Assembly (NCBI GenBank): GCA_937121175.1
Contig: CAKZKD010000028.1
Location: 62,001 to 126,000, forward strand
Reading direction: 5' to 3'
From: an uncultured Flavobacteriales bacterium
Lineage (GTDB): Bacteria > Bacteroidota > Bacteroidia > Flavobacteriales_G > Salibacteraceae
Length of the DNA: 64,000 nt
Position 1 is the stretch's first letter, and every line of letters begins with the position of its first letter. The position numbers and the translations under genes are program-made. The notes beneath the pieces are model-generated. The model worked only from the letters and a program-made list of their open reading frames with translations. It did no database searches and had not been told where the DNA came from. Below, in pieces: positions 1-64,000 of this stretch.

Positions 1-1367
1 TCAAGCCTTATGTTTATCGCTCAAGAGATAAAGGAGCCAGCTGGACCTCTATTACTGGTAATCTGCCAGAAAGAGGTTCTGTGTATTGCATTGCAGAAGA
101 TCATGTAAATCCAAATTTACTGTTTGTCGGAACTGAATTTGGTGTTTTTGTAACCATAGATGGTGGTGCTAAATGGGTTCAATTGAAAGCTGGAATTCCT
201 ACTGTTGCCGTGCGTGATATGGATATCCAAAAACGTGAAAACGACTTAGTGCTTGCCACTTTTGGTCGTGGGTTTTATGTTTTAGATAATTATGCCCCAC
301 TCAGAGAAATTACAGAAGATGTATTAGCAAACGAAAAAGCAAAAATTTTCCCTATTAAAGATGCCGAAATGTATCTTGAAGGTTCAAAATTGGGCAGACG
401 TGGAAAAACATTCCAAGGAGAGTCGTACTTCAACACGCCGAACCCAAAAATTGGCGCAGTAATTCGATATTATGTGCAAGAATCTCCTAAAACCTTAAAG
501 GCGCAACGCAAGGAAAAAGAAAAAGAATTGGCTAAGAACAATGCTGACATCCCCTACCCTTCTTTTGAAGAATTGAGAGCCGAAGACAACGAAAAAAAAC
601 CTTATTATCTGTTTGAGATTAGTGACAATTCTGGAACTGTAATTCGAAGAATAAAGCAACCAGCAAGTTCAGGAATAAAAACTGTTGTTTGGGATTTACG
701 CTACGATTCTCAAACTCCGGTTAGTCTAAAAGCTAAAGCACCTAAAAACATTTATCAAGGTTATGATTTTGGCCGAATGGCATTACCCGGTAAATACACG
801 GTAAAAGCATATCAAGTTGTTGGAGGAGAAGTATCTGAATTGACTGAAGCACAAAACTTTACGCTAAAATTCCTTGAAATCAACAAACAAATGGGTTACG
901 ACCGCAGTGGAATTGAAGCATTTGCCAAAGAAATTGCTAATGCAAGAAACCAATTGGGAAAATTGAACAAGGTAAATTCAGAATTTCAGAAACGCGTAAA
1001 GTATTTGCACGAAGCCGTTATTGCTACACCAAAAGCAGACCGGAAGTTGATCGAGAACTTAACCCAAATAGACAATCAGTTGAATAATTTGAGTCTAAGA
1101 CTTTACGGAGATAAAAGCCTATCGAAACGTGAATTCGAAACTTCGCCTTCCATTAATAATCGACTAGGAACGGTAGTTTATTATTTATGGAGAACAACTT
1201 CCAATCCTACATCAACGCAAAGAGAACAAGTATCAATTGCTAAGGATGGACTTTCCTTTGTTCGAGATGAATTGAAAAGTGTAAAAACTCAAATCACTGA
1301 TATTCAAAATCAATTAAAATCTGCCGGGGTAAGCTACACGCCTGGTTGGATGCCGGATATTGAGTAG
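1..1367 (+). CDS. BNR/VPS10-type beta-propeller protein, C-terminal part (5' end outside window)
   Basis: The reading frame is open from the first bases of the window (codons start at position 3) and shows a DKGASW repeat before the first possible start at 81 (GTG), so the gene is cut by the window edge. The visible part holds the last BNR/sortilin-like propeller blades (DGGAKW, then a GTFGRGFYVLDN-like segment), followed by an Ig-like or FlgD-like region (around residues 165-265) and a helical tail with no sorting domain. Proteins ending like this are usually about 1000 residues and annotated as glycosyl hydrolase, sialidase or VPS10 protein in Bacteroidota. No catalytic residues are recognisable, so the enzymatic label is unproven. 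Probably an exported propeller protein. Confidence 0.85.
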   Translation, partial: KPYVYRSRDKGASWTSITGNLPERGSVYCIAEDHVNPNLLFVGTEFGVFVTIDGGAKWVQLKAGIPTVAVRDMDIQKRENDLVLATFGRGFYVLDNYAPLREITEDVLANEKAKIFPIKDAEMYLEGSKLGRRGKTFQGESYFNTPNPKIGAVIRYYVQESPKTLKAQRKEKEKELAKNNADIPYPSFEELRAEDNEKKPYYLFEISDNSGTVIRRIKQPASSGIKTVVWDLRYDSQTPVSLKAKAPKNIYQGYDFGRMALPGKYTVKAYQVVGGEVSELTEAQNFTLKFLEINKQMGYDRSGIEAFAKEIANARNQLGKLNKVNSEFQKRVKYLHEAVIATPKADRKLIENLTQIDNQLNNLSLRLYGDKSLSKREFETSPSINNRLGTVVYYLWRTTSNPTSTQREQVSIAKDGLSFVRDELKSVKTQITDIQNQLKSAGVSYTPGWMPDIE

Positions 1368-1369
1368 AG

Positions 1370-2197
1370 TTAAAGAAAAAAATCAGGTAGCAATTCATTA
1401 CCCTCCACTTCATTGTAGCGGGAAAAATCTTGAATGCCGGATTCACGCAGTACTTCCTCATCAATAAAGTAATTTCCTGACGTTTTTTTACTCTGTCTTG
1501 AAAGAATATCAAAAGCTGCGTCTGCTACTATTTGTGGCGTTCTTGAACGTTTTACTACTTCCTCTCCTCCCAATAAATTCCGCACAGCTGCCGTTGCAAT
1601 TACCGTTTTTGGCCAAAGGGCGTTAACCCCTATTCCAAGAGGCTTTAGTTCTTCTGCTAGACCCAAAACACATAAACTCATTCCATATTTCGCAATTGAA
1701 TATCCGAGGTGTGGGCCAAACCATTTGGGTTCAAAATTAAGCGGCGGACTGAGGTTTAAAATATGAGGATTCTCAGCTTCCTTTAAATAAGGAATAGCAA
1801 ATTTGCTAGTCATGTATGTTCCTCGAACGTTTACTTGATGCATCAAATCAAAACGCTTCATTTCTAAATGTGGAGTGTCGCTCAAATTGATAGCACTGGC
1901 ATTATTTATTAAAATATCAATACCTCCAAAATGATTCGCAGCTTGCTCTAAAGCAGATTTCACCTGCCCTTCTTCCCGGACATCCATTCCAATGGCTAAT
2001 CCGTCGCCACCAGCATCTTTCATTTCTTGTGCACTGGTAAATATGGTTCCTTCCAATTTAGGATGCGGCTCAACAGACTTACCAGTAACCACCACATTTG
2101 CCCCAGTGGAGGCTAGCTTTAAACCAATTGCTTTTCCAATTCCCCTCGAGGCTCCGGTAATGAATACTGTTTTGTTTTTGAACATATACTGATACAT
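1370..2197 (-). CDS. SDR family NAD(P)-dependent oxidoreductase (HSDL2-like)
   Basis: A classical short-chain dehydrogenase of 275 residues. The cofactor loop TGASRGIG lies at residues 14-21, NNAS at 98-101 and the active site is Ser150, Tyr166, Lys170 (YSIAK). The stretch from NLSPPLNF to ALWPKT is typical of hydroxysteroid dehydrogenase-like protein 2, a branch whose physiological substrate is uncertain but likely a hydroxyacyl or steroid-like lipid. Two starts are possible: ATG at 2197 preceded by AAGAAAA, and an internal ATG at 2185 that fits the usual family N-terminus better. It lies just downstream of typA on the same strand, behind a terminator. It is convergent with the propeller gene, with only 2 bases between the stops. 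Confidence 0.9.
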   Translation of the reverse strand: MYQYMFKNKTVFITGASRGIGKAIGLKLASTGANVVVTGKSVEPHPKLEGTIFTSAQEMKDAGGDGLAIGMDVREEGQVKSALEQAANHFGGIDILINNASAINLSDTPHLEMKRFDLMHQVNVRGTYMTSKFAIPYLKEAENPHILNLSPPLNFEPKWFGPHLGYSIAKYGMSLCVLGLAEELKPLGIGVNALWPKTVIATAAVRNLLGGEEVVKRSRTPQIVADAAFDILSRQSKKTSGNYFIDEEVLRESGIQDFSRYNEVEGNELLPDFFL

Positions 2198-2222
2198 TTT
2201 TCTTGTCTAAAAATAGGCATAA

Positions 2223-2247
2223 AAAAAGGGCTCCAAAAGCCCTTTTT
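2223..2247 (-). terminator. Rho-independent terminator of typA
   Basis: An inverted repeat AAAAAGGGCT / AGCCCTTTTT with a five-base loop sits right after the typA stop codon. On the minus strand the stem is followed by a T run. It separates typA from the SDR gene. Confidence 0.8.
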
Positions 2248-2272
2248 AAATATTATGAAACCAGACTAGAAT

Positions 2273-4066
2273 CTAGTTATCCTTTTTTCTTTCGTGCTCT
2301 TTCAACCGAATCTTACGCATACGAATACTCTTTGGTGTAAACTCAACGTACTCATCTTTTTGAATGTACTCCAACGCTTCTTCTAATGAAAAAATTATTG
2401 GTGGAGCTAACCTTACCTTATCATCCGTACTCTGTGTACGCATGTTTGTAAGCTTTTTCGTTTTGGTAATGTTAATCGTTAAATCATTAGCTCTAATGTG
2501 CTCACCTAATATTTGACCTTCATAAATCTCCGTTCCCGGAGCTACGTAAAACTTACCTCTATCTTGCAGTTTATCCAACGCAAAAGGGATTGCCATACCT
2601 GTTTCAAGGGCAATTAAAGTTCCATTCTTACGTGTTGGAATATCTCCTTTCCAAGGCTCGTATCCAGTAAAACGATGCGCCATAATGGCCTCACCTGCAG
2701 ATACGTTTAGGATACTTGTTCTTAGTCCAATAATTCCTCTGGAAGGAATATTAAACTCCAAATGCACCAAGTCTCCTTTTGGCTCCATGATTACCATTTC
2801 ACCCTTACGTTGATTTACCAATTCGATAACCTTACCAGAACTTGATTCTGGAACATCAATCGTAAGTAATTCGATTGGCTCCGATTTTTTACCGTCAATT
2901 TCTTTAATGATAACTTGAGGTTGGCCAACCTGCAGTTCGTACCCTTCACGACGCATAGTTTCAATAAGTACACTCAAGTGCATAATACCACGCCCGAAAA
3001 CCATCAATTGGTCTGGCGAAGCAGTATCTTCAACTTTAAGCGCCAAGTTTTTTTCAGTTTCTTTCATCAAACGATCTCTCAGGTGACGAGAAGTAACAAA
3101 TTCACCTTCTTTACCGAAAAATGGAGAGTTATTGATGGTAAACATCATGCTCATTGTTGGCTCATCGATGGTCATGGCTTTCATTCCTTCTGGCTCTTCA
3201 AAATCAGCAATAGTATCGCCAATTTCAAACTCCGGAATTCCTGTTAATGCACACAAATCACCCGCTGGTACTTCAGTCACTTTTTTACGAGCCAATCCAT
3301 CGAAGGTAAATAGTTCTTTGGTTCTTGATTTTATTATTGAACCGTCTCGTTTTACCAAACTAACCGGCATATTTTCTTTCATGGTACCTCTTGATACTCT
3401 TCCGATGGCAATTCTTCCAACGTACGAAGAATAATCAATCGTTGTAATCTGCATTTGCAGGGTTCCCGGTGCTATTTCTGGAACAGGAACTTTCTCCAAA
3501 ATCATTTCTAACAATGGCTCAATGTTCTCTGTTCTCACGTGCGGGTCATCGCTCATCCACTCGTCCTTAGCTGAACCGTAAACACTAGCAAAATCCAATT
3601 GTTCTTCGGTTGCGTCTAAGTTGAACATAAGGTCGAATACCATTTCGTGCACTTCCTCTGGGCGACAGTTAGGTTTATCCACTTTATTAATAACCACAAT
3701 TGGTTTCAATCCTAATTCCAATGACTTTGAAAGTACGTAACGTGTTTGAGGCATTGGCCCTTCGAAGGCATCAACCAACAAAAGAACACCATCAGCCATA
3801 TTCAATACTCGCTCTACCTCACCACCAAAATCGGCGTGACCAGGAGTATCGATAATATTAATCTTCGTTCCTTTGTAGGTAACTGAAACGTTTTTTGAGA
3901 AAATGGTAATTCCACGCTCTCTTTCTTGATCGTTGTTGTCTAATATTAAATCTCCGGTTTCTTGGTTCTCTCTGAAGAGTTCACAATGGTGGAGTATTTT
4001 ATCTACTAAAGTTGTTTTTCCGTGGTCAACGTGGGCTATAATAGCCACATTTCTAATTGCTTCCAT
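2273..4066 (-). CDS. typA: Translational GTPase TypA/BipA
   Basis: Full-length TypA/BipA (597 residues, the usual size). The P-loop AHVDHGKT is at residues 11-18, switch II DTPGHADF at 73-80 and the guanine motif NKVD at 127-130, followed by EF-G-like domains II, III and V and the TypA-specific C-terminal domain. The family binds the 70S ribosome near the A site and helps 50S assembly and stress or cold adaptation. The gene is transcribed alone: a promoter lies 18 bases upstream of the start and a terminator directly follows. The sequence is complete with no odd residues. Confidence 0.98.
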   Translation of the reverse strand: MEAIRNVAIIAHVDHGKTTLVDKILHHCELFRENQETGDLILDNNDQERERGITIFSKNVSVTYKGTKINIIDTPGHADFGGEVERVLNMADGVLLLVDAFEGPMPQTRYVLSKSLELGLKPIVVINKVDKPNCRPEEVHEMVFDLMFNLDATEEQLDFASVYGSAKDEWMSDDPHVRTENIEPLLEMILEKVPVPEIAPGTLQMQITTIDYSSYVGRIAIGRVSRGTMKENMPVSLVKRDGSIIKSRTKELFTFDGLARKKVTEVPAGDLCALTGIPEFEIGDTIADFEEPEGMKAMTIDEPTMSMMFTINNSPFFGKEGEFVTSRHLRDRLMKETEKNLALKVEDTASPDQLMVFGRGIMHLSVLIETMRREGYELQVGQPQVIIKEIDGKKSEPIELLTIDVPESSSGKVIELVNQRKGEMVIMEPKGDLVHLEFNIPSRGIIGLRTSILNVSAGEAIMAHRFTGYEPWKGDIPTRKNGTLIALETGMAIPFALDKLQDRGKFYVAPGTEIYEGQILGEHIRANDLTINITKTKKLTNMRTQSTDDKVRLAPPIIFSLEEALEYIQKDEYVEFTPKSIRMRKIRLKEHERKKDN

Positions 4067-4083
4067 TATTCTAAAATTGGCTG

Positions 4084-4115
4084 CAAAAGTACCCTATTCT
4101 TCAACTAAAGAACCA
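4084..4115 (-). promoter_or_regulatory. Bacteroidetes-type promoter of typA
   Basis: The minus strand carries TTG, 22 bases, then TACTTTTG (box at 4084-4091), matching the TTG / TAnnTTTG consensus of the Bacteroidetes primary sigma factor. The box ends 17 bases before the typA start codon. Confidence 0.7.
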
Positions 4116-4178
4116 AAAAGAAAAAATTAAATACGGGAACTAAATCGAAGCAACATTTGTATTATTAAAAAAGGAAAA

Positions 4179-4562
4179 ATGAGCAGAGATAATGCCCTTA
4201 TAAATCTTCGTCCAACGATAGAGTTCAATGCTGACAACCAGAAAGAAATTGAAACATTTCAGAACAATACCCTACGCCCGATTTTAAAATTTCAAAATCT
4301 TCTAATTCTGCATTATTTCAAGAATTACATCAAACGCAGAGAGCCTTTGTTTAATGCGTATTGCGGCATTGAACAAAAAAAGGTAATCCGAAATTGTTTG
4401 AAATTGGACAGCCAACTCAAAAACAACATAATTCCATCAATAGTTGCTCTTTTCACGATTGAAGAATTTGAGTTCTTTTTGGAACATTCGAAAGAAATCT
4501 CTAAACGAATTGTGGCAATGACAATTCAGCGAGTTGAAGACCAGATTGCTCAATTGTATTAG
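4179..4562 (+). CDS. Conserved Flavobacteria-type hypothetical protein (127 aa)
   Basis: A 127-residue soluble protein with no signal peptide, rich in Lys, Asn and Ile and predicted largely helical. From memory, homologues of this length with an N-terminal 'LRP.IE' and a C-terminal 'QR..DQI' pattern are found throughout Flavobacteriia and are often labelled glyoxalase. I see none of the metal-binding His/Glu positions of a VOC glyoxalase fold, so I do not adopt that name. The start ATG is preceded by AAAAAAGGAAAA. It is divergent from typA and its stop overlaps the stop of the convergent PorP-like gene by 4 bases. Function unknown. Confidence 0.75.
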   Translation: MSRDNALINLRPTIEFNADNQKEIETFQNNTLRPILKFQNLLILHYFKNYIKRREPLFNAYCGIEQKKVIRNCLKLDSQLKNNIIPSIVALFTIEEFEFFLEHSKEISKRIVAMTIQRVEDQIAQLY

Positions 4563-5497
4563 AAATAACTGAACGATTCATTTTTCTCAGGATTGGTAAA
4601 AAAATAATTCACGTTTACTTGAAATCCTCGTCCAAAACCTGTTGTTAATTGAGATGCTGGTTCTACATATCCTGCACCTAATTCAACCATTCCTGCTTTA
4701 TTCAAGTTTACTCTTCCACCTGCCAACACAGAAAAATATTGTCTCCGAGCCAAAGACGTTCCAACATAGAAAACCTTCTTGAAATGCAATTTTACAGGTA
4801 CTTCGAACAACCAAATTTGCTCCCTAAATCTATATTCGTTAAACGTATTCACAGATACTGCCATATTCCGTCCAAAGGAAATTAGCCTACCAAGTGTAAG
4901 ATTAATTCGTTTATAATTAAACTGATTTTGCGTTTCAGAACTTGCTCCAATACCCACAATAAAAGTTCTATCAGATGATTCGAATAAACTTCCTGCTGAA
5001 AACCGATTATGAATAAATTGGTAGTCTGGTGCTATCGAAGGGTCGAAAGAATTTTCGCTAGGAAAAACAGCGTAAGTATTATCAAAAAACAATCTATGAT
5101 TGGTATAACCTAATCCTACTGAAAACTTAGAACCACCTTTAAAATTAAAGTGATTTGCCAATGAAAAGGTCCAGTTATTTTCAGTGACAACTCCAAAATT
5201 ATCTCGCTCGTAGGCAAAGCCAGCTGCTAAGTTTACTTGTTTTATATTACGGAATAATGGAATACGACCATCAACACCAAATCTGTAATTATCGAAATAA
5301 CCCGAATATTTTTCATCGTCGCCATAAAAAATGGTACCCGAATTAAAATACTGCCCAACAAAATTCAGATCCGCCTTTATTCCGGTAATGGCAGGATTGT
5401 GCAAATACAAAGTGTTGCTTACATTTAATAACTCTTGGCCAATTGATTGGAAAGAAAAAAGTATTACTACATATGAAAGAATGGAATTTTTCATCAT
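4559..5497 (-). CDS. PorP/SprF family type IX secretion outer membrane protein
   Basis: A 312-residue protein with a signal peptide (residues 1-20, ending SIGQ) followed by the pattern 'LYLHNPAITGI', the hallmark start of PorP/SprF proteins, and amphipathic strands up to an aromatic C-terminus (ESFSYF). The family forms outer membrane barrels of about 12-14 strands. PorP binds the PorK/N ring of T9SS, while many paralogues are paired with one specific large secreted protein such as SprB. No giant adhesin lies next to it here, so whether it is the core PorP or a cargo-specific SprF paralogue cannot be decided from context. Confidence 0.85.
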   Translation of the reverse strand: MMKNSILSYVVILFSFQSIGQELLNVSNTLYLHNPAITGIKADLNFVGQYFNSGTIFYGDDEKYSGYFDNYRFGVDGRIPLFRNIKQVNLAAGFAYERDNFGVVTENNWTFSLANHFNFKGGSKFSVGLGYTNHRLFFDNTYAVFPSENSFDPSIAPDYQFIHNRFSAGSLFESSDRTFIVGIGASSETQNQFNYKRINLTLGRLISFGRNMAVSVNTFNEYRFREQIWLFEVPVKLHFKKVFYVGTSLARRQYFSVLAGGRVNLNKAGMVELGAGYVEPASQLTTGFGRGFQVNVNYFFTNPEKNESFSYF

Positions 5498-5534
5498 GGC
5501 TAATTTATACTACTAAACTACTAATAATCAAGAG

Positions 5535-6917
5535 CTAAAACAAGAGCAACCCTAGCAAGAAGACAAATGCACCTACTCCAAACAGCAAAAGCGTATATGG
5601 CAATATCTCTTTAGCCTTCAATCCGGTTATTCCCAACAATGGTAGCGCCCAAAAAGGTTGTAACATATTAGTAAGTTGATCTCCATAAGCCAAGGCCATT
5701 ATGCTTTTGGGTAATGATACGCCCAAATCGCTAGCAGCTTGAACGATTATTGGCCCTTGAATAGCCCACTGACCTCCACCACTTGGCACAAAAATATTGA
5801 CGATTCCTGCAGAAATGAAAGTAAATATAGGATAAGTAGTTTCATTTGAAATTGAGACCATTCCTTGAGAAAAGACATCTACCAAACCACTGGTTTTCAT
5901 CATGCCCATAATTCCGAAGTACAACGGAAATTGTATCAAAATACCTGAAACTCCTCCAATTGCAGACTCCAAGGCTTTTAGAAAAGCCGTAAAATTTTGA
6001 TGGAACAATAACCCTAAACTCAACAGCATCAGGTTAATGTTATTGGGAGAGAAAAAAGATAACAACTGACCATTGTATTGAAAAACCAATTTCAAAACAG
6101 CAACCATTAATACAATTGTTCCAAATGCAATTCCAACCAACTTACTGTAATCCAATCGCTCCGCACCTTCATAAACCTCTTTAGAAGATTCTACTATTTG
6201 AACTTTAATATTTGGAACCTTGGATTGAACTGTTTTACCAACCCGGTATAAAATGAGTGGAACTACAATCATTAAGGTCAATGAAACCAACATATTCATC
6301 GGACTAAAAACAGTCTCAGCAAAAGTGATTTGGCTTGGTAAAGAAGTAGCTAGATCTGGATTGAAATCCGAAACTAAATTTTTTAAATGACCTTTTTCAG
6401 CAACCTTGGTTAAAGAAGAGCCACTTAATCCTCCATGCCAAACCATTAGGCCAGCATAGCCCGCTGCACCAATAAGCGGATAGTTTAATGGAAGGTTAGA
6501 TTGAGCGAATTTTTCTCCAACTTTTCTGGCAAATATGGCTCCAAATATTAACCCCAAACCCCAGTTAAACAACCCCACCAACATGGTTAGAAACACAACT
6601 ACCGCTGCAGACGATGCCGTGTCTTTGCAAAACATCAGTGCTTTTTGAATCGACACATCAATGGGTTTAGACAATGCCAATACATGCCCTAGCACCAACA
6701 TGAGCATCATTTGCATAGCAAAAACCAATAGGCTATTGCTCCAAAGTCCTGCTTCCCAAGAGGCAGCAACAGCCAAAAATCGTGTGGAAAAACTGCCTTC
6801 GAAATTCCCAAAAAAGAAGGCTAAACACCAAGTAAAAACTGTGAGAATAACCGCTATAGTAAATGGTGCAGGTAGCACCGCTTTCACAACTCTAATAAAC
6901 TTATCTGAGAAAGACAT
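5535..6917 (-). CDS. atoE: Short-chain fatty acid transporter, AtoE family
   Basis: A 460-residue inner membrane protein with about 11-12 hydrophobic segments. The N-terminus (KFIRVVKAVLPAPFTIAVIL), the segment 'NWGLGLIFGAIFARKVG' and the 'FVPSGGGQWAIQGPI' motif near residue 385 are characteristic of AtoE transporters, which carry acetoacetate or short-chain fatty acids. No ato CoA-transferase genes adjoin it, so the exact substrate is open, although methylmalonyl-CoA mutase elsewhere in the window fits use of propionate-type acids. It reads toward the PorP-like gene with 37 bases between them and is divergent from the GT39 gene across a 257-base gap. Confidence 0.88.
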   Translation of the reverse strand: MSFSDKFIRVVKAVLPAPFTIAVILTVFTWCLAFFFGNFEGSFSTRFLAVAASWEAGLWSNSLLVFAMQMMLMLVLGHVLALSKPIDVSIQKALMFCKDTASSAAVVVFLTMLVGLFNWGLGLIFGAIFARKVGEKFAQSNLPLNYPLIGAAGYAGLMVWHGGLSGSSLTKVAEKGHLKNLVSDFNPDLATSLPSQITFAETVFSPMNMLVSLTLMIVVPLILYRVGKTVQSKVPNIKVQIVESSKEVYEGAERLDYSKLVGIAFGTIVLMVAVLKLVFQYNGQLLSFFSPNNINLMLLSLGLLFHQNFTAFLKALESAIGGVSGILIQFPLYFGIMGMMKTSGLVDVFSQGMVSISNETTYPIFTFISAGIVNIFVPSGGGQWAIQGPIIVQAASDLGVSLPKSIMALAYGDQLTNMLQPFWALPLLGITGLKAKEILPYTLLLFGVGAFVFLLGLLLF

Positions 6918-7174
6918 TTTGCTAATTTAATGAGATGCGAATTAATTTTGTGTTGTTAAACTTAATTTAATTCAGCGATTCAAAAGAATAACAACAGGAG
7001 TAGCAATGCATTCTGACTCGGATGCTAATCACGAACAATACACAAGAGAAAACACCTTCACCGATAAAGTCTGCTTAAGGAACTAATCGCTGTTTGTTCT
7101 ACTTCTAAAAATATATGAATACCTTGGCAGACTAAAATAATCGAGACTGGAAACAACTGCACAATAAGTTCTCC
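6918..7174. other. Divergent intergenic region with one possible 26-codon ORF
   Basis: This 257-base gap lies between atoE and the GT39 gene. It holds AT-rich sequence and one tiny ORF on the plus strand at 7006-7086 (26 codons), preceded by AGGAG six bases upstream, which is an unusually good Shine-Dalgarno site for this phylum. No clear TAnnTTTG box was found for either flanking gene. I do not call the small ORF a gene. Confidence 0.3.
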
Positions 7175-8614
7175 TTGAATATTCTGCTTTCAACAACTTT
7201 TACTGGAGCTCTATTACTAATTAGCTTCATCGTACTTACGTACATGGTTTGGCATTTTTTGCGCAAGAGGAAATTCCAATATGCCGTTGTGTTTATTCTT
7301 ATTCTCGGATTTGGTTTGAGAATGTTTGTAGCAACTGACCCATTTCTGCACGAATGGGATGAGCGATATCACGCTCTTGTTGCTAAAAACACCATTAATG
7401 GCCCCTTAAAACCCACACTTTACATAAACCCAATATTAGATTACGATTACAAAAACTGGGTCGGAAATCATGTTTGGGTGCACAAGCAACCGATGACCTT
7501 ATGGATACTAGCAACGTCGATGAAAATTTTCGGTGTAAACCTATTTGGTTTACGCTTTTTAACCGTGCTAATTTCTTTATTAGCCGTTTGGTTGACTTAC
7601 CTGATTGGAAGTAAGCTTTACGATAAAAAAGTTGGAATAATTGCCGCTTATCTTCATGGCATTAACGGCCTTATAATTGAGCAAACTGGAGGCAGAGTAG
7701 CCACAGATCATGTTGATGTTTTATTTCTATTTTTCATTGAATTGGCGATGTGGTTCATCATCACATACCAAGGGAAAAGAGCGTGGTGGAATTTGATGCT
7801 AATTGGTGCAAGCACTGGTTTTGCAGTGCTTACCAAATGGCTACCAGCGCTAATTATTTTCCCCGTATTTTTTGCCTTTGACTACAAAGGCTGGTTTGAC
7901 AAAAAAACAATGCTCCATGCGTTTATCATTGGATTAACAATTTTGGCAGTTTCTGCACCTTGGCAGATTTTTACTGCAATTCAATATCCACTAGAAAATG
8001 CGTGGGAAAAACACTTTAATTGGCTGCATATTACTTCTGTTTTGGACAATCAAGGTGGTCCATTCTACTATTTCTTTTCAAAGTTGAGAATCCATTACGG
8101 TGAAATAATGTATCTGCCATTTATCTGGTTGGTGATTCGCAAAAAAAACTGGTTTGATAGAAAAAAACTAGCCTTGCTAGCATGGATGATGATCCCCTTA
8201 TTATTCTTTTCTATTCCTAAAACAAAAATGCAAGGCTATACGCTTTTTATCGCCCCTGCAGTTTTTATTGTGCTAGCATTGTTTGTGCGGAATTTGAGTT
8301 TCAGTATTCCCCGACTAGAAAAGAGTTCGTATCAATGGATTGCAAAACTAATTATTGGTTTACTCCTATTCCTTCCGGTACGATATTGCATTGAACGCAC
8401 CAAGCCGTTTAGCACTGAAAACAGAACACCACCAATTTATATGAACCGGGTTTTAGAGCTACAAAAAAACAACACAGAAAGTCTGGTTATTGAAGGCTGT
8501 TCTCATCCCATTGAAACTATGTTTTTTACTAATCATACTGCTTATGAGCAACAACTTAGTAATGCGGAAAGATTGAAAGTTGAGAAGCTGGGTTACAAGA
8601 TCGTACAGTTCTAA
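7175..8614 (+). CDS. GT39/ArnT-like membrane glycosyltransferase
   Basis: A 479-residue polytopic membrane protein of the PMT/ArnT (GT-C) superfamily. After the first membrane helix it shows 'FLHEWDERYHALVAKN' (about residues 54-69), the periplasmic loop whose acidic pair is the catalytic or lipid-phosphate binding site in this fold. About 10-11 further membrane segments follow. The family transfers sugars from polyprenyl-phosphate carriers to lipids, proteins or polysaccharides outside the membrane; the acceptor cannot be read here. The start is taken as TTG because no in-frame ATG lies between the upstream stop at 7133 and codon 7241, so the N-terminus is uncertain. It stands alone, convergent with the prohibitin gene. 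Confidence 0.85.
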   Translation: MNILLSTTFTGALLLISFIVLTYMVWHFLRKRKFQYAVVFILILGFGLRMFVATDPFLHEWDERYHALVAKNTINGPLKPTLYINPILDYDYKNWVGNHVWVHKQPMTLWILATSMKIFGVNLFGLRFLTVLISLLAVWLTYLIGSKLYDKKVGIIAAYLHGINGLIIEQTGGRVATDHVDVLFLFFIELAMWFIITYQGKRAWWNLMLIGASTGFAVLTKWLPALIIFPVFFAFDYKGWFDKKTMLHAFIIGLTILAVSAPWQIFTAIQYPLENAWEKHFNWLHITSVLDNQGGPFYYFFSKLRIHYGEIMYLPFIWLVIRKKNWFDRKKLALLAWMMIPLLFFSIPKTKMQGYTLFIAPAVFIVLALFVRNLSFSIPRLEKSSYQWIAKLIIGLLLFLPVRYCIERTKPFSTENRTPPIYMNRVLELQKNNTESLVIEGCSHPIETMFFTNHTAYEQQLSNAERLKVEKLGYKIVQF

Positions 8615-8650
8615 CAATTTAGATGATTGGACTGCACGAATAAAAGCACA

Positions 8651-8686
8651 AAAAAGCCCAACTGAACTTTATTCAATTGGGCCTTT
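8651..8686 (-). terminator. Terminator of the proS-prohibitin operon
   Basis: An inverted repeat with arms 8656-8666 and 8672-8682 (one mismatch) is flanked by an A run on the plus strand, giving stem plus T run on the minus strand directly after the prohibitin stop. The right flank also carries TTTG, so it may act in both directions. Confidence 0.75.
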
Positions 8687-8703
8687 GAAAATGTGATTAA
8701 ACC

Positions 8704-9552
8704 CTAGTTATCGCCACCTAATATTAGTGGTAACCCATCTTTTCCCGATCCAACTACAACAACCTTTGAATTACCAGATTTGGCTAATTCTAACGTTGCT
8801 AAAATCCCTTTTTCTTTCAAAATTTTATCGGTTAACGACTTACTAATAATATCATTTGCTGCAGCTTTACCTTCTGCTTCAATGCGCTGTCTTTCAGCTT
8901 CTTTTTTCGCTTTTGCCAATCTAAATTCATATTCCAAAGACTCTTGCTCTTGCTTGAGTTTGGTTTCAATTGCCGTACGAATTGTCGTTGGCAGTTTAAC
9001 GTCTTCCACCAAAACTCGTTTCACCGATAAAAATTGACCTTGAAGTACATTTTGAACTTCGTCCAAAATTTCTTGCTCAATAACATCTCTTTTACTAGAG
9101 TATAGCTGCTCAGGGGTGTAACGACCTACAACGCTTCTAGCGGCAGCATTGATTGCTGGGTCTAATAATTCTCTTTCGTAATCTTCCCCTTTTGTTTTAA
9201 TCAAATAACCAAGGTTCGAGAATTCTGGTTCATACCAAATCGTTCCGTTTACTTTTACTTCTAGTCCGTTTACAGAAAGCACGTTCATCTCATCCGAAAT
9301 GGATTGTTGACGAACTTTTCTTACAATCATTTTATTCCAAGGTGCAATAAAATGAAATCCTTCACCGTACGTTTTTTCAGTGTTAATACCGTCTCCTAGA
9401 GTTTCGAAAATTACGCCACCTTCTCCTGGGCCAATTGTAACCGTAAGCCTACTCCAAAGTATGAATACGAGTAAAAGTCCACCAACTATAAAAGCCGCCG
9501 GGCCAATTTTTTTAAAATTAAATTCCGTGTTTTCTTGATAAAATTCAGCCAT
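8704..9552 (-). CDS. Prohibitin family (SPFH/Band 7) membrane protein
   Basis: A 282-residue protein with one N-terminal membrane anchor (about residues 16-34), a Band 7/SPFH domain (about 35-205, including 'GPGEGGVIFETLGDG' and 'ERELLDPAINAAARSVVGRYTPEQLY') and a charged coiled coil (about 205-245) that matches prohibitin rather than HflK/C in layout. Prohibitins form large ring or cage assemblies on the membrane and modulate membrane proteases such as FtsH. It is the last gene of a run that begins with proS, 7 bases after the lipoprotein gene, and is followed by a terminator. Confidence 0.92.
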   Translation of the reverse strand: MAEFYQENTEFNFKKIGPAAFIVGGLLLVFILWSRLTVTIGPGEGGVIFETLGDGINTEKTYGEGFHFIAPWNKMIVRKVRQQSISDEMNVLSVNGLEVKVNGTIWYEPEFSNLGYLIKTKGEDYERELLDPAINAAARSVVGRYTPEQLYSSKRDVIEQEILDEVQNVLQGQFLSVKRVLVEDVKLPTTIRTAIETKLKQEQESLEYEFRLAKAKKEAERQRIEAEGKAAANDIISKSLTDKILKEKGILATLELAKSGNSKVVVVGSGKDGLPLILGGDN

Positions 9553-9559
9553 AGTTTTT

Positions 9560-9958
9560 CTATTTAATTTCTTCTGATGTTTGTTTTAAATCTCCCAAAA
9601 AAGTTTTGCCATTAAGCACTGCAGTGTATTGATATACGTCATCTTCAATTGCTGTAATGGAAACTTTTAAAGTATCTAATTCATTTAATAAATTCTTGTC
9701 CGGATTATTGCTTTCCAATAAGACCAATTGGTATTCACATTCGTTTACCCAATTGATGGAATAAACATCTTTAAAGCCTCTTTTCTTACTGACTTCCGTT
9801 TGAATAGAGTCTGTTCTTGTAATTTTAATGTCTGAAATGGATTGGTCTGGAGCTTCAAACATTCCTATTTTAAAATCTGCACAAGTTTTCTTTTGACAAC
9901 TGGTTGTTGCAACCAACACAAAAAGTATGAAAATAAGTGCATTAAGGTTTTTGAGCAT
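9560..9958 (-). CDS. Small predicted lipoprotein
   Basis: With the ATG at 9958 this is 132 residues starting with a lipoprotein signal peptide (ALIFILFVLVATTSC, lipobox Cys about residue 21). The mature part is a small beta-rich domain with no family I can name, containing conserved-looking 'KTCADFKIGMF' and 'VNECEYQLVLLES'. Short proteins of this type recur in Flavobacteriia beside prohibitin or outer membrane genes. An upstream in-frame ATG at 9976 would put charged residues before the signal peptide and is less likely. It overlaps the 3' end of the outer membrane gene by 17 bases and is 7 bases from the prohibitin gene, so the genes are cotranscribed. Confidence 0.8.
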   Translation of the reverse strand: MLKNLNALIFILFVLVATTSCQKKTCADFKIGMFEAPDQSISDIKITRTDSIQTEVSKKRGFKDVYSINWVNECEYQLVLLESNNPDKNLLNELDTLKVSITAIEDDVYQYTAVLNGKTFLGDLKQTSEEIK

Positions 9959-10790
9959 CGCTTTCTTGCTTAGCATTCAAAGGTATATTAAAACCAACTG
10001 CCCCAAAGAACTGTGTCCACCCAAAACGTTGTTTTGCTTGTGCACTTTTTTCATTATTTACCAGAATGCTTGGTAAAATAGCAAATCCGTTTTTACTCGA
10101 AGCTTCTAAATAGAAATGTTTAAAGAAATTAAACCGAGTTCCAACCTTTGCACTCAGGCCATAACCGGCCAAATGAAATTTATTGTCAACAGGTTCATCA
10201 AAAACCTGCACAAATGTTTTGGGCACGTATAATCCTAGACCTCCGTTCCCTATTAACTCCCAAGAAAAATTAGATTTCTTGGAAACCCAGACCGGGTAAT
10301 TATATTCCAATTCAACGCTTCCATAATTTAACCCATCGCTATGATGGAACCATAAAAATCGCCAAGGCACCTCTACGGGACTCCCTCCATAAACTCCAGC
10401 ATATTTCTCGCTTGCTGCAGGGCTTACTTCGCCTTCAATGTTCAAATTTTGGTTGGTAATCATATAATATTTCATGTGGTCTAGACCTACAGAGATACTC
10501 CAGCGTTTGTTCAAATACAATCCAAAACGGTAAGTATATTGTGGAATTGAAAACCGTCCAGGTGTAAAATAACCCTGAAAAGAAAACGGCGTTGGTGCGT
10601 CCTGAGCTGCAACATCTCTGAATACCAAATCGTAACCTTCTCCTGAAATGTGAAAATCACTTCTGGTAAAAGCACTTCTGTTATAACCTGTATAAATAAA
10701 TAAATCGAACTTCTTGTGCACCGATTCTTGAGCAATTCCTAATACAGAAATGCTCGTAAAAACCGATGAAAGAAATATCCTTAAATTCAC
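9942..10790 (-). CDS. Predicted outer membrane beta-barrel protein
   Basis: A 282-residue exported protein with a signal peptide (about residues 1-20, SISVLGIAQ) and alternating polar/aromatic strands with 'YRFGLYLNKRWSISVGLDHMKYYMI' in the middle, ending 'QFFGAVGFNIPLNAKQESDAQKP'. This is the pattern of a small outer membrane barrel, but I recognise no named family. The start codon is GTG, immediately after the proS stop (TAA-GTG), a strong sign of translational coupling. No function can be assigned. Confidence 0.75.
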   Translation of the reverse strand: MNLRIFLSSVFTSISVLGIAQESVHKKFDLFIYTGYNRSAFTRSDFHISGEGYDLVFRDVAAQDAPTPFSFQGYFTPGRFSIPQYTYRFGLYLNKRWSISVGLDHMKYYMITNQNLNIEGEVSPAASEKYAGVYGGSPVEVPWRFLWFHHSDGLNYGSVELEYNYPVWVSKKSNFSWELIGNGGLGLYVPKTFVQVFDEPVDNKFHLAGYGLSAKVGTRFNFFKHFYLEASSKNGFAILPSILVNNEKSAQAKQRFGWTQFFGAVGFNIPLNAKQESDAQKP

Positions 10791-12266
10791 TTAATACGCT
10801 TTAGCAAAAAGCACTTTTCGTTTTGAAGGTTTTCCTGAGAAAACACATGTTCCAGGAGTTTTATCACCTTCTAATGGAATGCAGCGAACTGTTGCTTTGG
10901 TTTCTTGTTTTATGCGCTCTTCGGTTTCTGCAGTGCCATCCCAATGCGCTAGTACAAAACCGCCTTTGGCTTTTATTACTTCTTTAAACTCATCGTAAGT
11001 GCTTACTTCGGTTGTGTTCTCGGTGCGATGTTGAATTGCTTTTTTGTACAAATTCTCTTGAATTTCTACCATCAACTTTGCAACGTGTTCCACTACCTTG
11101 TCAATCGCCACAATTTCCTTTTCTAAGGTATCTCTTCGTGCAACTTCAACTGTTCCGTTTTCAATATCACGAGGGCCCATTGCCAAGCGCACAGGCACTC
11201 CTTTAAACTCATATTCGTTGAATTTCCAACCTGGTTTGTGCGTGTCTCTGTCGTCGTACTTTACACTGATGCCTTTTGCTTCAAGTGCTGCTTTTATCGG
11301 TTTCACTTTCTCGGTAACGGCATCCAACTGGTCCTCTTGTCGGTAAATTGGAATAATTGCCACTTGAATCGGAGCTAATTTTGGCGGTAAAACCAAGCCG
11401 TTATCATCTGAATGCGTCATAATTAACCCACCCATCAAACGTGTAGAGACTCCCCAACTGGTTGCCCAAACAAACTCTTCTTTTCCTTCTTTAGATGTGT
11501 ATTTTACATCGAAAGCTTTAGCAAAATTTTGACCCAAGAAATGAGAGGTTCCCGCCTGCAAGGCTTTGCCGTCTTGCATTAATGCTTCGATACAATAGGT
11601 TTCTAACGCACCTGCAAATCGCTCGCTTTCTGTTTTGGTTCCTTGCACTACTGGCATAGCCATGTGGTTTTCTGCAAATTCGGCATAAACTCGTAGCATT
11701 TGCTCAGCTTCTTCAATGGCTTCGTTTTCTGTCGCATGTGCCGTATGCCCTTCTTGCCATAAAAATTCGGCAGTTCTCAAAAACAATCGAGTACGCATTT
11801 CCCAACGAACGACATTAGCCCATTGGTTAATCAATAATGGTAAATCTCGGTAAGACTGAATCCATTTTTTGTAGGTACTCCAAATAATGGTTTCTGAAGT
11901 TGGACGAACTATAAGTTCTTCTTCCAACTTGGCTTCTGGGTCAACGATTACCCCCGAACCATCTGGGTCGTTTTTTAGTCGATAATGCGTTACTACTGCA
12001 CATTCTTTCGCAAAACCTTCAACGTGACTGGCTTCTTTACTCAAATAGGACTTTGGAATAAACAATGGGAAGTATGCGTTTTGATGTCCCGTTGCCTTAA
12101 ACATTCGGTCTAATTCTGCTTGCATTTTTTCCCAAATCGCAAAACCATAAGGTTTGATAACCATACAGCCTCGCACATCAGATGTTTCAGCCAAATCGGC
12201 TTTTACTACTAGCTCATTGTACCATTTGGAATAATCCTGTTCTCTTGTTGTAAAGCCTTTTGCCAT
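10791..12266 (-). CDS. proS: Prolyl-tRNA synthetase, archaeal/eukaryote-type (ProS type 3)
   Basis: A class II aminoacyl-tRNA synthetase of 491 residues that lacks the ~180-residue editing insertion of E. coli-type ProS and carries the C-terminal zinc-binding-like extension of the archaeal/eukaryal type, ending in Tyr (VLFAKAY). Motif 2 is visible as [20 protein letters not shown] (about residues 150-170) and the anticodon-binding domain begins near residue 290 (VAIIPIYRQ). It charges tRNA-Pro. This type is normal for Bacteroidota. The gene heads a four-gene run and has a leader of about 225 bases with inverted repeats (see 12267-12495). Confidence 0.97.
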
Positions 12267-12495
12267 TGAAATCTTTATTTCGTAATTCTTCTAATTCTAT
12301 CGTTCGTCATTCCGTAAGATTAGCTGAGTTGGTTTTAACAAAAACCAAAACGAAGATTCTATACGGAATCTATTTTCAAAATTCAGATTCCGTATAACTA
12401 TCTTTCTCATTTTCTTTCGTTAAATGGTTCGATAACGTATACGGAATACAGTAATCTAAAAAGACAATTAGTAATTAAATGCTAATTAGAGGCTG
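12267..12495 (-). promoter_or_regulatory. Long repeat-rich 5' leader of proS
   Basis: The only TAnnTTTG box upstream of proS lies at 12496-12503, which predicts a leader of about 225 bases. Four copies of an 8-9 base unit alternate in orientation: ATTCCGTA 12309-12316, ATACGGAAT 12361-12369, ATTCCGTAT 12387-12395, ATACGGAAT 12439-12447. The middle pair extends to perfect 11-base arms (12361-12371 and 12385-12395) with a 13-base loop. Neighbouring copies can pair in alternative ways. It may be an attenuator-like leader or a decayed dispersed repeat. Confidence 0.45.
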
Positions 12496-12531
12496 CAAAA
12501 GTACGGATTGATTCCCAATCATTGTGGGAAT
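12496..12531 (-). promoter_or_regulatory. Probable proS promoter with adjoining inverted repeat
   Basis: TACTTTTG on the minus strand (12496-12503) matches the -7 box. No TTG lies at the right distance. Immediately upstream, ATTCCCA (12511-12517) and TGGGAAT (12525-12531) form an inverted repeat placed where an operator, or the terminator stem of the desaturase gene without a T run, could be. Confidence 0.5.
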
Positions 12532-12546
12532 GGAGACAGAAGAATT

Positions 12547-13638
12547 TTAGTCTTTTCGACCTAAATCGTAAAGCATTTTTCCATGGTCAATAATTGCCGA
12601 AGCAAAGGTTGGTTGCTGGAAATAAGGTAAATTAAAATCCTTAACGACATCCTGAACTATTGGGGATAATTTCTTGTAATGCACATGGCAAATATTCGGA
12701 AACAAATGATGTTCAATTTGGAAATTCAATCCACCCACATACCATGAAAACAACTTGCTTTTCATTGCAAAGTTTTGAGTAGTAAGAATTTGGTGAGCTG
12801 CCCAACTATTCGCAATCGTATTGTCTTCTTCAATCTTTGGAAAAATAGTCCTTGTGGTAACATGCGCAGGCTGAAATACCGCTGAAAGGGTAAGTCCGGC
12901 AAAGAAATGTTTGCAAGAATATCCAGCCAGAATTAGCCAAATTGAATAATCGGTAAATACTATTGGAGCACCTAAGTAAATCAAATAATAGCTCACTTTC
13001 CAAACTACCAAACGGGTTAGTTCTCTGCGGTATGCTTTATCTTTTCCATCGTAAAACCCTTCTCTTCTGAACTGAAGTAATTGCTTAACATCCTTAGAAG
13101 AAGCCCACATAAAAGTCATAAGACCATAGAAAAACCATGCATAAATAAACTGAAACTTATGAATGTTTCTTTTTGGTACGTCTGGCGTAAATCGCAAAGC
13201 TGGAATGGGTGATTTTATATCTTCATCAACACCAGCTACATTGGTGTAAGTATGGTGCTTGTGATTGTGCTGTATTCTCCAATTTTCTACAAATCCACCA
13301 ATAAAAAACATTGTGAAGTGTGCTACTAAGTTGTTTAGTTTTCGGTTACTTGAAAAAGTATCGTGCACACAATCGTGCATTACGGAAAGGCCTAAACCTG
13401 CCATTCCAAAACCAGTTGCCGTCCACAATAAACAGTAGGTGTACCAAGCTAAATCTTGAAAGACAAAAGTGAGGGCAAAAGGAACCCAGAGTAACAAAAA
13501 CAACAACACTGTTTTTATGTACAATGAAGCGTTTCCGGTCTTCTTAATGTTATTCTCTTTAAAGTATTGGTTGACTCTTTTTCTGAGGGCTTTGTAAAAT
13601 GCGTCTCCATCTGGAGCTGTATATCTTGCTGCTTTCAA
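12547..13638 (-). CDS. Membrane fatty acid desaturase
   Basis: A 363-residue di-iron membrane desaturase. The three histidine boxes are present: HDCVHD (88-93), HNHKHH (124-129) and QIEHHLFP (around 310). The Gln in place of the first His in the third box is shared with front-end and linoleoyl-CoA-type desaturases. Four membrane segments flank the boxes. It introduces a double bond into acyl chains of membrane lipids, probably for fluidity control. The start codon is TTG. TATATTTG at 13658-13665 on the minus strand is a plausible -7 box 19 bases upstream. It appears to be transcribed alone; electron donor genes are not adjacent. Confidence 0.93.
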   Translation of the reverse strand: MKAARYTAPDGDAFYKALRKRVNQYFKENNIKKTGNASLYIKTVLLFLLLWVPFALTFVFQDLAWYTYCLLWTATGFGMAGLGLSVMHDCVHDTFSSNRKLNNLVAHFTMFFIGGFVENWRIQHNHKHHTYTNVAGVDEDIKSPIPALRFTPDVPKRNIHKFQFIYAWFFYGLMTFMWASSKDVKQLLQFRREGFYDGKDKAYRRELTRLVVWKVSYYLIYLGAPIVFTDYSIWLILAGYSCKHFFAGLTLSAVFQPAHVTTRTIFPKIEEDNTIANSWAAHQILTTQNFAMKSKLFSWYVGGLNFQIEHHLFPNICHVHYKKLSPIVQDVVKDFNLPYFQQPTFASAIIDHGKMLYDLGRKD

Positions 13639-13657
13639 ATTTCTGTAATTAAAAAGG

Positions 13658-13665
13658 CAAATATA
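13658..13665 (-). promoter_or_regulatory. -7 box of the desaturase gene
   Basis: TATATTTG on the minus strand matches TAnnTTTG. A TTG lies 15 bases upstream, slightly closer than the usual 17-23. Confidence 0.5.
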
Positions 13666-13764
13666 CAGACCAGATTAATTCAAAAAATAACTAAAATCAT
13701 AAAAGGTCAACAAGGTTATTCACGAGGTTTAAAATTTAAAACCCTAGTTAGTAGCATATTAGAA

Positions 13765-14673
13765 CTAATTCAATATTCTGTATTCTGAAGGTGACACTCC
13801 AGTTTTGACTTTGAACATTTTTGAGAAATGTTGCGAATACTCAAATCCTAAATGAAAAGCGACTTCACTCACCGAGTCTTTTGAGCTTAGTAATCGATTT
13901 TTGGCTTTTTCAATTAGAAAATCATCAATGTGTGACTTAGCGCTTTTTCCCGTTTCTTTCTTCAATAAATCGCTCAAATATTTTGGTGAAAAATTGAGTT
14001 TGTCACCGCAATATTGTACGGTAGGAACTCCCATGTTGATTTGCTCCATTCGGGTGTAGTATTCTTCTAATAAAGTCTCAAATTTCCCAAGAATATCCAG
14101 GTTCAAGTTTGTTCTGGTATAAAATTGACGGTCGTAATAACGGGTGCAATAATCCAAGAACAACTCAATATTAGAAACAATTAATTTTTGAGTGTGGCGG
14201 TCAATATTTTGGTTGTATTCGCTTTCTATTTTTACTAATAAATCTTTTAAAGTCTGCTCTTCATCTTCTGACAAATGCAAGGCTTCGGTTAGGTCGTATG
14301 AGAAAAATGAATATCGATTTATTGCATTGCCCAATTCTGACCTGCGAATTAGGTCTGGGTGAAATAAGAATGTCCAGCCTTTGTCAGAGCCTGAGGCTTC
14401 ATGACCTTCATTTTGAATTACTTGGCCGGGTTTTACAAAAAGCATGGAACCTTCGTCAAAATCGTACGAAGAGCGACCATATTTGAGGCTACCACCTCCG
14501 TCACTTTTGCAAGCAATGTAAAACATGCCCAGTGTAAAAGGAATGTTTTGCACATTTTGAGTCAGCTGAATATCCTTGTGATAAATCACCGAAACCAAGG
14601 GGTGTTTTGGCTTGGGAAGACCAAATATTTGGTGGGCCTCGGTTATGGTTTCTACGTGAACTATGTCTTCCAT
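13765..14673 (-). CDS. AraC family transcriptional regulator
   Basis: A 302-residue protein with an N-terminal cupin-like sensor region (about 25-190) and a C-terminal AraC/XylS double helix-turn-helix (about 205-302), containing 'LNFSPKYLSDLLKKETGKS' and ending 'FEYSQHFSKMFKVKTGVSPSEYR', which is the family signature. It probably regulates the neighbouring genes: it lies 34 bases downstream of an NAD(P)-binding protein, a small membrane protein and an SRPBCC lipoprotein on the same strand. The inducer is unknown. Confidence 0.9.
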   Translation of the reverse strand: MEDIVHVETITEAHQIFGLPKPKHPLVSVIYHKDIQLTQNVQNIPFTLGMFYIACKSDGGGSLKYGRSSYDFDEGSMLFVKPGQVIQNEGHEASGSDKGWTFLFHPDLIRRSELGNAINRYSFFSYDLTEALHLSEDEEQTLKDLLVKIESEYNQNIDRHTQKLIVSNIELFLDYCTRYYDRQFYTRTNLNLDILGKFETLLEEYYTRMEQINMGVPTVQYCGDKLNFSPKYLSDLLKKETGKSAKSHIDDFLIEKAKNRLLSSKDSVSEVAFHLGFEYSQHFSKMFKVKTGVSPSEYRILN

Positions 14674-14707
14674 TAGCGTTTAGTTGAATATTTATAATTG
14701 AGAAATT

Positions 14708-15358
14708 TTATACATACTCTAAAATATCCTTGTTTTCCAACACCTCTTTTGAAGCTCCATTTAAGCCAATATTGACCATGGCTTTAGCCAATTCGGTTGA
14801 CTTAATGCTTCCTGCTCCAGTCAGCTGCATTATGGGATACAAAAGTTTGAACGCCTTGTACATTATTCCAGGTTCTTTTCGGGGTTGAACGGGATAGATA
14901 TAGCTGGGTCTTAACGAATGAAATCCACCAAGCTTTAGGTCTGAAATTTCGTTTTCGGCTTTACCTTTAAATCTAGCAAAATCCATTCTGCTTTTTTCGG
15001 TTCTATCGGCTCCTTGACCACTCAAAAAACACAATCTGGCATTTGGGCTTGCTGTTTTTAGCGCTTGCGCGAAGGCAACGGCATAATCAATTGTGATTTT
15101 TTTAAACTCTTCGGAACTCACCTGCCTCGCGTAAACTCCAATACAGAAAAATGCAATGTCAACATTTTTGAACAATTGTATTTGAGAGGAGTAATCGGTA
15201 AAATCCTGAACGGGTACACTTTTAACTTTTTGGTGGTCTTTGCCTTTTTGTTTTCGCACTAGGGAAACTACCTCAGAAATTTCGTTGGAATCAATGCATT
15301 CCTGTAAAACCAATCCGCCAACCATGCCGGAGGCTCCAGCTATTATAGCTTTTTTCAT
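14708..15358 (-). CDS. NAD(P)H-binding epimerase-like (atypical SDR) protein
   Basis: With the ATG at 15358 it is 216 residues beginning MKKAIIAGASGMVGGLV, a glycine-rich Rossmann motif (GASGMVG) of atypical or extended SDRs such as the HTATIP2/YbjT-like group. 'FFCIGVY' and 'LSGQGADRTEKSRMDFARFKGKAE' follow the pattern of that group, in which a YxxxK is replaced. An in-frame start at 15379 would overlap the preceding gene by 17 bases; the chosen start leaves 4 bases. Substrate unknown. It sits between a small membrane protein and the AraC regulator, likely one transcript. Confidence 0.82.
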   Translation of the reverse strand: MKKAIIAGASGMVGGLVLQECIDSNEISEVVSLVRKQKGKDHQKVKSVPVQDFTDYSSQIQLFKNVDIAFFCIGVYARQVSSEEFKKITIDYAVAFAQALKTASPNARLCFLSGQGADRTEKSRMDFARFKGKAENEISDLKLGGFHSLRPSYIYPVQPRKEPGIMYKAFKLLYPIMQLTGAGSIKSTELAKAMVNIGLNGASKEVLENKDILEYV

Positions 15359-15362
15359 ATCG

Positions 15363-15770
15363 TTAGGTATTATGCCCAAAATGAGCTTTTGATAATGCAG
15401 ACCGCATTAAAAAAGTGGAGTGAATCAAATAGCCTATCATTTCTGCGGCATAAGGAGTTACGCCCCATTGGTCTGACATAAAATCGAAGGTTTGAATGGT
15501 ACACAGTACTCCCAAATTGGAAAACAGGATTACCATAGCAAACGGGGTGTATCTCCATTTTGAAAAATATCCAAACGTAAAAACGCTTCCAGCTGTGGTA
15601 ATAAGAAACCAATGGACGAACTGAACGCCGCTAGGGTAGGCATCGTTTTGTAGTTTGATTCCTGGAACTATTCCGGTAAAATATTCAAAGAATCCAGCCA
15701 CTCCCCAGATTAGCATAAATGCTGCTCCAGCAACCAATAGGAGCATGTATGTTTTGGATATTACTTGCAT
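15363..15770 (-). CDS. Small four-helix membrane protein
   Basis: A 135-residue protein with four hydrophobic segments (about 9-32, 48-68, 74-95, 100-125) and short loops. No motif of a known family is visible; the layout resembles DUF-type small membrane proteins often found beside SRPBCC or NmrA-like genes. It is 12 bases downstream of the SRPBCC lipoprotein and 4 bases upstream of the epimerase-like gene. Function unknown. Confidence 0.75.
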   Translation of the reverse strand: MQVISKTYMLLLVAGAAFMLIWGVAGFFEYFTGIVPGIKLQNDAYPSGVQFVHWFLITTAGSVFTFGYFSKWRYTPFAMVILFSNLGVLCTIQTFDFMSDQWGVTPYAAEMIGYLIHSTFLMRSALSKAHFGHNT

Positions 15771-15782
15771 GTTTTAGTGGAT

Positions 15783-16364
15783 TTAATAACGCTTTTCAAC
15801 TTCTGCTTTCAAACGTCGGTTAAATTTTGGATAGTTCGTAAGTTGATACTTAGAAACTGCGCTACCCATCATCCAAGTTGCTCCGCCTTTGCAGCCATCA
15901 ATTTGAATAAACTTTGTTTTACCATTTCCAGCATCTTCAATCCGATAAATGTGGTTATCGACCATTCCACCAGCAAACGGGTCACTCCAACTGAACTCCT
16001 GACCATCAATTACTTTAAGAACGTGGGTGTAGGTGGTAGTTTTTTCCTTTTCGTAATCGTTATAATACACAACGTTTACCGTTCCACCATCTTTAAAATC
16101 GCCCGTAAGTTCTTTAATTGTGTTTGACCAACTGTAGTTTTTGAAATCGGTTAGCACCGACCAAACTTGCTCGGGTGTTGCATCGATAATTATTTCGGAA
16201 TAAAAAGTACGGTGACCCGCTTTTACCTTTTCGTATTTTACGTTTTCCGTTTCTGGTTTTAGCTCGTGCTGACTCAGGATTTTTGTTGAATTTACTCCGC
16301 AACTGCCTGCAAGCAAAGCAATTGAAAATAGAAGGGTACCCGTTTTAGTGTTTATAGTTTTCAT
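15783..16364 (-). CDS. SRPBCC (START-like) domain lipoprotein
   Basis: A 193-residue protein with a lipoprotein signal peptide (lipobox LLAGSC, Cys about 22) and an SRPBCC/polyketide cyclase-like domain (about 50-190), recognisable from 'SEIIIDATPEQVWSVLTDFKNYSWSNTI'. Such domains bind hydrophobic ligands in a deep cavity. A membrane-anchored version outside the cytoplasm is less common than the cytosolic one. It is the first gene of the four-gene run ending with the AraC regulator. Confidence 0.85.
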   Translation of the reverse strand: MKTINTKTGTLLFSIALLAGSCGVNSTKILSQHELKPETENVKYEKVKAGHRTFYSEIIIDATPEQVWSVLTDFKNYSWSNTIKELTGDFKDGGTVNVVYYNDYEKEKTTTYTHVLKVIDGQEFSWSDPFAGGMVDNHIYRIEDAGNGKTKFIQIDGCKGGATWMMGSAVSKYQLTNYPKFNRRLKAEVEKRY

Positions 16365-16467
16365 AGTGTTTTATTTTGCGGCAAAGCAACAGCAACACTA
16401 TTTTCTAGGGTGTACACATTTTTCTGAAGGTTGTATATATTTTCCTTTTTAGAAGGAAAAAGATTGA

Positions 16468-17784
16468 TTACTCCTCCGGTTTCACCAATAAACCACTGAC
16501 TCGTATCAATTCAAACTCACTCAGTCGGACTTGGTATTTTGAGTTTTCTATGTTGATTTTGGCTCTCAGGAAATTGATTTGTGCCGTTCTGAATTCAACA
16601 TTGGTCAAAGAGCCCAATTGATACAATTCACGGGTTCGATTGAAGTTAGATTCAGCACTCGTAAGATTTCGAGTATTCATCGAAAGGATTTTCAAGTTCT
16701 TTTCATAATCGACCCAAGCATTATTCAAATCTGTCTTTAATTGGTCTATGGCATTCAACCGAGCCATCTCTTGACTTTCCAGAACAACTTTTGCATTCTT
16801 AGCACGGGTTTGACGCTGAGAAGCCTGAAAAATGGGATAGGACAATGTTATTCCACCTGTGAAACCCAAATTTTTCGCTTCCAACAAGTTACCTACCTCA
16901 TTATTTTGCTGACGGTATCCGTATTCTCCGTTTAAAGAGATTGTAGGAAGGTATCCTCCGTTTGCGATTTGAGCATCTTTTTCTGCAACCAATTTAGCAT
17001 ATTCGGCATTGTTTACCTGTGCATTATTTGCCTTGGCTTGTTTTTCCAACTCTGCAAAATCCATGGAAGAATTTATGTCCACCTTCTCTGAAATATCAAA
17101 GCCAAAAGGCAGCTGATAGCCCGTTAATTGATTCAAATTGTTACTCGCTTGCAAATAATTTGCTTCTGCATTGGCAAGGGTTACACTGTCGGTATTCAAA
17201 TCCACTTGAGCATTCAAGTAATCTAACGACGAACTAGTTCCAGACTCAAATTTATCTTTTGCACGTAGCATTCTATCGTTAGACAATTGCACCGATTGCA
17301 ACGCCACCTTTTTATTGTTTTTGGCAGAAGCCATGAGGTAATAATTGGAAATTACTTGCATCAACGTTCCTTCGACGGAGGCCCGAGTTTTAGCATCTTC
17401 CAAATCAACCATCAATTGCAACCTATCGTAATTCCGAAACATAGCCATTCCGTCAAAAATGACCCAATTGGCTCCAACACCTGCATTGAGCGAAGTTGAC
17501 TGTGCGCCGTCAACAGATATATTTATGGGCTCGGGCTGCGCCAATAATTCAACGTCAGTATTTTGATTGGAGTAGGTAGCACCTGCATTTAAACTCACCG
17601 TTGGCAACATACCTGCATTTCCAGCACCAGCATTGTTTTCTGCCATTTCCACATTATTCTGCAAAATCTGAATATTGTGGTTGTTTTTCAATGCCAATTC
17701 CAGCACCTTATCCAAGGTATATTCCTGCGCACTAACAGAAACCGTCACCATAATTATCGTAACGAGAGCAACTACTTTTTTCAT
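16468..17784 (-). CDS. TolC family outer membrane efflux protein
   Basis: A 438-residue outer membrane factor with a signal peptide (1-19) and two repeated TolC halves, seen from 'LDKVLELALKNNHNIQILQNN' and 'LYQLGSLTNVEFRTAQINFLRAKINIENSKYQ'. It forms the trimeric exit duct for the RND pump encoded just upstream. Its start overlaps the RND gene stop by 4 bases (ATGA type), so the two are translationally coupled. Last gene of the MarR-HlyD-RND-TolC operon. Confidence 0.95.
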   Translation of the reverse strand: MKKVVALVTIIMVTVSVSAQEYTLDKVLELALKNNHNIQILQNNVEMAENNAGAGNAGMLPTVSLNAGATYSNQNTDVELLAQPEPINISVDGAQSTSLNAGVGANWVIFDGMAMFRNYDRLQLMVDLEDAKTRASVEGTLMQVISNYYLMASAKNNKKVALQSVQLSNDRMLRAKDKFESGTSSSLDYLNAQVDLNTDSVTLANAEANYLQASNNLNQLTGYQLPFGFDISEKVDINSSMDFAELEKQAKANNAQVNNAEYAKLVAEKDAQIANGGYLPTISLNGEYGYRQQNNEVGNLLEAKNLGFTGGITLSYPIFQASQRQTRAKNAKVVLESQEMARLNAIDQLKTDLNNAWVDYEKNLKILSMNTRNLTSAESNFNRTRELYQLGSLTNVEFRTAQINFLRAKINIENSKYQVRLSEFELIRVSGLLVKPEE

Positions 17785-20700
17785 TCTTCTCTTAATGTTA
17801 ACCGTTCTGCATCCAATTCTACATAGGCTGGTTCTACTTCTTCGTTGGTTGGCTTTTTACCTGTCCAAAGCCATTTTACCGCAACCTTAATTCGATTCAG
17901 CATTACCAAAAACACAGGTAACACCACCAAGGTAATGAAGGTAGCCACTGCCATTCCATAAGCAACCGAAATTGCCATTGGAATTAGAAATTGAGCCTGA
18001 AAAGAGGTTTCAAAAATGAGTGGTCCAAGACCGGCAACTGTAGTAACTGAAGTCAAGACAATTGCTCGATAACGACTTTTTCCTGCTTCAAAAACGGCCT
18101 TATCAAAGTCCTTGTATTCTTTGACCAATTCGTTTACCCTACTCACAAAAACTAGACTGTCATTGACCATTACCCCAATAAGGGCAATAATTCCGAACAT
18201 GGAAAGCAGGCTAATCGCTTGTCCGTGAAAATAATGACCCCAACCTACTCCAATTATCGCAAATGGTATGGTTAGAAAAACAATTATGGCTTGCCAAAAC
18301 GACCTAAACGTGAGAATAATTACCGCTAACATAAGTATTAGTATTAATGGAATTACCCTTGCTCCAGATTCAGCAGTTTTCTGCTGCTGTTTACTCTGTC
18401 CTTCATAAGAAACAGCAATGGAAGGATAGGTTGCTAAAATTCCCGGAATTATATTTTCGCGAACGTCGGCCATTATATCACTGGCTGTTGCAGTAGGGTC
18501 ACCTAACTCTGCTTGAACCCTTACCTCGCGTTGTCCGTCAAGGTGACTAATAGCCACTATGCCTCGCTCAATTTCATATTCAGCAATTTCTTTAAGCGGA
18601 ACTTGCATTCCAGAAGCGGTGCGAATTCGCATATTCTCCAATCGCTTTACCGAACCTCGGTCTTCCAGGTTATAACGCACCCAAACTTTCACTTCATCCA
18701 GCCCACGCTGCAATCGCTGAACTTCAAATCCGAAAAACCCTTGCCGTACTTGACCAACAACATCCCGCATGGTTAAGCCCATTGCATACGCTTTCTCCTT
18801 TAGTTTTAGTCTCAATTCGCGCGCACCTTTTTTGTCGTTGTCGTTTACATCCTTCAAGGCAGGTATTTGTTTTAGAGCCGTTTTCAGTTCTTCTTTTGCC
18901 AAATCCAGTTGCTTCAAATCATTTCCTAGTAATGAAATAGAAACGGGCTTTCCGAATGGAGTATTGATAGTAAATGATAGTTTTTCAGCTCTAGGCACCT
19001 CACCCGCCTTAGCTCTTATGGCGTTTGCAATTTCATAATCGTGGTAGCCTCTTTTTTCCGCGCCCAGCATCCTAACGGTCATTACACCCATATTGGCAGA
19101 AGGCCCAACTTTAACCAAAATATTTTCTATGATTTGTTCGCCGTCTGTGCGCAGTGCAGATAAAGAATCGCCCACTAACCAAGCAGCAGTTTGAATTTTA
19201 TTTAAAATATCCTCAGTAACTGTTTCTCTGGTGCCGGTTGGTAACTCTAGACTAATACTGATAAAATCATTTTCAATTTTGGGGAAGAAGGTCGTTTTAA
19301 TGATTTTCCCTTGCAGTCCTCCTATGGTAATTAAAAACAGAGCGATTGGAACCGAGAGCGCCAACACCCAATTTTTAAGTGTAAATTTTAAAAATGGAGC
19401 ATAATATTTATCGCGCAAAGTGGACATGATATTATCGAAGGCTTTTTCTACTTTATTCTTCTTTGATTCTTTACTCAACGCCTTCGAATGTGCAACGTGG
19501 GCAGGCAAAATAAACGCTCCTTCTACCAATGAAAAGGCTAACGTACTAATGACCACAAATGCCATATCTGGAGCAAATTCTCCCAAACGACCTTCCAAGA
19601 AAAAGAAGGAAGAGAAGGCAATAGCTGTAGTCAAAACCGCAGAAAAAACTGCTGGAAGCACCTGCATGGTTCCGTCAACTGCGGCTTGTAATGGTGGTTT
19701 TCCGTCTTCGTATTGTTTGTAGATATTCTCGCCAATTACAATACCGTCATCAACCAAAATACCAATCACGAGAATCATTCCGAACAACGAAATAACATTG
19801 ATGGATACTTCGCTATTTGCACCCACAATGAACATCCCCATAAAGGCAATTGGAATACTGAGCGCCACCCAAAATGCCAATCGAATATGCAGGAAAAAGG
19901 CTAAAAACAACAGCACCAGAACAAATCCTATTATTCCATTTTCGAGCAACAAATCGATACGTTCGTTAAGAGTGGTAGAGCCATCACGAACAAGAGTAGC
20001 CTTTACAACACTATTCTCGCCATTGAATTTATCCATGTACTCTTTTACCGACTCGGTAACAAAAAGAATATCCTCTTCAATGGTGTTGCTAACTTCAACA
20101 ATTACCGAAGGCTCGCCATTTAGGTAACTTCTATTTGGCGATTCTGCCCAAATGTCGCTTACGGTTGCAACGTCGCGCAAACGCACAATTCGACCGTCAC
20201 TACTGGTTTTAATTACAATATCTCGAAATTCGTCGGCGTAGTACCCTTTTGTATTTGCTCGAATTATAAGCTCTTCTTCCGCACCGCGAACTTTGCCTCC
20301 TGTAACTTCCAGATTGGCATTTTGCACTTTTTGACTGACTTCCGAAAAAGTAAGATTGTAGGCTCGAAGTGCGTCTTCTTTCAAAGAAATTTCAATCTCT
20401 TCGTCGGGATAACCTGACAACGATATTTTACTTATTCCATCAATGGACAACAAGTCACTTTCGGCTTTTTGAGCGAATTTTTTGAGTGTGTTTAATGAAA
20501 CGTCACCACTTAAAGAGAAACTAATCGCAAAGTTTCGACTCTCTTGTTTGTAAATCACTGGAGGCTCCATTCCGTCTGGAAATGAAGGAATTCTGTCCAC
20601 CGCATTTTTGACATCTTGCAATACCAAATCGGTATTGTACGAACGTTCTACCTCAACCGTAATTATTCCTGAGTTTTCCTGACTTACTGAATTGATTTGC

Positions 20701-20936
20701 TCAATTCCAGTTACGCCTCTCAGGTTGTCCTCAATTTTAAGAACAATGCCCTTTTCAATTTCTTCAGGTGAGGAACCTGGGTAAACGGTTTCTATTTTTA
20801 AAATTCGGCTTTCAGAAACGGGAAAAAAATTCTTTTTCCAACTCTGCAAACCAAACCAACCGAAAAACAGAATAAGAAACATGAGCGTGTTTCCTGCAAC
20901 CGGATACTTTATAAAATAGGCTATTAAACTCCGCAC
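17781..20936 (-). CDS. RND efflux transporter permease (AcrB/HAE1-like)
   Basis: A 1051-residue inner membrane RND pump of the expected size with 12 membrane helices and two large periplasmic loops. The 'GILVDDGIVIGENI' segment of helix 4, with the paired Asp residues of the proton relay, is present, as is the AcrB-like C-terminal repeat half ('GVMVNDSLVFVSRVNE'). The sequence groups with drug or hydrophobic-compound exporters rather than CusA-type metal pumps, since no Met-rich metal path is evident. It lies 3 bases from the membrane fusion protein gene and overlaps tolC, all under a MarR regulator. Confidence 0.95.
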   Translation of the reverse strand: MRSLIAYFIKYPVAGNTLMFLILFFGWFGLQSWKKNFFPVSESRILKIETVYPGSSPEEIEKGIVLKIEDNLRGVTGIEQINSVSQENSGIITVEVERSYNTDLVLQDVKNAVDRIPSFPDGMEPPVIYKQESRNFAISFSLSGDVSLNTLKKFAQKAESDLLSIDGISKISLSGYPDEEIEISLKEDALRAYNLTFSEVSQKVQNANLEVTGGKVRGAEEELIIRANTKGYYADEFRDIVIKTSSDGRIVRLRDVATVSDIWAESPNRSYLNGEPSVIVEVSNTIEEDILFVTESVKEYMDKFNGENSVVKATLVRDGSTTLNERIDLLLENGIIGFVLVLLFLAFFLHIRLAFWVALSIPIAFMGMFIVGANSEVSINVISLFGMILVIGILVDDGIVIGENIYKQYEDGKPPLQAAVDGTMQVLPAVFSAVLTTAIAFSSFFFLEGRLGEFAPDMAFVVISTLAFSLVEGAFILPAHVAHSKALSKESKKNKVEKAFDNIMSTLRDKYYAPFLKFTLKNWVLALSVPIALFLITIGGLQGKIIKTTFFPKIENDFISISLELPTGTRETVTEDILNKIQTAAWLVGDSLSALRTDGEQIIENILVKVGPSANMGVMTVRMLGAEKRGYHDYEIANAIRAKAGEVPRAEKLSFTINTPFGKPVSISLLGNDLKQLDLAKEELKTALKQIPALKDVNDNDKKGARELRLKLKEKAYAMGLTMRDVVGQVRQGFFGFEVQRLQRGLDEVKVWVRYNLEDRGSVKRLENMRIRTASGMQVPLKEIAEYEIERGIVAISHLDGQREVRVQAELGDPTATASDIMADVRENIIPGILATYPSIAVSYEGQSKQQQKTAESGARVIPLILILMLAVIILTFRSFWQAIIVFLTIPFAIIGVGWGHYFHGQAISLLSMFGIIALIGVMVNDSLVFVSRVNELVKEYKDFDKAVFEAGKSRYRAIVLTSVTTVAGLGPLIFETSFQAQFLIPMAISVAYGMAVATFITLVVLPVFLVMLNRIKVAVKWLWTGKKPTNEEVEPAYVELDAERLTLREE

Positions 20937-20939
20937 GGT

Positions 20940-22052
20940 CTAGTTTTTAAGTTTTGGATTAACCACCATTCCGTTATAAGCCGTGCTAAAAACTTGGCCC
21001 AGAATTTTGGAGTCATTTTCTAACCCTTGAACAACAACCTTGTTTTCTCCAATTGAAAGCACCTCGATTTCTTTTAACGCCAAAACCGAATCTTGAATCG
21101 TATAAACTTGATTGATTCCAATCAGTAAATTCCTGGCAATTTCAGCTGAATTTTCAAATCCTCCTGACCGAACTTCACCGGACAGATAAAGACCTTCAAC
21201 CAACTTTGGGGAATTGACATCGATATAGACTTTCAAGGTTTGCGTAGCTTGGTCAACATGTTCGGAAATCCGTCCTACACGACCCAGCCATTCACCCGGC
21301 ATATCCTCAGAAAACAAACGAACTGAATCGCCAACTTTGATTTGATTACTTTCACTTAAGTTTAAAGAAGCTTCCATTTCAAAATCTCCAGGCTGAATTA
21401 ATGTGCCTAGTTTTTGACCAACTCTAACCATTGAACCCGGCAGCAAATTGCCTTCTACCAGCGTTCCAGAAAACGGTGCTATTATATTAAATTTAGATAG
21501 TTTTTCTTCTTGACTTTTTATGTTGTAATACTGATTGTAAACGTTGCGAGCAATTAGAAAATTTTTGAACTTTTTGTTTTTAAACGTCGGCATATCTGGA
21601 AACGGCTGTTCCACGTCAATAGAATTCACATAATTATTCCAACCGTCAATTTCTGCAGGAAAATCATATTTAATGTCTGACGAAAGTTGAATTAACGTAT
21701 TCAAAATAGCCGACTTACTAGACAGTAAAGTCAACTTGAATTCGGTACTATCAATTTTCAACAACCTTGCTCCCTTTGGAAAGGAAACACCTTCTTTAAA
21801 AGGTCTGCTTGATTTCAATACCGCCCCTTGAACCTCAGCAAAAAGTTCGATTCTATTTTTAGAAACCAACTTGCCAGTAATTGGAATCGTGTTTTTTACA
21901 AATCCATTTTGCACGGTTTCGACCCACACAGTTGGCTTGCCTCCCGAAGGGTTTCTTTTGGGTTTTTCCGCTTGCCCACTTAAATAGTTTTTGATACCGA
22001 AACCGCCGATAATGACTACAATACCAAGCACTATTGTTACCTGCCTGTTCAT
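20940..22052 (-). CDS. HlyD/RND periplasmic adaptor subunit
   Basis: A 370-residue membrane fusion protein with an N-terminal anchor (about 5-23), a first lipoyl half (IELFAEVQGAVLKSS, about 70-85), a short alpha-hairpin, the second half 'FNIIAPFSGTLVEGNLLPGSMVRVGQ' (about 190-215) and a beta-barrel domain. It bridges the RND pump and the TolC duct in the periplasm. The start overlaps the marR stop by 4 bases and the stop lies 3 bases before the RND gene. Confidence 0.94.
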   Translation of the reverse strand: MNRQVTIVLGIVVIIGGFGIKNYLSGQAEKPKRNPSGGKPTVWVETVQNGFVKNTIPITGKLVSKNRIELFAEVQGAVLKSSRPFKEGVSFPKGARLLKIDSTEFKLTLLSSKSAILNTLIQLSSDIKYDFPAEIDGWNNYVNSIDVEQPFPDMPTFKNKKFKNFLIARNVYNQYYNIKSQEEKLSKFNIIAPFSGTLVEGNLLPGSMVRVGQKLGTLIQPGDFEMEASLNLSESNQIKVGDSVRLFSEDMPGEWLGRVGRISEHVDQATQTLKVYIDVNSPKLVEGLYLSGEVRSGGFENSAEIARNLLIGINQVYTIQDSVLALKEIEVLSIGENKVVVQGLENDSKILGQVFSTAYNGMVVNPKLKN

Positions 22053-22504
22053 TCTTTACTGTTTAGAGAATTTGATAGAATTTCTTTAATTGACCTCAAA
22101 TGATTTTTTAGTTGTTCGGTTTCTGAACCCCCAAGTTGTTGTTCAATTTGCTTGAGATTAGACAAACCAATTGGATAAAAGTGGTCTCGAATCTTTAAGC
22201 CTTTTTTGGTAATATGCAGGTTCTTTACTCTTCGGTCGTTTTTGTCAGGTCGTTGTTCCACCAGTCCTTTTTTAACCAAACCGTCCACTAGTCTTGAAAC
22301 TCCAGGCTTTACTTTATTCAAATTTTCACAAATAAACTGCTGGTTTACTCCGTCATTGTTACTGATAAAGAGTAACATGCGCAATTGCTCGAATGGAACA
22401 TCAATTCCCTCCTCATGAATAACGCGCTGCATATGATTCACCAATGCATTGGTTGCGGTAGTAAGCAAATAGCCCAGATTGTTATGAATTTGAAGTTTTT
22501 TCAA
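22049..22504 (-). CDS. MarR family regulator of the RND operon
   Basis: A 151-residue winged-helix protein with the MarR pattern: N-terminal dimerisation helix, 'NQQFICENLNKVKPGVSRLVDGLVKKGLVEQRPDKNDRR' (recognition helix and wing, about 53-93), C-terminal helices. It heads the efflux operon and presumably represses it until a ligand is bound. The start is TTG at 22504. A perfect 14-base palindrome lies only 5 bases upstream, and a -7 box ends 23 bases upstream, so autoregulation is likely. Confidence 0.92.
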   Translation of the reverse strand: MKKLQIHNNLGYLLTTATNALVNHMQRVIHEEGIDVPFEQLRMLLFISNNDGVNQQFICENLNKVKPGVSRLVDGLVKKGLVEQRPDKNDRRVKNLHITKKGLKIRDHFYPIGLSNLKQIEQQLGGSETEQLKNHLRSIKEILSNSLNSKE

Positions 22505-22508
22505 TTTA

Positions 22509-22522
22509 GTTAACTAGTTAAC
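22509..22522. promoter_or_regulatory. Palindromic operator of the MarR/RND operon
   Basis: GTTAACTAGTTAAC is a perfect 14-base palindrome lying between the predicted transcription start and the TTG start codon of the marR gene. Position and symmetry fit a MarR dimer site that blocks transcription. Confidence 0.6.
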
Positions 22523-22527
22523 GGTTG

Positions 22528-22535
22528 CAAAGCTA
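22528..22535 (-). promoter_or_regulatory. -7 box of the MarR/RND operon
   Basis: TAGCTTTG on the minus strand matches TAnnTTTG and ends 23 bases before the start codon, placing transcription start next to the palindrome at 22509-22522. No TTG lies at the usual -33 distance. Confidence 0.55.
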
Positions 22536-22586
22536 ACTATTTTCTTATAGTCACGAAGGGTTGAGTTTTAAGTTGTGTTAAAGCAT

Positions 22587-22620
22587 AAAAAAAACCTTTA
22601 CTGCACTGCAGTAAAGGTTT
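22587..22620 (-). terminator. Terminator of the EGF-like lipoprotein gene
   Basis: Arms 22592-22605 and 22607-22620 are a perfect inverted repeat (AAACCTTTACTGCA and its complement), preceded on the plus strand by an A run, giving a stem and T run on the minus strand after the lipoprotein stop. It also insulates the marR promoter. Confidence 0.85.
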
Positions 22621-22643
22621 CAAAATCTACGATTTATTTGGTA

Positions 22644-23156
22644 TTATTTATATCCTTGAATCACAAAAGTACCGCTTACGGTTCCTCCATTTCCTGTTTG
22701 GGTAATACTGCCAGACATTCTAAAATTAGTGGTGCTAATTGTTCCTGAACCCGAAATGGTAGTACTTCCATTTGAAACATCTACATTTTCAATAGTAAAA
22801 TCAGTATCCGAAGTTAATTTACAGAAATACTGCGTGGTGTTGTTTGTATCGGTAGAGGATATTTTGAATTTTGATATTTCGCCACCATTTTTCTCCAAGA
22901 CATACTCGGTATTATTGCCATTAAAATCGACTCCTCCAATAGTAATTACAGGCGTACCGTTATACACCCCTACATAAGTTTCTCTAGTTTCTGTATCGCA
23001 TCGGTCACCGATATAAAACTCGTCACAAGCACAAACCGCTTCATTATTCAGCAAACTGCACGAGGCTCCGTTTTGACAATCTTTTTCTTTACACTTTTTA
23101 CATGAGCCTAAACTGATTGAAAAAACAAGGAACAAGACAAGATATATTTTACTCAT
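22644..23156 (-). CDS. EGF-like domain lipoprotein
   Basis: A 170-residue lipoprotein: signal peptide with lipobox LGSC (Cys about 19), then a Cys-rich EGF-like module (about 20-54) with the pattern CKEKDCQNGASC...CACDEFYIGDRC, which is the six-Cys EGF arrangement. The rest (about 60-170) is a Thr/Ser/Gly-rich beta domain ending VIQGYK. Similar proteins occur in marine Bacteroidota as calcium-binding EGF lipoproteins of unknown role. Single gene, own terminator, divergent from the hydrolase-OsmC gene. Confidence 0.85.
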   Translation of the reverse strand: MSKIYLVLFLVFSISLGSCKKCKEKDCQNGASCSLLNNEAVCACDEFYIGDRCDTETRETYVGVYNGTPVITIGGVDFNGNNTEYVLEKNGGEISKFKISSTDTNNTTQYFCKLTSDTDFTIENVDVSNGSTTISGSGTISTTNFRMSGSITQTGNGGTVSGTFVIQGYK

Positions 23157-23277
23157 AATTAATGTTTTACGTGAGAAACGAAAGTAATTATAACAGCAGC
23201 GATTATGCGGCTAATATGGTGGATTCGTGACTATTTTACTAACACTAGATTTTTACCTTGGTCGCAAATTTTCCCAT

Positions 23278-24486
23278 ATGAATAGCTCTAAAATTCAGTT
23301 TCCCAATTCAGAAAACGAACTACTTGCCGCAAGGTTGGAACTACCTGTTGACAAAAAAGCATCTCAGTATGCCATATTCGCTCACTGCTTTACCTGCAAT
23401 AAAAACTTAACCGCTGTTCGAGCAATATCAAGAGCACTAACTCAAAAAGGCATTGGTGTTTTACGATTTGATTTTACTGGCCTTGGCGAAAGTGAGGGTG
23501 AGTTCTCTGACACCAACTTCAGTTCTAACGTTAGCGACCTCATTTCGGCACACAATTTTTTAAAAGACAACTATAATGCACCAACCTTAGTCATCGGACA
23601 TAGCCTTGGTGGGGCGGCAGCACTAATTACTGCAAGCACTTTAGATTCGATTCAGGCCGTAGTAACTATTGGCTCTCCTTCTGACCCAAAACATGTTGTT
23701 CATTTGTTCGATGAAAGTATAGAGCAAATCAATGCTCAAGGAAGAGCACAAGTAAATATTGGTGGACGACCTTTTGAAATAAAACAGCAATTCTTATCAG
23801 ATTTAAAGGAGAAAAATATGCCCAAAATTGTGAAATCGATTCGGAAACCGCTGTTGATTCTTCATTCTCCACAGGACAACACGGTAGAAGTAAAAAATGC
23901 TGCTGAAATCTATGGCTGGGCACATCACCCTAAAAGTTTTGTAAGCTTGGATGGAGCCGACCATTTGCTAAGCGATAAACAAGACGCACTCTATGTTGGT
24001 GACGTGATTGGCTCTTGGTCGGACCGATATCTACCACAGCCTAAGACTAAAACGTTGAAAAGCACAGCGCAAGTATTGGCCCGTTCGACTGAAGAAAAAT
24101 TTACAACTGAAATCTTGGCCGAAGGCTTCTCCTTTGTTGCAGACGAACCGAAGGAACTTGGAGGAAATGAGTTCGGCCCATCTCCTTATAGTTTTGTAGC
24201 GTCTGGTTTGGCTGCATGTACCGCCATGACAATAAAAATGTATGCTCAGCGAAAAGGTTGGAACATCGAAAAGCTTGATGTGGAAGTGAATCACGGTAAA
24301 GATTATGCAAAGGACTGCGAGGATTGTGAATCGCCTAAAACAAAGATTGACCAATTTGAGCGCATTATTTCGATTGAAGGGGATTTCAGCGAAAAGGAAC
24401 TGAATAGAATGTTGGAGATTGCGAATAAATGTCCTGTTCACAAAACGCTGGAAGCTACTTCTGAAATTAAAACTAGGTTGAAGTAA
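23278..24486 (+). CDS. Bifunctional alpha/beta hydrolase-OsmC family protein
   Basis: A 402-residue fusion. The N-terminal half (about 1-250) is an alpha/beta hydrolase with the nucleophile elbow GHSLGG (Ser about 112) and a late Asp and His (HSPQDNTVE, DGADHLL). The C-terminal half (about 265-402) is an OsmC/Ohr-like domain with both reactive cysteines, in GLAACTAMT and NKCPVHKTL. OsmC proteins reduce organic hydroperoxides, so the fusion suggests hydrolysis of a peroxidised ester followed by thiol reduction. Known fusion family. The ATG at 23278 is preferred over a GTG at 23227 that would add an unrelated 17-residue extension. Confidence 0.93.
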   Translation: MNSSKIQFPNSENELLAARLELPVDKKASQYAIFAHCFTCNKNLTAVRAISRALTQKGIGVLRFDFTGLGESEGEFSDTNFSSNVSDLISAHNFLKDNYNAPTLVIGHSLGGAAALITASTLDSIQAVVTIGSPSDPKHVVHLFDESIEQINAQGRAQVNIGGRPFEIKQQFLSDLKEKNMPKIVKSIRKPLLILHSPQDNTVEVKNAAEIYGWAHHPKSFVSLDGADHLLSDKQDALYVGDVIGSWSDRYLPQPKTKTLKSTAQVLARSTEEKFTTEILAEGFSFVADEPKELGGNEFGPSPYSFVASGLAACTAMTIKMYAQRKGWNIEKLDVEVNHGKDYAKDCEDCESPKTKIDQFERIISIEGDFSEKELNRMLEIANKCPVHKTLEATSEIKTRLK

Positions 24487-24539
24487 TTCCTTTTTCAAAC
24501 CTCAGTTCATTCAACGGTTTAAGGCGATGCATATGGCTT

Positions 24540-24650
24540 TGAATAAAAGTCTTTGAATCATTCTGAACTTACCCGTGTAGCTACCAGCAGGTTTTTACAT
24601 CTGGTGAATGTATTTATTAGAGATGCTCAAATAAATTCAGCATGACCTAG
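24540..24650. repeat. Decayed intergenic repeat of the Flavobacteria type
   Basis: ATGCT (24623-24627) and AGCAT (24639-24643) pair around AAATAAATT, and 'TCATTCTGAACTT' lies at 24558-24570. These resemble the dispersed intergenic repeats with 'CTGAAATAAATTCAG' cores common in Flavobacteriia genomes (recalled, not searched). A second short inverted repeat is ACCAG 24583-24587 / CTGGT 24601-24605. Confidence 0.35.
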
Positions 24651-24675
24651 TATTAATTCGACACAAGTAGAAAAT

Positions 24676-24683
24676 TACCTTTG
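24676..24683 (+). promoter_or_regulatory. -7 box placed for a leaderless S4-domain mRNA
   Basis: TACCTTTG matches TAnnTTTG and ends exactly four bases before the ATG at 24688, so transcription should start at or within a base or two of the start codon. Confidence 0.6.
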
Positions 24684-24687
24684 CCGT

Positions 24688-24891
24688 ATGGAATTTGAAC
24701 TTACGTCAGAATACATCGAACTCAATAAATTGCTAAAGCTACTAGGCTGGGTAGAATCTGGTGGAGTTGCGAATATGGTCATTACTGAAGGATTAGTCTT
24801 TGTGAATGGCGAAGTTGATACTCGTAAACGTAAAAAATTGCGCACTGGGGAAGTGGTGGAATTCAACGAACAAAAAGTCACCGTGAAGTAA
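24688..24891 (+). CDS. Small RNA-binding S4 domain protein (YaaA/RlbA-like)
   Basis: A 67-residue protein that is a single S4 fold: 'YIELNKLLKLLGWVESGGVANMVITEG...VFVNGEVDTRKRKKLRTGEVVEF'. This matches the stand-alone S4 proteins (YaaA, YbcJ, RlbA) that bind structured RNA, often ribosome-associated. It precedes the LpxL-like acyltransferase with one base between stop and start, so they are cotranscribed. A -7 box ends four bases before the ATG, suggesting a leaderless mRNA. Confidence 0.9.
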   Translation: MEFELTSEYIELNKLLKLLGWVESGGVANMVITEGLVFVNGEVDTRKRKKLRTGEVVEFNEQKVTVK

Positions 24892-24892
24892 T

Positions 24893-25801
24893 ATGAAGCT
24901 GTTTAGCACCTTGTTCTATTACGGTTTGGTTATTCCTTTTAGCAGCCTGCCTTATAGGTTGCTGTACTTCATTTCGGATATAATGTATATGCTTATCTAT
25001 TACGTTATCGGATATCGTAAAAAGGTGGTTATGCAGAACCTTCAACGTTCATTTCCAATCAACTCAAAAATTGAAAATAAACGAATTGCTAAAAAATTTT
25101 ACCGCCAATTCTGCGATACCTTAATTGAAGGAATAAAAGGGCTTACCATGAGCCGAGAGGCGATTCACGAGCGCATGTACAACCGCAACCCAGAAGTGCT
25201 AAACAAGTATTTTGACCAAGGCAAATCTGTTATTATCACTACTGGACATTATTACAGTTGGGAATGGTGGTTCTTGGGTATCGACATGCCGGTTCGTCAT
25301 AAAATTGTACTGATTTACAAAGAGTTGAGCAATTCATATTTAGAAGAAAAACTTAAATACATTCGATCTTCTTTTGGAGTTACCCCCTTACCTTTTCAAA
25401 ACGTACGTGAATTTTTTAAAGAACAAGAAAACGGCACTTTTGGATACATTTTTGGTAGCGACCAAGCTCCGCACAACGCCAATAAAGCCTATTGGATGTG
25501 GTTTTTGAATCAAGAAACTCCCGTTGCATTTGGCGCAGAAAAATTTGCCGTAGAAAAAGACATTCCCGTGGTATTTTGCCGAATCAACAAAATAAGAAGA
25601 GGTTACTACGAGTTTGAATACGTGGACATTGAATCGAATCCGACCAAAACGACTTATGGCGAAATCACTTCAAAATATACCAAAGCACTAGAAGAAACCA
25701 TTACTAATGACCCAGTTGGCTGGTTATGGACGCACAAACGCTGGAAACGAGAAAAACCAGAAGGTATGAAAGTGCATGGCGAAAAACCAATTGAAGCCTA
25801 G
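24893..25801 (+). CDS. LpxL/HtrB-like lysophospholipid acyltransferase
   Basis: A 302-residue protein with an N-terminal membrane segment and the LABLAT acyltransferase fold. The catalytic HX4E motif is HYYSWE near residue 119 and a second conserved block is 'YIFGSDQAPHNANKAYWMWFLNQ', which positions the acceptor phosphate. The family adds secondary acyl chains to lipid A or acylates lyso-lipids at the inner membrane. Flavobacterial genomes carry several paralogues, so lipid A as substrate is likely but not certain. It ends convergently with the LysE gene, with a 4-base overlap. Confidence 0.9.
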   Translation: MKLFSTLFYYGLVIPFSSLPYRLLYFISDIMYMLIYYVIGYRKKVVMQNLQRSFPINSKIENKRIAKKFYRQFCDTLIEGIKGLTMSREAIHERMYNRNPEVLNKYFDQGKSVIITTGHYYSWEWWFLGIDMPVRHKIVLIYKELSNSYLEEKLKYIRSSFGVTPLPFQNVREFFKEQENGTFGYIFGSDQAPHNANKAYWMWFLNQETPVAFGAEKFAVEKDIPVVFCRINKIRRGYYEFEYVDIESNPTKTTYGEITSKYTKALEETITNDPVGWLWTHKRWKREKPEGMKVHGEKPIEA

Positions 25802-26412
25802 GCACTGAATAATAGAAAGACCGCCAAAACGATGAGAACAATAACCTTAGTCCATTTGGTAATAGACCAAAATTTTTCATTGTACAAATAAACACTCAGC
25901 TTCGCTGCCAAAACGGAGATAAAAGCAAAAATGGCAAAAGCCTGCGCAATAAAAATCAATCCCAATATACCGAATTGAAACTCCATTGACCAACCTTCTT
26001 TAGTAACAAACTGCGGTAAAAAGGCAATAAAGAATAACGTGACCTTAGGGTTGAGCACATTCATAAAAAATCCTTGGCGCACCAACTGAAAACCCTTTGT
26101 CGCTTCGTTGTTTTTTTCTCCAAGAATCGCGGTTTCTTTAGTTGCGGAATAGGCCATGAATAACAGGTAAGCTACTCCGGCAAACAGAATTACATCAAAA
26201 ACTACAGGTGACTTTTGAAGGAGAATCGAGAGCCCCGTAGCGGCAACCAACGTATGCACAACCACGCCGCTTACCAACCCCAAAGAAATTAAAAATCCGG
26301 TTCTTTTCCCTCCAGAAATACTTTGGGTAAGCACAAAAATATTATCGGGTCCTGGCATTAGGGTTAGTAATACCGAGGACCCGATAAATGCAAGTAAAAG
26401 ATTTATATCCAA
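25798..26412 (-). CDS. LysE/RhtB family amino acid exporter
   Basis: A 204-residue inner membrane protein with about six helices. The N-terminal 'LLTLMPGPDNIFVLTQSISGGKRTGFLISLGLVSG' is the LysE/RhtB signature. The family exports amino acids such as lysine, threonine or homoserine lactones; specificity cannot be read. It lies 10 bases after the aquaporin gene on the same strand. Confidence 0.92.
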   Translation of the reverse strand: MDINLLLAFIGSSVLLTLMPGPDNIFVLTQSISGGKRTGFLISLGLVSGVVVHTLVAATGLSILLQKSPVVFDVILFAGVAYLLFMAYSATKETAILGEKNNEATKGFQLVRQGFFMNVLNPKVTLFFIAFLPQFVTKEGWSMEFQFGILGLIFIAQAFAIFAFISVLAAKLSVYLYNEKFWSITKWTKVIVLIVLAVFLLFSA

Positions 26413-26422
26413 AAAGTTCCTC

Positions 26423-27103
26423 TTAGTCCTTCGCCATAAACTTGTAAATTATTCCAGCCAGTATTGCACCGACGATTGGAGCAACCCAAAAAAGCCATAG
26501 TTGACCCAGCGCCCAATCTCCTGCAAAAATTGCCTGACTTGTACTACGTGCAGGATTTACCGAAGTATTCGTTACTGGAATGCTGATGAGGTGAATTAGG
26601 GTTAAACCCAAACCAATTGCAAGGCCTGCAAAGCCCTTTGGAGCTCTTTCATCAGTTGCTCCTAAGATAATAATGAGAAACATAAACGTCATTACAATTT
26701 CTGTAACCAAAGCAGACATCATGCTGTATCCATCAGGCGAATAATCACCATAACCGTTTGCCGCAAATCCACCTGCATCAAACCCTGGTTTTCCACTTGC
26801 TATTAAATACAATGTACCGGCACCGGCAATTGCACCAAGTACTTGGGACCCTATGTACGGCAACAATTCTTTTTTATCGAAACGTCCACCCATCCACAGC
26901 CCTATGGAAACGGCAGGATTCAAATGACAACCCGAAATGTGACCAATTGCATAGGCCATGGTTAATACGGTAAGTCCAAATGCTAAGGATACACCCACAA
27001 ATCCAATTCCTAATTCTGGATATGCGGCGGCTAGAACGGCACTTCCACAACCACCAAGAACCAACCAAAAGGTTCCAATAAATTCAGCTACTAATTTTTT
27101 CAT
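26423..27103 (-). CDS. aqpZ: Aquaporin Z
   Basis: A 226-residue MIP channel with six helices and both NPA boxes: NPA at 62-64 (HLNPAVS) and about 182-184 (SVNPARS). The Arg after the second NPA and His/Cys in the first half ([10 protein letters not shown]) correspond to the water-selective filter of AqpZ rather than the glycerol channel GlpF. It is upstream of the LysE exporter by 10 bases. The 5' region can fold so that the start codon is partly paired (27104-27145). Confidence 0.95.
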
Positions 27104-27145
27104 GATAAAGAGTTTTATAGTTCGCCAACTAATGTATTCTTTATC
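27104..27145 (-). promoter_or_regulatory. Inverted repeat in the aqpZ 5' leader
   Basis: Arms 27104-27111 and 27138-27145 are perfectly complementary (GATAAAGA / TCTTTATC). In the mRNA the 3' arm ends at the base next to the ATG, so a hairpin would sit over the ribosome binding region. Confidence 0.3.
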
Positions 27146-27171
27146 AGCTTCTTCTGACCATCAAAGGGCTT

Positions 27172-27849
27172 TTAGTTATTCACGATGCGGAGTAGTCTGT
27201 AATAAATAACTACATGTGAGAAGGCAACAATGGGAACAATAACACTCGGCAACCATACAAATGGAAAATATAGCACGCCAACATTCGGTTGGTCAAAAGC
27301 ATCAATTTGCAAAGGACTTGGAAATGAGACGATTGCTGTTCCAACAACTTGCAGCAACAACAGCAAAGCTATCGTATTCCAAATTAACAACACCGTTTTA
27401 TTCACTTCTCCCTTCTTAAATGCAAACCAGGCAATAATTGGGGCTGTGATTCCAGAAAGAATATCGAAGTTTCGTCCTTCAAAGGTCATAGTTTCGGGAA
27501 TAAAACCATCTAGAAACAACTGATGCAATACAAGCTCAACAGGAATTCTAATGACGCTTAACCAAACAATTAATTTTAAGTCAATGGATTTAATAAGCAC
27601 CTTACCTCTGGCTGAGAAAAATGTGAACAGAATAAGTCCAATACTAAGAGGCAACAACAGAAATGGTCTTGAGGGAACGGCTTCAAAATCGAGGTAAAAC
27701 TCAAACCAACTGAGTACGCCGTGTAGAATCATTAATCCGAAAACAAAACCAATGACAACCCTACTATTTTGGGTTGCTCGATAAAACAACCAGACAGTAA
27801 TAAGCGTGGTAAGAATAAAAAGTACCGAGGTTAAACTAAAAACGTCCAT
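27172..27849 (-). CDS. Predicted polytopic membrane protein downstream of a MarR regulator
   Basis: A 225-residue protein with about six to seven hydrophobic segments (approximately 6-22, 31-48, 62-78, 92-110, 130-145, 155-178, 195-217). No motif I can place in a transporter or enzyme family. It is 20 bases downstream of the marR gene on the same strand, and the short gap holds a diverged copy (13 of 16 bases) of the palindrome found in the marR promoter, so it is probably the regulated target. Confidence 0.7.
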   Translation of the reverse strand: MDVFSLTSVLFILTTLITVWLFYRATQNSRVVIGFVFGLMILHGVLSWFEFYLDFEAVPSRPFLLLPLSIGLILFTFFSARGKVLIKSIDLKLIVWLSVIRIPVELVLHQLFLDGFIPETMTFEGRNFDILSGITAPIIAWFAFKKGEVNKTVLLIWNTIALLLLLQVVGTAIVSFPSPLQIDAFDQPNVGVLYFPFVWLPSVIVPIVAFSHVVIYYRLLRIVNN

Positions 27850-27852
27850 TTA

Positions 27853-27868
27853 ACATGTATATGCAATT
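27853..27868. promoter_or_regulatory. Second, diverged copy of the MarR-type palindrome
   Basis: ACATGTATATGCAATT matches 13 of 16 positions of the perfect palindrome at 28355-28370 and lies 4 bases before the start codon of the membrane protein. It may be a secondary binding site. Confidence 0.35.
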
Positions 27869-27869
27869 A

Positions 27870-28322
27870 TTATTTAAATTTTATTGTCAATCCACCCTTT
27901 AAAGCTGCAAGCGTCAAATCCAATTGCTGAATATTAAACTCTCCGAGCTGTTTGGTCACTTTATTATGCACCTCTTCCCACAAAGGAACCACCTCTTCTA
28001 GTAACGCATAACCTTCTTCAGTTAAATGCAAGGTAGAACTCCTTGGATCATCGCCTTTTTTAACTTCCAACCAACCTTTTTGTTCAAATTTTTTTAAATT
28101 TCGGCTAACCGTAGACTGGTCTAACACCAATTGAACCGCAACTTGTTTTTGATTGATTCCATTTCGTTTTCCGATTACAAAAAGCATAGACAACATACTC
28201 CCTTTTAATCCAAACGGCTTTAATACAGATTGGTACAAGGCATCTACCGTACGGTGCAATCGCTTTACTTTTCCGTTAACGCATTCAATTGGATTTATTC
28301 TGTCAAAATTTGGTGTTTCCAT
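27870..28322 (-). CDS. MarR family transcriptional regulator
   Basis: A 150-residue MarR protein: 'NQKQVAVQLVLDQSTVSRNLKKFEQKGWLEVKKGDDPRSSTLHLTEEG' shows the winged helix with the wing DDPRS (about 65-110). It lies upstream of a membrane protein gene on the same strand and is divergent from a barrel-like protein. Its promoter coincides with a perfect 16-base palindrome, pointing to autoregulation. It shares little with the other MarR at 22049 beyond the fold. Confidence 0.92.
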   Translation of the reverse strand: METPNFDRINPIECVNGKVKRLHRTVDALYQSVLKPFGLKGSMLSMLFVIGKRNGINQKQVAVQLVLDQSTVSRNLKKFEQKGWLEVKKGDDPRSSTLHLTEEGYALLEEVVPLWEEVHNKVTKQLGEFNIQQLDLTLAALKGGLTIKFK

Positions 28323-28338
28323 GCTGAATTTATGCGTT

Positions 28339-28368
28339 CAAATGTACAAATTTAACTTGTATATACAA
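28339..28368 (-). promoter_or_regulatory. Promoter of the second marR gene
   Basis: On the minus strand TTG (28366-28368), 19 bases, TACATTTG (28339-28346) is an excellent match to the Bacteroidetes promoter. A further TAAATTTG overlaps just upstream at 28347-28354. The TTG element lies inside the palindrome. Confidence 0.75.
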
Positions 28369-28370
28369 GT
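28355..28370. promoter_or_regulatory. Perfect palindrome, MarR operator candidate
   Basis: ACTTGTATATACAAGT is a perfect 16-base palindrome covering the -33 element of the marR promoter. Binding there would block RNA polymerase on the marR side and could also affect the divergent plus-strand gene. Confidence 0.65.
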
Positions 28371-28452
28371 GTATATTAACCCTGTAATTTTCCTTAATTG
28401 GGCTTTCTGCTTATTAAATGACCACATACTTTTGCCTATTAAAACCTCCGAG

Positions 28453-29256
28453 GTGTTGAATAATATATATGTAATAAGTAGAAGAAAAGCTCTCCATGAA
28501 TACAAGCGGTTGTTTAACGCTTTTGTATTTGTGCTATTTAGCTGTTTCAGCCTGTACTCGCAAGCCCAAATAGTAAGAATAGAGGACGACCATTCTGTTA
28601 ACGATACAAACGCTCTCACCGGTTCTTTTGACCTTAATTTTTATGCGATTCAAAATAGCAAGCAACTTTTTAAACTGTCTACCGGTTCTCAGGTAAAATA
28701 CCAAAAGGAGAAATACACGCTTCAATCCTTGAATGAATTGCGCTTTATCATAGCGGGTAGCAATAATTTAGAAAACCGAGGATTTCAGCATTTACGATTT
28801 CAACGAAGGCTGGACAGCACTTTTACGTGGGAAGTTTTTAGCCAAATTCAGTTTGATCAAGTATTAAAAATAAAATCGCGTTTTTTAAACGGAACCGGAC
28901 CTCGAATTCAGTTTTTTAGAAAATCGAAAAGCAAAGTATTTCTGGGTATGCATTATATGTACGAGTATGAGGAAGAATACGAAACCAACCTCATTAACAA
29001 TGATCACCGTATGAGTGCACACCTCGCATTTTACCGAAAGCTCAAAAAAAGCTATTTGCACTTAGTAAGTTACTTTCAACCAAATTTGGCTGGCTTTTCC
29101 GATTATCGTGTTTCTGGAAGTTTGTCTTACTCTGTTGAACTGCGAAAACAATTGCGTTTTAATATTCGGGGCGAACTCACCTACGACAGTGAGCCAGTGA
29201 CAGGTGTTAACAAATTGAACTACACGGTAATGAATGGGTTCACCTTTAATTTTTAG
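28453..29256 (+). CDS. DUF481-like outer membrane beta-barrel protein
   Basis: An exported protein of about 265 residues. The segment 'FNAFVFVLFSCFSLYSQAQ' is a clear signal peptide, followed by strand-rich sequence with 'FQHLRFQRRLDSTFTWEVFSQIQFDQ' and an end in Phe (MNGFTFNF), the layout of DUF481 salt-induced or Flavobacterial small barrels. The start is unclear: the frame is open far upstream into the marR gene, but no suitable ATG precedes the signal peptide, so GTG 28453, TTG 28456 or TTG 28510 are the candidates. It is divergent from marR and may share the palindromic operator. Confidence 0.75.
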   Translation: MLNNIYVISRRKALHEYKRLFNAFVFVLFSCFSLYSQAQIVRIEDDHSVNDTNALTGSFDLNFYAIQNSKQLFKLSTGSQVKYQKEKYTLQSLNELRFIIAGSNNLENRGFQHLRFQRRLDSTFTWEVFSQIQFDQVLKIKSRFLNGTGPRIQFFRKSKSKVFLGMHYMYEYEEEYETNLINNDHRMSAHLAFYRKLKKSYLHLVSYFQPNLAGFSDYRVSGSLSYSVELRKQLRFNIRGELTYDSEPVTGVNKLNYTVMNGFTFNF

Positions 29257-29720
29257 GCAAGCTTTTTTCTAAACACAACTTTATCGTCTCCTTCAGCCCA
29301 GAAATCTCGAATTACAGCTTCTTTTTCATAACCATTTTTTAAATAAAAATTCCGGGTTGCTCCAAATTCATCGGTACTGGAAGTGTCCACGATTAAAACC
29401 CGCCCACCTTTTGTTCTAAGTTGAGTTTCTACAGCATTCACCAATTTAGCTCCAATTCCTTTGCCTTGTTGGTAGTTTTTCACACCAATTGCGTACATAT
29501 TGTACGTTCCGTCGGTTAGCATTTCAATGTTACAGAACACGAACCCTAGAGGGATTTCATTTTCGGAATAAGTTAACCAAAGCGCATTTGAATTGGGATT
29601 TTCCAAAAAATCCGCAATCATTTCTTCCAACATTTCAGGTGGGAATAATTCAATGGTTTCTAAAATTGATTTGATACCCGATAAATCTTCTTTGACTGTT
29701 CTACTAATTTGATAACTCAT
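29253..29720 (-). CDS. GNAT family N-acetyltransferase
   Basis: A 155-residue GNAT fold with the acetyl-CoA loop 'GVKNYQQGKGIGAKLVNAVE' (motif A, Q-x-x-G-x-G/A) and a late 'ATRNFYLKNGYEKEAVI'. The ATG at 29720 overlaps the preceding GNAT stop as ATGA, so it is preferred to the ATG 12 bases further upstream. The acceptor is unknown. Last gene of the run that begins with the TonB receptor at 33785. Confidence 0.9.
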   Translation of the reverse strand: MSYQISRTVKEDLSGIKSILETIELFPPEMLEEMIADFLENPNSNALWLTYSENEIPLGFVFCNIEMLTDGTYNMYAIGVKNYQQGKGIGAKLVNAVETQLRTKGGRVLIVDTSSTDEFGATRNFYLKNGYEKEAVIRDFWAEGDDKVVFRKKLA

Positions 29721-30220
29721 TTCTGCCTGCATTCCTTTCTTTCTAATCGTAATACTTCGCTCATATATCCTTTTGTAAACTCCCGTTTTGCAACGAATTT
29801 AAAACCCAATTTTTTGTAGAATTTTATAGCCAAAACATTGGTTTCTAGCGGATCAATAACTATTGCTTTCACCTTTTCGTTTGAGAAACATTTTTCGATA
29901 GCAAGGTTCATCATGACAGTTCCATAACCTTTTCCTAAATCTGTTGCCTCTCCTATCCAAATATCGATGGCTCTTAAGTTCTGCTCTATCTCACCCCAAT
30001 AATTCGTTTCTTCAAGATAAGGGTCAATAATTTGCACAAAACCAATTGCCCGACCATTAAGCTCCGCCACCAGCATTTTTTGCCACTCTTTTTCTTCTAC
30101 CAACATCTCACTCCAATCCCAGTCGTCTTCTGGGTCGCAATCGATAACGTGCTGCTGTTTATCCCAGTGTTGGAGAATGGGAATGTCTTCGAGGATGGCA
30201 TTTCGAAGATTAATGTTCAT
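29717..30220 (-). CDS. GNAT family N-acetyltransferase (AAC(6')-like length)
   Basis: With the ATG at 30220 this is 167 residues. The acetyl-CoA motif is 'GEATDLGKGYGTVMMNLAIE' and the C-terminal 'NVLAIKFYKKLGFKFVAKREF' is typical. The overall pattern (HWDKQQHV near the N-terminus, WIGEATDLGKGYG) resembles the branch that holds AacA4/AAC(6')-type enzymes, but also many housekeeping GNATs, so resistance should not be assumed. Overlaps the metallo-beta-lactamase stop by 11 bases and is coupled to the next GNAT by ATGA. Confidence 0.88.
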   Translation of the reverse strand: MNINLRNAILEDIPILQHWDKQQHVIDCDPEDDWDWSEMLVEEKEWQKMLVAELNGRAIGFVQIIDPYLEETNYWGEIEQNLRAIDIWIGEATDLGKGYGTVMMNLAIEKCFSNEKVKAIVIDPLETNVLAIKFYKKLGFKFVAKREFTKGYMSEVLRLERKECRQK

Positions 30221-30944
30221 TTTTAAATAACTCAATTGTGTAATCTAATAATTCAATACCCCCATACTTTCCGTGGCCTGGAACCACTATTTCAGCTTCT
30301 TTGAAATGAGTTCGTACTTTTTCAACGGTTTTTGGCCATTCAATAATGTTCGCATCCGCCAAATTTCCTCTTCCAGATCCACGCTCTTTAATCAAACACC
30401 CCCCGAACAACACTTTATCTTTTGCCCAATAATTAATTATATTATCTGGTGTATGACCCTCTCCGAAAAATTGATTCACCAAGACCTCAACACCTACTTT
30501 TATTTCCAATACAGAATCAAAACCATTCCGTGGAACTTCTACCCCATCCTTTTTGGCTAATTCAATAGTTTTAAAAGAACTGTATGACTGAATTCCCTTG
30601 CCATGAAATACGTTCAACCCCCCCAAACAATCGTTATGGAAATGGTTTATCACAACCGCTTTTATCTTTTTCTTTAAACTGTCTTCAACGAAAGAAATCA
30701 ATTCAATCGCAGAAATACTATCAACAGGAGTATCCAATATTACGGCTTCATTGTTGTCAAAAACAATTAAACCATTACAAGGAAATGGACCGTAGTTTTC
30801 AATATTTAGGTAGGAAATATGCAGAAAGGAACTTGTTGCTAGTTGTTGAATTTCAATCTTTTGAGCCTCTTTAGAAGTACTTTCGTGAGTTTTATCAACA
30901 CACGATAAAAGCAATAAACAAATTGTAAACCTTAAATACTTCAC
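30210..30944 (-). CDS. Subclass B1 metallo-beta-lactamase, predicted lipoprotein
   Basis: A 244-residue protein with all B1 zinc ligands. Using numbering from the GTG at 30944: H101, H103, D105 in NHFHNDCLGG, H164 in GEGHTPDN, C183 in FGGCLIK, H224 in VPGHG. The Lys after the Cys (K186) and the 'GNLADAN' Asn (N194) that bind the drug carboxylate and carbonyl in B1 enzymes are also present. A lipobox (LLLSC, Cys15) suggests membrane anchoring as in NDM-1. B1 enzymes hydrolyse penicillins, cephalosporins and carbapenems in the periplasm. An upstream TTG at 30965 is the other possible start. It lies within a TonB receptor-thioredoxin-GNAT run. Confidence 0.88.
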   Translation of the reverse strand: MKYLRFTICLLLLSCVDKTHESTSKEAQKIEIQQLATSSFLHISYLNIENYGPFPCNGLIVFDNNEAVILDTPVDSISAIELISFVEDSLKKKIKAVVINHFHNDCLGGLNVFHGKGIQSYSSFKTIELAKKDGVEVPRNGFDSVLEIKVGVEVLVNQFFGEGHTPDNIINYWAKDKVLFGGCLIKERGSGRGNLADANIIEWPKTVEKVRTHFKEAEIVVPGHGKYGGIELLDYTIELFKNEH

Positions 30945-30989
30945 CAGAAAATTATTAAGGAGCAATTTAAAACAAAACGAATAGCCTTC

Positions 30990-31457
30990 TTACTCTTTTA
31001 CCTCTATTAAAACCCGCAATAACTCCTTTGCTGACAAATAGCCCCCATATTGAAATACAATTTCACTTTTGGCATTTATAATTGCAATTGCTGGGTAATT
31101 TAACTTCCCATCTACAGTCCCCAGTTGCTCAGCTATTTCGTGAACGCCTGTGTTATTCCCAGTTGGTTTAAACACAAATTTTCTACCTCGAAAAACAACA
31201 TCACGCTCCGATTCTGCATCAAAATTTACTAAGTAAAATTTTGAGTTTAGCAGCTCCACCACATCTTCATTTTTGAGTGTTGTTTGTTCCATTTTATGGC
31301 AATACTTGCACCAATCGGTTTTTAAGAAAATGACTGTATTTCTCTCCTCAACACTCTCTGAACTATCAACAGCTTCAAACGAAAGGGTGTTCAACTGTGC
31401 TTGCGCTGAACCCACACTAATAGTTACCAAAAGGATGATAATTAGACGAGTCAACAT
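30990..31457 (-). CDS. Secreted thioredoxin-fold protein
   Basis: A 155-residue exported protein: signal peptide (1-21, SVGSAQAQ), then a thioredoxin fold with active-site WCKYC (Cys 50 and 53) and cis-Pro 'YPAIAIINAKSEIVF'. It resembles the DUF255/SoxW-like periplasmic thioredoxins that act on thiols outside the cytoplasm. It begins 3 bases after the TonB receptor stop and precedes the metallo-beta-lactamase by 45 bases, suggesting a role in maturing a partner in this operon, for example the Cys-containing plug of the receptor or the zinc-ligand Cys of the lactamase. Confidence 0.9.
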   Translation of the reverse strand: MLTRLIIILLVTISVGSAQAQLNTLSFEAVDSSESVEERNTVIFLKTDWCKYCHKMEQTTLKNEDVVELLNSKFYLVNFDAESERDVVFRGRKFVFKPTGNNTGVHEIAEQLGTVDGKLNYPAIAIINAKSEIVFQYGGYLSAKELLRVLIEVKE

Positions 31458-31460
31458 TCT

Positions 31461-33785
31461 CTATTTATTAAAGATAAATCGAACCCCAGCGAATCCTCGA
31501 ATACCTTGGTTGGGTCCATAAACGTAAGTTGGGTCGAAAGTAAAAGCATACGGATTATTCGCGGTTGGAATAACCTCTCCTCCAGGTGTAAACGCCACAT
31601 TCTCATCAAACGGATCGTTTGTTCTGGCTATCAGACCTGCATCTCCAAGATCTCGCCACGGAACCCAGTTCAGTATATTTTTGACGCCTCCATACAACTC
31701 TAATCCATTGGCAAAAACCTTGGTTAGTTGCACATTTTGGATACTCCACCAAGGAGAATATTCTGGTCGCGGGTCGTTTTCACCTAACAAGGGTAAGCTC
31801 ATAGGTCCATATAAATTTCCTGTATAATCGACCTTAATATTAGGCTTTGCAAACGTGTAACTCACCGACCATGTTCCTGTAAATTGTTCGGTAAGTTCTT
31901 GCCGTTCTCGAACTCCATTTTGCACACTATAAACATCCATGACAGTTCCGCCAGCCATCAAATTCCAATTTTTATAATTCGCATCGGCATTTAACGAAAA
32001 TCCATTTGAAACGGCATGACCGTTAAGATTGCTGTAAATAATTTTATTTGGGTCAGTATCGTAATCAGGAAATATTTTATTGGTGAAGTAGGTGTAAAAT
32101 AGGGAACCGTCTAAGCCAATCGACCAATCGTTTTTAGTGTAAATTTTCTTTACATAATTGATGTTTCCATTGTAGGATGTTTCTGGATTCAAATCGGATA
32201 AGAATACAACATCTCTTGCACCAGTAAGTGCCGCATGGTCTTCTGTAAATACGTTTGCTACACGGTAGCCTGTTCCAAAACTAAACCGGAGAATGTTTTG
32301 CTTATTCTTCGAAGACCATTTGTAGTTGAATCTTGGCGTATAAATACTTCCGTGAACCGAATTGTAATCGTACCGCATTCCAATCAACAGTTTGTTGTAC
32401 TTATTCAAACTAATTTCATCTTGTACAAAAATACCGGGCAAATAGGTATGCGTTGGTTGATTTATAGGATTCAACGAATCGGAAGTCGCAGTTGCCAGCG
32501 TATTGTCATCGTAAAATGTATATCGCATAGCCGCACCAACCAAAAGGTCGTTTTTCAATCCTAGTTCTTTGTTCCAAGTTAGTTGCCCAAAACCAATTTT
32601 TTGGTCGGCTATGTATTCCGTGTTGCCATAAACCGAATTTTGATCGTGTTCATTTGCACTAAATGTAAACATAACGCGCTCTTTAATGGGCAATTGGTAA
32701 GTACCTAACAACTCCCACCGACTTGTATAGATGCTCTCTCCGTAAACCTCATCTCCGCCTCTGTGCTTGTTGCCATCCCAATTCATTTCTCCACCAAATC
32801 TATCTTCGTAAACATACCTGGCCGCAACAGAAAATATCCGATTGTTCTTTCGTTCAAAATTCCATTTATTAAAGACCGAGATTCTATCCTGGAGCGTGAC
32901 ATCGGTAAAGTTGTCGTTGTTGTTATCAATACGTTGGTCAAAATTGAAATAATTGACTCCAACTAGTGAGGTAGCCTTTTTTCCTGCTTTAAATTTTGCC
33001 GATAAATCAGCATTCACCTCACCCCATGTTGTCGTAAAAACATCTCCGGTAAACAAAGCCGCATTTGTTGGTTTTTTGGTAATTACATTGATTAATCCAC
33101 CAACAGATTCTGACCCATAAAGCGTGGATGCTGGACCTTTTACCACCTCTACTCGTTCGATTAACGATTGTGGAATACCACTCAATCCATACACCGTTGA
33201 CAGTCCACTTACTATTGGCATTCCATCTATTAAAACCATCGTGTAAGCACCCTCTAGTCCATTGATATGGATATCGCCTGTGTTACAAACTGCACAATTT
33301 ATTTGAGGTCGAACTCCATTTACATTCTGTAGTGCTTCATAAACTGAGGGCGTTGGATTAGCTTTAAAAAAAGTTTCGTTATACACCTCAACCGGCACCG
33401 CACTTTCTAACCTCGACATTGGCTTTAAAGTACCGGTAACCACCATTTCACTCAGGCTTTCCAAACTTGGTTCGAGTTCTATATTTATCGTAAGATTAAT
33501 GTTTTCTGTGACTTCAATTGTTTGACTATTCTTTTCATACGAGATAAAAGAGGCTACTAGCTCATAAGATCCTACTTCTATATCTTTAAGAATATACTTT
33601 CCGGCAGCGTCTGTGGTTGTACCAACAGAAGTCCCTTTCAAATAAACGGTCGCATACGGAATAGGAGTCCCCTGTTCTGATATTATTCCTGAAACCGTAC
33701 TTGATTGAGCTCCGGCCGAAAGGGCTAGAAATCCAAACAGAAAGAATACCCAATACGTTTTTAAAACTTTATTTAAAGGCAACAC
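31461..33785 (-). CDS. TonB-dependent receptor, metal/siderophore-type, heading a five-gene run
   Basis: A 774-residue outer membrane receptor: signal peptide (about 1-27), carboxypeptidase-regulatory-like domain (28-115), plug (about 130-240, with 'VEVVKGPASTLYGSESVGGLINVITKKP') and a 22-strand barrel. The plug contains the unusual CAVCNTGD (CxxC) motif near residue 165. The start is GTG. It imports a ligand across the outer membrane using TonB energy; the ligand is likely a metal complex because a DtxR/MntR-like palindrome lies in its promoter. Downstream genes follow with short gaps. Confidence 0.9.
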   Translation of the reverse strand: MLPLNKVLKTYWVFFLFGFLALSAGAQSSTVSGIISEQGTPIPYATVYLKGTSVGTTTDAAGKYILKDIEVGSYELVASFISYEKNSQTIEVTENINLTINIELEPSLESLSEMVVTGTLKPMSRLESAVPVEVYNETFFKANPTPSVYEALQNVNGVRPQINCAVCNTGDIHINGLEGAYTMVLIDGMPIVSGLSTVYGLSGIPQSLIERVEVVKGPASTLYGSESVGGLINVITKKPTNAALFTGDVFTTTWGEVNADLSAKFKAGKKATSLVGVNYFNFDQRIDNNNDNFTDVTLQDRISVFNKWNFERKNNRIFSVAARYVYEDRFGGEMNWDGNKHRGGDEVYGESIYTSRWELLGTYQLPIKERVMFTFSANEHDQNSVYGNTEYIADQKIGFGQLTWNKELGLKNDLLVGAAMRYTFYDDNTLATATSDSLNPINQPTHTYLPGIFVQDEISLNKYNKLLIGMRYDYNSVHGSIYTPRFNYKWSSKNKQNILRFSFGTGYRVANVFTEDHAALTGARDVVFLSDLNPETSYNGNINYVKKIYTKNDWSIGLDGSLFYTYFTNKIFPDYDTDPNKIIYSNLNGHAVSNGFSLNADANYKNWNLMAGGTVMDVYSVQNGVRERQELTEQFTGTWSVSYTFAKPNIKVDYTGNLYGPMSLPLLGENDPRPEYSPWWSIQNVQLTKVFANGLELYGGVKNILNWVPWRDLGDAGLIARTNDPFDENVAFTPGGEVIPTANNPYAFTFDPTYVYGPNQGIRGFAGVRFIFNK

Positions 33786-33807
33786 TTTTGACTTTTGTTT
33801 TGCGCTG

Positions 33808-33815
33808 CAAACATA
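33808..33815 (-). promoter_or_regulatory. -7 box of the TonB receptor operon
   Basis: TATGTTTG on the minus strand fits TAnnTTTG, 22 bases before the GTG start. No TTG is visible at -33; that place is filled by the palindrome at 33818-33837. Confidence 0.6.
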
Positions 33816-33817
33816 AT

Positions 33818-33837
33818 AAGTTAGGCTTGCCTAACTT
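33818..33837. promoter_or_regulatory. DtxR/MntR-like palindromic operator
   Basis: AAGTTAGGCTTGCCTAACTT is a perfect inverted repeat (9-base arms, 2-base centre). Its TTAGGC...GCCTAA core resembles the DtxR/IdeR/MntR operator consensus (TTAGG...CCTAA). It abuts the -7 box, so a bound repressor would block the promoter. Confidence 0.65.
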
Positions 33838-33946
33838 TTAAAAAAGTCAACTATTTGTAGTCAAGGGATTTTGAGGTTGCTAATTAGATAATCGAGATAC
33901 TAAGGATTAGTACAAGAACGCGCTGCAATCAAAGGCAATAACCATT

Positions 33947-34309
33947 CTATTCTTTATCCATAAGCATTACCCATTCCTTCACAACAGTTTCAAGAGCTGC
34001 TTTTTTGCTCAAGACATCTTGCATGTCGTTAAATCGTGCCACGCGCGCTTCTTTTTTATCTCCTTCCAACAGTCCTGAATCATCATTAATTAAGGCTCCT
34101 TTATGAAACGTAAGGTTAACAAACTTCTTAGCCCTTGGATTAAATGTGGCCATATTGTCTTTGTACGCAAAACTCGGTGCGCTCCATTTAATGTCTTCCG
34201 TTATTTTGTCGCTAGCGTTTAATATTATTTCCCTTACCGCCTCTATTTCTTTTACCAATGGATTATCCAACTGCTCAATGAAATCCGATACTTTTTTCGT
34301 TTTTTTCAT
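33947..34309 (-). CDS. DUF1801 domain protein
   Basis: A 120-residue soluble protein with the DUF1801 pattern 'IKWSAPSFAYKDNMATFNPRAKKFVNLTFHKGALI' in the middle. The fold is that of the YdhG/frataxin-like iron-chaperone group, but the biochemical role is unsettled. Last gene of the run PLP enzyme-AraC-VOC-DoxX-DUF1801. Its stop lies 160 bases from the start of the divergently placed TonB operon promoter. Another DUF1801 member is at 48034. Confidence 0.88.
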   Translation of the reverse strand: MKKTKKVSDFIEQLDNPLVKEIEAVREIILNASDKITEDIKWSAPSFAYKDNMATFNPRAKKFVNLTFHKGALINDDSGLLEGDKKEARVARFNDMQDVLSKKAALETVVKEWVMLMDKE

Positions 34310-34319
34310 CTTTATAAAT

Positions 34320-34658
34320 TTAATCTTTTCGTCTTTCTCTAATGATTACCAAATATGCCATTGCAATAAAAACTAACGAAACTCCTCCAAATACCCACAT
34401 TCCATTTGCAAAAACAGCCAAGGATGCAACAATAAATGTTGGAATCATGATGTAAGCTCCAACAACTCTTGTTTTGGATGGAACTAGCAAAACCCCACCA
34501 ATAAACTGAACAATTCCAAGCAGTGTCACCATAGTTTCATTAAATCCAATGGCTCCAAACAATTGAATATCTGCTTCTTGTTGGAGAATTTTAAAAAGCC
34601 CTGTTGCAATGCTTATTACAATAGTCAACACCCAAATCACCATCAAAAACACTCTCAT
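34320..34658 (-). CDS. DoxX-like small membrane protein
   Basis: A 112-residue membrane protein with four helices (about 3-22, 38-57, 62-80, 88-105). 'TGLFKILQQEADIQLFGAIGFNETMVTLLGIVQFIGGVLLV' matches the DoxX-like family, small inner-membrane proteins sometimes linked to redox or quinone chemistry. Starts 4 bases inside the VOC gene stop, ends 10 bases before DUF1801. Confidence 0.8.
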   Translation of the reverse strand: MRVFLMVIWVLTIVISIATGLFKILQQEADIQLFGAIGFNETMVTLLGIVQFIGGVLLVPSKTRVVGAYIMIPTFIVASLAVFANGMWVFGGVSLVFIAMAYLVIIRERRKD

Positions 34659-35080
34659 ATTTTGTGTTCTTCATTGTATTGAGTTAGAGAGAACCAATTG
34701 CCCGAATCGTCCTTAAACATAGCTTCAATTCCGTAAAACTGTTCTTTCGGTTCTTTGGTAAATTCGACTCCTTTTCCTTTTAGCTCTTGATAGGTTGCGT
34801 AAACATCCATACACTCAAAAACACCAATTCCGAAAGTTCCTTTTCGAACCAAATCGGATAAGTTTTTAGCTACTTCGCTATTAAACATTCCGCCTTTGTT
34901 AATTGGCATTAATGTAAGTTCAAAATCCTGCTGGTCTTTCGGGGATACAGTCAACCAAAAGGCATCGTCACTAATCGGCACTTTCATTTTTTCGGTAAAG
35001 CCTAATTTGTTGACGTAAAAATCATGTGCACTTTCCTGGTCAAGCACATAAACACTTGCATGGGTTAATCGAGTTATCAT
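34655..35080 (-). CDS. VOC family (glyoxalase/bleomycin resistance fold) protein
   Basis: A 141-residue VOC protein starting at the ATG with AGGA just upstream. 'LTHASVYVLDQESAHDFYVNKLGFTEKMKVPI' and the closing 'FYGIEAMFKDDSGNWFSLTQY' are the two beta-alpha-beta-beta-beta half signatures; His8 and Glu in 'GIEAM' are candidate metal ligands. Substrate unknown. It lies downstream of AraC in the same run; AraC-VOC-DoxX-DUF1801 clusters recur in Flavobacteriia. Confidence 0.9.
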   Translation of the reverse strand: MITRLTHASVYVLDQESAHDFYVNKLGFTEKMKVPISDDAFWLTVSPKDQQDFELTLMPINKGGMFNSEVAKNLSDLVRKGTFGIGVFECMDVYATYQELKGKGVEFTKEPKEQFYGIEAMFKDDSGNWFSLTQYNEEHKI

Positions 35081-35136
35081 ATTCCTGTTTTTCACAAAAC
35101 AACGGAATATTGATCAGGAAAAGTTATCGAATGTTG

Positions 35137-35562
35137 CTAATTGTGTTTCTGGAAATTCTGTGAGAAACAACCTGGAATAAACGAAAAAGGAGTGTTTGCC
35201 TTATCTATTTCATTTTGCCGAAGCATTTTTAAATATTGGTTTGGGGTCATTTTTTCCTTTTTCTTAAACAAGGAAATAAATGAAGGCACACTTTCAAATC
35301 CAACATCGAAACAAACTTTTTGCACCAACTTGTACTGCTTTAAGGACTTTTTAGCCGCAGCCAAACGCACATCAATTAAGTACTGGTGCGGTGTTTTTCC
35401 AAACGATTTTTTAAACAATCGAGCAAAGTGAAATTTGGAAAAGTTTGCCTGTGCAGACATTATACCTAGGTCAATTTTTTCATGAAAATTTTCATCTATG
35501 TAAAGCTTTGCGTCAACAATACGCTTGTACCTATACATTTTTGGATGAATATCTTCACTCAT
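35137..35562 (-). CDS. Minimal AraC-type DNA-binding protein
   Basis: A 141-residue protein consisting almost only of the AraC double helix-turn-helix (about 10-115): 'FHEKIDLGIMSAQANFSKFHFARLFKKSFGKTPHQYL' and 'CFDVGFESVPSFISLFKKKEKMTPNQYLK'. No separate ligand-binding domain is present, so the signal must act another way or the protein acts constitutively. It begins 11 bases after the PLP enzyme stop and is probably cotranscribed with it and the downstream VOC, DoxX and DUF1801 genes. Confidence 0.9.
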   Translation of the reverse strand: MSEDIHPKMYRYKRIVDAKLYIDENFHEKIDLGIMSAQANFSKFHFARLFKKSFGKTPHQYLIDVRLAAAKKSLKQYKLVQKVCFDVGFESVPSFISLFKKKEKMTPNQYLKMLRQNEIDKANTPFSFIPGCFSQNFQKHN

Positions 35563-35573
35563 TTGTTACTGAA

Positions 35574-37451
35574 CTAACTTGAGGGTTTCCAATTATCCAT
35601 TTGACCTACAAAATCTGCAAATACTTGTTTGTGTTTTTCCAAGTCTAAATCTGGTGCCAGTGCTACACGAGCAATGTAATCCTTATCCGACTCTTTAGTT
35701 GTTCCCTGCGTTGATGTTGCAGGAATTGTCCAATAACAACCTTTTAATTGACCGTAACTCACGCAGTATTTGCTCTCGTTCGGAATTTCGGTAATCATAA
35801 GATTTATGAGTTTATGATTTAGCAGTCTTTTATACTCTTCTTTTTCTTCAGGGCTAGTTCCTTTTGTAGGTAAATCCAAAGAAAAAACCGATGGCGTAAA
35901 TCCTTGTTCGGCTAGCTCTTCAGAGACGAAATTGATTTTTGCATCAGGTAGTGTTTCTTCGATAAAATTTACAAATTCACGTGTGTTTTTATAAGCACCA
36001 GCTATGCGCTCAATCATCGAAGGCAGTTGCTCTGCCAAGAACTCGTATTGCAATGCGGTAGCTTCATTGTCGCACAATTCCAAGTGCAGTCCAATTTTGT
36101 CCATAAGCGAAGCTGCTTTATCATTGGCCACACAGTAGCCCGCTGTGCACTTACCTCCACTCGGAAATTTTGACCCACTGACATACGAAATAGCTCTGAT
36201 AGAAGATAGAATTTCACCTTCACCCAAAAAATGGACATTTGGACAAAACGTCTGATCTAAAATAAAAACAGGATCAATGGCCGCTGAACCATTTGCAGTT
36301 TTGCGTTCCTTTTCCAGGACAGACCTCAATTCATTCAAATCAGGAACTTCTACTCTTGGATTCGTTGGAATCTCAACGATAATGTAAGGGATAGCGTCCT
36401 GTTTAGCGACTTCGTCTAATACTCGGTCAATACTTCGAACCATATCGTTATCACCATCTACTGGCAAATCCAAAATCTCTACTTTATCGTTGCATGCCGC
36501 TACTCTTCTTGCTTGGTCGTTAGTTCCACCGTAACAGTTCGGAGGTACTATGAACTTAATATCCTTTCCAGCACAATTTTGGAGTGCATCGTCCACCAAT
36601 CCCATCATGATTGCATACTGAACCGATAATCCACTTGAACCAACATGAGCTTCGGTATTGGTTCCTGTGATTTTCTTAACCGCTGCCCTTACCGATGCTT
36701 TGTTTTGAGCAGTAGAAAAATCCTTCTTTTCACAATTTGCTCCGGTCAATTCCTGAAGTGCAACCAAACAATTTGAAGGCGTCATTGCAATAGTTTCTCG
36801 TCTTCTTACGTGTTGAATTTCTGAAACGAAATCTTCATTTTCACCGCCAAACACCAAAACAACACTTCCAATATCTCCATATTGATTGACTAGAAAATCT
36901 ACTTTTCCAGAATTCTTAATCTGGCCAAAATCAAAGCCAGCCAATTCACCTTCTTCGGCAACATAAACCACACTTGCACCAGTATCAGTAATCGAATTGT
37001 AGTTTTCTACTTTTTCCAATTCGAACGAATAACCGTAAACTGATTTCAATACCTTAGTATTGAATACTGATGGCAATTCATTACGATATGCGATTATCGT
37101 TTTCTTATTTGCAAGCAGGTTTTTGCGAAGAATTGCCTGTACAGGCATGGTGCTTGAAGAAAAACTAATTACGTTTTCCGAAAGCATATCATTTGCATTG
37201 GCGATGGACCATTCTAAGATACACGAAAGCGGGTGTCCCAGTCGAATGTAATCGAAGGCCGTAGGTAAATTATTTAATGCTTCAGTACTAAAATTGTTAG
37301 TCTCAACAAGTTTTTCAAACTGTGCAATGAAATCAGTTTTAGCCTGAGACTCATCGTAAATATCTAACCGGTGAGTGGTTAATTTCAACCAATCGTTCGG
37401 ACAGTTTTCTACTACTTTTTTTACGAATTCGAGTCCATTTTTATTCTCCAT
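35574..37451 (-). CDS. Long Cys/Met metabolism-type PLP-dependent enzyme
   Basis: A 625-residue protein from the ATG at 37451 (an upstream ATG adds 8 residues). The C-terminal ~400 residues match the cystathionine gamma-synthase/lyase fold, with PLP Lys near residue 428 in SGSKFPSGG, the 'TNPRVEVPDLNEL' loop and 'IEIPTNP'-type block. The N-terminal ~225 residues are an addition not found in ordinary 380-400-residue members; parts ('RLGHPLSCILEWSIANAN', 'SFSSSTMP') look like a second, degenerate copy of the PLP fold. Substrate is unknown; gamma-elimination or replacement on a sulfur or amino acid is likely. Lead gene of the AraC run. Confidence 0.8.
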   Translation of the reverse strand: MENKNGLEFVKKVVENCPNDWLKLTTHRLDIYDESQAKTDFIAQFEKLVETNNFSTEALNNLPTAFDYIRLGHPLSCILEWSIANANDMLSENVISFSSSTMPVQAILRKNLLANKKTIIAYRNELPSVFNTKVLKSVYGYSFELEKVENYNSITDTGASVVYVAEEGELAGFDFGQIKNSGKVDFLVNQYGDIGSVVLVFGGENEDFVSEIQHVRRRETIAMTPSNCLVALQELTGANCEKKDFSTAQNKASVRAAVKKITGTNTEAHVGSSGLSVQYAIMMGLVDDALQNCAGKDIKFIVPPNCYGGTNDQARRVAACNDKVEILDLPVDGDNDMVRSIDRVLDEVAKQDAIPYIIVEIPTNPRVEVPDLNELRSVLEKERKTANGSAAIDPVFILDQTFCPNVHFLGEGEILSSIRAISYVSGSKFPSGGKCTAGYCVANDKAASLMDKIGLHLELCDNEATALQYEFLAEQLPSMIERIAGAYKNTREFVNFIEETLPDAKINFVSEELAEQGFTPSVFSLDLPTKGTSPEEKEEYKRLLNHKLINLMITEIPNESKYCVSYGQLKGCYWTIPATSTQGTTKESDKDYIARVALAPDLDLEKHKQVFADFVGQMDNWKPSS

Positions 37452-37541
37452 AATCTTAACCTTAAGCGGAGTCAATATTAAAGATTTATTGGGTTTTGGC
37501 TGACTGGGAGAGTCGATCAGTTTAAACGAAATTCAAACATA

Positions 37542-37919
37542 TCAATACATCGTGTTTGGATTGGCTGAATGTGCTGGAATTTGCTGAATGGAATCCCAGT
37601 GTTCAACGATTTTTCCCTTAGCATCAAATCTAAAAAAGTCCATAGTGATGTACTCATCATTACCCGGCCAAGTTTGGTGCGTATGCAGCGCTACCAAATC
37701 ATCCTCAGCAATGCAACGCACAAATTCAATGGATTTTTGCGGATACTCTACTTGCATTCTTTCAAAGTATTTTATAAAACCTTCGGTTCCATCGGCAACA
37801 TCGGGGTTGTGTTGAATGTAATCTTCGCCAACGTATAGTTCTATTGCCATTCGTGGATTTCCTTCGTAGGCCATTTTGTAGAATGCGATTGCGTTTTCTT
37901 TGTTTTGGGAAAGGTTCAT
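37542..37919 (-). CDS. SnoaL/NTF2-like protein
   Basis: A 125-residue protein with the cone-shaped NTF2 fold pattern: 'AIAFYKMAYEGNPRMAIELYVGEDYIQHNPDVADGTEGFIKYFE' and 'DLVALHTHQTWPGNDEYITMDFFRFDAKGKIVEHWDSIQQIP'. The HNP and HWD blocks are shared with SnoaL-like polyketide cyclases and their many uncharacterised relatives. Substrate unknown. It follows the tRNA-Leu terminator. Confidence 0.88.
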   Translation of the reverse strand: MNLSQNKENAIAFYKMAYEGNPRMAIELYVGEDYIQHNPDVADGTEGFIKYFERMQVEYPQKSIEFVRCIAEDDLVALHTHQTWPGNDEYITMDFFRFDAKGKIVEHWDSIQQIPAHSANPNTMY

Positions 37920-37950
37920 AATTTAATACTTCCTTGATTTTCAAACATTA

Positions 37951-37976
37951 AAAAAGCCCTCTCAATTGAGAGGGCT
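37951..37976 (-). terminator. Terminator of the tRNA-Leu gene
   Basis: Positions 37955-37976 are a perfect 22-base palindrome (GCCCTCTCAA and its complement), preceded on the plus strand by AAAAA, which gives a stem and T run on the minus strand directly after the tRNA. Confidence 0.85.
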
Positions 37977-37980
37977 CCTG

Positions 37981-38063
37981 TACCGAAGGCGGGAATCGAA
38001 CCCGCACTCCCAGAAGGAACTGGATTTTGAATCCAGCGCGTCTACCAATTCCGCCACTTCGGC
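37981..38063 (-). tRNA. tRNA-Leu (anticodon CAA)
   Basis: An 83-base tRNA on the minus strand. The acceptor stem pairs GCCGAAG with CTTCGGT and the T-arm GGGTTCGATTCCC is present. The anticodon loop TTCAAAA sits between CTGGA and TCCAG, giving anticodon CAA (reads UUG). The long variable arm is typical of tRNA-Leu. CCA is not encoded. The discriminator is A. Confidence 0.95.
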
Positions 38064-38103
38064 ATTTCCATTCGAATTATATCGAACCTTGGTAACAAGG
38101 CTG

Positions 38104-38132
38104 CAAATTTACCCATTTCTCTTTGTCTGCAA
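38104..38132 (-). promoter_or_regulatory. Promoter of tRNA-Leu
   Basis: On the minus strand TTG, 18 bases, TAAATTTG (38104-38111) matches the TTG / TAnnTTTG consensus; the box ends 40 bases before the mature tRNA. Confidence 0.7.
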
Positions 38133-38236
38133 AGAATGGACGAAACTAAAATTGATTTTATTCTAATTTACTGAACGTCAACTACCGTACAAACATTCAA
38201 TCTTAAAATCTTGAACCTTGTGGCTAAATTCACGCC

Positions 38237-39244
38237 ATGAAAAATCTATTCTTTACGCTCACCCTAATTATTGTATGCCATTTCGCATTTGGCCAAAAAG
38301 CCTACGACAAAACCTACAAATTCCAGACAGAAAATACTAAAATGGTATCGATTTATGAACCAACAAATTATAAAAAAGGGACTCCCAATGCCGTAATGCT
38401 TGCCTTGCACCCATGGAATGTAAACCGTTGGAATTCTAAATCGTGGCGGGATACCTTGATTTCTTTTGCGGAAACAAACGGACTTATTCTTATTTGCCCT
38501 GACGGAGGAGCAGATGGACAAGTTGATGATCAAATAGATTTGGATTTCACTAATGCGATGTTAGATTCTGTTCAAAAATGGTACTCCGTAGATACCAATC
38601 GTATTTTTTGCATGGGATTCTCCTGGGGCGGAAAAACCACCTATACCTATGGACTGGGAAAACCGGAAACCTTTTGTGGCTATATTCCAATTGGTGCGGC
38701 AATTTCAGTACGTGAAGTTGCATTGGTAAAAGCTAATGCTGATAAAAAACCTATTTACATCGTACATGGCCAATCAGACGCGCTTCCTACACGCTTTACG
38801 CCACTAAAAAAAGCCATGGAAGATAATGGTGGCTATGTACATTCATTTGTTCATACATCGGGGCATACTATAGATTTCCCGAACAGAAACAACGAATTAA
38901 ACAAAGCATTCCAGTGGGTAGATTCTGTGTGCACAGCCTCGGTAAACCCTATTGACACAACAGGCAAGGACACCACGAACAATGACACCACAACTACGGG
39001 CATTCACTTAATAAAAAAGCAAGAAATGAAGTTCTACCCTGTTCCGGTAAGAGCTGGTGAAACAATAACTATTGAAACCTTAAATAAAGAATTCCAACAG
39101 TTCACGATTATCGATATTCAAGGAAAGGTTGTTTCTGAAGGAGAAGTTTCAAGTACCATTAAAGCTCCAGCCCAAAAGGGTAATTACGTAATCCTACTTT
39201 CCAATTCGTACGAAGAAATTAGGAGAAAAATTCTAGTTGAATAA
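38237..39244 (+). CDS. Secreted esterase (PHB depolymerase-like) with T9SS sorting domain
   Basis: A 335-residue protein with a signal peptide (1-19, HFAFGQ), an alpha/beta hydrolase domain (about 30-235) with nucleophile GFSWGG, Asp in HGQSDALPT and His in TSGHTID, a Thr/Asp linker (NPIDTTGKDTTNNDTTTT, about 240-260) and a C-terminal ~75-residue type A T9SS sorting domain (FYPVPVRAGETITIE to RRKILVE). The domain resembles feruloyl esterase or PHB-depolymerase-type carbohydrate esterase family 1, so it is probably secreted and released or anchored at the surface. Confidence 0.9.
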   Translation: MKNLFFTLTLIIVCHFAFGQKAYDKTYKFQTENTKMVSIYEPTNYKKGTPNAVMLALHPWNVNRWNSKSWRDTLISFAETNGLILICPDGGADGQVDDQIDLDFTNAMLDSVQKWYSVDTNRIFCMGFSWGGKTTYTYGLGKPETFCGYIPIGAAISVREVALVKANADKKPIYIVHGQSDALPTRFTPLKKAMEDNGGYVHSFVHTSGHTIDFPNRNNELNKAFQWVDSVCTASVNPIDTTGKDTTNNDTTTTGIHLIKKQEMKFYPVPVRAGETITIETLNKEFQQFTIIDIQGKVVSEGEVSSTIKAPAQKGNYVILLSNSYEEIRRKILVE

Positions 39245-39245
39245 A

Positions 39246-40505
39246 CTAGGTTTTTTGCTTTTTCTTCTTCGCTGCAGGAAATAGAACGTTATTCAGAATA
39301 AGTCTGTACCCAGGTGAATTTGGATGTAAATCTAAATCTGTTGGTGGATCACCTACAAAGTGTTGGTAATCCTCAGGGTCATGACCTCCATAGAATGTCC
39401 ACTGCCCTTTTCCGAATTTTCCATGAATATATTTTGCCGAGTTCAAGGATTTATTTTCTCCCATCACCAAAACCTCTGGCTTAATGAATCCTTTGTTAAA
39501 TGCAGTTGTTTGCCCCATAAATCCTTTCACCCTACTCACATGATTTTGGCACAACATCGTTGGAACTGGATCCCATTTTGCTGAGTATTCAAACAAAGTA
39601 AAATAATCAATGTTTTCTGGGGTTCTTGAATGTAATGGAGTTGCGTCAATATTTGAAAATTCATATTCCATTGGCCGTCTGCTAATTAAGAAATCTCTAA
39701 AAGCGAATGTCTTATCGTAATTCAGCTCGTTGTGCGCATTCTTGTCGGCAGGGTCACCATCGAACATAGATTCGCATATATCTACTTCTTCGGCGCTTAA
39801 GGCAATATCGTAGCTATCTGTCCCCGAACACATTGTAAACACAAACCCACCACCTGCAGTGTATTCCTTAATCTTTAAAGCCACACCTAATTTGAGCTCA
39901 CTTACCTTGCTAAAACCCAATCGTTCTGCAGTGGATTCAAACTCCTTTACTTGGGCTTGGTACCATGGTGCGTTTCTGTAATTGGCATAAAATCGACCGT
40001 ATTGTCCTGTAAAATCTTCATGATGCAAATGCAACCAATCGTATAAATGCAATTCGCCTCCAATAATTTCATCATCGTAGATAACCGTGTAAGGAATTTC
40101 GGCATAGGTCAGAACGAGCGTAACGGCATCATCCCAAGGTTGTTTTCCTTTTGGAGAATACACCGCAATTTTTGGCGCTTTTTCCAATTTAACTACTTCC
40201 ATGTTTACTTCTGGGTTGGCAATTTCTTGTTTAATGGAAGTTGCCTGCGCGTCTGCAATAGTTAGGTACGATACGCCACGGATAACCAACTCCGACTCTA
40301 TATCTTTAGAATAAGGCATCATGAAACTTCCTCCTCGGTAGTTTAAAAGCCACTCAACTGTAACATCGTGCTGTAACACCCAAAACGCCACACCGTACGA
40401 TTTCATGTGGTTCTTTTGGGTGTCGTCCATTGGAATTAGTAGTTTACTTGCAAATCCAGAAACGGACAATAAAATAAGAGTAATTGAAAATAATAATTTG
40501 GTCAT
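39246..40505 (-). CDS. Exported protein of the family mislabelled asparagine synthetase B
   Basis: With the ATG at 40505 it is 418 residues: signal peptide (1-19, VSGFAS) followed by 'LIPMDDTQKNHMKSYGVAFWVLQHDVTVEWLLNYRGGSFMM', a block I recognise from flavobacterial proteins commonly labelled asparagine synthetase B. It lacks the N-terminal Cys glutaminase and the ATP pyrophosphatase motif of real AsnB. The centre (PKIAVYSPKGKQPWDDAVT...HEDFTGQYGRF...GGGFVFTMCSGTDS) resembles a class I glutamine amidotransferase-like fold. A -7 box ends four bases before this ATG, supporting the start. Function unknown. Confidence 0.8.
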   Translation of the reverse strand: MTKLLFSITLILLSVSGFASKLLIPMDDTQKNHMKSYGVAFWVLQHDVTVEWLLNYRGGSFMMPYSKDIESELVIRGVSYLTIADAQATSIKQEIANPEVNMEVVKLEKAPKIAVYSPKGKQPWDDAVTLVLTYAEIPYTVIYDDEIIGGELHLYDWLHLHHEDFTGQYGRFYANYRNAPWYQAQVKEFESTAERLGFSKVSELKLGVALKIKEYTAGGGFVFTMCSGTDSYDIALSAEEVDICESMFDGDPADKNAHNELNYDKTFAFRDFLISRRPMEYEFSNIDATPLHSRTPENIDYFTLFEYSAKWDPVPTMLCQNHVSRVKGFMGQTTAFNKGFIKPEVLVMGENKSLNSAKYIHGKFGKGQWTFYGGHDPEDYQHFVGDPPTDLDLHPNSPGYRLILNNVLFPAAKKKKQKT

Positions 40506-40509
40506 GACA

Positions 40510-40517
40510 CAAATGTA
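40510..40517 (-). promoter_or_regulatory. -7 box placed for a leaderless mRNA
   Basis: TACATTTG on the minus strand ends four bases before the ATG at 40505 of the exported protein gene. The upstream in-frame start at 40589 would lie before this box and is unlikely. Confidence 0.55.
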
Positions 40518-40561
40518 GGGGTTCGTTATTGTAGATGGTTTTAAAAAGCTGTTAATAGACT

Positions 40562-40569
40562 TACTTTTG
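40562..40569 (+). promoter_or_regulatory. -7 box of the small lipoprotein gene
   Basis: TACTTTTG ends 14 bases before the ATG at 40584. No TTG at -33 distance. Confidence 0.5.
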
Positions 40570-40583
40570 AAAAAAATAAAATA

Positions 40584-41018
40584 ATGCAAAAAGTAATATT
40601 GAATTTAATTGCAGCTTTAATGATAATGGGCTGTAGTTCTGAAACTGAAAATTCAAAAACCAAACAGGAAACAGAATCAAACGAAATCGTAAAAATGAAA
40701 GCCAATGCGGAAACGGCTGAAGGAATGCTAATGATACAACATATGGTAAATTCATTTAACGAAATGCAAGAAGAAAACAAAAATTACGCTGTATTGTTGG
40801 GTGAACTTTCGTACCAATGCGATTACATTATTAAAAATTGTAATATGAAAGGACCGGACCACGACTCTTTGCACACGTTACTTGAGCCGATTCTAGGTTC
40901 TATTCAGCAAGCGAAAAATGCCGAATCTAACGAGGCAATTGAAATTGAACTTAAATCAATAGTTAAGAATACTGAATTGTTCTTTGAGCGATTTGAGACA
41001 AACATAGAAGACGTTTAG
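40584..41018 (+). CDS. Small helical lipoprotein
   Basis: A 144-residue protein with a lipoprotein signal peptide (LIAALMIMGC, lipobox Cys about 17) and a highly charged, predicted all-helical mature part (about 25-144) rich in Glu, Asn and Met. No family recognised. It is divergent from the exported protein at 40505 and convergent with the large secreted protein, 11 bases apart. Confidence 0.7.
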   Translation: MQKVILNLIAALMIMGCSSETENSKTKQETESNEIVKMKANAETAEGMLMIQHMVNSFNEMQEENKNYAVLLGELSYQCDYIIKNCNMKGPDHDSLHTLLEPILGSIQQAKNAESNEAIEIELKSIVKNTELFFERFETNIEDV

Positions 41019-41029
41019 ATTAAATTTAT

Positions 41030-44000
41030 TTAGTTTTTTATCACACTAAACCTGGTATTGTCTTTTTCGCCAGTTATAACTTCAATTACATAATTTCCTG
41101 TTGCCCCAACTACCTTAAAATTTACTTCATCTGTTTGTTCAAATGTTTCAGTTGAAACTAATCTTCCGCTTGCGTCCAATTGAATTATTTTAATCCTGGA
41201 GCGAGGTTCCTCTAATCTTAATGTTACATAGCCATCCGTCGGATTAGGGAAAAGAACCATTCCGTTGTTAATTGAATTTAAACCTATTCCAAGACCTTTT
41301 ATTTCAAAACAGTCAGAGGTGTCAATGCAATTCATTGAATCAACTTTTACTGCGTATCTACCATTTTTTATTGCCGTAAAAGACTTGTTTGTGCTGCCAA
41401 GAATTACAGAATAATCGTCGTCGCAATCCAGCCATTGATAATTCGCCATAAGTTGATTAGAAATTAAGTTTATACCGTTTTGCGTAACAGATTTATCTAC
41501 ATTATTAATCTTAAGCGCAAGAGTAACGGTTGAATCACATCCTTTTGAGTTTGTTAAGATTACGGTAGATGTATCGCCGCTCAGAAAATATGTCTGGTTG
41601 TTTATCCAAGTATAGGAGGAACAAGCTGTAATAGAATCGACAAAATGATTAGTATTTATACTTAAATCGAGATGAACAATTGAGTCACAACCTAGTTGAT
41701 TGGTAAAAAATGCCTTAGCAGTATCGTTTGATGATGAATAGGTCACTCCATTTATCCATTTAAATGGAGTACAAGACTTCACAGTATCAGTCCACTCATC
41801 TGTTCGGATACTTAGGTTCAATGTAATTACAGAATCGCAACCTTCAGCGTTGAGCGTGGTGTACGTTGCGGAATTATTACTTGAGAAGTAGGTATTACCG
41901 TCTAACCAAACCAAAGAGTCGCAGCTTGAACGTAAATCAGTAACTTGTGTATCTTTTAGAATGGTAAGTGAAGTTGAAATTATGCTATCTACTGTTTTTG
42001 AGACAGTTATAGTGTCTATAAATATTCCAGAAGCAAATTGATAACTACCATTTAAAAAAATACTATCCTTTTTGCACGCAATAAGATTCACTGTATTCCT
42101 TAGGTATTGCCCAACAATAGCATTAGTGTCAAGTGATTGAATAAAAAACTGTTGCGCGTTTTGGATAGCACAAGTAGTCGAAAAATTGAATTTACCACCA
42201 TTGTAATTATCCGGCCTACAGGAATTTGACCAATTATTTAGATGCTCATTTTCACCTCGTATAAAGAGCCTTGAATTATTTGGGTTTTTAAAAGGAATTC
42301 CGAAATGCGGTTTTAGTTTTAGAGAAGTCAGAGAGCTGAAATTGCGGATTCCATAATTATTTAAAATCCAATAAGCGTTTGAATGCGGATTTGAATTTGG
42401 CAGGCTATCTGGTGCAATGTCAATTCTTGTAACAACTACTTCTTTTCCAGGAGTTGTTGCTCCAAAACGAATTTCGGTTCCTGTATTTGGAAGTACGTAA
42501 TTATTACTTGATGATATAATTATCCGGTCACTACTTCCACCGCCCACGGGAGCAGTCGAAATCACTTTTTTTGCCGAGCCCGATAAACTTGCATGATTGA
42601 TTGATACTTTGTCAGTAATTTGAGAATTTCCCATTTCGTTAAATTGGTAATAGGCGATTAGCCCGTTAGTATTTGATTGATTTCCTGTACGCGTTAAGTG
42701 CCTAGTCTCTCTAATTTCTTCCTGAGACAGTGCCCTGTCCCATAAACAAACCTCATCTATTAAACCATTAAAATTCCGACTGCTCCAACCTTTATAGCTC
42801 CCAACTTTCAACGATGAAATATCAACCTTCGATAAGGTTCTGTTATGCCTTGAAGCAACTCCATTTACGTAAATAGTAATTCCAGTAGGAGTAGCCACAA
42901 TTGCTACATGCGACCATTCCATTGAATCAACACTTAGTCCACTTGACCACGACCATTGACCACCTTTCCAATGATAGCCCAATTGTAAATTTGGCTGTCT
43001 ACTGGAATGATAAAAATTTAACCCTGCAGCATCATTATCGTTCATTAATATAGCAGATAAGTTTTTTTGCAACGATCGAGGCATAATCCAAGCTGACATA
43101 GTGAAACTATCAACTTGATTAGCATTTAAATCTGGAATACTAGCATAACTAGAGTTTGTGTTACAATCTAGGGCATAGCCTGGAACAGTATCAGGTTCAC
43201 AAAGGTTTAATACTGTAACCATGTTATTAATTGTCTTATTGCTTTTTTTATTGTTACCATCTGTTATTTCAAGGGTCACATCATAACTACCAGATTTCCC
43301 AAAAATAACTTTTGGGTTCCTAACATTACTGTCACTTATGTAATCTGGCAGTGGGGAGAATGACCATTTCCATGAAGCACCCTGATGTTTTAGGATGGAA
43401 TAGCAGTCAAAAAATGCTGTATCTCTTGAGCAATATAATGAATCGGCATAGGTTATAGGTTGAGCTACCGGCGCAAATGAAGTGTCTTTCATTTTACGCG
43501 CCCAAATTCCACGGCCTTTTGATGCTAGTCGTAGTTCTCCTTCTTTATAAAATGGATTAATTTGAAGGGTTTTTGCTACCAAAGGAAGTCCAAATGAATA
43601 GTTTATCCAATTGTTGGTGCTTTTGTTCCAATGAAAAACTCCATTCCGAGTGGTGAGGTACACCATATCATTATTCCCGCTCTGATAATAAATATCACTA
43701 ACGCTCTCGGTCGCAATGACACTAGTTGTTTTATTTACCCATGACGTTCCACCATTTCCACTATAAAACACTTTGCTACCCGTGGTCCCTCTAGGAATAC
43801 AAATCCAAACCTTATCTGCGTTGTCTGGTTGAATTGAAAGCCTGATTCGTCTATTGTTACCACTAGGTGTAGCTGATTTAGTCCAGGTTTTTCCTGCATT
43901 GCTGGATTTCCATAGTTCGCATGGATCCAGATACCCCCCATTAGCGTTATAAACCGCATAAATAACATTTGGGTTACTTCTTGAAATTTCCATTTCGTAA

Positions 44001-45907
44001 ACTAGCCCGGCTGGGTTTGGAAACGCATATAAGGAATCAAATTTTAGCCCCCCATCAACTGATTTATAAACCACATTATTTAAAGCCACATAGATGTGAT
44101 TTGCATAGCGCGGATCAAAATAAAAACCACTTCTTTCTGCCCCATTAAAATGCTCATTCGGACGAATTGGAAACGGTTTTCCTATCTCAACTTGTCCACC
44201 AAATAACCTCGGAATTGTATGAACTTGAGAATTTTTACTACTGGAATGAGTTCGAAAAATCATTTTTCGGCTTTCAATTGGATGAACATATCCAGTTGCC
44301 TCTTCTACACCTCCTATGTTATATGCTTTACCTAATCCATACCCCTCGTACCATCCACTAGTTCCATCGTGGTATTTACCACCAGTATAGCTATCGTTAT
44401 TCCAACCGGAATTAAAGCCCCAAAAGGCGGCCGCTTGAATGCCATTATTTAATGCCACATGAGTATTAAGCGCATTATTAGAGTAGTTGACCCCTCCGTC
44501 CGTTGCTACCCATATATCATTTCCATGAATCTCAATGTCTTGTACATCAGCATGAAAATCCGTTAACCGCGTGGAATTAGCCGCACCAATAGACTTAAAG
44601 GTTTTTCCACCGTCCAATGATTCTGAAAGGCGTACTGTACCTACCCAAATTTTGTTTGAATCAAAAGGAGAGGCCTCTAGGTCAAAGTTGAAAAAACCTT
44701 GTTGTACGCCATTAGAATAAGCTGCCACGTTCCAATCAAGTGTATCATTAATAGAAGAATAAGGCGAGCCATCTTGCCCAGAAGGATTAGTCCAATTCAA
44801 GCCTTCGTCTGAACTCTTGTAAATTCCAATCCAACCCGAATCATTTGATTTTGAAGCACCAATTAAACATACATACACAATATCAGGTGCTGAAGGAGTT
44901 ACTGCTATTTTACCACCGCTTTCTATTGCTTGAGAAAGTAATGCTGGATTATACCAACCACTGGTAACCAAGTTCCATGAGGTTCCCGAATTTGTACTTC
45001 GATAAAACTCTGTTTTTTTCGCTGTTGCATTGGATTTTAATAGGTAAACTATTGAAGAATTGGTAGGATGAAAGTCAATATCCCAGCATTTTTGAGTATA
45101 AACCTGAGCCCAGGTTGAACCCCCGTTTGTAGACTTAAAAAGACCCGTTGTACTTGTATGAAAAATCAAATTGGTGTCATTTGGCGAGTATTGAAATTCA
45201 TTACCCGACCCTCCTGTTGTATGTCTTACAGTCCAGGTGACGCCTCCATTGTTCGATTGATATATTCTTTGATTTGAAGCAACCAGAAATCGGTCGGAAT
45301 TTGTTGGGTGAATTTTCACAGCAGAGTTCCCCCCAGAAAACACTTCCCCTTTGGAAATTAGAGTCCAATTGGCCCCTTTGTTTATTGTTTTGTACACTCC
45401 ACCAGCTTCTGTACCGCAAATGAGAACGCTAGGATCAGATGAAGACTGATCTATAGAGTATATATTTTTATGCCATGAAATAGCTTTTGTTGTATTTGCT
45501 TTAAAAGTTTCGAATGGTCCCATAGGCACCCAGCCCTGGCCCGAACCAGGAATACTGGATTGCTGTTGATTTGCATAATTTACTTTGAGTCGTTTATACA
45601 TTTGATCTTGTTGGGCAGCTGTAGGTTGTTGAATAAATCCTTTTTCATTAAGCAACGGTTCTACCTGCCTTATCCAATGTTTATGGTTTTGTGTATGCAG
45701 GTTTTTTACAAACTTATTTTTTTCATAAAATGCCCGATAAAAGTCTTCAACTTTTGCAACATTTGGATTGCTTGAATACATGAGTTTTGCCCATTCAGGG
45801 GTAGATTGGTCGATGATAGGAATTGACTTAAAAAAGTCATCTGAATTTTGGGCACTTAATGTGAATATGAAAAAAGAAGATAGAAAAAAAATAAAAAAAT
45901 ACTTCAT
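41030..45907 (-). CDS. Very large T9SS-secreted multidomain propeller/LamG protein
   Basis: A 1625-residue protein. Signal peptide 1-19 (FTLSAQ); BNR/sortilin-like propeller blades (about 150-800, with repeated 'GG.TW' and 'S.DGG'); PKD-like domain (about 810-905); LamG/concanavalin-like domain (about 915-1070, 'SFTMSAWIMPR' and 'GLIDEVCLWDRALSQEE'); linker; three ~46-residue repeats with CxxF/YxW...GCDS (about 1316-1466); a module 'YQWLDC..D' (about 1480-1540) and a type A sorting domain (about 1540-1625, 'VLFPNPTDGYVTL' to 'FSVIKN'). It is exported by T9SS to the cell surface and is probably an adhesin or polymer-binding protein. No catalytic residues identified. Confidence 0.9.
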   Translation of the reverse strand: MKYFFIFFLSSFFIFTLSAQNSDDFFKSIPIIDQSTPEWAKLMYSSNPNVAKVEDFYRAFYEKNKFVKNLHTQNHKHWIRQVEPLLNEKGFIQQPTAAQQDQMYKRLKVNYANQQQSSIPGSGQGWVPMGPFETFKANTTKAISWHKNIYSIDQSSSDPSVLICGTEAGGVYKTINKGANWTLISKGEVFSGGNSAVKIHPTNSDRFLVASNQRIYQSNNGGVTWTVRHTTGGSGNEFQYSPNDTNLIFHTSTTGLFKSTNGGSTWAQVYTQKCWDIDFHPTNSSIVYLLKSNATAKKTEFYRSTNSGTSWNLVTSGWYNPALLSQAIESGGKIAVTPSAPDIVYVCLIGASKSNDSGWIGIYKSSDEGLNWTNPSGQDGSPYSSINDTLDWNVAAYSNGVQQGFFNFDLEASPFDSNKIWVGTVRLSESLDGGKTFKSIGAANSTRLTDFHADVQDIEIHGNDIWVATDGGVNYSNNALNTHVALNNGIQAAAFWGFNSGWNNDSYTGGKYHDGTSGWYEGYGLGKAYNIGGVEEATGYVHPIESRKMIFRTHSSSKNSQVHTIPRLFGGQVEIGKPFPIRPNEHFNGAERSGFYFDPRYANHIYVALNNVVYKSVDGGLKFDSLYAFPNPAGLVYEMEISRSNPNVIYAVYNANGGYLDPCELWKSSNAGKTWTKSATPSGNNRRIRLSIQPDNADKVWICIPRGTTGSKVFYSGNGGTSWVNKTTSVIATESVSDIYYQSGNNDMVYLTTRNGVFHWNKSTNNWINYSFGLPLVAKTLQINPFYKEGELRLASKGRGIWARKMKDTSFAPVAQPITYADSLYCSRDTAFFDCYSILKHQGASWKWSFSPLPDYISDSNVRNPKVIFGKSGSYDVTLEITDGNNKKSNKTINNMVTVLNLCEPDTVPGYALDCNTNSSYASIPDLNANQVDSFTMSAWIMPRSLQKNLSAILMNDNDAAGLNFYHSSRQPNLQLGYHWKGGQWSWSSGLSVDSMEWSHVAIVATPTGITIYVNGVASRHNRTLSKVDISSLKVGSYKGWSSRNFNGLIDEVCLWDRALSQEEIRETRHLTRTGNQSNTNGLIAYYQFNEMGNSQITDKVSINHASLSGSAKKVISTAPVGGGSSDRIIISSSNNYVLPNTGTEIRFGATTPGKEVVVTRIDIAPDSLPNSNPHSNAYWILNNYGIRNFSSLTSLKLKPHFGIPFKNPNNSRLFIRGENEHLNNWSNSCRPDNYNGGKFNFSTTCAIQNAQQFFIQSLDTNAIVGQYLRNTVNLIACKKDSIFLNGSYQFASGIFIDTITVSKTVDSIISTSLTILKDTQVTDLRSSCDSLVWLDGNTYFSSNNSATYTTLNAEGCDSVITLNLSIRTDEWTDTVKSCTPFKWINGVTYSSSNDTAKAFFTNQLGCDSIVHLDLSINTNHFVDSITACSSYTWINNQTYFLSGDTSTVILTNSKGCDSTVTLALKINNVDKSVTQNGINLISNQLMANYQWLDCDDDYSVILGSTNKSFTAIKNGRYAVKVDSMNCIDTSDCFEIKGLGIGLNSINNGMVLFPNPTDGYVTLRLEEPRSRIKIIQLDASGRLVSTETFEQTDEVNFKVVGATGNYVIEVITGEKDNTRFSVIKN

Positions 45908-46267
45908 GTTACGTCTAGCTTTTAGGATTACACAAAACTAGGGTAATTGGCCGCAACCGTAGAAAGGTATTGGCAGATTAAAGGTGGAGTCGCCTAAAAT
46001 AGAACGACATTCATCGAATGTCTTTTGAGAATTACTTTGCTTAGCCAAAGTTTCTGTCTATAAGGTTATTTTTAATTATATGTGACAATTTTTTGTTGCC
46101 ACGTTTGAAGAATGAAATTCAAATTTGCATTTTTGGTACTTCATTTTGATGAAGAAATTTGACTGTAGGTACTCCCTTGATTTGTCAAAATATTTAATGA
46201 AATCAATGTTCAACATTAAAACTATCGATTATTGTCTAATATATTTTAAAAGACTTGAAATTTTAAT
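45908..46267. other. Intergenic region between the large secreted protein and the LuxR gene
   Basis: A 360-base AT-rich gap. TAGTTTTG on the minus strand (45933-45940) is a candidate -7 box for the secreted protein. A perfect hairpin GACATTC ATC GAATGTC (46006-46022) is followed by CTTTT on the plus strand. A second inverted repeat CTTCAT / ATGAAG lies at about 46139-46155. No gene is evident. Confidence 0.4.
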
Positions 46268-46711
46268 TTGTTGTCTATATTAAGTTTTTTTGATTTGAAA
46301 AAAGAACTCTTGTTATTTTCTATATCCTTGGCAATCGTAGCCGTTGGATTGCAATTTTTAGAATATTCGTACCTAACTCAGGCAATAGGTAATGAAATTT
46401 ACATTACCACTCTAGGGCTTACTTTTTTGTTTATTGGATTTTGGATGGCGACAAAATATTTCGTTGGCGGAAAAATATCTCCAGAAGAGACTATTAATTT
46501 TGATTTATCCACAACAGTAAATTTAAGTGAACGAGAGGCGGAAGTACTGCTGGGAATTTATAAAGGACTAACCAATCAAGAAATAGCTAATGAATTGTTT
46601 ATTTCAGAAAGTACAGTAAAGACTCATGTTGGGAATTTGTATTCCAAACTTAGTGTAAAACGTCGCACCCAAGCCATACAGAAAGCGCGAAGCTTGAAGC
46701 TGCTTAAATAA
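46268..46711 (+). CDS. Membrane-anchored LuxR-type transcriptional regulator
   Basis: A 147-residue protein with two membrane helices (about 13-31 and 44-62) and a C-terminal LuxR/GerE helix-turn-helix (about 86-145, 'LSEREAEVLLGIYKGLTNQEIANELFISESTVKTHVGNLYSKL'). There is no receiver domain. Such membrane-tethered HTH proteins occur beside DUF4199 genes in Flavobacteriia, and this one sits directly upstream of a DUF4199 gene. The start is uncertain: TTG at 46268 or 46271, since no ATG precedes the helices. Confidence 0.8.
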   Translation: MLSILSFFDLKKELLLFSISLAIVAVGLQFLEYSYLTQAIGNEIYITTLGLTFLFIGFWMATKYFVGGKISPEETINFDLSTTVNLSEREAEVLLGIYKGLTNQEIANELFISESTVKTHVGNLYSKLSVKRRTQAIQKARSLKLLK

Positions 46712-46817
46712 TTATCAATCTAAAGTAGTAGGCTAAAAAAACCAATTTGGTACTTTAGTATGAACTATAAAACAGCAAATTACGATTCATTTGCCATAAA
46801 TAATAAAAACTTAATTC

Positions 46818-47330
46818 ATGAAAAATACAGTACTTAAATACGGTCTCATTGCAGGCGGCATATTGGCCGGCGTAATGCTTATTTCTTTTTCTTTAATTCC
46901 TTTAGAAACGCAGCTTCAAGTTGGCCAATATTTCGGTTACGGAAGTATGTTGGTTGCTTTTTCGAGCATATTTTTTGCCGTTCGCTCCTACCGAGAAAAA
47001 GACCTTGGCGGTTCCATTTCATTTGGAAAAGCATTCGTAGTCGGATTATTCATTTCTCTTATTGCCTCTACCCTTTATGTAATTACATGGATGGTTATGT
47101 CCGAATTTATGGCACCAGATTTTATGGAGCAGTATATGAATGCTGCAATTCAAAACATGCAGGATGCTGGAAATTCGACCACAGAAATTGAAGCCTATAA
47201 AACCGAAATGAACACGTGGGTTGAATACTACAAAAATCCATTGATTAAAGCTGCGTTAACCTATATGGAAGTATTACCAGTAGGTCTTCTAGTTTCTCTA
47301 ATTTGCGGGTTAATCTTAAAAAAGAAGTAG
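46818..47330 (+). CDS. DUF4199 membrane protein
   Basis: A 170-residue inner membrane protein with four helices (about 8-27, 38-56, 72-97, 142-165) and the DUF4199 pattern 'SFGKAFVVGLFISLIASTLYVITWMVMSEF'. The hydrophilic segment between helices 3 and 4 is Met/Glu-rich. Function unknown; probably under control of the LuxR-type protein upstream. The next gene starts 1 base after its stop. Confidence 0.85.
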   Translation: MKNTVLKYGLIAGGILAGVMLISFSLIPLETQLQVGQYFGYGSMLVAFSSIFFAVRSYREKDLGGSISFGKAFVVGLFISLIASTLYVITWMVMSEFMAPDFMEQYMNAAIQNMQDAGNSTTEIEAYKTEMNTWVEYYKNPLIKAALTYMEVLPVGLLVSLICGLILKKK

Positions 47331-47331
47331 T

Positions 47332-48024
47332 ATGGAGTGGACATTAATAAGCCCGGCAAGTTCATCGATAGATGAATCAGCTGAATTCTACAAAAAACTA
47401 AGGTTCCAAGAACTTGCTACAGATTCCAAGCTCAGTCTTTTGGCGGAACAAAACATGCGAATCGAGCTAAACACAAACCAATTTTTACGTCTAGGACTGA
47501 AACTCTACTCAGAAGATTGGGAGCCAACGCTAAAAGCTCTGGAAGACGTTGTTCCTATCCTGGAATTGGACGATGATTTTGCATTTCGTGAGCCAAATGG
47601 ACTATGGATATATCTCGGCACAAATCCACAAGAAAATGCGTTCGAAACTTCTGCGAATGAATCGATTCTCGGAAACTTTATGGGAATTAGCCTAGAAGTC
47701 ATCGATTTTGAATCGACGTATAAAATTTTTAAAGTCATTGGATACGAGGTTGTAATGGGAAAAATGGATAGCGGGTTTGTTGTTTTAGGACACGAACACT
47801 TGCCGGGAATTAGTTTCATGAAACCTCTTACCTGCCCTCATAAATTCATTAACCCGTCACTCACATTTTTTAATGGCAAAAAGAACAAAGACCTCATCAA
47901 AAAGGTGATTGAAACCGGAATCGAACCCTTTGAAATTCCTGATGCATTTGGCCAGCCAAAAGAGATTGAGAATATTATTCTACGAGATCAAGGTGGTTGG
48001 GGAATTTTTATGTTTAACGATTAA
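47332..48024 (+). CDS. Two-module VOC-like protein
   Basis: A 230-residue protein whose first ~100 residues ('WTLISPASSSIDESAEFYKKLRFQELATDSKLSLLAEQNMRIEL') and next ~110 ('GISLEVIDFESTYKIFKVIGYEV...HEHLPGISFMKP') each show a degenerate VOC half pattern. Metal ligands are not clear. It is translationally close to DUF4199 (1 base) and precedes a DUF1801 gene by 9 bases. Confidence 0.7.
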   Translation: MEWTLISPASSSIDESAEFYKKLRFQELATDSKLSLLAEQNMRIELNTNQFLRLGLKLYSEDWEPTLKALEDVVPILELDDDFAFREPNGLWIYLGTNPQENAFETSANESILGNFMGISLEVIDFESTYKIFKVIGYEVVMGKMDSGFVVLGHEHLPGISFMKPLTCPHKFINPSLTFFNGKKNKDLIKKVIETGIEPFEIPDAFGQPKEIENIILRDQGGWGIFMFND

Positions 48025-48033
48025 ATAGTAAAA

Positions 48034-48414
48034 ATGGAAGAACAGCAAAAACAAGAAATATTCGTCTGGTTGAAAGAAATACTAGAACCATTTTGCGTGG
48101 ACCAAGACATAAGAACAAACAACGAAAAAGCCTACAATGTCTATGGAACGACCAAAGCGGACTTTAATGGAAAAACCATAGATGGGCAGTACTTTGCATC
48201 CGTAATGAAAATGAAAAATTATGTTGGGTTTTATTTCTTTCCTATTTACACCCACAAAGATGAATTCACAAAAGAAGACTATCCAGTGCTGCTAAAGTGT
48301 CTAAAAGGTAAGTCGTGTTTTCACATCAAAAAAATAGATACTGAACTGTCGAAGGAAATTTCCCAGATTCTGAAATCCGGAGCCAATTTGTATACCTCGC
48401 TCGGATGGAGGTAA
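48034..48414 (+). CDS. DUF1801 domain protein
   Basis: A 126-residue soluble protein of the DUF1801/YdhG fold ('YFASVMKMKNYVGFYFFPIYTHKDEF' in the core, 'CLKGKSCFHIKK' near the end). It is the last gene of the LuxR-DUF4199-VOC-DUF1801 set. A paralogue is at 33947, also next to a VOC gene. Ends 5 bases from the convergent TonB receptor stop. Confidence 0.8.
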   Translation: MEEQQKQEIFVWLKEILEPFCVDQDIRTNNEKAYNVYGTTKADFNGKTIDGQYFASVMKMKNYVGFYFFPIYTHKDEFTKEDYPVLLKCLKGKSCFHIKKIDTELSKEISQILKSGANLYTSLGWR

Positions 48415-48419
48415 GTTCA

Positions 48420-50852
48420 TTAAAAATCAATTATAACCCCTAAGGTTGGAAGCACAGTTCCAGCAGTGCTCGGAATTTCCTCTAAGTCATAAACCTGTTC
48501 TTCGTACGGTGCGTCTGGATTAAGAATAATACGATTACCATTATCGTCTTCGAACGGAAACAAAATAGGCTGTGACTGCGCTTGAAAGTTGTATAAGTTT
48601 TGAATGTCGAAATACAAGTTCAATGACCACTTCTTAAAGTTCCAAATTTTATCTACTCGAACATCCAACTGGTGGAATTCACCAAGATTTTGAGAATTTA
48701 CATTGTCGTAATCCAATACCCCAACCGGGTTAACATCATAAACCGACCTCAGCGCTGAAACGCCAGTAAGGAAAGGTGTTGCGGGCCTGCCGCTTACAAA
48801 TCGCCACCTGGCGCCTACTTCCCAATTCTTTTTGAATTTTTTTCCAGCAGTAAGCGAAATCAAATGTTCTGAATCCCATGCGGATGGGGCAAAGTCCCCG
48901 TCTGCGTTTGTAAATTCACTGCGTACCCACGTGTAACTCAAAATACCATAAAATCCTTTGTATAATTTCTGCTGAGTCATAAACTCCATTCCATAGGCTC
49001 TTCCTTCAGAGGTAGAAGTAGCAGGTTCATTTCCGATTACACCAAAATCTGCCCCTAAATTTGCTAAACTTATTCCTTTAGAAGTTAGCATTGGGTAGTC
49101 TTGGTAGTACTTGTAAAATCCTTCAACCGTAATTTTAGAGGACTCTTTTGGCCGGTATTCAAATCCTCCATTCAAGTGATTTGCCTTTATGTACTTCAAT
49201 CCGTTGTCTCTATTTACAAATTCACCGTTTTGCTGAAAACCCATAACCGTGTACGGTGGTAATTGAGTGAAACGTCCAGCAGCCATATTAATAGACCACT
49301 TCTCTGCTAGTGCATAAGAAGCACTTGCTCTTGGAGCCAGTTGATTAATTGGATTGGCCATATCATCGTTAAAGTCATTTCCATCAGTTCTAATTCCGAA
49401 ACTCACATTCAAACGGCTCTCCAACAAACGCTTACTTACCTGAACAAACGCTCCGTATTTATTCAGATTAAAGGCAGAATTAAAGTTGAACGTATCTAGA
49501 CGTGCTGGTGCAATTGGGGTAGCTGGAAAAAACACTCTGTTGAATGTTGTGTTATTGTACTTGGCAAATTCATAATTGATACCCGCCACAATTTTCCAAT
49601 CATTTATCCTGGTAGTATTTTCAAATCGAAATTTGTTTTCAATTTCTTGAGATTTGTATCGAAGAGTTAGGTTATTCTCTGTTGAGGCGTCATTATTTAT
49701 GTACTTCTCAGCTTCGTTGTTCAACATACTTCTACTCACCACATAGGTCTGAAAGCTGTTGTCTTCAAAATGCTTATAAACCGCACCAATCGTATAATTC
49801 CATTGGTCAGAACTTGGTAGATTGTTCAAAATATACCGTTGCTCACGCGTTTCGTTTGCATCCAGATTCAAGACGTTTTTGTCTAACGCTCCAATACTAA
49901 TTAAACTGATTTCGTTATTCTTATTGATTTTGTGTTTCACCTTGGTTTGATAATCCCAATAGGTGGGTAAAAACGGTAAGCCCAAGGCCGAAAACAAAAA
50001 CTGTAAATAAGATTGTCTTGCTGAAAAAACGAAAGTCGTCTTTTTGCTTTTTCCGAGCGGTCCGTCCAAGGTTAAACCAAGGTCAGAAGCTCCAATAGTC
50101 ACTTTACCTTTGAGTTTCTCGTTGTTTCCATCCAGTTGCTTGAAGGTCAGCAGTGAACTCAACATATTTCCTCTACTAGCGGGAAAAGCTCCAGCTTGAA
50201 AATCAACCTCGCGAATCAAATTCACGTTTATAATTCCAACTGGTCCACCAGAAGCGCCCTGAGTCTGAAAGTGATTTATAGTAGGAACTTCAACTTCATC
50301 CAGAAAAAAACGATTTTCGTTTGGTGCTCCACCTCTAATGATAATATCGTTTCTAAAAGCCGGAGTGGAAGTTACGCCAGGAAAAGATTGAACAACCTTA
50401 GAAATATCTCGATTTGCGCCTGCCGCTCTTTCAATTTCTGCTACGCTAATGGTTTGCATCGAAAGCGGACTTTCCATTGTTTTATTGAATGAAGAAGCCT
50501 CTACAACCACCTCTTTCATTTGAGTAGAAGATTGTTCCATTTTTACGTTATAGCTCGTTTGACGACCAGAAATCACGTTGATTTCTCCTGTTACTTTGGG
50601 CTGGTATCCTATTACGGAAATTTGCAATTGAACAAAGCCTGGCTCAATGCCTTCAATTAAAAAATTGCCATCAAAATCTGTTGAAGTTCCTTTGGTGGTA
50701 CCTTTGATAATAATGTTGGCAAACGGCACGGGTTGATTGCTAATTTCATCCAACAATACCCCTTTGATACTTCCTTTACCATCTTGCGCAATGGCGAAGC
50801 CCGATATCAGAATTGTAAATACTGTGAGTAGAGTAACTTTTAGTGTTTTCAC
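48420..50852 (-). CDS. TonB-dependent receptor (carboxypeptidase-regulatory N-terminus)
   Basis: An outer membrane receptor of about 810 residues when started at GTG 50852 (signal peptide TILISGFAIAQD follows directly). An upstream in-frame ATG at 50915 gives an unlikely hydrophobic extension. Domains: CarboxypepD_reg-like (about 28-115), plug with 'NDIIIRGGAPNENRFFLDEVEVPTINHFQTQG' (about 150-240), then the barrel ending PTLGVIIDF. The family that includes this plug lacks obvious siderophore-specific marks; the substrate cannot be predicted. No SusD partner is adjacent. Confidence 0.9.
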   Translation of the reverse strand: MKTLKVTLLTVFTILISGFAIAQDGKGSIKGVLLDEISNQPVPFANIIIKGTTKGTSTDFDGNFLIEGIEPGFVQLQISVIGYQPKVTGEINVISGRQTSYNVKMEQSSTQMKEVVVEASSFNKTMESPLSMQTISVAEIERAAGANRDISKVVQSFPGVTSTPAFRNDIIIRGGAPNENRFFLDEVEVPTINHFQTQGASGGPVGIINVNLIREVDFQAGAFPASRGNMLSSLLTFKQLDGNNEKLKGKVTIGASDLGLTLDGPLGKSKKTTFVFSARQSYLQFLFSALGLPFLPTYWDYQTKVKHKINKNNEISLISIGALDKNVLNLDANETREQRYILNNLPSSDQWNYTIGAVYKHFEDNSFQTYVVSRSMLNNEAEKYINNDASTENNLTLRYKSQEIENKFRFENTTRINDWKIVAGINYEFAKYNNTTFNRVFFPATPIAPARLDTFNFNSAFNLNKYGAFVQVSKRLLESRLNVSFGIRTDGNDFNDDMANPINQLAPRASASYALAEKWSINMAAGRFTQLPPYTVMGFQQNGEFVNRDNGLKYIKANHLNGGFEYRPKESSKITVEGFYKYYQDYPMLTSKGISLANLGADFGVIGNEPATSTSEGRAYGMEFMTQQKLYKGFYGILSYTWVRSEFTNADGDFAPSAWDSEHLISLTAGKKFKKNWEVGARWRFVSGRPATPFLTGVSALRSVYDVNPVGVLDYDNVNSQNLGEFHQLDVRVDKIWNFKKWSLNLYFDIQNLYNFQAQSQPILFPFEDDNGNRIILNPDAPYEEQVYDLEEIPSTAGTVLPTLGVIIDF

Positions 50853-50947
50853 TTGTTTAAGTTTTAGTACAGAGTCAGAACAAAGGACATTTAAAAAGGT
50901 TAACAATAAAAGCAATTTTAATAGATTTTAAAACAAGCTGTAAAAGT

Positions 50948-50955
50948 TAAATTTG
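50948..50955 (+). promoter_or_regulatory. -7 box of the peroxiredoxin gene
   Basis: TAAATTTG matches TAnnTTTG, 36 bases before the ATG. No TTG at -33, which might indicate an activator-dependent promoter. Confidence 0.5.
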
Positions 50956-50991
50956 CAAATTCAATTTTAGAAACAATAAAAATTAAATAAT

Positions 50992-51624
50992 ATGTCAGTA
51001 TTAGTTGGACAAAAAGCACCTTCATTTTCTGAGTCAACAGTGGTTAACGGTGGCGAAGTAGTTGATGGTTTTTCATTAGATCAATTTGTAGGTAAAAGTC
51101 ACGTTTTATTCTTCTTTTACCCAAAAGATTTCACATTTGTTTGCCCTACAGAATTGCACGCATTCCAAGCAAAATTGGATGAGTTCAAGAAAAGAGGCGT
51201 TGAAGTAGTAGGCTGCTCCACAGACACTCCAGAATCGCATTGGGGATGGTTACAAATGGAAAAAGGCCACGGTGGTATTAAAGGTGTTACTTACCCAATA
51301 GTTGCCGATACGTCTAAATGTATTTCTGCAAATTATGGTGTTTTAGCTGGTGATTATGACGTTGATGAAGACGGAATGTTAGAAGCTACTGGCCCTATGA
51401 TTGCCTACAGAGGATTATTCCTAATCGATAAAGAAGGAATTGTACAACATCAAGTGGTAAATAACTTCCCATTAGGTAGAAGTGTAAATGAAGCCTTAAG
51501 AATGGTTGACGCTTTATTACATTTTGAAGAAAATGGTGAAGTTTGTCCCGCAGATTGGGCAAAAGGTGACGATGCAATGAAAGATACACACGACGGAGTT
51601 GCTGATTATTTAGCTGCTCACTAA
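50992..51624 (+). CDS. Typical 2-Cys peroxiredoxin (AhpC/Prx)
   Basis: A 210-residue peroxiredoxin. The peroxidatic Cys is in 'YPKDFTFVCPTELHAFQ' (about residue 50) with the conserved Thr and Pro, and the resolving Cys is in 'ENGEVCPADWAKGD' near residue 184. It reduces H2O2 and organic peroxides in the cytoplasm using thioredoxin. Single gene with its own promoter box and strong terminator. The stretch is complete. Confidence 0.96.
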   Translation: MSVLVGQKAPSFSESTVVNGGEVVDGFSLDQFVGKSHVLFFFYPKDFTFVCPTELHAFQAKLDEFKKRGVEVVGCSTDTPESHWGWLQMEKGHGGIKGVTYPIVADTSKCISANYGVLAGDYDVDEDGMLEATGPMIAYRGLFLIDKEGIVQHQVVNNFPLGRSVNEALRMVDALLHFEENGEVCPADWAKGDDAMKDTHDGVADYLAAH

Positions 51625-51648
51625 TAGATTTTTTTCTATAAAGTTTAA

Positions 51649-51673
51649 GAAAGCGGCTTTTGGCCGCTTTTTT
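51649..51673 (+). terminator. Terminator of the peroxiredoxin gene
   Basis: AAGCGGC / GCCGCTT stem (51651-51657 and 51663-51669) with a 5-base loop followed by TTTTTT on the plus strand. Confidence 0.88.
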
Positions 51674-51682
51674 GCTTTTAGG

Positions 51683-51690
51683 TATTATTG
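51683..51690 (+). promoter_or_regulatory. Possible -7 box of the plug gene, placed for a leaderless mRNA
   Basis: TATTATTG matches TAnnTTTG at all but one position and ends four bases before the ATG at 51695. A TTG 20 bases upstream (51660-51662) lies inside the terminator loop of the preceding gene. Confidence 0.4.
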
Positions 51691-51694
51691 AAAA

Positions 51695-53035
51695 ATGATT
51701 CGAACAAAATTTTTTATTACTCTACTATTTTCTTTGATCAGCTTTTGTAGTTTTGCCCAAGAGATTGACGAAGATTATGACTACGCCCAAGAATCAACCT
51801 TGGAATACAAAAACAAAATTTACAACGACCAAATTCACACACTCAACTTTCACAAAAGAGGAAACAGTTCTGGTTTACCGGTAATAAACCTAAATGGAGG
51901 TGAAAGACTGCTGCTCACCTTCGATGATTTTAGCATGAAGGTTGAAGACCTAAATTACCGAATAGTACATTGCGATTACGATTGGAAACCGACAGACTTG
52001 CAATACTTTCAATACATAAGCGGAAACGAAGAGCCTTTTATATATGACCTTACTTTTTCCACGGCCTTCAATCAATCTTATATTCAATATTCGCTTTCAA
52101 TTCCTAATGATGATGTGAAATTTAAGGCATCTGGGAATTACTTGGTATATGTGTATCGAAATGGCGACCCAAGCAAATTATTACTATCACACCAATTTTA
52201 CGTTACCGAAGACCGAGTGCAGCTAAAAGCTTATGTTCATCCGGCCTTTAGTCCATCTTATCGCAACAAGAAACACGAAATTGACTTTTCTATTGACCAC
52301 TCGAAGTACCCTATCATTAATCCTTCGGATGCAGTAAAAGTTACACTTCTACAGAACAACAGAACCGACAATGCCATTACTGATTTAAAACCTCTTTTTG
52401 TCTCTAACAACACCTTAGAATACAACCATAATGGGCCCAATACTTTTTGGGCAGGCAATGAACAACGGTTTGCCGATTTGAGAAACCTCAGCCAAAAAAC
52501 CGAAGGAATTAACGGCTTTGTTAATCGCACCGATAGCGTACACGTCTTTTTGGAGCCTATGAAAACACGGAGAATGCATCGTCAAGGAAATTTATTAGGC
52601 TCCATTTACGGTGGACGTGTAATTGGGTCAACAGCATTCAACCATACGGGCGCGAGTGACATTGACTATTGCATAGTTTATTTTTATTTGGAACAAGAAA
52701 TTGAAGACCCTAACGGTAGTTATTATGTTTTTGGTGAGCTATCGAACAACACGTTGGATGATAAATTCAAAATGGAATACGATTCAGAAAGAAAGCGATA
52801 CCGCCTGGCGACATATCTAAAGCAAGGTTATTATAATTGGTTAGTTATGTACAGCAAAGACGGCATTACTGGAGACGTTCAGCGCATTGAAGGAAGTTTT
52901 ATTGAAGCCGAAAATTCGTATTCAATATTGGTATATCACAAAGACATTACAGCCGATTATACTCGCCTCATCAAACACTCTACTCTATTTTACCCAAGTA
53001 AGCAAAGCCAATTTCGATTTGATTTAAAAAAATAA
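51695..53035 (+). CDS. Type IX secretion system Plug protein (DUF5103)
   Basis: A 446-residue exported protein with a signal peptide (about 1-21, SFCSFAQ) and the DUF5103 hallmark 'LLTFDDFSMKVEDLNYRIVHCDYDWKPTDLQYFQYISG' (about 70-110). In Flavobacterium johnsoniae the Plug protein closes the SprA translocon pore after cargo has passed. The gene lies alone among housekeeping genes, as it commonly does. Together with the PorP-like gene and cargo proteins it confirms a working T9SS. Confidence 0.9.
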   Translation: MIRTKFFITLLFSLISFCSFAQEIDEDYDYAQESTLEYKNKIYNDQIHTLNFHKRGNSSGLPVINLNGGERLLLTFDDFSMKVEDLNYRIVHCDYDWKPTDLQYFQYISGNEEPFIYDLTFSTAFNQSYIQYSLSIPNDDVKFKASGNYLVYVYRNGDPSKLLLSHQFYVTEDRVQLKAYVHPAFSPSYRNKKHEIDFSIDHSKYPIINPSDAVKVTLLQNNRTDNAITDLKPLFVSNNTLEYNHNGPNTFWAGNEQRFADLRNLSQKTEGINGFVNRTDSVHVFLEPMKTRRMHRQGNLLGSIYGGRVIGSTAFNHTGASDIDYCIVYFYLEQEIEDPNGSYYVFGELSNNTLDDKFKMEYDSERKRYRLATYLKQGYYNWLVMYSKDGITGDVQRIEGSFIEAENSYSILVYHKDITADYTRLIKHSTLFYPSKQSQFRFDLKK

Positions 53036-53074
53036 TACTAGCAGCATAAAAACTAACTATATTTAACCCCATAA

Positions 53075-53461
53075 ATGGTAAGCCAAGTAACGTCAAACGT
53101 AGAAGTTAAGGTCGAAACAAAGTTTTTGGACGGCTGTTCTGATGTTAGAAAAGGACATTACTTATTTGCTTATTCCATTCGCATAAAAAACACCAACCCT
53201 TTCTCTGTTCAATTGCTTAGTCGTCATTGGAAAATTCAAGATAGTTTGTCGCCGGTTCGTTATGTAAATGGTGAAGGTGTTGTTGGTGAACGACCAATAC
53301 TATTACCTGGCGATTCTTACGAGTACCAATCGTACTGTGACCTAACTTCGAGTTTAGGATTCATGGAAGGTTCTTACATTTTTAGAATAGAAGATATGGA
53401 CGAGTTGATTGAAGTGGATATTCCCAGATTCGAATTAGCCCTCTCCTCAAAGCTCAATTAA
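53075..53461 (+). CDS. apaG: ApaG protein
   Basis: A 128-residue protein of the ApaG/FN3-like fold: 'FAYSIRIKNTNPFSVQLLSRHWKIQDSLSPVRYVNGEGVVGERPILLPGDSYEYQSYC' is the family signature. Linked historically to Co2+/Mg2+ resistance and Ap4A metabolism; the biochemical role is still unclear. Follows the plug gene by 39 bases. Confidence 0.95.
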   Translation: MVSQVTSNVEVKVETKFLDGCSDVRKGHYLFAYSIRIKNTNPFSVQLLSRHWKIQDSLSPVRYVNGEGVVGERPILLPGDSYEYQSYCDLTSSLGFMEGSYIFRIEDMDELIEVDIPRFELALSSKLN

Positions 53462-53480
53462 GACAACTTAGCTTTATCGC

Positions 53481-53512
53481 CCCTAACAACTTAGGGAGTT
53501 TACTTACCTTTG
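53481..53512 (+). promoter_or_regulatory. pruA promoter region with inverted repeat
   Basis: TACCTTTG (53505-53512) matches TAnnTTTG. No TTG at the -33 place; instead CCCTAA / TTAGGG (53481-53486, 53491-53496) form an inverted repeat where an activator could bind. The box ends 43 bases before the ATG. Confidence 0.55.
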
Positions 53513-53555
53513 CGCCCTCAAAATTTAAGCGTTTAACCCTAAAAATAAAGTTGTT

Positions 53556-55181
53556 ATGCCAAACGGAGTATTCAACATCCCTTTCCCAGAAAATGAGCCT
53601 GTATTAGGTTATGCACCTGGTTCCCCAGAAAAAGCAGAATTAGAAGCTGCGTATAATGAATTGTATAATTCGGTTACTGATGTACCCATGTATATCGGAG
53701 ATAAAGAAATTACTACAGACAGTAAATTACCATTAAGTCCACCTCACGAGCATGCTAAAGTTATTGGCCATGCTAACATGGGCACAAAAGAACACGTTCA
53801 GGCTGCAGTTGATGCTGCTCTTGCTGCAAAACAACAATGGTCAGATTTGAGCTGGGAGCACCGTGCTTCCATCTTTTTGAAAGCTGCAGAACTACTGGCT
53901 GGGCCATTCAGAGCAAGAATGAATGCCGCTACAATGTTGGGGCAAAGTAAGAATGCAATGCAAGCAGAAATTGATGCAGCTTGCGAAATGATTGACTTCT
54001 TCAGATTTAATGCATTTTATATGCAGCAGGTTTATTCTGAGCAACCAGACTCCGCACCTGGAATCTGGAACAGACTTGAATACAGACCATTAGAAGGTTT
54101 TGTGTTTGCAATTACACCTTTTAACTTCACCTCTATTGCAGCTAACTTATGTGCAGCTCCAGCAATGATGGGTAACACCATTGTTTGGAAACCTTCTGAT
54201 ACTCAAATATATTCTGCCAAAGTAGTTATGGATTTATTCAAAGCTGCTGGCTTGCCTGACGGTGTAATCAATATGGTTACCGTTGATGGCCCTGCCGCTG
54301 GAGAAGTTATTTTTAATCACAAGGATTTTGCTGGATTACATTTCACAGGATCTACCGGAGTATTCAGACATCTTTGGAAAACGATTGGAAACAATATTGA
54401 AAAATACAGAAGCTACCCAAGAATTGTTGGCGAAACCGGTGGAAAGGATTTCATTATGGTTCATAAATCTTCTGATGTTGATGAAGTGGCGACTGCAATT
54501 TCTAGAGGTTCATTCGAATTTCAAGGACAAAAATGTTCGGCTTCATCCAGAGTATATTTACCAAAATCATTAGCAAAAGATGTAATCGATAGAGTGGTTT
54601 CTGATGTAAACTCGTTCAAGGTAGGAGCGCCATCCGATTATTCAAACTTTGTAAATGCAGTTATCGACGAGCGTGCTTTTGACAAAATTGCAGAATTCAT
54701 TGACCACTGTAATAATGCTAATGACGCGGATGTTGTTGCTGGTGGAACCTACGATAAGTCAACAGGATATTACATTCAACCTACTGTTGTAGTTACCGAG
54801 AATCCTAAATTCCGAACGTTGTGTGAAGAGATATTTGGCCCAGTGGTTACTATCTTCACTTATGACGATAGCAAGTTTGAAGAAACACTTGAATTACTGG
54901 ACAATACTTCTGACTATGCACTTACAGGTTCTATAATCAGTGGAGACCGATACGCAATTGATTTTGCGATGAAAAAATTAGAAAACTCTGCTGGTAATTT
55001 CTACATTAATGATAAGCCCACAGGAGCAGTTGTAGGACAACAGCCTTTTGGTGGTGCTAGAGGTTCTGGCACAAACGATAAAGCAGGTTCTTACCTCAAC
55101 TTGATTCGTTGGGTTTCTCCTCGAACAATTAAGGAGACATTTGTTCCGCCTAAGAATTATGAGTATCCATTTTTAGGGTAA
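53556..55181 (+). CDS. pruA: L-glutamate gamma-semialdehyde dehydrogenase (P5C dehydrogenase)
   Basis: A 541-residue aldehyde dehydrogenase of the P5CDH group. Catalytic Cys in EFQGQKCSASSR (about 325-337), general base Glu in VGETGGKD (about 292), and the cofactor loop 'HFTGSTGVF'. It oxidises glutamate semialdehyde to glutamate with NAD+, the second step of proline breakdown. It is monofunctional: the PutA proline dehydrogenase part is elsewhere in the genome. The inverted repeat in its promoter may be regulatory. Confidence 0.97.
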   Translation: MPNGVFNIPFPENEPVLGYAPGSPEKAELEAAYNELYNSVTDVPMYIGDKEITTDSKLPLSPPHEHAKVIGHANMGTKEHVQAAVDAALAAKQQWSDLSWEHRASIFLKAAELLAGPFRARMNAATMLGQSKNAMQAEIDAACEMIDFFRFNAFYMQQVYSEQPDSAPGIWNRLEYRPLEGFVFAITPFNFTSIAANLCAAPAMMGNTIVWKPSDTQIYSAKVVMDLFKAAGLPDGVINMVTVDGPAAGEVIFNHKDFAGLHFTGSTGVFRHLWKTIGNNIEKYRSYPRIVGETGGKDFIMVHKSSDVDEVATAISRGSFEFQGQKCSASSRVYLPKSLAKDVIDRVVSDVNSFKVGAPSDYSNFVNAVIDERAFDKIAEFIDHCNNANDADVVAGGTYDKSTGYYIQPTVVVTENPKFRTLCEEIFGPVVTIFTYDDSKFEETLELLDNTSDYALTGSIISGDRYAIDFAMKKLENSAGNFYINDKPTGAVVGQQPFGGARGSGTNDKAGSYLNLIRWVSPRTIKETFVPPKNYEYPFLG

Positions 55182-55202
55182 GTCTCTAATTTATATGAAA
55201 TT

Positions 55203-55240
55203 AAAAAGCCCGTTCTGGATTTTCCAAAACGGGCTTTTTT
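55203..55240. terminator. Bidirectional terminator between pruA and the propeller gene
   Basis: Arms 55203-55219 and 55223-55239 pair with one mismatch (AAAAAGCCCGTT...AACGGGCTTTTT core). The plus side ends in TTTTTT and the minus side in TTTTT, so it serves both convergent genes. Confidence 0.88.
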
Positions 55241-55259
55241 TATTCAGTTTTAATCGAAA

Positions 55260-58200
55260 TTATTGTTTCAAAACTCGATACTTATTGGTTTCTTCCCCAG
55301 TTGAAGTTTCAATAAAATACATGCCCTGAGGTTCATTACTCAAATCAATAGTTACAGAACGCTTTTCATCAATCTCTAGTTCTTTCACCAATCTTCCGTC
55401 TGCAGCAAAAACACCAATATTCAAGCTTACTGATTCGTCAAATTCTAACTCAACTTTTCCTCTAGTTGGATTCGGAAATACTTTTACCATACTTAATATT
55501 TCAGCTTCAATCCCAGAACTTTTTTCCGTAATCACATAACAATTCGAGGTATCTGTGCAGCCATTCTCGGTAACCTCAACGGCATATTCAGCCGGCGAAT
55601 TACTGCTAATTGTTTTATTAGTTTCTCCAGTTATTGGACTCCAGTTCGAATTACAATCTAACCATTGATATGCTGCACCAATTGCATTTGCTTCAAGAGT
55701 TTGATTATTGGTTACAACTCCCACATCAACCTGATTAACTGTAAGTGCAACTTCGGCTTTCGACGCACAATTCTGGGCATCAAAACCAGTAACTCTGAAC
55801 GTATCCGACTGCTGTGCGATGTAAGTTTTGGCATTTTCAAAGCCATTTTCCCAAATAAATCGTGACGCTCCTCCTGCGTTCACAAAAAATGTATCTCCCT
55901 TGCAAAGGTTATCCTTACTAATTGTAGCCCTGACCGTTGGTCTTGAGGTACAAACTTTGTAATCAAAGTGCAGTTTATAGCTTTCAGAAATATCATTTGC
56001 ACTACCTTTTGCAAATACTTTGAAATACATATTGGTTCGAGCTGCGAAATTCGGAATATCGCTGGTGGTTACGAAAGTATCGCCACCCAATCGGGTCATT
56101 TCAATTTGATTGGCAAAAGTTGCGGTGTCTTCCGACCATTTCAAATAAACTTTATCCAAGTTACCAGAATACTCAACCACTGCCCTTACTTCAATTGGTA
56201 AATCTTCTTTCGGCTGAATCAAAGTAGGTGTTTCATTCATCCATATTTTAGTTATTTCAGGGTAGTTTTCTCTATCCACCAATTTAGTTTGCCACATTCC
56301 TCTACCCCACGCAACTGCTCTTAGTGAATTTGTCGCCCATTGAATGTCCAACTCTCGAATAGAAACAGCAGGTAAATCTTTATTGTATAAATTCCAAATA
56401 GTTCCATTCATCGATTTGTAATAGGCCCCTCGCTCACCACCAACATAGATATTTGAACTATCAGAAAAACCAATGACTGCAGTTCTTAGTGGCATATTCG
56501 ATAAATTGAACGATATATTTTCCCAAGTTTTACATAAATCATGAGACACGTAAATTCGCTTATTTTCATCTTGGTATCGGTCGTAGGTAATTACAACGGT
56601 ACTATCATTATTTGGGTCAAAGGCAATCCAAGAAGGAGAATTCGTATTCGGTAAGTCTGATGAAATTTCAGAAAAACTACTTCCACCATCTAAGGACATA
56701 ACCATTCTATCGTTTCTTGATGCAAGAATAATATCCGAATTATTATGAGCAATTGCCGCATGCTTTATATTTCCTCCAATATTCGTTGCGCCTAAAGTTT
56801 GCCAATTTCCTCCAAATTCCTCGCTTTTGTAAAGCGAAGTGCCAAATGAATAAATATCCATCTGATGGTTTGGGTCGGTTAACATAGGTGCAATCCAATC
56901 GTTGGTATTTCCATGCGATGCCCCTTGTCTGGATTGTCCGCCATTAGTGGTTTTGTTTCTATTGCCAAACTGCCAGCTTCCAACCATCCAATCTTCATTT
57001 AGATACTGAACTACTGCTTCCATTCCATCACCACCATTCCATTCAATCCAGCCATCTTTTTTATAAATACTGGTTCCGTTATCTTGCGAACCTGCCATAG
57101 AAAGCCAAGCATCCGACTGGCTTAACCCAAATCGATAAAATTCCCGAATTGCAGTGCCATCGTTTAACCGAGTCCAGGAAATTCCACCGTCGCTACTTTT
57201 AGCTAAATAGCCATCCGTTCCCACATAAAAAACACCATCAATACATTGGGCAGCTCTTAAATCTGCATGGATGTAGTTACTACTTCTGTGGTTTGCATTT
57301 CCAGTTGACCACCAAGTACGTTGTGTGAAATTTTTACCTCCATCGGTACTTGACAACAAATCCACATAACCATAAATGATATTAGAAGTATCTAGGTCAT
57401 TCACAGAGAATCCATGTCCACTCTGAGAAGGGTTTCCAAGGTAAGTAAAATCAGCGCCTTCATTAATTGATTTCCAAACACCATTATTAGTCGCAAAATA
57501 GACGCAGTCTGGGCAATCTGCACTTACATAAAGACGACCGTTGTAATTTGAAATTTGAGGAATTGTATTTGAAGGCACAAAGGTCTGACCTGAATTTGCT
57601 GAAATAAAAACCTTGTTTCTATTATTGTTTCCACTCGCATTATAGACATAAACAACATTACTTTTTGTTGGATGAAACTCAATTTGGGTAAAATTACCAC
57701 TCGTAATTACCTTAGTAAAGGTTCCCATAAAATCAGTTGACCGATATAACCCTCTGTCGGTTCCAACAAGCACCAAGTTAGTATTGTATGGGCTAATTTT
57801 CACCCATCTTACTCTACCTGTTTTACCTAAACCACCCCAGCCTAAGGCAGTAGGATTAAAATTGGTAATATCCCATGATTGACCACCATTTGTACTATAA
57901 TAAACTCCTTGAGAATAGGTGTTTTGAGCATTTTGAAGGTTTATGAGAACGCTGTCTGCATTTGTATTGGAGGCATCTAAAACATTCACCCCTGTCGCTA
58001 CCATAGTATCTGTCGAACATTCCCAATTAGAACCGCCGTCCGTTGTTCTCCAAAATCCACCACTGCGAGACCCTAGGTACATTATATTGGTGTTTGCAGG
58101 GTTCACGTAAAATGTTTCCACCCTACCAATTCCCTCAGAGTAATGAGAAGTTACGTTATTCGCATCCCAAGGACCAAGTTCAATCCAACTAGGACTTTGA

Positions 58201-58508
58201 GCTCTTGAAGCATGGTTGATTTGCTGTTTTTTGGCCAAATTGTATGCGTTTTCTACAAAATAGGGACTTACGTTTTTACGCTCCCCTGAAGGAAAAAACT
58301 TACTTTCATTTTCATTCTTCCAACGCAAATACCCTTTATATCCAGAACCTTTTCCTTTATTATTATTAGCAAAATGTTTTTCAGCTGCTGCAACTACTTC
58401 ATAAAAATTGTAGCTGTAATCATTCATCATTTGCTTGTACGTTTGGGCGTTTCCGTTAAAACCTAACAATAGAATTGCACCGAATAGCGAGGTGAGTACT
58501 TTTTTCAT
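55260..58508 (-). CDS. T9SS-secreted BNR propeller protein
   Basis: A 1082-residue secreted protein: signal peptide 1-21 (LLLGFNGNAQ), BNR/VPS10-type propeller (about 120-760, with repeated 'GG.W' and 'S.DGG' blades), an Ig-like domain (about 765-860), the module 'YQWLDCNSNWSPI' (about 960-1005) that also occurs in the 1625-residue protein, and a type A sorting domain (about 1010-1082, 'MVKVFPNPTRGKVELEF' to 'RVLKQ'). Exported by T9SS; probable surface-bound or released adhesin or polymer-binding factor. No catalytic motif recognised. -7 box TATATTTG at 58529-58536 on the minus strand. Confidence 0.9.
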   Translation of the reverse strand: MKKVLTSLFGAILLLGFNGNAQTYKQMMNDYSYNFYEVVAAAEKHFANNNKGKGSGYKGYLRWKNENESKFFPSGERKNVSPYFVENAYNLAKKQQINHASRAQSPSWIELGPWDANNVTSHYSEGIGRVETFYVNPANTNIMYLGSRSGGFWRTTDGGSNWECSTDTMVATGVNVLDASNTNADSVLINLQNAQNTYSQGVYYSTNGGQSWDITNFNPTALGWGGLGKTGRVRWVKISPYNTNLVLVGTDRGLYRSTDFMGTFTKVITSGNFTQIEFHPTKSNVVYVYNASGNNNRNKVFISANSGQTFVPSNTIPQISNYNGRLYVSADCPDCVYFATNNGVWKSINEGADFTYLGNPSQSGHGFSVNDLDTSNIIYGYVDLLSSTDGGKNFTQRTWWSTGNANHRSSNYIHADLRAAQCIDGVFYVGTDGYLAKSSDGGISWTRLNDGTAIREFYRFGLSQSDAWLSMAGSQDNGTSIYKKDGWIEWNGGDGMEAVVQYLNEDWMVGSWQFGNRNKTTNGGQSRQGASHGNTNDWIAPMLTDPNHQMDIYSFGTSLYKSEEFGGNWQTLGATNIGGNIKHAAIAHNNSDIILASRNDRMVMSLDGGSSFSEISSDLPNTNSPSWIAFDPNNDSTVVITYDRYQDENKRIYVSHDLCKTWENISFNLSNMPLRTAVIGFSDSSNIYVGGERGAYYKSMNGTIWNLYNKDLPAVSIRELDIQWATNSLRAVAWGRGMWQTKLVDRENYPEITKIWMNETPTLIQPKEDLPIEVRAVVEYSGNLDKVYLKWSEDTATFANQIEMTRLGGDTFVTTSDIPNFAARTNMYFKVFAKGSANDISESYKLHFDYKVCTSRPTVRATISKDNLCKGDTFFVNAGGASRFIWENGFENAKTYIAQQSDTFRVTGFDAQNCASKAEVALTVNQVDVGVVTNNQTLEANAIGAAYQWLDCNSNWSPITGETNKTISSNSPAEYAVEVTENGCTDTSNCYVITEKSSGIEAEILSMVKVFPNPTRGKVELEFDESVSLNIGVFAADGRLVKELEIDEKRSVTIDLSNEPQGMYFIETSTGEETNKYRVLKQ

Positions 58509-58644
58509 TGAATCGAATATTAAGTGGGCAAATATAGCTGCTAAGTCTAACGAATCGACCTATAGACACCCTTGTACATTATATGGTTAAATACCAGAAT
58601 AGATATAAACGTGTGAATGCTGAAAATCTAGTTGCATTAACTCG

Positions 58645-58672
58645 TTGAGCACATAATTGAACGGTACTTTTG
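58645..58672 (+). promoter_or_regulatory. Promoter of the DivIC/FtsB-like gene
   Basis: TTG (58645-58647), 17 bases, TACTTTTG (58665-58672) is a near-ideal Bacteroidetes promoter. The box ends four bases before the GTG start at 58677, so the mRNA should begin at the start codon. Confidence 0.7.
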
Positions 58673-58676
58673 TAAT

Positions 58677-59024
58677 GTGCCAAATAGAATTAAAGCAACG
58701 TATCAGAAATTACCAAAATGGGTTCGGAATCGCTACTCACTTACCTTGCTTTGTTTCTTTGTTTACCTTACTTTCTTTGACCGACATGACCTTATTTCTC
58801 AATTTCAGCTTAAGAAAGAACTAAGCACGCTGGAAGAAAGCAAAGAGTACTATAAAGTACAAATTGACCAAACAAGTGCAGACTTAAACAACCTACTCAC
58901 TGATGACAATAACCTTGAAAAGTTTGCGCGAGAGAAATACCTCATGAAAAAGCCAAACGAAGATATTTTTGTGATTACCGAAAAGAAATCTACAGTTGAA
59001 ACCGAAACTAAAATGGAGGAATAA
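58677..59024 (+). CDS. DivIC/FtsB-like septum formation initiator
   Basis: A 115-residue bitopic protein: short cytoplasmic N-terminus, one membrane helix (about 21-38), a periplasmic coiled coil ('LKKELSTLEESKEYYKVQIDQTSADLNNLLTD', about 48-80) and the closing 'NLEKFAREKYLMKKPNEDIFVI' typical of the family. It takes part in the FtsQ/DivIB-FtsL-FtsB/DivIC subcomplex of the divisome. The start is GTG; no in-frame ATG precedes the helix. The promoter suggests a leaderless mRNA. Confidence 0.9.
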   Translation: MPNRIKATYQKLPKWVRNRYSLTLLCFFVYLTFFDRHDLISQFQLKKELSTLEESKEYYKVQIDQTSADLNNLLTDDNNLEKFAREKYLMKKPNEDIFVITEKKSTVETETKMEE

Positions 59025-59038
59025 AGCTTCTCTAAGGA

Positions 59039-59602
59039 CTAAATAGATGAAACGATAAGAAAAAACACCACCAACCACAAAACAACAAACAAAAGCAATA
59101 AAAACGCGGCACCACCTAACAGCACCCACACATACCACTCTAACTTCTCATCCTTTTGCTTGCGTTCCTTTGCCTTAGAAAAATTGTTTAGAAAAGGTTT
59201 TGTCACTACATTTCTTGGTAGTTTATTTATTATTCTTTGGCCACTTGGTTCAGTTGTTTTTTCGGGTTTTATTTTTTCAGAATAGGCTTTGGTTAATGAA
59301 AAATTGTACCGATTCATTTCACTTTTCGACAAAAAACTTACGGATACTTTTTCAATATTGGTTTTATCCTCTCGTATGTATTGTGAACCTGCAGTTTTTC
59401 TATTAGAACAGTAATCCCTTTGTTTTACTCTCTTTTCAAAACCTTGAAAATGCCAACCTTTTGAATGCTGTCGTTTTACGAGAACTGCAGACTTTTTTGA
59501 GTTTTGACCTGTTTTACAGGAAACCGTTATCAATAAAACAACCAATAAACATAAGCTTCCTGGTAATTGGTTTAACTTACTTTTTTTCAATGATTTCATC
59601 AT
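59039..59602 (-). CDS. Hypothetical lipoprotein with C-terminal membrane segment
   Basis: A 187-residue protein with a lipoprotein signal peptide (LLVVLLITVSC, lipobox Cys about 29), a basic, low-complexity middle (about 30-150) and a hydrophobic end (about 152-187). Two membrane attachments on a short basic protein is unusual; no family recognised. Convergent with the DivIC-like gene, 14 bases apart. Confidence 0.6.
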   Translation of the reverse strand: MMKSLKKSKLNQLPGSLCLLVVLLITVSCKTGQNSKKSAVLVKRQHSKGWHFQGFEKRVKQRDYCSNRKTAGSQYIREDKTNIEKVSVSFLSKSEMNRYNFSLTKAYSEKIKPEKTTEPSGQRIINKLPRNVVTKPFLNNFSKAKERKQKDEKLEWYVWVLLGGAAFLLLLFVVLWLVVFFLIVSSI

Positions 59603-59687
59603 TTGGCTTTGATTTGAATTTCGAGGAAAAAGGAAATTTACATTGACAATAATAGTAATTCTAGGTGTATTTTGAATAGGATAACCT

Positions 59688-59718
59688 TTGATGATAATGG
59701 GCTAAAACCCTACATTTG
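59688..59718 (+). promoter_or_regulatory. Promoter of the mutAB operon
   Basis: TTG (59688-59690), 20 bases, TACATTTG (59711-59718), 17 bases before the ATG of mutA. Good match to the Bacteroidetes consensus. Confidence 0.7.
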
Positions 59719-59735
59719 AATCATTAATATATTGT

Positions 59736-61160
59736 ATGAGCGACAACAAACTATTTTCTGATTTCCCTACCTTTTCAAAAGAAGATTGGATAGCAAAAAT
59801 CGAACACGATTTAAAAGGAAAACCTTATTCTGATCTTACCAAAAAAAACGTACTCGGAAGTTCAACGGAACCCGTATTTACTGACTCGAACTTACCACAA
59901 TTAGATCCAAACCGAAGAGGGACAAAAACGAACGGAAACGATTGGCACATCAGTGAAAAAGTATTACTTAGCGCTGACTCAAAGGCCGACAACCAAAAAA
60001 TTCTGGGATTATTAAACGCAGGTCTTACAGGCATTGAACTATCTGGTCAGCCAGAAATAGACACACTTAAAGGAATTGCTCCCGAATATATTGCTACTGA
60101 ATTTTCAGATTACTCCAGCTTATCAGAACTCACCAAAACACTGACTGGCGCATTTGGAGAAATTTCAAATACTTACCCAATCCATCTAAACTTTGACCCA
60201 ATAACCAACGCAGCAATCACAGGAAAATGGTCAAACAAAAACACCGAATTAAATGAAGGGTTGAAGGCTATAAAGAACCTAATTAACTATAAGGCAACAC
60301 GAGTTTTTTCTGTAAAAGCCCATGCTTACCACAATTGTGGTGCTGGAGCCATTTCAGAAATCGGATTGGCTCTTGCACAATCGCACGAATACTTAGTTTT
60401 TTTACTTGAGAGTGGACTCTCTATCGATGAAGCTTCTGCTCAAATAAAAATTGACCTAGCCAGTGGAAGAGATTACTTCACTGAAATTGCAAAGTTTAGA
60501 GCGTTCAGAATAATTTGGGCAGCAATGATTGATGCCTACAATCCCGAACACGCTTGCAGTAAATCAGTGCAAATTCATGCCAACACCTCAGAATTTTGGA
60601 ACACTGTTTACGACCCTCACGTTAACATGCTTAGAGCAACAACTCAAGCCATGTCTGCGGCGATTGGCGGAACCGATGCTCTAACCGTTGCTCCATACAA
60701 TTCGGCTTGGGAAAACGGAAATGAATTTTCGAATCGAATTGCAAGAAACGTTCAATTACTGCTTAAAGAAGAAACGTATTTAGATAAAGTGATTGACCCG
60801 GCTGGTGGCAGCTATTATATTGAAAGCTTAACCCAAGAATTGGCCGAAAAAGCTTGGATCAAGTTCAAAAAAATTGAAGCGAAAGGAGGTTTTATTGGCT
60901 TGGTCACCTCTGGAAACCTTCATAGAGAGTTGAAGGAAGAAGCCGACGCCCAAATTGATTTATTCAATAACGGAAAACTTCCAGTTCTAGGAGTGAACCT
61001 CTACCCAAATGAAAACGAAACGGCATTAGAAAAAATAATAGTACTCGAAGAGTTAGACCCTGCCGCTTTAGAAACTGACTTCCCTCCTATCGAGCAAATT
61101 CGACTTACTGGTAAAGTAGAACAAGAACGCTTAAAATCTGAATTGGAGGCCGCGAAATGA
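59736..61160 (+). CDS. mutA: Methylmalonyl-CoA mutase small subunit
   Basis: A 474-residue protein aligned with the N-terminal TIM-barrel half of methylmalonyl-CoA mutase ('[16 protein letters not shown]', '[18 protein letters not shown]', '[13 protein letters not shown]'). It lacks the C-terminal B12-binding domain of large subunits and of many longer MutA proteins. In the heterodimer this subunit does not bind adenosylcobalamin and has a structural role. The stop overlaps the mutB start (ATGA), so the two are coupled. Confidence 0.95.
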
Positions 61161-63289
61161 GAGTAGATTTTTCAACTATTTCACTTCAAAAAAGTGTAAA
61201 TAAAGATGTGTCTAAAGCTGCCGAAACTGCTTTTACGGCTGCCGAAAAAATTGACATCAAGAGTAAATACTCCAAAAAAGACTTGGAAGGTTTAGAGCAC
61301 TTAAATTTTGGAGCGGGACAAGCGCCATTTTTAAGAGGACCGTATTCAAGTATGTATGCTTCAAGGCCATGGACAGTCCGCCAATATGCTGGATTTAGCA
61401 CGGCGGAAGAATCAAATGCGTTCTACAGAAGAAACTTGGCAGCAGGTCAAAAGGGACTTTCAGTTGCATTCGATTTAGCTACACACCGTGGGTACGATTC
61501 TGATCACCCTAGAGTTGAAGGCGACGTGGGAAAGGCAGGAGTCGCTATAGATTCCATCTTGGACATGAAATTATTGTTCGACCAAATTCCGTTGGATAAA
61601 ATGTCGGTTAGCATGACCATGAACGGAGCCGTAATTCCAATAATGGCCTTTTACATAGTAGCGGCCGAGGAGCAAGGAGTACCGCTTGAAAAGCTATCCG
61701 GAACCATTCAAAATGACATTCTAAAGGAGTTTATGGTACGGAACACCTATATCTACCCTCCCGCACCATCCATGCGCATTATCTCCGATATTTTTGAATT
61801 TACGGCCCAGAACATGCCAAAGTTCAATTCTATTAGTATTTCCGGTTATCACATGCAAGAGGCAGGTGCTACTAACGATATTGAGCTGGCATATACACTT
61901 GCCGATGGGTTGGAATATGTACGAGCAGGAATTGCCGCTGGGATGGAAATTGACCAATTTGCACCGCGATTGAGTTTCTTTTGGGGAATTGGAATGAACC
62001 ACTTTATGGAGGTTGCCAAAATGCGTGCAGCCAGAATGCTTTGGGCGAAACTGATAAAACAATTCAACCCTAAAAGTGAAAAATCCATGGCTCTGAGAAC
62101 ACACAGCCAAACATCGGGATGGAGCCTTACCGAACAAGACCCATTTAATAATGTGGCTAGAACCTGCGTAGAAGCAATGGCTGCAGCAATGGGCGGAACC
62201 CAATCGTTGCACACCAATGCATTGGACGAAGCTATTGCGCTCCCAACAGATTTTTCAGCCAGAATTGCTAGAAACACACAAATATTTTTACAGCAAGAGG
62301 CTAACGTTACAGGTGTGGTTGACCCATGGGGAGGTTCTTATTATGTAGAAAAACTTACACACGATATTGCGCACAGAGCTTGGGAATTGATTCAAGAAGT
62401 GGAGGAATTAGGTGGAATGGCCAAGGCTATTGAAACTGGATTACCAAAAATGAGAATTGAAGAAGCTGCAGCTAGGCGTCAGGCAAAAATTGACAGTGGG
62501 ACTGATGTAATTGTTGGCGTCAATCGTTACGAAACAGATTCCAAAGAAGAAATTGAGCTATTAGAAGTCGATAACGAATCAGTCCGAAAATCACAAATTG
62601 AAAGACTACAAAAACTGCGTGCCGAACGCAATGATTTAGAGGTTCAAACTGCGCTAAACAATTTAGCACAAGTTGCTGCCGGTGGAGAAGGAAACTTATT
62701 GGCTGCTGCAATTGATTGCGCCAGAAAAAGAGCATCACTAGGTGAAATTAGCGATGCCATGGAAAAATCATTCGGCAGGTACAAGGCAGTAATTAAGAGT
62801 ATTTCCGGCGTATATTCTTCAGAAGTTATGGAAGACAAAAATTTTATTGAAGCAAGAAGATTATCCGATGAGTTTTCGGAATTAGACGGAAGACGACCAC
62901 GAATTATGGTTGCCAAAATGGGTCAGGATGGTCACGATAGAGGAGCTAAAGTCATTGCGACTTCTTTCGCCGACATAGGTTTTGACGTAGATATTGGCCC
63001 CTTGTTTCAGACGCCTAAAGAAGCTGCAAAACAGGCAATCGAAAATGATGTTCACATACTAGGCGTGTCAAGCTTGGCGGCCGGGCACAAAACACTAGTA
63101 CCTAAAGTTATTGAAGCGTTGAAGGAATTTGGTAGAGAAGACATTTTAGTTATTGCTGGAGGAGTAATTCCACCGAACGACTACGATTTTCTTTTCGAAA
63201 GCGGGGTTGCTGGGGTTTATGGACCTGGGACAAAAATCCCGAAAGCGGCGCAAGAAATTTTAAATATTTTAATTGAAGCATACAAGTAA
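61157..63289 (+). CDS. mutB: Methylmalonyl-CoA mutase large subunit
   Basis: A 710-residue mutase subunit with the substrate barrel ('[18 protein letters not shown]' near 75-92, '[11 protein letters not shown]'-type block near 315) and a C-terminal cobalamin domain with DGHDRG (about 588-593), the His being the lower cobalt ligand. It converts (R)-methylmalonyl-CoA to succinyl-CoA in the propionate pathway, linking odd-chain acid, branched amino acid or propionate use to the TCA cycle. Followed by a YbaB gene after 5 bases. Confidence 0.98.
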
Positions 63290-63294
63290 TTACC

Positions 63295-63627
63295 ATGTTA
63301 GGATTAGGCGGATTTAAAGAAAAAATAGAACAAGCAAAAATTAAGGCGGAAGAAACTAAACAACGATTAGACTCTGTTCATGTTGATGGTTCTTCAGGAG
63401 AATACGTGCGCGTAATTTCTACTGCCAACAGTAGAATTGTTCAGATATTATTGAATGACGAAGCCAAAACTTTTGGTGCCGACGAATTGAGCAGACACAC
63501 GCTTGTTGCTACCAATAATGCTCTGGAAAAAGCACGGAACATTCACGACACTGAAATGGCAGCAGTGGCGAGGGATGCTATGCCGAATATTCCCGGAATG
63601 CCTAGCCTAGGCAATATGTTTAAATAA
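63295..63627 (+). CDS. YbaB/EbfC family nucleoid-associated protein
   Basis: A 110-residue protein of the YbaB fold: N-terminal helix ('GFKEKIEQAKIKAEETKQRLD'), beta-sheet ('EYVRVISTANSRIVQILLND') and a long C-terminal helix ending 'NIPGMPSLGNMFK'. YbaB proteins dimerise into tweezers that bind DNA. It begins 5 bases after mutB and shares its transcript. Confidence 0.92.
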   Translation: MLGLGGFKEKIEQAKIKAEETKQRLDSVHVDGSSGEYVRVISTANSRIVQILLNDEAKTFGADELSRHTLVATNNALEKARNIHDTEMAAVARDAMPNIPGMPSLGNMFK

Positions 63628-63668
63628 AAAAACAGCACTCCACTCACAACTTCTAAAACTCACTCAGC

Positions 63669-64000
63669 ATGGAAATTTTCTTACTCCCTGAAACCTACAT
63701 CGCCTTATTAACTTTAACCTTTCTTGAAATCGTATTGGGTGTCGATAATATCATATTCATATCCATTCTAGCCAACCGATTACCAAAAGAAGAAAGAGCC
63801 AAAACCAGAAATACAGGACTAATGCTGGCATTAATTTTCCGAATTGGATTGCTCTTAGGCATTTCATGGATAATTGGATTTTCGGAACCTCTGTTCAGCA
63901 TTTTTGGACATGGAGTTAGCGGACGCGATATTATTTTGGCCGTTGGCGGATTGTTTTTAATTGCCAAAAGCACCAGTGAAATTCACCATAAAATGGAAGG
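63669..64000 (+). CDS. TerC family integral membrane protein (3' end outside window)
   Basis: The ATG at 63669 opens a frame that runs to the window edge (110 codons visible). 'LTLTFLEIVLGVDNIIFISILANRLP' contains the family's conserved acidic motif GVDN for metal ion binding, followed by 'GLMLALIFRIGLLLG' and 'GRDIILAVGGLFLIAKSTSEIHHKME', the two halves of the TerC signature. TerC proteins are inner membrane proteins linked to tellurite resistance and, in some bacteria, manganese export. Starts 41 bases after the YbaB stop. Confidence 0.93.
   Translation, partial: MEIFLLPETYIALLTLTFLEIVLGVDNIIFISILANRLPKEERAKTRNTGLMLALIFRIGLLLGISWIIGFSEPLFSIFGHGVSGRDIILAVGGLFLIAKSTSEIHHKME

Follow-up and report, generated by a model that had tools for sequence, protein, structure and literature searches.

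A fairly distant subclass B1 metallo-beta-lactamase, probably lipid-anchored, in a Bacteroidota genome

The window, a stretch of 64,000 nucleotides, carries an intact subclass B1 metallo-beta-lactamase (MBL) gene at positions 30210-30944 of the minus strand, an open frame of 244 aa, and it is very probable that its product is a functional B1 enzyme of the MYO/CIM/CJO group of Bacteroidota, exported by Sec and lipid-anchored, and encoded by an accessory chromosomal gene. The enzyme adds a fairly distant new member to a known group, the lipidated B1 MBLs of Bacteroidota, and is ordinary in kind. It extends the environmental pool of lipidated B1 carbapenemases by one well-separated sequence, and there is no sign of a clinical threat from it by itself. 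The host contig spans 284,505 bases of a Bacteroidota genome, and the bearer is probably an environmental bacterium of this group.

The start codon of the MBL gene is GTG at 30944; an alternative in-frame TTG at 30965 would extend the protein to 251 aa. As the start is thus GTG or TTG, with no ATG start anywhere in the frame, the level of expression is uncertain. The features of the gene, with catalytic residues in standard (BBL) numbering and query residues in brackets, are as follows.

30210-30944, minus strand: B1 metallo-beta-lactamase coding sequence (open reading frame, profile score, alignment and tree)
30900-30944, minus strand: predicted lipoprotein signal peptide, residues 1-15, with lipobox L-L-S-C and Cys15 at 30900-30902 (sequence inspection)
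30630-30644, minus strand: zinc-ligand motif His-Phe-His-Asn-Asp (BBL 116-120); the next residue is Cys121 (alignment)
30453-30455, minus strand: zinc ligand His196 (query residue 164; alignment)
30396-30398, minus strand: zinc ligand Cys221 (query residue 183; alignment)
30387-30389, minus strand: Lys224 (query residue 186; alignment)
30363-30365, minus strand: Asn233 (query residue 194; alignment)
30273-30275, minus strand: zinc ligand His263 (query residue 224; alignment)

Subclass and family placement

The MBL scored 248.8 bits (4.3e-74) against the NCBI equivalog model NF033088 bla_subclass_B1, passing the cut-off of 200 bits, and matched solved B1 structures at 2.1e-76. In the alignment, His101-x-His103-x-Asp105, His164, Cys183 and His224 correspond to BBL positions 116/118/120/196/221/263, and Lys186 and Asn194 to Lys224 and Asn233, respectively; in B1 enzymes, Lys224 binds the carboxylate of the drug. 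The preliminary description of a complete B1 MBL with six zinc ligands, the lysine and the asparagine was thus borne out, with all residues aligned. The six ligands were invariant in the other B1 rows aligned (69/69), and the Cys221 position was occupied by Asp in all three distant Bacteroidota MBL-fold rows. MYO-1 and ECV-1 have the same second shell (Cys69, Cys121 and Gly262) as the window MBL. An AlphaFold2 model of the MBL (11 input sequences; mean pLDDT 88.9) showed a predicted alpha-beta/beta-alpha fold of the B1 type, and its best solved matches were all B1 enzymes, with 9c3d, CIM-2, CJO-1 and ECV-1 at the top (TM 0.92-0.94 by target; rmsd 1.1-1.5). Judged by these residues and this fold, the protein is probably active as a B1 enzyme.

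A maximum-likelihood tree was built from 73 rows, 70 on the B1 side and 3 outgroup MBL-fold rows; CIM-1 was left out of this tree. The B1 side, with the MBL included, was separated from the 3 outgroup rows with an SH-aLRT of 97, so that a placement outside B1, for which the preliminary description had allowed, was not seen. Within the B1 side, the MBL grouped with MYO-1, CIM-2, CJO-1 and 9c3d in a Bacteroidota clade (44 rows; SH-aLRT 95); CfiA, IMP, VIM and NDM lay outside this clade. The comparison with B1 references and the branch measurement proposed in the same description gave a long terminal branch (0.68) and an identity of at most 52% to any solved or fetched enzyme, values that by usual naming practice would call for a new family name.

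The closest solved protein, a CcrA-like B1 MBL of Dyadobacter fermentans (PDB 9c3d), is 52% identical over 214 residues and superimposes on the model with a TM of 0.94 by target (rmsd 1.1). It shares with the window MBL a Leu at the position of Lys59 in CJO-1, as well as Cys69, Cys121 and Asn233, but differs in 48% of the residues and comes from another host group. CIM-2 and CJO-1, both from Chryseobacterium and both in the clade of the window MBL, show 46-47% identity, all zinc ligands and a similarly loose lipobox; CIM-1, likewise a lipidated Chryseobacterium enzyme, is 51-53% identical to these two (PMC12326980). MYO-1 and ECV-1 (Frohlich 2020, PMC7443720), which have the second shell of the window MBL, are 45-46% identical to it, and MYO-1 differs in being plasmid-borne and in carrying Tyr233.

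The comparison with BlaB, IND and GOB-like enzymes that had been made was not upheld, as BlaB/IND-type enzymes formed a separate clade of 21 rows (some of which pass the BlaB/IND/MUS model) and GOB is a subclass B3, not a B1, enzyme. BlaB, IND and MUS resemble the window MBL in subclass and in having Bacteroidota hosts, but its identity to one model-passing member is 25.9%. Membership in BlaB/IND/MUS was also rejected by score (148.8 bits versus the NF012146 cut-off of 270), as was membership in the named families CHM, CIM and BMHC, to which the MBL is a good match but with scores far short of the thresholds (268.3, 264.6 and 248.9 bits versus cut-offs of 475, 490 and 550, respectively).

B1 genes have been reported from 22.4% of Bacteroidetes (Berglund et al., PMC5637372), and the Bacteroidetes group B1-3 includes MYO-1 (Berglund 2017, PMC5637372). 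Among the 396 genomes sampled here from the class, 64 passed the B1 cut-off. B1 MBLs are a common kind of gene in Bacteroidota.

Probable lipid anchor and proposed mechanism

By inspection, the N-terminus of the MBL (MKYLRFTICLLLLSC) has charged residues at its beginning and a hydrophobic core ahead of the lipobox LLSC (residues 12-15), of which the Leu at -2 is non-canonical as compared to the strict pattern [LVI][ASTVI][GAS]C. Similarly deviant lipoboxes are found in CIM-2 (ILSC) and CJO-1 (LLNC), which are nonetheless membrane-anchored (PMC12326980), and CIM-1, with FLNC, is membrane-associated (PMC10920655). By a simple rule, at least 15 of 40 relatives on the MBL's side of the tree have a lipobox, a lower bound as the rule overlooks some likely ones, versus none of the 21 rows on the BlaB/IND side. 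The window MBL is thus probably lipid-anchored at Cys15.

As lipid anchoring is a known trait of the MBL's own Bacteroidota group, it implies no link to NDM-1. The lipid anchoring put forward initially is supported by the lipobox. NDM-1 is likewise a B1 enzyme with Leu59 and Asn233 and is lipid-anchored, as the window MBL probably is, but it is 24.9% identical, belongs to another clade and is mobile. Lipidation probably arose independently in the two.

We infer activity, lipidation and membrane location from homology and sequence features. The MBL would be exported by Sec and then lipidated at Cys15, and the mature protein would probably be held at the outer membrane, facing the periplasm. Its two-zinc centre (His116/His118/His196 and Asp120/Cys221/His263) is expected, by homology, to activate a hydroxide for attack on the beta-lactam carbonyl, with Lys224 and Asn233 holding the substrate, and the ring of penicillins, cephalosporins and carbapenems would be opened.

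Related enzymes give an indication of the likely range of activity. CIM-1, CIM-2 and CJO-1 are all reported to be active and membrane-associated (PMC12326980, PMC10920655), and MYO-1 and ECV-1 hydrolyse carbapenems, mostly less efficiently than NDM-1 (PMC7443720). The weak activity of CJO-1 and CIM-2 on some cephalosporins has been ascribed to Lys59 and Tyr233 (PMC12326980), which both enzymes carry. The window MBL, on the other hand, has Leu at the former position and Asn at 233, the same residues as NDM-1, and it may thus be a better cephalosporinase than CIM-2 and CJO-1. With this contrast, the window MBL offers a natural way to examine the published view that the residues at these positions restrict the hydrolysis of cephalosporins.

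Directon and upstream palindrome

The MBL gene is the third of a five-gene directon on the minus strand, i.e., TonB receptor, thioredoxin-fold protein, MBL, GNAT and GNAT, in which 3 and then 45 bases separate the first three genes, and the next two junctions overlap by 11 and 16 bases.

33818-33837, strand not assigned: perfect palindrome with a DtxR/MntR-like form (AAGTTAGGC-AA-GCCTAACTT), upstream of the directon
33808-33815, minus strand: TATGTTTG, a match to the Bacteroidota -7 element TAnnTTTG, adjoining the palindrome
31461-33785, minus strand: TonB-dependent outer-membrane receptor; the directon begins with this gene
30990-31457, minus strand: thioredoxin-fold protein, with a 45-base gap to the MBL start; kept in siblings that lack the MBL
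29717-30220, minus strand: GNAT acetyltransferase, distantly AAC(6')-like; its first 11 bases overlap the end of the MBL gene
29253-29732, minus strand: second GNAT acetyltransferase, with a 16-base overlap with the first

Terminator prediction gave no terminator within the 45-base gap between the thioredoxin and MBL genes. From the spacing of the genes, the MBL gene is probably co-transcribed with the TonB receptor-thioredoxin pair, and its transcription would then probably start from the promoter of that pair. The palindrome has the form GTTAGGC-NN-GCCTAAC, which we take to recall DtxR/IdeR/MntR operators. Two sibling genomes (L034 and L035) show the same layout, GTTAG-N6-CTAAC followed by TAAGTTTG or TACGTTTG.

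The first GNAT scored 46.9 bits against the model for AAC(6') aminoglycoside acetyltransferases (cut-off 280). Five further genomes of the family encode relatives of this GNAT (50-57% identity), and 4 of these five also bear a B1 MBL, at other loci. A conserved MBL-GNAT resistance pair was therefore rejected: in the relatives' loci compared, GNATs were absent beside the MBL, and in other genomes of the family the close relatives of the first GNAT are found at different places. Elsewhere in the window (16468-22504), we observed an RND efflux set (OEP, AcrB-type and HlyD-type proteins and a MarR regulator) that is at least partly conserved in sibling genomes.

Origin, regulation and substrate of the enzyme

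The MBL gene is an accessory chromosomal gene, carried by only one of the 4 genomes of the genus, that of the window, and present as a full-length relative in about 9 of 35 genomes of the family. Among the neighbours examined, no transposase, integrase, integron, plasmid context or long flanking repeats were found. This agrees with the chromosomal half of the initial view of an ancestral chromosomal gene; the ancestral half is not supported by the distribution within the genus, where two siblings have the receptor gene (about 81% identical to that of the window) next to the thioredoxin gene (55-56% identical), in another neighbourhood and without the MBL and the two GNATs. Close species can thus differ in whether they have a lipidated B1 MBL gene, even where no mobile element is visible.

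Whether the gene was acquired horizontally in recent times or is an old resident is a matter of some balance, and we lean slightly away from recent acquisition. Absence from the 3 other genomes of the genus, and the MBL-free gene pair in the siblings, would be expected of a newcomer, but loss in the siblings fits these observations equally. Similarly, the MBLs of the window's own family are scattered in the 73-row tree, although a constraint to family monophyly was not rejected (AU p = 0.287). The gene is slightly AT-rich (GC 0.348; z = -1.9), and mobility is known in the group, MYO-1 being found on plasmids and a relative on a Hymenobacter plasmid adjoining an integrase. However, no mobile signature (transposase, integrase or long flanking repeats) was found near the gene itself, and no relative closer than 52% identity was found, the closest plasmid-borne ones being 44-46% identical; phage-borne relatives were looked for and none were found. 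A further reading, compatible with a functional lipid-anchored B1 enzyme, concerns regulation, namely that the MBL takes part in a metal-starvation response through co-transcription with the TonB receptor and thioredoxin under DtxR/MntR-type repression. It is plausible that the MBL now belongs to a metal-responsive operon, given the same-strand directon with its tight spacing, the gap free of predicted terminators, and the perfect palindrome adjoining TAnnTTTG, whose shape is kept in two siblings; the exact palindrome core occurs as a single copy in the genome, which also encodes one DtxR-family protein. Nevertheless, the core is degenerate in the siblings, the hairpin of the window's palindrome also scored as terminator-like (with a weak T-tail), and a single exact site would be unusual for a regulator. 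As the siblings lack the MBL, its pairing with these genes is not conserved in evolution and a link to such an operon would be specific to the window's species. We therefore hold participation in such a response only tentatively, and it is rather unlikely that the full scenario applies, in which a lipid-anchored carbapenemase joined a metal-starvation operon of TonB receptor and thioredoxin-fold protein controlled by a DtxR/MntR-type repressor. If true, beta-lactam defence would rise when iron or manganese is scarce.

Finally, the protein might be a hydrolase of B1 descent with the MBL fold but a natural substrate other than beta-lactams, any hydrolysis of which would be a weak side activity. 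Three of 21 predicted B1 genes did not confer imipenem hydrolysis in E. coli (Berglund et al., PMC5637372), and the neighbours of the MBL include no resistance genes of certain function. The catalytic set is complete, however, Lys224 and Asn233 included, the curated B1 cut-off was passed, and the protein lies deep within a clade that holds several proven beta-lactamases, which makes another natural substrate very improbable and favours a functional beta-lactamase.

Several minor observations were made at the loci of siblings and relatives. In sibling L034 (13180-13620), after the thioredoxin gene, the place of the window's MBL is occupied by the apparent broken remains of a sulfatase-like gene. 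On the Hymenobacter tibetensis plasmid (L098), the gene for a 45% identical B1 MBL directly adjoins a tyrosine recombinase gene. Four Flavobacteriaceae relatives (L004, L005, L006 and L008) share a conserved block of alpha/beta hydrolase, small GTPase, small protein, MBL and a 540-aa lipoprotein-like protein, which suggests a stable locus that is vertically kept there. Long-type B1 relatives (L011, L012, L015 and L018), two of which belong to the window's own family, have frames of 410-473 aa, extended at the C-terminus by about 150-200 aa.
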